Assembly: GCA_016213455.1 (NCBI GenBank)
Contig: JACRAG010000026.1
Span: 1-12,208 of the forward strand
Direction: 5' to 3'
DNA: 12,208 nt
DNA from: Anaerolineae bacterium
GTDB lineage: Bacteria > Chloroflexota > Anaerolineae > Anaerolineales > Anaerolineaceae
The position numbers were made by a program, and so were the translations under genes. Below, piece by piece: positions 1-12,208 of the stretch. Numbering within the stretch: position 1 is the first letter of the stretch; every line of letters begins with the position of its first letter. The notes beneath the pieces were generated by a model, which worked only from the letters and a program-made list of their open reading frames with translations, was not told where the DNA came from and searched no databases.

Positions 1-1840
1 CAAGCGTTGTCCGGTAGAAGTTCAGTGACGGCTCCATTAACCAGCTACTCGCCAGCTTAATCACACAGTTCGGGCAATCCGCCTGCCGGTCTTGATCGAT
101 CAACGCCAGAATTCGCCGGTTATGGGCCTCAGAGCCCCAATCGCGAAGCGTGTGAGGATCATAACTGCGTGCAAAACTCCACAGAACCAGCCCGGCAGCA
201 AGCACGGGAATTACCGGCAAGAAACGCGCCGCAGTCACAGGATGCCGGATCTGGAGCAGGGCATCCATCACCAGAATCATCAACAGCAGGATCAACGGCA
301 GATAATACAATGCCGCGCGCGATACCGGGTAGAGCGCACCCAACCAGCGTGCCTGCAACAAAGGCAGACCGGCTGCCCCTGCCAGCATTACGGCGCAGGT
401 GGTGAAGAAAGACCATTGTTTTTTCACCAGCAGATCACGCATGGACAGGAACAACCCCAGCATAACCAGTGCAATCATCCCTGTTGTGATCGCCGGCACC
501 AGTGGCGATGTGTCGTCCACCACATACAACCCTGTAAGGACCAGACTGCCCAGCGTGTCTTGAAAAAAATCCTGACCGCCAAAATAGAGCATATGATTTT
601 GTTGAAGCACCACCAGCTGCACGCCCACCCACAGCACAAACACCCCGGTGAGCATCAAGAACAGGTTTGTGACGGCAAGGTTGGGATGAAAGCGCCGTCC
701 TGTCTCATCGCTCAACAACAGCCAGGCGCTGACCAGCAGCATGGGTAGAAAGAAGTTCACGAAAGAATAAATCGCCAGCACAGCCAGGGCGCCAGCCAGC
801 GCCGCCAGGAACAGAAAAGGCGCGAACGCCTGCCGGCGCTGCCGGGCGTCATGCGCCTGCACCAGCAGGGTGATCGCCAGCAGTTCAAAACCAATCGCCA
901 GCCCATACCCGCGCGCCAGGGCAAAGAAATCCAGCTGATAGGGATTGAGATTCAACAGCACAAATCCTGCGACCTGCAGCGCAGGGTGGCGAAAACGCCT
1001 GAGAAGGACAAGCGAGCAGCCCAGGTACAACGCATGTGCGAGTAAATTGGGCAGGCGCAGCGACAGCTCCGAACTTCCCAAGGTGTGCGCGCAAACCTGC
1101 ATTAAGAAGGTATTGAGCGGGTGGTTGTTGGCTTCCAGCTGCCAATATGGCGCCCAGGTGAAGCCGGCATAACTCAGGCTCTCATCGTGGGTGAACGGAT
1201 ACGTGGCTGCCCGGTAAACAGAACAGACCAGCAGCGCGGCGCTGCCAAGCATCAGGAGCGTCCACACCAGGCGCGAGAACGGCGTGGTCGAAGATGGCGC
1301 AGCAGCGCCTTCCACCGCCTGAGCCGGGCGGAACACCCGGATCAACTGCGCCGCGCCTGACTTGACGGCATCCAGAAATGGCTGCGGATCTGCCAGCCAG
1401 ACCATGCCCCAAAACTGGCAAACGATCAAAGCCGTTACGACAAAGAAAGGTTTCGCGGTTGTGAAATAGACGTGATAAATATCAAACAACGACGGTGGGG
1501 CAATCAGAAAAACCACGCCGAGAAACAACCACAGGTCTGAGAATAAAATCACGCCCATGCGGGGCAGGATGGGCAGCCGCGCGGGAAAGCCTTTGAGCGA
1601 AGGAGTCTGGCGCGAAAGGCGCAGCCCCAGTAGGAGAATCCCGAACGCCAGGATCACCCCGACCGCGACCAGCCTCAATCTTTTCAGCGAAATCCCTAGA
1701 AACATGGCGTTGATCGCCCCCATCGAGCGGGCAACGATCAGAGCGCAGGCGAGCAGCAGTTCAGCAAAGCTCAACAGGCTGAAGAACAGCACCAGCCGGT
1801 TGGCAGGCAGGGTTGTGATGGTTTTTTTAATGTTGGACAT
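1..1840 (-). CDS. GT-C family (GT39/PMT-like) membrane glycosyltransferase, C-terminus cut by window edge
   Basis: The reverse strand is open from an ATG at 1840 to the window edge, giving about 613 residues without a stop. The protein is very hydrophobic with many transmembrane segments. It has a short cytosolic start (MSNIKKT), roughly four or five membrane segments in residues 13-208, then the motif THDES at 218-222, NNHPLNT at 238-244 and ARGYGLAIGF at 309-318. An acidic Asp-Glu pair (219-220) in a first outer loop, followed by an asparagine-rich NNHPL loop, is what lipid-phosphate-sugar-dependent GT-C enzymes of the GT39/PMT group show. These enzymes transfer sugars at the outer membrane face. 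In typical members the Asp-Glu pair lies near residues 30-60, so about 170 N-terminal residues are extra here. A GTG 21 codons upstream, directly after a TAA, is an alternative start, and no strong ribosome site favours either. Substrate is unknown. Confidence is high for the fold and moderate for the exact family. Confidence 0.8.
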   Translation of the reverse strand, partial: MSNIKKTITTLPANRLVLFFSLLSFAELLLACALIVARSMGAINAMFLGISLKRLRLVAVGVILAFGILLLGLRLSRQTPSLKGFPARLPILPRMGVILFSDLWLFLGVVFLIAPPSLFDIYHVYFTTAKPFFVVTALIVCQFWGMVWLADPQPFLDAVKSGAAQLIRVFRPAQAVEGAAAPSSTTPFSRLVWTLLMLGSAALLVCSVYRAATYPFTHDESLSYAGFTWAPYWQLEANNHPLNTFLMQVCAHTLGSSELSLRLPNLLAHALYLGCSLVLLRRFRHPALQVAGFVLLNLNPYQLDFFALARGYGLAIGFELLAITLLVQAHDARQRRQAFAPFLFLAALAGALAVLAIYSFVNFFLPMLLVSAWLLLSDETGRRFHPNLAVTNLFLMLTGVFVLWVGVQLVVLQQNHMLYFGGQDFFQDTLGSLVLTGLYVVDDTSPLVPAITTGMIALVMLGLFLSMRDLLVKKQWSFFTTCAVMLAGAAGLPLLQARWLGALYPVSRAALYYLPLILLLMILVMDALLQIRHPVTAARFLPVIPVLAAGLVLWSFARSYDPHTLRDWGSEAHNRRILALIDQDRQADCPNCVIKLASSWLMEPSLNFYRTTL

Positions 1841-1930
1841 CGACGTTTCACGCAGGCGCAGACCGGATGAGCTGGGATGGAAACCCGGCTGCAGCCACAC
1901 TTACCCCCGGAGCATGGAAATGGATGGAAA

Positions 1931-1955
1931 AGCGGCTTGCCCGATGCAAGCCGCT
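1931..1955 (-). terminator. Rho-independent-type terminator closing the STAND operon
   Basis: A perfect 10-bp inverted repeat (AGCGGCTTGC / GCAAGCCGCT) with a 5-base loop lies 38 bases after the stop of the SH3b lipoprotein gene. Reading leftward, it is followed by a short T-rich stretch (TTTCCATCCATTTCC). It therefore separates the lipoprotein gene from the glycosyltransferase gene. The T-tract is weak, so termination may be partial. Confidence 0.6.
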
Positions 1956-1992
1956 GATGAGTATACCAAAGTCTGCGCGCCGCGCACAATTT

Positions 1993-2883
1993 TTACGGAA
2001 AATCCAATGTGATGGTGAAATCCCAATTGGCAAACAGGCTCTCGTCTCCATTGGCCGATACCGGCTCGACCAGAATACGCACAGCATAGGTGCCGTCTTT
2101 GACCACCGGGCCGTTCTCGCTCCAGGCAATCGCGTAGTTATACAAGGGCCAGGGGTTGCAATCCGGCTCGCCGCCGCCAAAAATGCAGTAGCCCGCGTTG
2201 TTCTCGGTGCGGCTGTACACCTCATTCCCATTTTCGTCCAATACGGTGAAGAATACGCGTTTCACCCCATCACCATCCTTGGTCGTGCCAATCTCCTTGA
2301 CCGCCATGCGGATCAGGAAATCCGGCGAGGTAATCACCGAACCATCCAGGTTAAGGGGCGTGCCGTCCGGCTGGGAATTGCTCAAAGCCGGCGGCTTGGG
2401 CCGGGGCGGCGCAGCCACGTCCACTCTGGGCAGGCTGTTGACATCTACGTTGCACTTCACAAATTCCGCGCCCGCACTGACCCAGCCCACCTTGCCGCTG
2501 GACGGGTCGCTGACCTGCACCCAGGTTCCACCGGGGAAACCGGAGGGGTTGAAACCCTGCGGGATGACCACGGCATCTTTTTGCAGCGTGCCCAGGGGTG
2601 GATTGAAGGCTGTGCCCGGCCCGCTGCGGAAGTTCAATCCCTGCTGTACCACGCACTGTGGACCGGTGGTGGGGCTGGGCTGCGGCGTGGCGCTGGGGCC
2701 AGGAGTCGGGCTGTCTGCCACCGTCGGGCTGGGAGCCGGCGTATCCGAAGGGGCTGTGGTGGGTTCCACCACCACGGTGACCACAAATGGCGTCTGGGTG
2801 GGCTGTTCCTCCGGCTGACCGGGGACGCATCCCACCACCAGCAGCGCCGCCAATGCCATCCAAACCAGGCTGCGAACTTTCAT
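1993..2883 (-). CDS. Lipoprotein with Pro/Thr linker, SH3b domain and C-terminal beta-rich domain
   Basis: The chosen start (2883) gives 296 residues. It is preceded by a full AGGAGG site at 2889-2894 with 5-base spacing. An in-frame ATG 25 codons upstream has no such site and would put a hydrophilic leader before the signal peptide. Residues 2-18 form a type II signal peptide ending in the lipobox VVGC (Cys19), so the protein should be lipid-anchored on the outer face. Residues about 26-75 are a Thr/Pro/Ser linker. Residues 77-144 look like a bacterial SH3 (SH3b) domain, with the NFRSGPGT signature (84-91), GTWVQV and GWV, bracketed by Cys77 and Cys144. Residues about 180-296 form a beta-rich, perhaps Ig-like domain containing Cys233 and Cys242 and ending in DFTITLDFP. 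SH3b domains commonly bind peptidoglycan or peptide ligands, but the ligand here is unknown. It is the third gene of the STAND operon, one base after the ATPase stop, so translation is probably coupled. Confidence 0.85.
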   Translation of the reverse strand: MKVRSLVWMALAALLVVGCVPGQPEEQPTQTPFVVTVVVEPTTAPSDTPAPSPTVADSPTPGPSATPQPSPTTGPQCVVQQGLNFRSGPGTAFNPPLGTLQKDAVVIPQGFNPSGFPGGTWVQVSDPSSGKVGWVSAGAEFVKCNVDVNSLPRVDVAAPPRPKPPALSNSQPDGTPLNLDGSVITSPDFLIRMAVKEIGTTKDGDGVKRVFFTVLDENGNEVYSRTENNAGYCIFGGGEPDCNPWPLYNYAIAWSENGPVVKDGTYAVRILVEPVSANGDESLFANWDFTITLDFP

Positions 2884-2884
2884 T

Positions 2885-5719
2885 TCAACCTCCTGCTTCC
2901 GGCGCGCCGAGCTGCTGCTGCAGTTCATCGCGATAAGGCGTGCACAGCTTCCCGGCAATGTCGTCTTTCAAAATCCGGTCTGTGGATGCCTGCCCCATGG
3001 TGATGCACCGGTCATAAGCCGCCAGCGCACGCTCGTACCAGGCGCGGCTGGACTCACTCGCTCCCGCGGTCTCCTCCAGAAAACCCAGCCACTGGTAGGC
3101 TGTAGCCAGGGTCTGTACCGACTGCGCCAGGTAGCGCGCCTGCCCTTCCGCTTCCAGCGGGGCAAGGATGCCCTCCAGCACAGCCACAGACTGCTGCACC
3201 CGTTCGCCAGCTTCGTCACTGCGCCCCAGGCGGTAAGCCAGCTCACCCTGCAAACGCAGCGTGGTGCCGGCCCCCAATTGCGCCGCCAGGTGCACCGGCG
3301 ACCCCGCCGGGTCTGGCGGCATGGCAGCCACCGACTCGTAGGTCTGCAGGGCCTGCCTGGCAAAATCCTCGGCCGCCAGCAGGCTGGCTTCCGGTGCGTC
3401 CTCGCCCGCCGCCAGCCGGCGCGCGGAGGCCAGGTACACGCTGCCCAGGCCCACGGCTGCCCGCGCATACTGGCTGTCCAGGCTCAACGCTTTCTGAAAA
3501 GCGCCCTCAGCTTGATTGGTCAAAGCATCGCGGCGGTCCGCATCGCGATCAGAAAGAAACAGGCTTTCGCGCCCCAGAAAAAACTGCACCGCGGGGATAT
3601 CCGCCGAGAGCTGCGCTGCGCGCTCAAATGCCTGCAGAGCCGCCGCCGGGTCGCCAAAACTGGCGCGCGCCAACCCCAGAGACACCCAGGCCAGGGTGGA
3701 GGCCTGCCGGTTGACGTCCGCTTCTACCTCCAGCCCGGGGTTGCGCGCATCCGCCAGCAGGATGGGGGCCGACCGGTAACCGCCTTGAATCTCCTCGAAG
3801 CGGTAGCCCATCTGCGGCGCCAGCCAGAACTCCAGCGTCAGGCGCGCCGGCTGCACCGACTCGTCCACCTGCCCGAAGACGATCATCTGCGCGTTCAGGC
3901 GTTCTGCCATCGCCGCAGCCGATGCGCTGCGCTCTTCGGGCGTGCCGCCCTGCACCACCCCGATGGTCACATTCTGGCGGCGCAGGACCGGACCATCTTG
4001 CCAGACCTGGATATTTGCCTCGGCAGCCAGCTCCGCGGTGAGTTGATTACCCACCCAGCCGCTCAGTTTGGCCCCACTTTCGCCCGGACCGGAAAATTCG
4101 GCCACGGCGATATTGAAAATGCCATCCATGCGCGCCGGGGTGAGAAAGCGCACGTACAGGCCGCTCAGGAAGAAGACCGCAATCAGCGCTGCCAGTGCGC
4201 CCACCCCCGCCAGCGGCAGGAACACGCGCCGCAGCCGCTGTCCTTCGCGTTCGCGGCGCAGTTCAGCGTCCACGGCATGCTGTGACGCCTCCAGATATGC
4301 CGCCTCATCCAGGCTGAGCTGGTCGGCGTGCGCCGCAGCCCAGACCTGGGCTTCCGCCAGGCGCTTGCCGCGATACAGCGCGCCGCTGTCACGGCCCAGG
4401 CGCAGCCAGCCGGCTGTATCTTCGGTCAGTTGGCGGTGCAAAATCAACCCCTCGCGGTCCTGCGCCAGCCACTGGCGCAGGGTGGGCCATTCGCGGATCA
4501 GGGCTTCGTGCGCCACCTCCACCGATTTCTCCCCGCCCGGCCCGGCGCTGCCGGTGATCACCAGGCGCGCATCGGTCAGGATGGACAGCACCGCCTCGAT
4601 GGTGACCGGGTCGGTGGATCGGGTGATCAGCTCAGAGAAGGAAGCCCGCCGGCGGGTATCCTTGGCATCTTCGTCCAGTTCAGCCAGGTGCAGGAAGATC
4701 ATGCGCGCGATGGGCTGCTGCTCGGCGCTCAGGCGGCGGTTGAAGACCGCCTCGGCGGTTTTGGCAATGGCGCCGCGCACCCCGCCCGCCTCGGTGTAGC
4801 TGGAAAGGGTCATGGTGCGCCCGCGCCGGCGCAGCCAGGTCTCCAACAGGGCGTGCGATAGCAGCGGCAGTGCGCCCGGTTCAGCGCCGATGTCGTCCAG
4901 CATCACCTCCACCAGCCCGTCCTGGATCTTCCAGTTGCCCAGCGCAGCCGGCTGGACGATGGCGCGGAACAGCTCATCGCGGTTCATCGCGCCGATGAAC
5001 TCCTGGCGGCGCGCCACCCGCTCGCGCAGGCGGTCATACGCCGCCAGGCGCGCGTAAAAGTCCGCGCGCAGCAAGATCAGCACATGCAGCGCATCCGCCT
5101 CAATCCCCGCCAGCAATTGGTCGATGAATATGCGCCGCTCATCTTCGCTGCGGCATTGGGTGAAAACCTCCTCAAACTGGTCCACCACCAGCAGTACGCG
5201 CGTCTTGCGCTGCGAGAGCGCTTTCACCAGCCCGCCGGGGTCGCCGGTCAACGTCTGCGCCGGGATCCCCAGCGCCTCGCCCAACGCGTCCAGCGGGTGC
5301 GCCGTGGGGGTGAAAATCTGCCGCTCCCAGCTTTTGCTGCCGATCGGGGGCAGCGCCCCGTCCGCCAGGCGGACGCCCGCGCGCAGCGCGGGGATGAGAC
5401 CGGCGCGCACCAGTGAGGATTTTCCAGACCCAGAATCGCCGATCACCGCCAGGAAGTTGTCCTCGCCCAGGCGGGCAGCCAGGCGGGCGGTGAGCATTTC
5501 GCGCCCAAAAAAGCGCGGCGCATCCTCTTCGTCAAAGGAATTCAACCCCTGGTAGGGTGGATCGCCCGGCTCCGGCGGCAGCGCCTCCAGCTCGCGCGCC
5601 TCGGCGGCGCCGATCAGCGTGGATTTGATGTTGATCGTCGCACCGCGAAAATCGCCGGAGAGGTTGTACTCATCCCCTGCGGCAGGTTTTTCCGGGGCCG
5701 GGCGTTTGGTTCTGGGCAT
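2885..5719 (-). CDS. Membrane-spanning nSTAND ATPase with N-terminal adaptor motif, TolB-like domain and TPRs
   Basis: This 944-residue protein starts with a polar tail and the motif NLSGDFRGATINIKSTL (19-35), nearly identical to one in the small protein encoded upstream. An nSTAND1-type ATPase follows: PYQGLNSF (55-62), FFGRE (70-74), Walker A GDSGSGKS (94-101, Lys100), Walker B LLVVDQFEE (176-184, Asp180), LRADFY (217-222), LPLLSHALLETW (284-295), GGVRGAI (312-318) and VEVAHEALIREWP (400-412). A single transmembrane helix lies near 499-521. Beyond it, residues about 534-635 (FNIAVAEF, then AERLNAQMIVFGQ) resemble the N-terminal domain of TolB-like proteins, and about 672-930 look like tetratricopeptide repeats. 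STAND proteins are signal-switch ATPases that oligomerise on sensing a ligand. The charge pattern suggests the ATPase is cytosolic and the TolB-like and TPR part is outside, which is an inference. The gene starts 12 bases after the small protein gene and lacks a clear ribosome site, so coupling is likely. The ligand and effector are not known. Confidence 0.9.
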   Translation of the reverse strand: MPRTKRPAPEKPAAGDEYNLSGDFRGATINIKSTLIGAAEARELEALPPEPGDPPYQGLNSFDEEDAPRFFGREMLTARLAARLGEDNFLAVIGDSGSGKSSLVRAGLIPALRAGVRLADGALPPIGSKSWERQIFTPTAHPLDALGEALGIPAQTLTGDPGGLVKALSQRKTRVLLVVDQFEEVFTQCRSEDERRIFIDQLLAGIEADALHVLILLRADFYARLAAYDRLRERVARRQEFIGAMNRDELFRAIVQPAALGNWKIQDGLVEVMLDDIGAEPGALPLLSHALLETWLRRRGRTMTLSSYTEAGGVRGAIAKTAEAVFNRRLSAEQQPIARMIFLHLAELDEDAKDTRRRASFSELITRSTDPVTIEAVLSILTDARLVITGSAGPGGEKSVEVAHEALIREWPTLRQWLAQDREGLILHRQLTEDTAGWLRLGRDSGALYRGKRLAEAQVWAAAHADQLSLDEAAYLEASQHAVDAELRREREGQRLRRVFLPLAGVGALAALIAVFFLSGLYVRFLTPARMDGIFNIAVAEFSGPGESGAKLSGWVGNQLTAELAAEANIQVWQDGPVLRRQNVTIGVVQGGTPEERSASAAAMAERLNAQMIVFGQVDESVQPARLTLEFWLAPQMGYRFEEIQGGYRSAPILLADARNPGLEVEADVNRQASTLAWVSLGLARASFGDPAAALQAFERAAQLSADIPAVQFFLGRESLFLSDRDADRRDALTNQAEGAFQKALSLDSQYARAAVGLGSVYLASARRLAAGEDAPEASLLAAEDFARQALQTYESVAAMPPDPAGSPVHLAAQLGAGTTLRLQGELAYRLGRSDEAGERVQQSVAVLEGILAPLEAEGQARYLAQSVQTLATAYQWLGFLEETAGASESSRAWYERALAAYDRCITMGQASTDRILKDDIAGKLCTPYRDELQQQLGAPEAGG
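2889..2894 (-). promoter_or_regulatory. Strong ribosome binding site inside the end of the STAND gene
   Basis: AGGAGG on the reverse strand lies 5 bases before the ATG at 2883 and within the last codons of the upstream ATPase gene, whose TGA occupies 2885-2887. It fixes the start of the lipoprotein and indicates translational coupling. Confidence 0.75.
5619..5665 (-). repeat. Copy of the shared N-terminal motif (STAND gene)
   Basis: This segment encodes NLSGDFRGATINIKSTL in the STAND protein. It matches the segment at 6047-6097 in the small gene: 13 of 17 residues are identical and the rest mostly conservative. The DNA is also clearly similar, with many third-position differences, so this is a diverged duplicate of an adaptor module rather than a recent copy. 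Confidence 0.75.
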
Positions 5720-5731
5720 GGGTCAGGTGGG

Positions 5732-6115
5732 TCAGCGCGCCATCTGCGCGATGGCGGCGACAATCTGCGAGGCGATGCCCACCACGGCGGGCATCACATC
5801 CGCGATGTTCTTCGCCGCTGCCTTCAACCCCTCGCCGCTGATCTGCAGCATGGTCTTGTTGGGCTTTTCCTCTTTGGCCTGCTCCACCAGCGTGCGCGCC
5901 GTCAGCGCCACCGCCTCGGCGTCCTCTTTCTTTTCGGGTGGAACCTTCTCCAGTTCCTTTTGAAGCTGCTTGATCAACTTTTGCAGCTCTTTGCGTGAAT
6001 CCTCATCGCCCGAACGCATTTCGCCCACGCTCTGCTGCACATTTTCCAGCGTCGATTTGATATTGACAATCGAGCCGCGGAAATCGCCCGTCAGGTTAAT
6101 TTTGTCCCCGGTCAT
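5732..6115 (-). CDS. Small protein with STAND-shared N-terminal motif, coiled coil and hydrophobic C-terminal helix
   Basis: This 127-residue protein is the first gene of the leftward operon. It starts at the ATG at 6115 with a modest GAGG site 5 or so bases upstream. Residues 7-23 (NLTGDFRGSIVNIKSTL) repeat the motif found at residues 19-35 of the STAND ATPase. Residues about 37-82 are rich in Lys, Glu, Gln and Leu and likely form a charged helix or coiled coil, with a break at VPPEKK (58-63). Residues about 95-125 (GLKAAAKNIADVMP, then VVGIASQIVAAIAQMA) form a small-residue-rich amphipathic to hydrophobic helix with no charges after 105 except Arg127. I cannot name a characterised family. 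The layout of adaptor motif, linker helix and hydrophobic helix fits a membrane-active or oligomerising partner of the ATPase, but this is an inference. No catalytic motif is visible. A self-inhibitory subunit or a scaffold is an equally possible role. Confidence 0.85.
   Translation of the reverse strand: MTGDKINLTGDFRGSIVNIKSTLENVQQSVGEMRSGDEDSRKELQKLIKQLQKELEKVPPEKKEDAEAVALTARTLVEQAKEEKPNKTMLQISGEGLKAAAKNIADVMPAVVGIASQIVAAIAQMAR
6047..6097 (-). repeat. Copy of the shared N-terminal motif (small protein gene)
   Basis: This segment encodes NLTGDFRGSIVNIKSTL at residues 7-23 of the 127-residue protein. It is the partner of the copy at 5619-5665. Glycine-flanked beta-prone stretches of this length can act as homotypic adaptor or amyloid-type signalling motifs, but nothing in the sequence proves that here. 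Confidence 0.75.
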
Positions 6116-6142
6116 ACTGCCTCGCTTTTGTGGATATTGTTT

Positions 6143-6177
6143 ATCATATATATGAAGTATAGTCCGTTTGCAGGCAA
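6143..6177 (-). promoter_or_regulatory. Candidate leftward promoter with AT palindrome (STAND operon)
   Basis: On the reverse strand a TTGCCT (6172-6177) lies 17 bases before CATATA (6149-6154), and a TATACT hexamer (6156-6161) is an alternative -10. The perfect palindrome TCATATATATGA at 6144-6155 overlaps the -10 area and could be an operator or simply AT-rich promoter DNA. The distance to the ATG at 6115 is about 30-40 bases. Hexamers are only partial matches. Confidence 0.35.
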
Positions 6178-6315
6178 AGCGAAAGAGCCAATCGGTGCCG
6201 CAAAGCCCGGTGGATCATCTGGATGAACAACCCAATCCTTGACATACTAAGCACCTATCCGAAAATCAACAACATTGCCCATCTCTCTTCTCGTGGGATT
6301 GGGAAAAAATAAGAG

Positions 6316-6369
6316 GTTTGGAGATCGTTTACGGCACTTCGTGCCGTAAACGATCTCCAAACTTTTTTT
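6316..6369 (+). terminator. Perfect 22-bp hairpin followed by seven T
   Basis: Arms at 6316-6337 and 6341-6362 are exact reverse complements with a 3-base loop (TTC), followed by TTTTTTT at 6363-6369. A run of six A at 6304-6309 lies just left of the hairpin, so the structure could also stop leftward transcripts. The form is that of a strong, possibly two-way rho-independent terminator. Its place between two divergent genes is unusual because no annotated gene ends here. It could end an unannotated small RNA, mark a lost gene, or be part of a short palindromic element. Confidence 0.7.
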
Positions 6370-6371
6370 CT

Positions 6372-6389
6372 CCCGCCCCTGGGGGCGGG
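6372..6389. repeat. GC-rich palindrome beside the hairpin
   Basis: CCCGCCCC and GGGGCGGG are perfect 8-base arms separated by TG, and a further G-rich stretch follows (to 6411). It lies 2 bases after the T-run of the long hairpin. It may be an intergenic repeat, but no second copy is in this window. Confidence 0.5.
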
Positions 6390-6460
6390 CAGGGGTGGGG
6401 GAAATCAATTTCGGAACGATTCTAAGCTTTATACACCCCTTCTCCTCAGCCCGGCTCTCA

Positions 6461-6469
6461 TGCTATAGT
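6461..6469 (+). promoter_or_regulatory. Candidate extended -10 promoter element for the FAD gene
   Basis: TGCTATAGT fits an extended -10 (TG, one base, then TATAGT, five of six to consensus) about 50 bases before the ATG at 6519. No good -35 hexamer is seen at the expected distance. A similar GCTATACT occurs before the propeller gene. Confidence 0.35.
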
Positions 6470-6518
6470 GTGTGCAGAAATCGACGCAATTTACGGTTTA
6501 AAGCAAGTGAGGAATGCG

Positions 6519-7871
6519 ATGGAAGCAACCCCTGGCCGCATGGAACGGGCCATTGTGATCGGGGCAAGCGTCAGCGGTCTGCTGGCGGCCCGCGCGCTGG
6601 CCAACCACTTTGAGCGGGTGATCGTCGTGGAGCGCGACGTCCTGCCGCCCCCCGGACAACCGCGCAAGGGCGTGCCGCAGGGCCGGCATGCACACGTCCT
6701 GCTCTCACGCGGGGTCGATCTGTTGGAAGCCTTCTTCCCCGGCCTGACCCAGGAACTGGTCAGCCAGGGCGCAATTGCAGGCGACCTTTCGGAGACGGTG
6801 CGCTGGTTTTCCATGGGCGCGTACACGCGCAACTTCCCCTCCGGGTTGAAATCCATGCAGGCTAGCCGCCCGCTGCTGGAAGGCACCCTCTACCGCCGGC
6901 TGTGCGCGCTGCCCAATGTGACCGTGCTGCAAAACCACGACGTTACCGGCCTGCTCACCCGGCCATCCGTCAGGGACGGAGAACTGCGCGTCAACGGCGT
7001 GACAGCGGTGGATCGCGCCAAGCCGGGTCCTATGGAAATGGAACTGGAAGCGGACCTGGTGGTGGACGCCGGTGGGCGTGGATCGCGCAGCCTGGCCTGG
7101 CTGGAAAGCCTGGGCTACCCGCGCCCTGAAGAAGAACACATCAAGATGAACCTCTCCTACACCTCGCGCGTCTTTCGACGCCTGCCCGAACATGCCAACG
7201 GGCAAAGCCCGGTGGTGATCTTGCCCAGCTTCAACAACCGGCGCGGGGGCACCATGCTGGCGGTGGAAGGCGGGCGCTGGGTGGTCACCCTGGCGGGCTA
7301 CCTGGGTGACGCCGCCCCGGCCGACCTGGATGGTTTCATCGAGTTTGCGCGCAGCCTGGATGCCCCCGACTGTTACGATATTCTCAAAACCGCCGAACCG
7401 CTGAGCGAGGCCAGCCAGTACAAATATGCGGCCAGCCAGCGCCGCCGTTTTGAAAAACTCACCCGGTTCCCCGAAGGCCTGCTGGTCTGTGGCGACGCGA
7501 TGTGCAGCTTTAACCCCATCTATGGGCAGGGCATGACCACCGCCGCCTGCGAGGCCGAGCTGCTGGACAGCTGCCTGCGCCAGGGCCTGACCGGCCTGGC
7601 CCCGCGCTTCTTCCGCCGCGCCAGCCGGCTGCTCGATTCACCCTGGGATATCGCCGCCGGGAGTGACCTGGCCTACCCCGAAGTGGAGGGCAGGCGCGCC
7701 CCCGCCATGCGCATGGTGGGGCTATACCTGGACCGCCTGCTCAAAGCCTCGCGGCAGGACACTGTGCTGAACCTGGCCTTTCAGCGGGTCACCAACCTGA
7801 TCGACCCGCCTGCCAGCCTCTTCCGCCCGCACATCGTCTGGCGCGTGCTGTTCATGCAGCGCAGCGCCTGA
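6519..7871 (+). CDS. FAD-dependent monooxygenase/epoxidase-like oxidoreductase
   Basis: The chosen start gives 450 residues and has a GAGGA site at 6509-6513 with 5-base spacing. An ATG 17 codons upstream would overlap the candidate promoter. The N-terminal Rossmann fold carries the FAD-binding loop VIGASVSG (13-20), a GxSxxG variant of the usual GxGxxG, and the ribose-binding acid in VVERD (Glu38). GVPQGRHAH follows in the early helical region. The second FAD motif LVCGDA, with Asp326, lies in LLVCGDAMCSFNPIYGQGM, as in group A flavoprotein monooxygenases and their relatives such as polyether epoxidases, geranylgeranyl reductases and flavin halogenases. The usual halogenase WxWxIP motif was not seen. 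The protein is probably soluble or peripherally bound and oxidises or reduces a lipophilic substrate that cannot be named from sequence. It is flanked by its own candidate promoter and terminator, so it is probably a single-gene unit. Confidence 0.85.
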   Translation: MEATPGRMERAIVIGASVSGLLAARALANHFERVIVVERDVLPPPGQPRKGVPQGRHAHVLLSRGVDLLEAFFPGLTQELVSQGAIAGDLSETVRWFSMGAYTRNFPSGLKSMQASRPLLEGTLYRRLCALPNVTVLQNHDVTGLLTRPSVRDGELRVNGVTAVDRAKPGPMEMELEADLVVDAGGRGSRSLAWLESLGYPRPEEEHIKMNLSYTSRVFRRLPEHANGQSPVVILPSFNNRRGGTMLAVEGGRWVVTLAGYLGDAAPADLDGFIEFARSLDAPDCYDILKTAEPLSEASQYKYAASQRRRFEKLTRFPEGLLVCGDAMCSFNPIYGQGMTTAACEAELLDSCLRQGLTGLAPRFFRRASRLLDSPWDIAAGSDLAYPEVEGRRAPAMRMVGLYLDRLLKASRQDTVLNLAFQRVTNLIDPPASLFRPHIVWRVLFMQRSA

Positions 7872-7915
7872 CCGCCTTCCAGCCCGCTTCCGAACGCTGC
7901 AGCCCGTCAGTTCAA

Positions 7916-7953
7916 CCCCGCGCAGACCGCCACTGCGTGGGGCCTTTGTTTGC
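7916..7953 (+). terminator. Terminator-like hairpin after the FAD gene
   Basis: CCCCGCGCAG (7916-7925) pairs with CTGCGTGGGG (7933-7942), ten pairs including one G-U, with a 7-base loop. A broken T-tract (CCTTTGTTTGCTG) follows. It begins 45 bases after the stop of the FAD gene. The T-run is interrupted, so efficiency is uncertain. Confidence 0.55.
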
Positions 7954-8040
7954 TGTTCCGGCATCGGCCTACAGCCATACCAACCTTTCAATCCACGTTG
8001 GAACGCCCGTCATTTATTAATTACCGCACTATCGCGACAC

Positions 8041-8069
8041 TTGAAAAGTCGCTATACTGTATTGTGTAT
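8041..8069 (+). promoter_or_regulatory. Candidate promoter for the propeller-serine dehydratase unit
   Basis: TATACT at 8053-8058, in the context GCTATACTGT, is a good -10 hexamer and resembles the GCTATAGTGT before the FAD gene. TTGAAA at 8041-8046 is too close to serve it and would instead suit a poor hexamer near 8064. The segment lies about 100 bases before the start at 8165, in the most AT-rich part of the gap. Confidence 0.3.
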
Positions 8070-8164
8070 CAATGAGACCAATATTATCAACGTAACCCAT
8101 CCTGATACGGCCGCGGCAGGTATTGTCCGGCCTGTTTTTCCGTTTGGCACAGAAGGGAATGACC

Positions 8165-9850
8165 ATGTACCTGACCAGCTTGCGCGCACAACAAATCGGC
8201 AATGCGACCAACGGGAGATGCCTCGTCCTGGTGGAATGGACCTACGGCAACCAGATTCCAGATGTTCTCGAGCTGTATTACGCACCCGCAACCACCGGAA
8301 CCTGGCACCCCATTGATCAGCTGCCAGTCAATGGATCGAACGATCCGATCCGCAAAGAAATTACACTGCCGGCTCCGTCTGTGGGAACCATCTACGCCGC
8401 CCCGCGTAAACTCGACTCCCAACGCACGTTGAAGGACCGCCAACCCGATGATGAGGGGATTGACCGCTATTGGGAAAGTTTTGCGCTGGGTTTTCGCATC
8501 GCCCTGGAAGGCGCACCCAACCCGGAAGAGAACCAGCGCAAGTGCCGCGTCGCGCCGAAGATCACGGACATCCGGCCTGATGTGGGGGTAATCAAAGTCT
8601 TTTGGAACAATCCTGAAGGCTACAACAACTTTAAAGTAGAGTGGTGGAACCCGCCAGCCGGCGCTCAACCCTTCCAGGCCAGCACCAAAGACAAACACTT
8701 TGTTCTGGAACGCGCGCTAAAAGGCAGAACCTATGCCTTCCGGGTGGCAGGACTGCACGAAGGCCTGTTCGATGACTGCCAATCACCCTGGTCGGAGGTG
8801 CGCGAGATCACCATGCCGGACAATTTGGGGTACGACACCCCCGTTTTTGATGCCAAAACAACCCTCACCGCGCTCTCGCGCGACGACGACTTCATGGATA
8901 TCTTCACCGTCGGCGCAGATGGTCGGGTGCGCAGCGCGTGGTGGGACGGCGATTGGCACATGTGGTTCACCCTCGGCAGCACCGTCTTTCCCGCGCACAG
9001 CCACCTCGCCGCGCTTTCGCGCGACACGGACTTCATGGACCTGTTTGGCGTCGGCTTCGATGGGCGGGTGTGGACGGCCTGGTGGAACGGCAATCCCTGG
9101 CGCGATTGGACGCCGCTGGACGGCGCCTTATTCGATCCCGGTGTGCCGGTCGCTGCGCTCTCGCGCGACACGGACTTCATGGACCTCTTCGTCGTAGGCC
9201 GGGACCAGACCCTGCACAGCAGCTGGTGGAACGGCAACCCGTGGCGACCGTGGTTTGCTATGCCGGGCGCCACCTTCCCCTCCGGAACACCGGTCACGGC
9301 GCTTTCCAGGCACAGCGATCACATGGAAGTATTCCTGGTCGGCCAGGATGGTCAGGTGCACGGCAACTGGTTTGACGGGCAATGGCATGACTGGTACATC
9401 CTGGGCGGAGAAACCTTCCCACTCCTCACCCCCATCGCCGCCATCTCCCATGACACAGATCATATGGAGATCTTCGCAGTCGGTGAAGATGGAGTGGTGC
9501 GCGGCAACTTCTGGAACGGCAACTGGCAGGGCTGGTTCCGCCTGGACGGACAGGATTTCGAACACCGCACGCCCATCGCCGTCCTCTCACGCGATCCTGG
9601 TCACCAGGAAATTTTCCTCGTCGGCCGGGATGGAAAGGTATATCACAACTGGTGGACCGGCAACTGGTCCGGCTGGAGTCACCTGATCAGCCACATCCAG
9701 GACCATCCGCTGTTCCACCCACCCATCGCAGCCCTTTCGCGCAGCACCCGATCCATGGATGTTTTCACCATCGCCCAAACCCCCGGGCAGGAGTTTGTGT
9801 GGAGCGACTGGTGGTGGCTCAGCTGGCGCAACTGGTTCCCGCTGCTCTAA
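8165..9850 (+). CDS. FN3 plus seven-bladed PLL-like beta-propeller (lectin-like) protein
   Basis: The ATG at 8165 is preceded by AGAAGGGA (8151-8158) with 6-base spacing. ATGs at 8159 and 8123 are less well placed. The product is 561 residues with no signal peptide or membrane segment. Residues 1-125 are beta-rich and unassigned (perhaps a diverged FN3-like domain). Residues 130-217 fit fibronectin type III (ITDIRPDVGVIKVFW, then YAFRVAGL). Residues from about 233 to the end hold seven repeats of 47-50 residues on the pattern ALSRDTDxMDxFxVGxDGxVxxxWWNGxWxxW. The repeat Ser codons fall at 8876, 9017, 9161, 9305, 9446, 9587 and 9737. Seven such units make one closed propeller, like the PLL/PHL lectins of Photorhabdus, whose blades carry the same DxF..G.DG...WW.G.W signature and bind fucose-type sugars. 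Sugar binding here is inferred. The last blade is degenerate and Trp-rich. The serine dehydratase gene starts 20 bases later. Confidence 0.85.
   Translation: MYLTSLRAQQIGNATNGRCLVLVEWTYGNQIPDVLELYYAPATTGTWHPIDQLPVNGSNDPIRKEITLPAPSVGTIYAAPRKLDSQRTLKDRQPDDEGIDRYWESFALGFRIALEGAPNPEENQRKCRVAPKITDIRPDVGVIKVFWNNPEGYNNFKVEWWNPPAGAQPFQASTKDKHFVLERALKGRTYAFRVAGLHEGLFDDCQSPWSEVREITMPDNLGYDTPVFDAKTTLTALSRDDDFMDIFTVGADGRVRSAWWDGDWHMWFTLGSTVFPAHSHLAALSRDTDFMDLFGVGFDGRVWTAWWNGNPWRDWTPLDGALFDPGVPVAALSRDTDFMDLFVVGRDQTLHSSWWNGNPWRPWFAMPGATFPSGTPVTALSRHSDHMEVFLVGQDGQVHGNWFDGQWHDWYILGGETFPLLTPIAAISHDTDHMEIFAVGEDGVVRGNFWNGNWQGWFRLDGQDFEHRTPIAVLSRDPGHQEIFLVGRDGKVYHNWWTGNWSGWSHLISHIQDHPLFHPPIAALSRSTRSMDVFTIAQTPGQEFVWSDWWWLSWRNWFPLL
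9017..9186 (+). repeat. 26-base exact repeat between propeller blades 2 and 3
   Basis: The same 26 bases occur at 9017-9042 and 9161-9186, exactly 144 bases (48 codons) apart, encoding SRDTDFMDL in both blades. A close variant begins at 8876 in blade 1. DNA identity across blades 1-3 is higher than in blades 4-7, which suggests more recent blade duplication or gene conversion in that part. Confidence 0.7.
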
Positions 9851-9870
9851 ACTGTGGTTTAATGGGAGTT

Positions 9871-11079
9871 ATGCAGTCGATTAAAGAATTATTCCGCATC
9901 GGTTACGGGCCGTCCAGTTCGCACACCATGGCCCCGCGGCGCGCTGCCGAGCTGTTCGCGGCGCGCAACCCACAGGCCGCCGCGTTTCGCCTGACACTCT
10001 ATGGCAGCCTGGCTGCCACCGGGCGCGGTCACATGACCGACAGCGCCGTGCTCCAGGCGCTGGCTCCCCGCCTGGTGGACATTATCTGGAAACCCGAAGC
10101 CGCCCTGCCGCTGCACCCCAACGGCATGGAATTCGAAGCTCTGGACGCCGCCGGCGCAGCGCAGGACTTCTGGCGCGTCTATTCTTCCGGCGGCGGCGCG
10201 CTGCTGGACGAAAACGCAGCCGACACGGCCCCCATCATCTACCCGCTCAATACGATGAACGAAATCCTGCGCCGCTGCACCGCCAGCGGGCAAACCTTCT
10301 GGGAGTATGTCGAAGCCTGCGAAGGGCCGGAGATCTGGGATTTTCTGGCTGAGGTGCGCAAGGTGATGTACGCCGCCGTGCAGCGCGGCATCCACGCCGA
10401 GGGCGTGCTGCCGGGTGGGCTGGGCGTGTCACGGCGCGCCTGGCAGTTCTATCGCAAGATCATGCTGGCGGGCGGGCACCTGGTGCGCGAGGGCTATCTG
10501 CCGGCTTATGCCCTGGCGGTGGCTGAGGAAAACGCCACCGGCGGGCTGATCGTCACCGCGCCCACCTGCGGCTCGTGCGGGGTGTTGCCTGCCGTGCTGC
10601 GCCACATCGAGGACACGGTGGAAACGTCCGAAATCCACGTGCTGCGCGCGCTGGCTACCGCCGGCTTGATCGGCAACCTGATCAAAGCCAACGCGTCCAT
10701 CTCCGGCGCCGAAGTGGGCTGCCAGGGCGAAATCGGCGCAGCCTGCGCCATGGCTGCCGCGGCTGGCGCACAGTTGATGGGCGCTTCCATCCGCCAGATC
10801 GAGTACGCCGCCGAGATGGGTCTGGAACACCACCTCGGCCTGACCTGCGACCCGGTCAATGGGCTGGTGCAGATCCCCTGCATCGAGCGCAACGTTTTCG
10901 CCGCCACGCGCGCCCTGGACTGCGCCACCTTCGCCGTGTATTCCGACGGCAGCCACCGCGTCTCGTTTGACGAGGTGGTCATGGTGATGAAGCAGACCGG
11001 TCAGGACCTGCCCAAGCTGTACCGCGAGACCGCCGAAGGCGGCCTGGCGATCACGTATCGCTTCCCGAAAAGGAACTGA
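9871..11079 (+). CDS. sdaA: L-serine dehydratase (L-serine ammonia-lyase), single-chain iron-sulfur type
   Basis: The enzyme converts L-serine to pyruvate and ammonia in the cytosol, using a [4Fe-4S] cluster instead of PLP. From the ATG at 9871 it is 402 residues. That start yields MQSIKELFRIGYGPSSSHTM, which matches how short family members begin. GGGAG stands only 2 bases before it, and an ATG at 9862 is an alternative. The N-terminal part has the substrate loop PSSSHTM (14-20) and YGSLAATGRGHMTD of the beta domain. The alpha part has APTCGSCG (Cys233, Cys236), GCQGEIG (Cys284), LTCDPVNG (Cys326) and IPCIERN (Cys337). The 42- and 11-residue spacing of Cys284, 326 and 337 equals that of the cluster ligands known in the Legionella enzyme. 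The C-terminal cysteine that plugs the active site in that enzyme is absent; the chain ends RFPKRN. It follows the propeller gene by 20 bases, so co-transcription is likely but functionally unexplained. Confidence 0.93.
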   Translation: MQSIKELFRIGYGPSSSHTMAPRRAAELFAARNPQAAAFRLTLYGSLAATGRGHMTDSAVLQALAPRLVDIIWKPEAALPLHPNGMEFEALDAAGAAQDFWRVYSSGGGALLDENAADTAPIIYPLNTMNEILRRCTASGQTFWEYVEACEGPEIWDFLAEVRKVMYAAVQRGIHAEGVLPGGLGVSRRAWQFYRKIMLAGGHLVREGYLPAYALAVAEENATGGLIVTAPTCGSCGVLPAVLRHIEDTVETSEIHVLRALATAGLIGNLIKANASISGAEVGCQGEIGAACAMAAAAGAQLMGASIRQIEYAAEMGLEHHLGLTCDPVNGLVQIPCIERNVFAATRALDCATFAVYSDGSHRVSFDEVVMVMKQTGQDLPKLYRETAEGGLAITYRFPKRN

Positions 11080-11146
11080 GCAGCCATTCCACCAGTTGTT
11101 AGGCTGGCAAAGAGCCAAAAGGTTTGAAGCACCCCTCAAGAGAACG

Positions 11147-11503
11147 ATGCCCGCACGCAACGAACGCATCTATCTGTGCCCCAGCGATAACGGTCAGCCG
11201 GGTTGGATAATGACCTTCCCGGTGTGGTGGAATCGGAGCGGCTTCCTCGAAAAGTATGGACCGTTTGACAAACCGGGTTCGCGCTGGTTTGATACGGGCA
11301 ATCCCTGGTACGTGGACTACGCCTTGCTTTTAACCATGGGCGAAGCGGCGGCCTGGGATAAACAATGCCGGATAGCATTTGCCGGGGACCCACGCAGCCA
11401 ACATCCGGAAACTGTTGAAGCAATGCGTCTCCTGGCAGAGAGACTCGATTCTACGCAATGGGTCATTGTCGAATCCTACGAATGGGAATCGGGATTGGAG
11501 TAG
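11147..11503 (+). CDS. Small protein of unknown function
   Basis: The chosen ATG at 11147 follows AAGAG with about 5-base spacing and gives 118 residues. An in-frame ATG at 11096 would add 17 basic residues that look less coding-like. I do not recognise the family. The protein is soluble by composition, with no signal peptide or membrane helix. It has an aromatic-rich first half (RIYLCPSDNG, then FPVWWNRSGFLEKYGPF, RWFDTGNPWYVDYALLL) and a helical second half (ETVEAMRLLAERL) followed by a beta strand WVIVESYEWE. The gene lies 67 bases after the serine dehydratase stop and may be read through from it, since no terminator is visible between them. The size and acidic Trp-rich ending are compatible with many small single-domain proteins, and no function is assigned. 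Confidence 0.6.
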   Translation: MPARNERIYLCPSDNGQPGWIMTFPVWWNRSGFLEKYGPFDKPGSRWFDTGNPWYVDYALLLTMGEAAAWDKQCRIAFAGDPRSQHPETVEAMRLLAERLDSTQWVIVESYEWESGLE

Positions 11504-11619
11504 AATCTTCCAAAATCACGATACGCCTTCGCTTTGTCAAGTCGTGGATGGCAAAGCCAGCCCAACAAGTGCTTGCAGCGTTGAAGGGTTAGGGCATTGA
11601 GCCTCACCACAAACGAAAA

Positions 11620-11648
11620 CGCCGGAGATGGGCTTTCCATCTCCGGCG
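11620..11648 (-). terminator. Strong hairpin terminator of the NBR1-Ig gene
   Basis: CGCCGGAGATGG (11620-11631) and CCATCTCCGGCG (11637-11648) are perfect 12-base arms with a 5-base loop, 18 bases after the leftward gene's stop. Read leftward, TTTTCGTTTG follows, a usable T-tract. Read rightward the tract is weaker (CTGTGTTTCTG), though it may also stop transcripts arriving from the convergent plus-strand genes. Confidence 0.8.
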
Positions 11649-11666
11649 CTGTGTTTCTGCTTAAGT

Positions 11667-12208
11667 TTACTCTTTCACCCAGAACTCAGCGTACAGCGGG
11701 CAGAAGGTGAAGTTGTCGTCGATGCGCAGCAGCTTCCAGTCCGTGCGGTATTTGCCGGTCACATCTCCAACTTTGAGCACCACCACCAGTTCCACTTCCT
11801 CGCCCGGTTTGACCGTCTTGGGCAGGTCAAGAATGGATTTCTCAGCGATCTGATCGCCGCCCACCTGGACCAGGTCAAAATATTCCTTCTCCCAGGTAGC
11901 CGGGCCAAGGTTGCGTACCGTCCACAGGATGGTGACCATGCTGTTGATCTTCATCGTCGCCCCATCCACCCGGTCCTGGCCCACCAATATGCATAGAACA
12001 GGCGCCGGGGTGTTGGTGGCGGAAGGCGTGACGGTGGCTGACGCAGTGGGCGTGGGCGAAAGACGGATGATCGCCGTATTGGTTTCGGTGGGGCGCGGCG
12101 TGCGCGTTGCCGCCGGCGAGGGCGTCAGCGTGGGGGTTTGCCCCTGGCTCAACTTGGCTTCTGCGGTCAGCCGCGCAGCTTCCATTTCTGCGTCCTGGGT
12201 CTGTTTGG
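11667..12208 (-). CDS. Protein with Thr/Pro linker and NBR1-like Ig domain, N-terminus beyond the window
   Basis: The reverse frame is open from the right edge to the TAA at 11667-11669, about 179 visible residues. An ATG at 12185 exists, but the codons upstream (KQTQDAE) continue the same Gln/Ala-rich helix, so the true start is probably outside the window. The visible part has a Gln/Ala-rich helix, then a linker rich in Thr, Pro and Ser over roughly 50 residues, then a beta-sandwich from about DGATMKINS to the C-terminal FWVKE. The pattern TILWTVRNLGPATWEKEY, LPKTVKPGEEVEL and GKYRTDWKLL is that of the Ig-like domain first described in NBR1, which is frequent in secreted Chloroflexota proteins. 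It is probably a lipoprotein or membrane-anchored surface protein, but that end is not visible. Ligand unknown. Confidence 0.8.
   Translation of the reverse strand, partial: KQTQDAEMEAARLTAEAKLSQGQTPTLTPSPAATRTPRPTETNTAIIRLSPTPTASATVTPSATNTPAPVLCILVGQDRVDGATMKINSMVTILWTVRNLGPATWEKEYFDLVQVGGDQIAEKSILDLPKTVKPGEEVELVVVLKVGDVTGKYRTDWKLLRIDDNFTFCPLYAEFWVKE

Follow-up and report, generated by a model that had tools for sequence, protein, structure and literature searches.

The closest described systems are the BASS/Bell two-gene clusters, in which the N-terminal motif of an NLR is repeated on a neighbouring small helical-bundle protein; many BASS motif families are described, and other effector domains also carry such motifs (PMC7889193, PMC12261475, PMC8086366). 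In the amyloid-signalling review, an N-terminal or central placement is discussed for RHIM and left open for other motifs (PMC7889193, PMC12261475, PMC8086366). The fungal signalosomes PNT1/HELLP, NWD2/HET-S and FNT1/HELLF likewise have an N-terminal motif on the NLR, and prion-forming motifs have been reported for them (PMC7889193). In EAD pairs, moreover, STAND and peptidase proteins encoded at one locus are described as carrying non-enzymatic parts that match (Kaur et al., 2020, 2021).

The window analysed here is a stretch of 12,208 nt from an Anaerolineae bacterium (GCA_016213455.1, contig JACRAG010000026.1, positions 1 to 12,208 forward), to which all coordinates refer (Table 1). Two of its genes, encoding the small protein P0001 and the nSTAND1 ATPase P0002, have the motif NL[ST]GDFRGxxxNIKSTL in common with 13 of 17 identities, and both sequences bear out the residue positions given in the first-pass annotation. 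Similar to BASS/Bell as reviewed, a short motif is thus common to adjacent NLR-type and partner genes and is located at the STAND N-terminus, and the partner is predicted to be a helical bundle, here a five-helix model with a last helix of 1.89 in hydropathy (Kyte-Doolittle maximum, at residue 104). In contrast to BASS/Bell, the motif of the partner is N-terminal in the standalone protein or central in fusions and not C-terminal to the helical domain, and the present set is from Chloroflexota, whereas BASS are mainly from actinobacteria and cyanobacteria in the review. With the fungal signalosomes, as far as that source describes them, the locus shares the N-terminal NLR motif and the adjoining helical executor, and PNT1 also has TPR; fungal tag types run in parallel without cross-seeding, and parallel tag types are found here too, known, as is the motif itself, from sequence (PMC7889193). 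The fungal executor motif, however, is at the C-terminus (PMC7889193), and the nSTAND1 proteins here differ in having a predicted membrane helix. Like the EAD pairs as described, module proteins related to P0001 include EAD7 or caspase domains, but the common part here is a 17-residue motif and not a folded domain.

Table 1. Features of the locus, with positions in the 12,208-nt window.
Feature	Position	Strand	Description or basis
Small protein P0001, 127 aa	5732..6115	minus	gene 1 of three in row; N-terminal motif and predicted five-helix module
Motif copy, small protein residues 7-23 NLTGDFRGSIVNIKSTL	6047..6097	minus	sequence, BLASTP
Helical module, small protein residues 24-127; hydrophobic last helix IADVMPAVVGIASQIVAAI	5735..6046	minus	AF2, Kyte-Doolittle
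nSTAND1 ATPase P0002, 944 aa	2885..5719	minus	gene 2; 12 nt after small gene; PF20703
Motif copy, nSTAND1 protein residues 19-35 NLSGDFRGATINIKSTL	5615..5665	minus	sequence, BLASTP, column conservation
nSTAND1 domain, P0002 residues 55-445	4385..5557	minus	Pfam
Predicted transmembrane helix, P0002 residues about 499-521	4157..4225	minus	Kyte-Doolittle 2.49; preceded by Arg-rich stretch
Gene 3, lipoprotein-like protein with bacterial SH3-like domain	1993..2883	minus	ATG at 2883; lipobox-like LLVVGC by eye

BLASTP of P0001 against P0002 gave 40.8 bits (E = 5e-9) for an alignment extending past a 23-residue gap to a brief ELExxPPE likeness, and the remaining three matches between the two proteins had E ≥ 12. 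The local score was 84, whereas shuffling the STAND protein 500 times gave 37.1 ± 5.1 (maximum 54). The two copies are not a recent DNA duplicate: at the 13 identical motif residues the codon is the same in 8, and of the 17 third positions 10 agree; five related loci have identical codons at 5-8 of 10-14. P0002 matches the Pfam family PF20703 (nSTAND1) with 412 bits against a cut-off of 27.1 (E = 4.9e-123), contains the P-loop GDSGSGKSS and has a TPR-like C-terminus, which agrees with the first view of this protein and, for P0001, of a small helical partner. The 54 residues ahead of the nSTAND1 domain comprise the motif and a linker, without a helical module. In 10 aligned STAND proteins the mean column conservation is 0.79 for residues 15-35 and 0.35 for residues 1-14, and in this alignment the motif is a conserved island within a variable N-terminus; it is also present at the STAND N-terminus in L005-L009. 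All 11 motif-bearing nSTAND1 proteins that were checked have a hydrophobic stretch (Kyte-Doolittle ≥2.19), and according to the positive-inside rule the N-terminus of P0002 is predicted to lie inside.

P0001 has 323 homologues at E ≤ 0.001, and a relaxed motif pattern is kept in 206 of the 207 small-protein homologues examined, drawn from the best 120 of 323 and the best 120 of 480 matches. The AF2 model of P0001 (mean pLDDT 83) predicts helices at residues 19-31, 38-56, 60-81, 87-103 and 109-126, with residues 1-12 disordered and the end of the motif within helix 1; no beta structure was found in the motif in the AF2 models. The module lies above the Pfam cut-off of DUF4404 (PF14357; 34.2 vs. 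27 bits), whereas several fused modules fall below it. Furthermore, the module occurs C-terminally on caspase-like, EAD7 and Roc-COR proteins, and the Pfam domains found in company with motif-bearing or module proteins are Peptidase_C14, EAD7, NNH5, NNH2-NACHT and FGE-sulfatase; caspase and EAD7 domains were assigned by Pfam for the G035 proteins and by likeness for those of G114, G401 and G403. In all standalone and fused proteins examined the motif is N-terminal to the module, and in the ORFs examined that have both, the module starts where the motif stops. That both copies are N-terminal, as originally noted, holds for P0001 and P0002; in the fused relatives the motif is central, with a caspase or EAD7 domain before it and the helical module after it. 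A match to the module (E 1e-6) was also obtained with PDC-M14B, a candidate defence protein of PADLOC, but only over positions 169-262 of 267 and not over the full profile.

Among 400 genomes of the order Anaerolineales, eight match the motif at E ≤ 0.001. Six of them have a motif-bearing nSTAND1 protein, each with the small protein adjoining, which is the co-occurrence of homologous pairs that the first-pass annotation had suggested to look for; the remaining two have only a fused protein. Of the 11 genomes in which a motif-bearing nSTAND1 was found, 10 have a second motif-bearing protein. A 739-aa motif-bearing ORF was also seen in G639.

Tag matching was analysed in Chloroflexota, in 17 loci where a STAND gene lies near that of a module protein, by comparison of the stretch preceding the module with the STAND N-terminus. 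Overlapping loci (L010/L111, L013/L042, L007/L064) were counted once, as were L055 and L093, which are the same contig stretch save one base (5760/5761); L063 was added after the first 16 loci, and P-loop neighbours were excluded if their sequences were judged to resemble ABC transporter, FtsK, AAA, MoxR-like, helicase or GTPase proteins. No Pfam NTPase match above cut-off was obtained for the STAND partners of L013, L099, L101 and L103, which were called from P-loop and company. Cognate pairs scored 80.9 and non-cognate pairs 46.1 on average (p = 1e-5), with STAND adjacency judged after the similarities were already visible, and for 11 representatives (the 17 without L005-L009 and L094) the values were 79.5 vs. 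43.7 (p = 2e-5); a test with six representatives (p = 0.002) was not relied on, as these were picked by tag type. The helical module as control gave 30.4 vs. 28.6 (p = 0.076), which is not wholly flat, and p = 0.44 for the 11 representatives. Six tag types were counted across the loci, of which B (GDIxxSxxIAIGxGA), D (QAGxxxYxxSAHxxGxGSA) and E (SGQVAVG) are all Gly-rich, precede the same module and match their STAND neighbour; L013, L093, L103, L104 and L108 are examples of tag matching. From locus to locus the two partners switch tag type in concert, and the helical module stays recognisable. The partner STAND outscored all other ORFs of its locus in 14 of the 16 loci tested, although in L013 it is ahead of an antisense ORF by 57 to 56 only; in L101 it ranks fourth. 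In L099 and L100 the best tag match is a non-P-loop neighbour, hence tag likeness extends beyond STANDs. Within type A, the type of the window (6 loci), cognates scored no better than non-cognates (78.2 vs. 75.6, p = 0.16), and therefore no fine specificity was seen. A STAND-like P-loop ORF was not seen in 27 of 28 further module loci, several of them short contigs.

As the pairs co-occur (six of six) and partners have a motif type that follows that of the STAND nearby, the homotypic pairing proposed at the outset is well supported, despite two of the 17 loci (L099, L063) without a clear match to the STAND neighbour. Probably the motif serves as a homotypic recognition tag by which a membrane-anchored STAND sensor is coupled to its helical partner, as in NLR-linked amyloid signalling, and matching tags on related pairs are what is expected if the tag is the receptor's means of calling its partner. 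The STAND protein would sit in the membrane with the ATPase on the inside and the TPR part on the outside, along with the gene-3 lipoprotein. An outside trigger would lead to oligomerisation of the STAND domains and gather several N-terminal tags, and this cluster would recruit the small protein through its identical tag, which would probably be templated into a beta-stacked, amyloid-like assembly. Once gathered, the helical modules could open or align, and their hydrophobic last helix might act on the membrane; in the relatives the same event would gather caspase-like or EAD7 domains. The outcome would probably be regulated cell death or growth arrest under threat.

The position of the motif end within helix 1, with helix 1 of the L011 model running from the Phe of the motif onward (block pLDDT 78-96), and the start of the module at the motif end would also suit helix mimicry, in which the STAND motif copies the beginning of helix 1 and docks heterotypically as a peptide in a groove of the small protein's bundle. 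We regard this as unlikely, because the tags of types B, D and E are not helical-looking and yet are found before this module too and match the STAND, so that the groove would need to change with the tag, and the modules give no significant cognate signal against the STAND N-termini in either comparison. The frequent GD-rich repeats upstream of the module, the lack of better scores for cognates within type A and the occurrence of the stretch on some non-STAND neighbours could be explained by common ancestry without contact, with N-termini taken from a GD-rich linker repertoire (solubility, expression, spacer) and matches arising by local duplication or assembly. Such an origin is quite improbable given a 17-residue island strongly conserved in protein while its codons diverged, and the retention of the motif by both nSTAND1 and unlinked motif proteins in G035, G114, G401 and G403.

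Ordinary adaptor pairing of the EAD type, in which both proteins contain a small folded domain with the motif as its visible edge, would be in line with the EAD7 on some module proteins and with pairs of this sort reported between STAND and peptidase genes (PMC7159879, PMC8195603, PMC10907252). It is nevertheless highly unlikely here: only 54 residues precede nSTAND1, the helical module is absent from the STAND protein, which speaks against the motif starting one globular domain in both proteins, and the first 12 residues of P0001 are disordered in the model. A Pfam search of P0001 and P0002 (E ≤ 0.1) found no EAD.

If the motif is a homotypic tag, its specificity is testable through tag swaps, as nature provides receptor-partner pairs in which the module is common and recognisable and the tags change. 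Chances are even that Chloroflexota use a single helical execution or assembly module with at least six interchangeable tags shared with STANDs as parallel channels into caspases, EAD proteins and the bare module, the tag working at an N-terminal or central position. One wiring scheme would then join STAND sensors, caspase-like proteases and EAD proteins, headed by a STAND that is predicted to have a membrane helix and probably has its sensor part outside, together with a lipoprotein. For the latter, SH3_3 on the gene 3 product scores 26.8 bits, marginally below the Pfam cut-off of 27. ORFs located 3' of the STAND gene are related among L006-L009, L015 and L016, in a comparison made without the window's own gene, which was masked by a longer antisense ORF; that of L009 has no Pfam family match, and SH3_3 is above cut-off in those of L006 and L007.

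The small protein and the adjoining nSTAND1 ATPase share the motif NL[ST]GDFRGxxxNIKSTL at residues 7-23 and 19-35, respectively, and the 13 of 17 identities reported in the first-pass annotation were confirmed. Outside the motif BLASTP gives only a short ELExxPPE likeness, beyond a 23-residue gap. The local score of the two proteins is 84, compared with 37.1 +/- 5.1 for 500 shuffles. By codon comparison the likeness is one at the protein level rather than a fresh DNA copy of the motif.

Features of the window
Feature	Coordinates	Strand	Remarks
127-residue small protein	5732-6115	minus	first of three genes
nSTAND1 ATPase, 944 residues	2885-5719	minus	second gene; starts 12 nt after the small-protein gene
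Lipoprotein-like protein with weak SH3-like domain	1993-2883	minus	third gene
Hairpin	6316-6362		20 pairs (maximum of the scan), T run on the plus side; between the divergent genes for the small protein and an FAD oxidoreductase
Protein weakly like fungal fucose lectin	8123-9850		below cut-off
L-serine dehydratase	9652-11079
Protein with N_BRCA1_IG Ig-like domain	11667-12206		PF16158, E 3.1e-11

In ten aligned nSTAND1 proteins the mean column identity is 0.35 for residues 1-14, 0.79 for the motif region (15-35), 0.64 for residues 36-48 and 0.82 for the following part. The motif of the small protein matches that protein's last helices in conservation (both 0.82), and by a relaxed pattern it is kept in 206 of 207 homologues among the matches listed. 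A search with STAND residues 10-50 yielded nine proteins including that of the window, all with nSTAND1. The genome surveys covered Chloroflexota only, many of the genomes being MAGs; the genome that contains the window has a completeness of 62%. A scan of the genome collection gave 13 loci, and co-occurrence of the pair elsewhere was found, the small protein being followed by a motif-bearing nSTAND1 in six loci (the window and L005-L009). Motif matches are present in eight of 400 genomes of the order, six with exactly this pair and two with a fused protein only; of 396 genomes of the class, 10 carry the motif (E<=0.01) and 20 a member of the small-protein family (E<=0.001). Two of the pairs come from the same genus as the window, in genomes with the titles Anaerolinea sp. 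and Anaerolinea thermolimosa. Five further genomes (G035, G114, G401, G402, G403) have a motif-bearing nSTAND1 without an adjoining small gene, and all of these except G402, where none was found, encode on a separate contig a motif protein that is caspase- or EAD7-like. The caspase-motif ORF of G403 (L109, contig C847, 135-1283) has an end that by eye resembles adapter read-through; the contig is probably chimeric, and as the ORF apparently enters this end just past the motif, its module is unseen.

The helical module following the motif also ends longer proteins, which are caspase-like (PF00656), EAD7 (PF19960), LRR-Roc-COR or kinase-Roc-COR proteins. In L045, L046, L048 and L050-L052 it ends Roc-COR-like GTPase proteins after GD/IG-rich stretches (Roc-COR checked with Pfam in L045 and L046). 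L010 (7211-10375) contains a pair of EAD7-motif-module proteins together with two short ORFs resembling their EAD7 part, adjoining, by eye, ParA/ParB-like genes. In L026/L059 a weak motif match separates NNH5 from a STAND-like core (E 8.8e-4), and in L060 a weaker one lies between NNH2 and NACHT (E 0.0076). Some module proteins have a different stretch before the module, and the tag type letters were assigned in this analysis. The EAD7-like protein of L013 has the tag stretch DKITVGDITNSKGVAIGRGAS, and the next gene, encoding a P-loop protein that contains DUF7779 and TPR repeats, has DHIKTGHISDSEAIAIGRGAT. Three further tag types, in L103, L104 and L108, are each common to module protein and adjoining STAND; L108 has the layout of the window, small protein then STAND with both tags N-terminal, but a different tag. 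A GGDYAEGxxDKRxGTF block in L093, L094, L095 and L097 is common to the module protein and NB-ARC, NACHT-FGE or nSTAND1 neighbours. L093 and L055 are contig stretches identical but for one base (5760/5761); the two genomes they come from are placed in different families, so contamination of one of the bins is probable. In six loci of other tag types the module has 26-50% identity to that of the window and is thus still recognisable where the tag is not.

For 17 loci with a module protein near a STAND gene, the stretch preceding the module, at most 120 residues long, was scored against the STAND part before the P-loop. With neighbours chosen by eye after the similarities had already been displayed, the cognate mean was 80.9 versus 46.1 for non-cognates (p=1e-5, reached by 0 of 100,000 permutations), and 79.5 versus 43.7 (p=2e-5) for 11 representatives including one of type A, the window's tag type. 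When the helical module was scored instead, the cognate and non-cognate means were 30.4 versus 28.6 (p=0.076) in the 17 loci and 30.1 versus 29.9 (p=0.44) in the representatives. Within type A alone cognates scored no better than non-cognates (p=0.16), and in L063 tag against STAND gave a low-complexity alignment only. The STAND was the top-scoring ORF of its own locus in 14 of the first 16 loci, the exceptions being L101, where it ranks fourth, and L099, where it ranks ninth and an adjoining 504-aa protein scores highest.

Most simply, the tag is read as a homotypic address by which the STAND calls its partner, with amyloid assembly as a putative means. Homotypic tag recruitment of a partner is proposed for BASS/Bell systems and described for fungal NLR pairs (PMC7889193). 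The small protein is predicted to form five helices (mean pLDDT 83, residues 1-12 below 50), of which helix 1 begins at residue 19, so that the motif end is helical in this model. In the L011 model the motif's Phe begins a helix of good to high confidence, and no strands are predicted in the GD repeats upstream. The models count against a simple beta reading, although structure predictors of this kind are not known to model assembly-driven refolding. The bare module may act on membranes through its last helix or serve as a scaffold. A link of the tag pair to defence is indirect, coming from the accompanying domains and from a PADLOC candidate that matches in part. A hydrophobic stretch is present in each of the 11 nSTAND1 proteins checked, near residue 500-540 or, in the longer ORF of L016, near 643.
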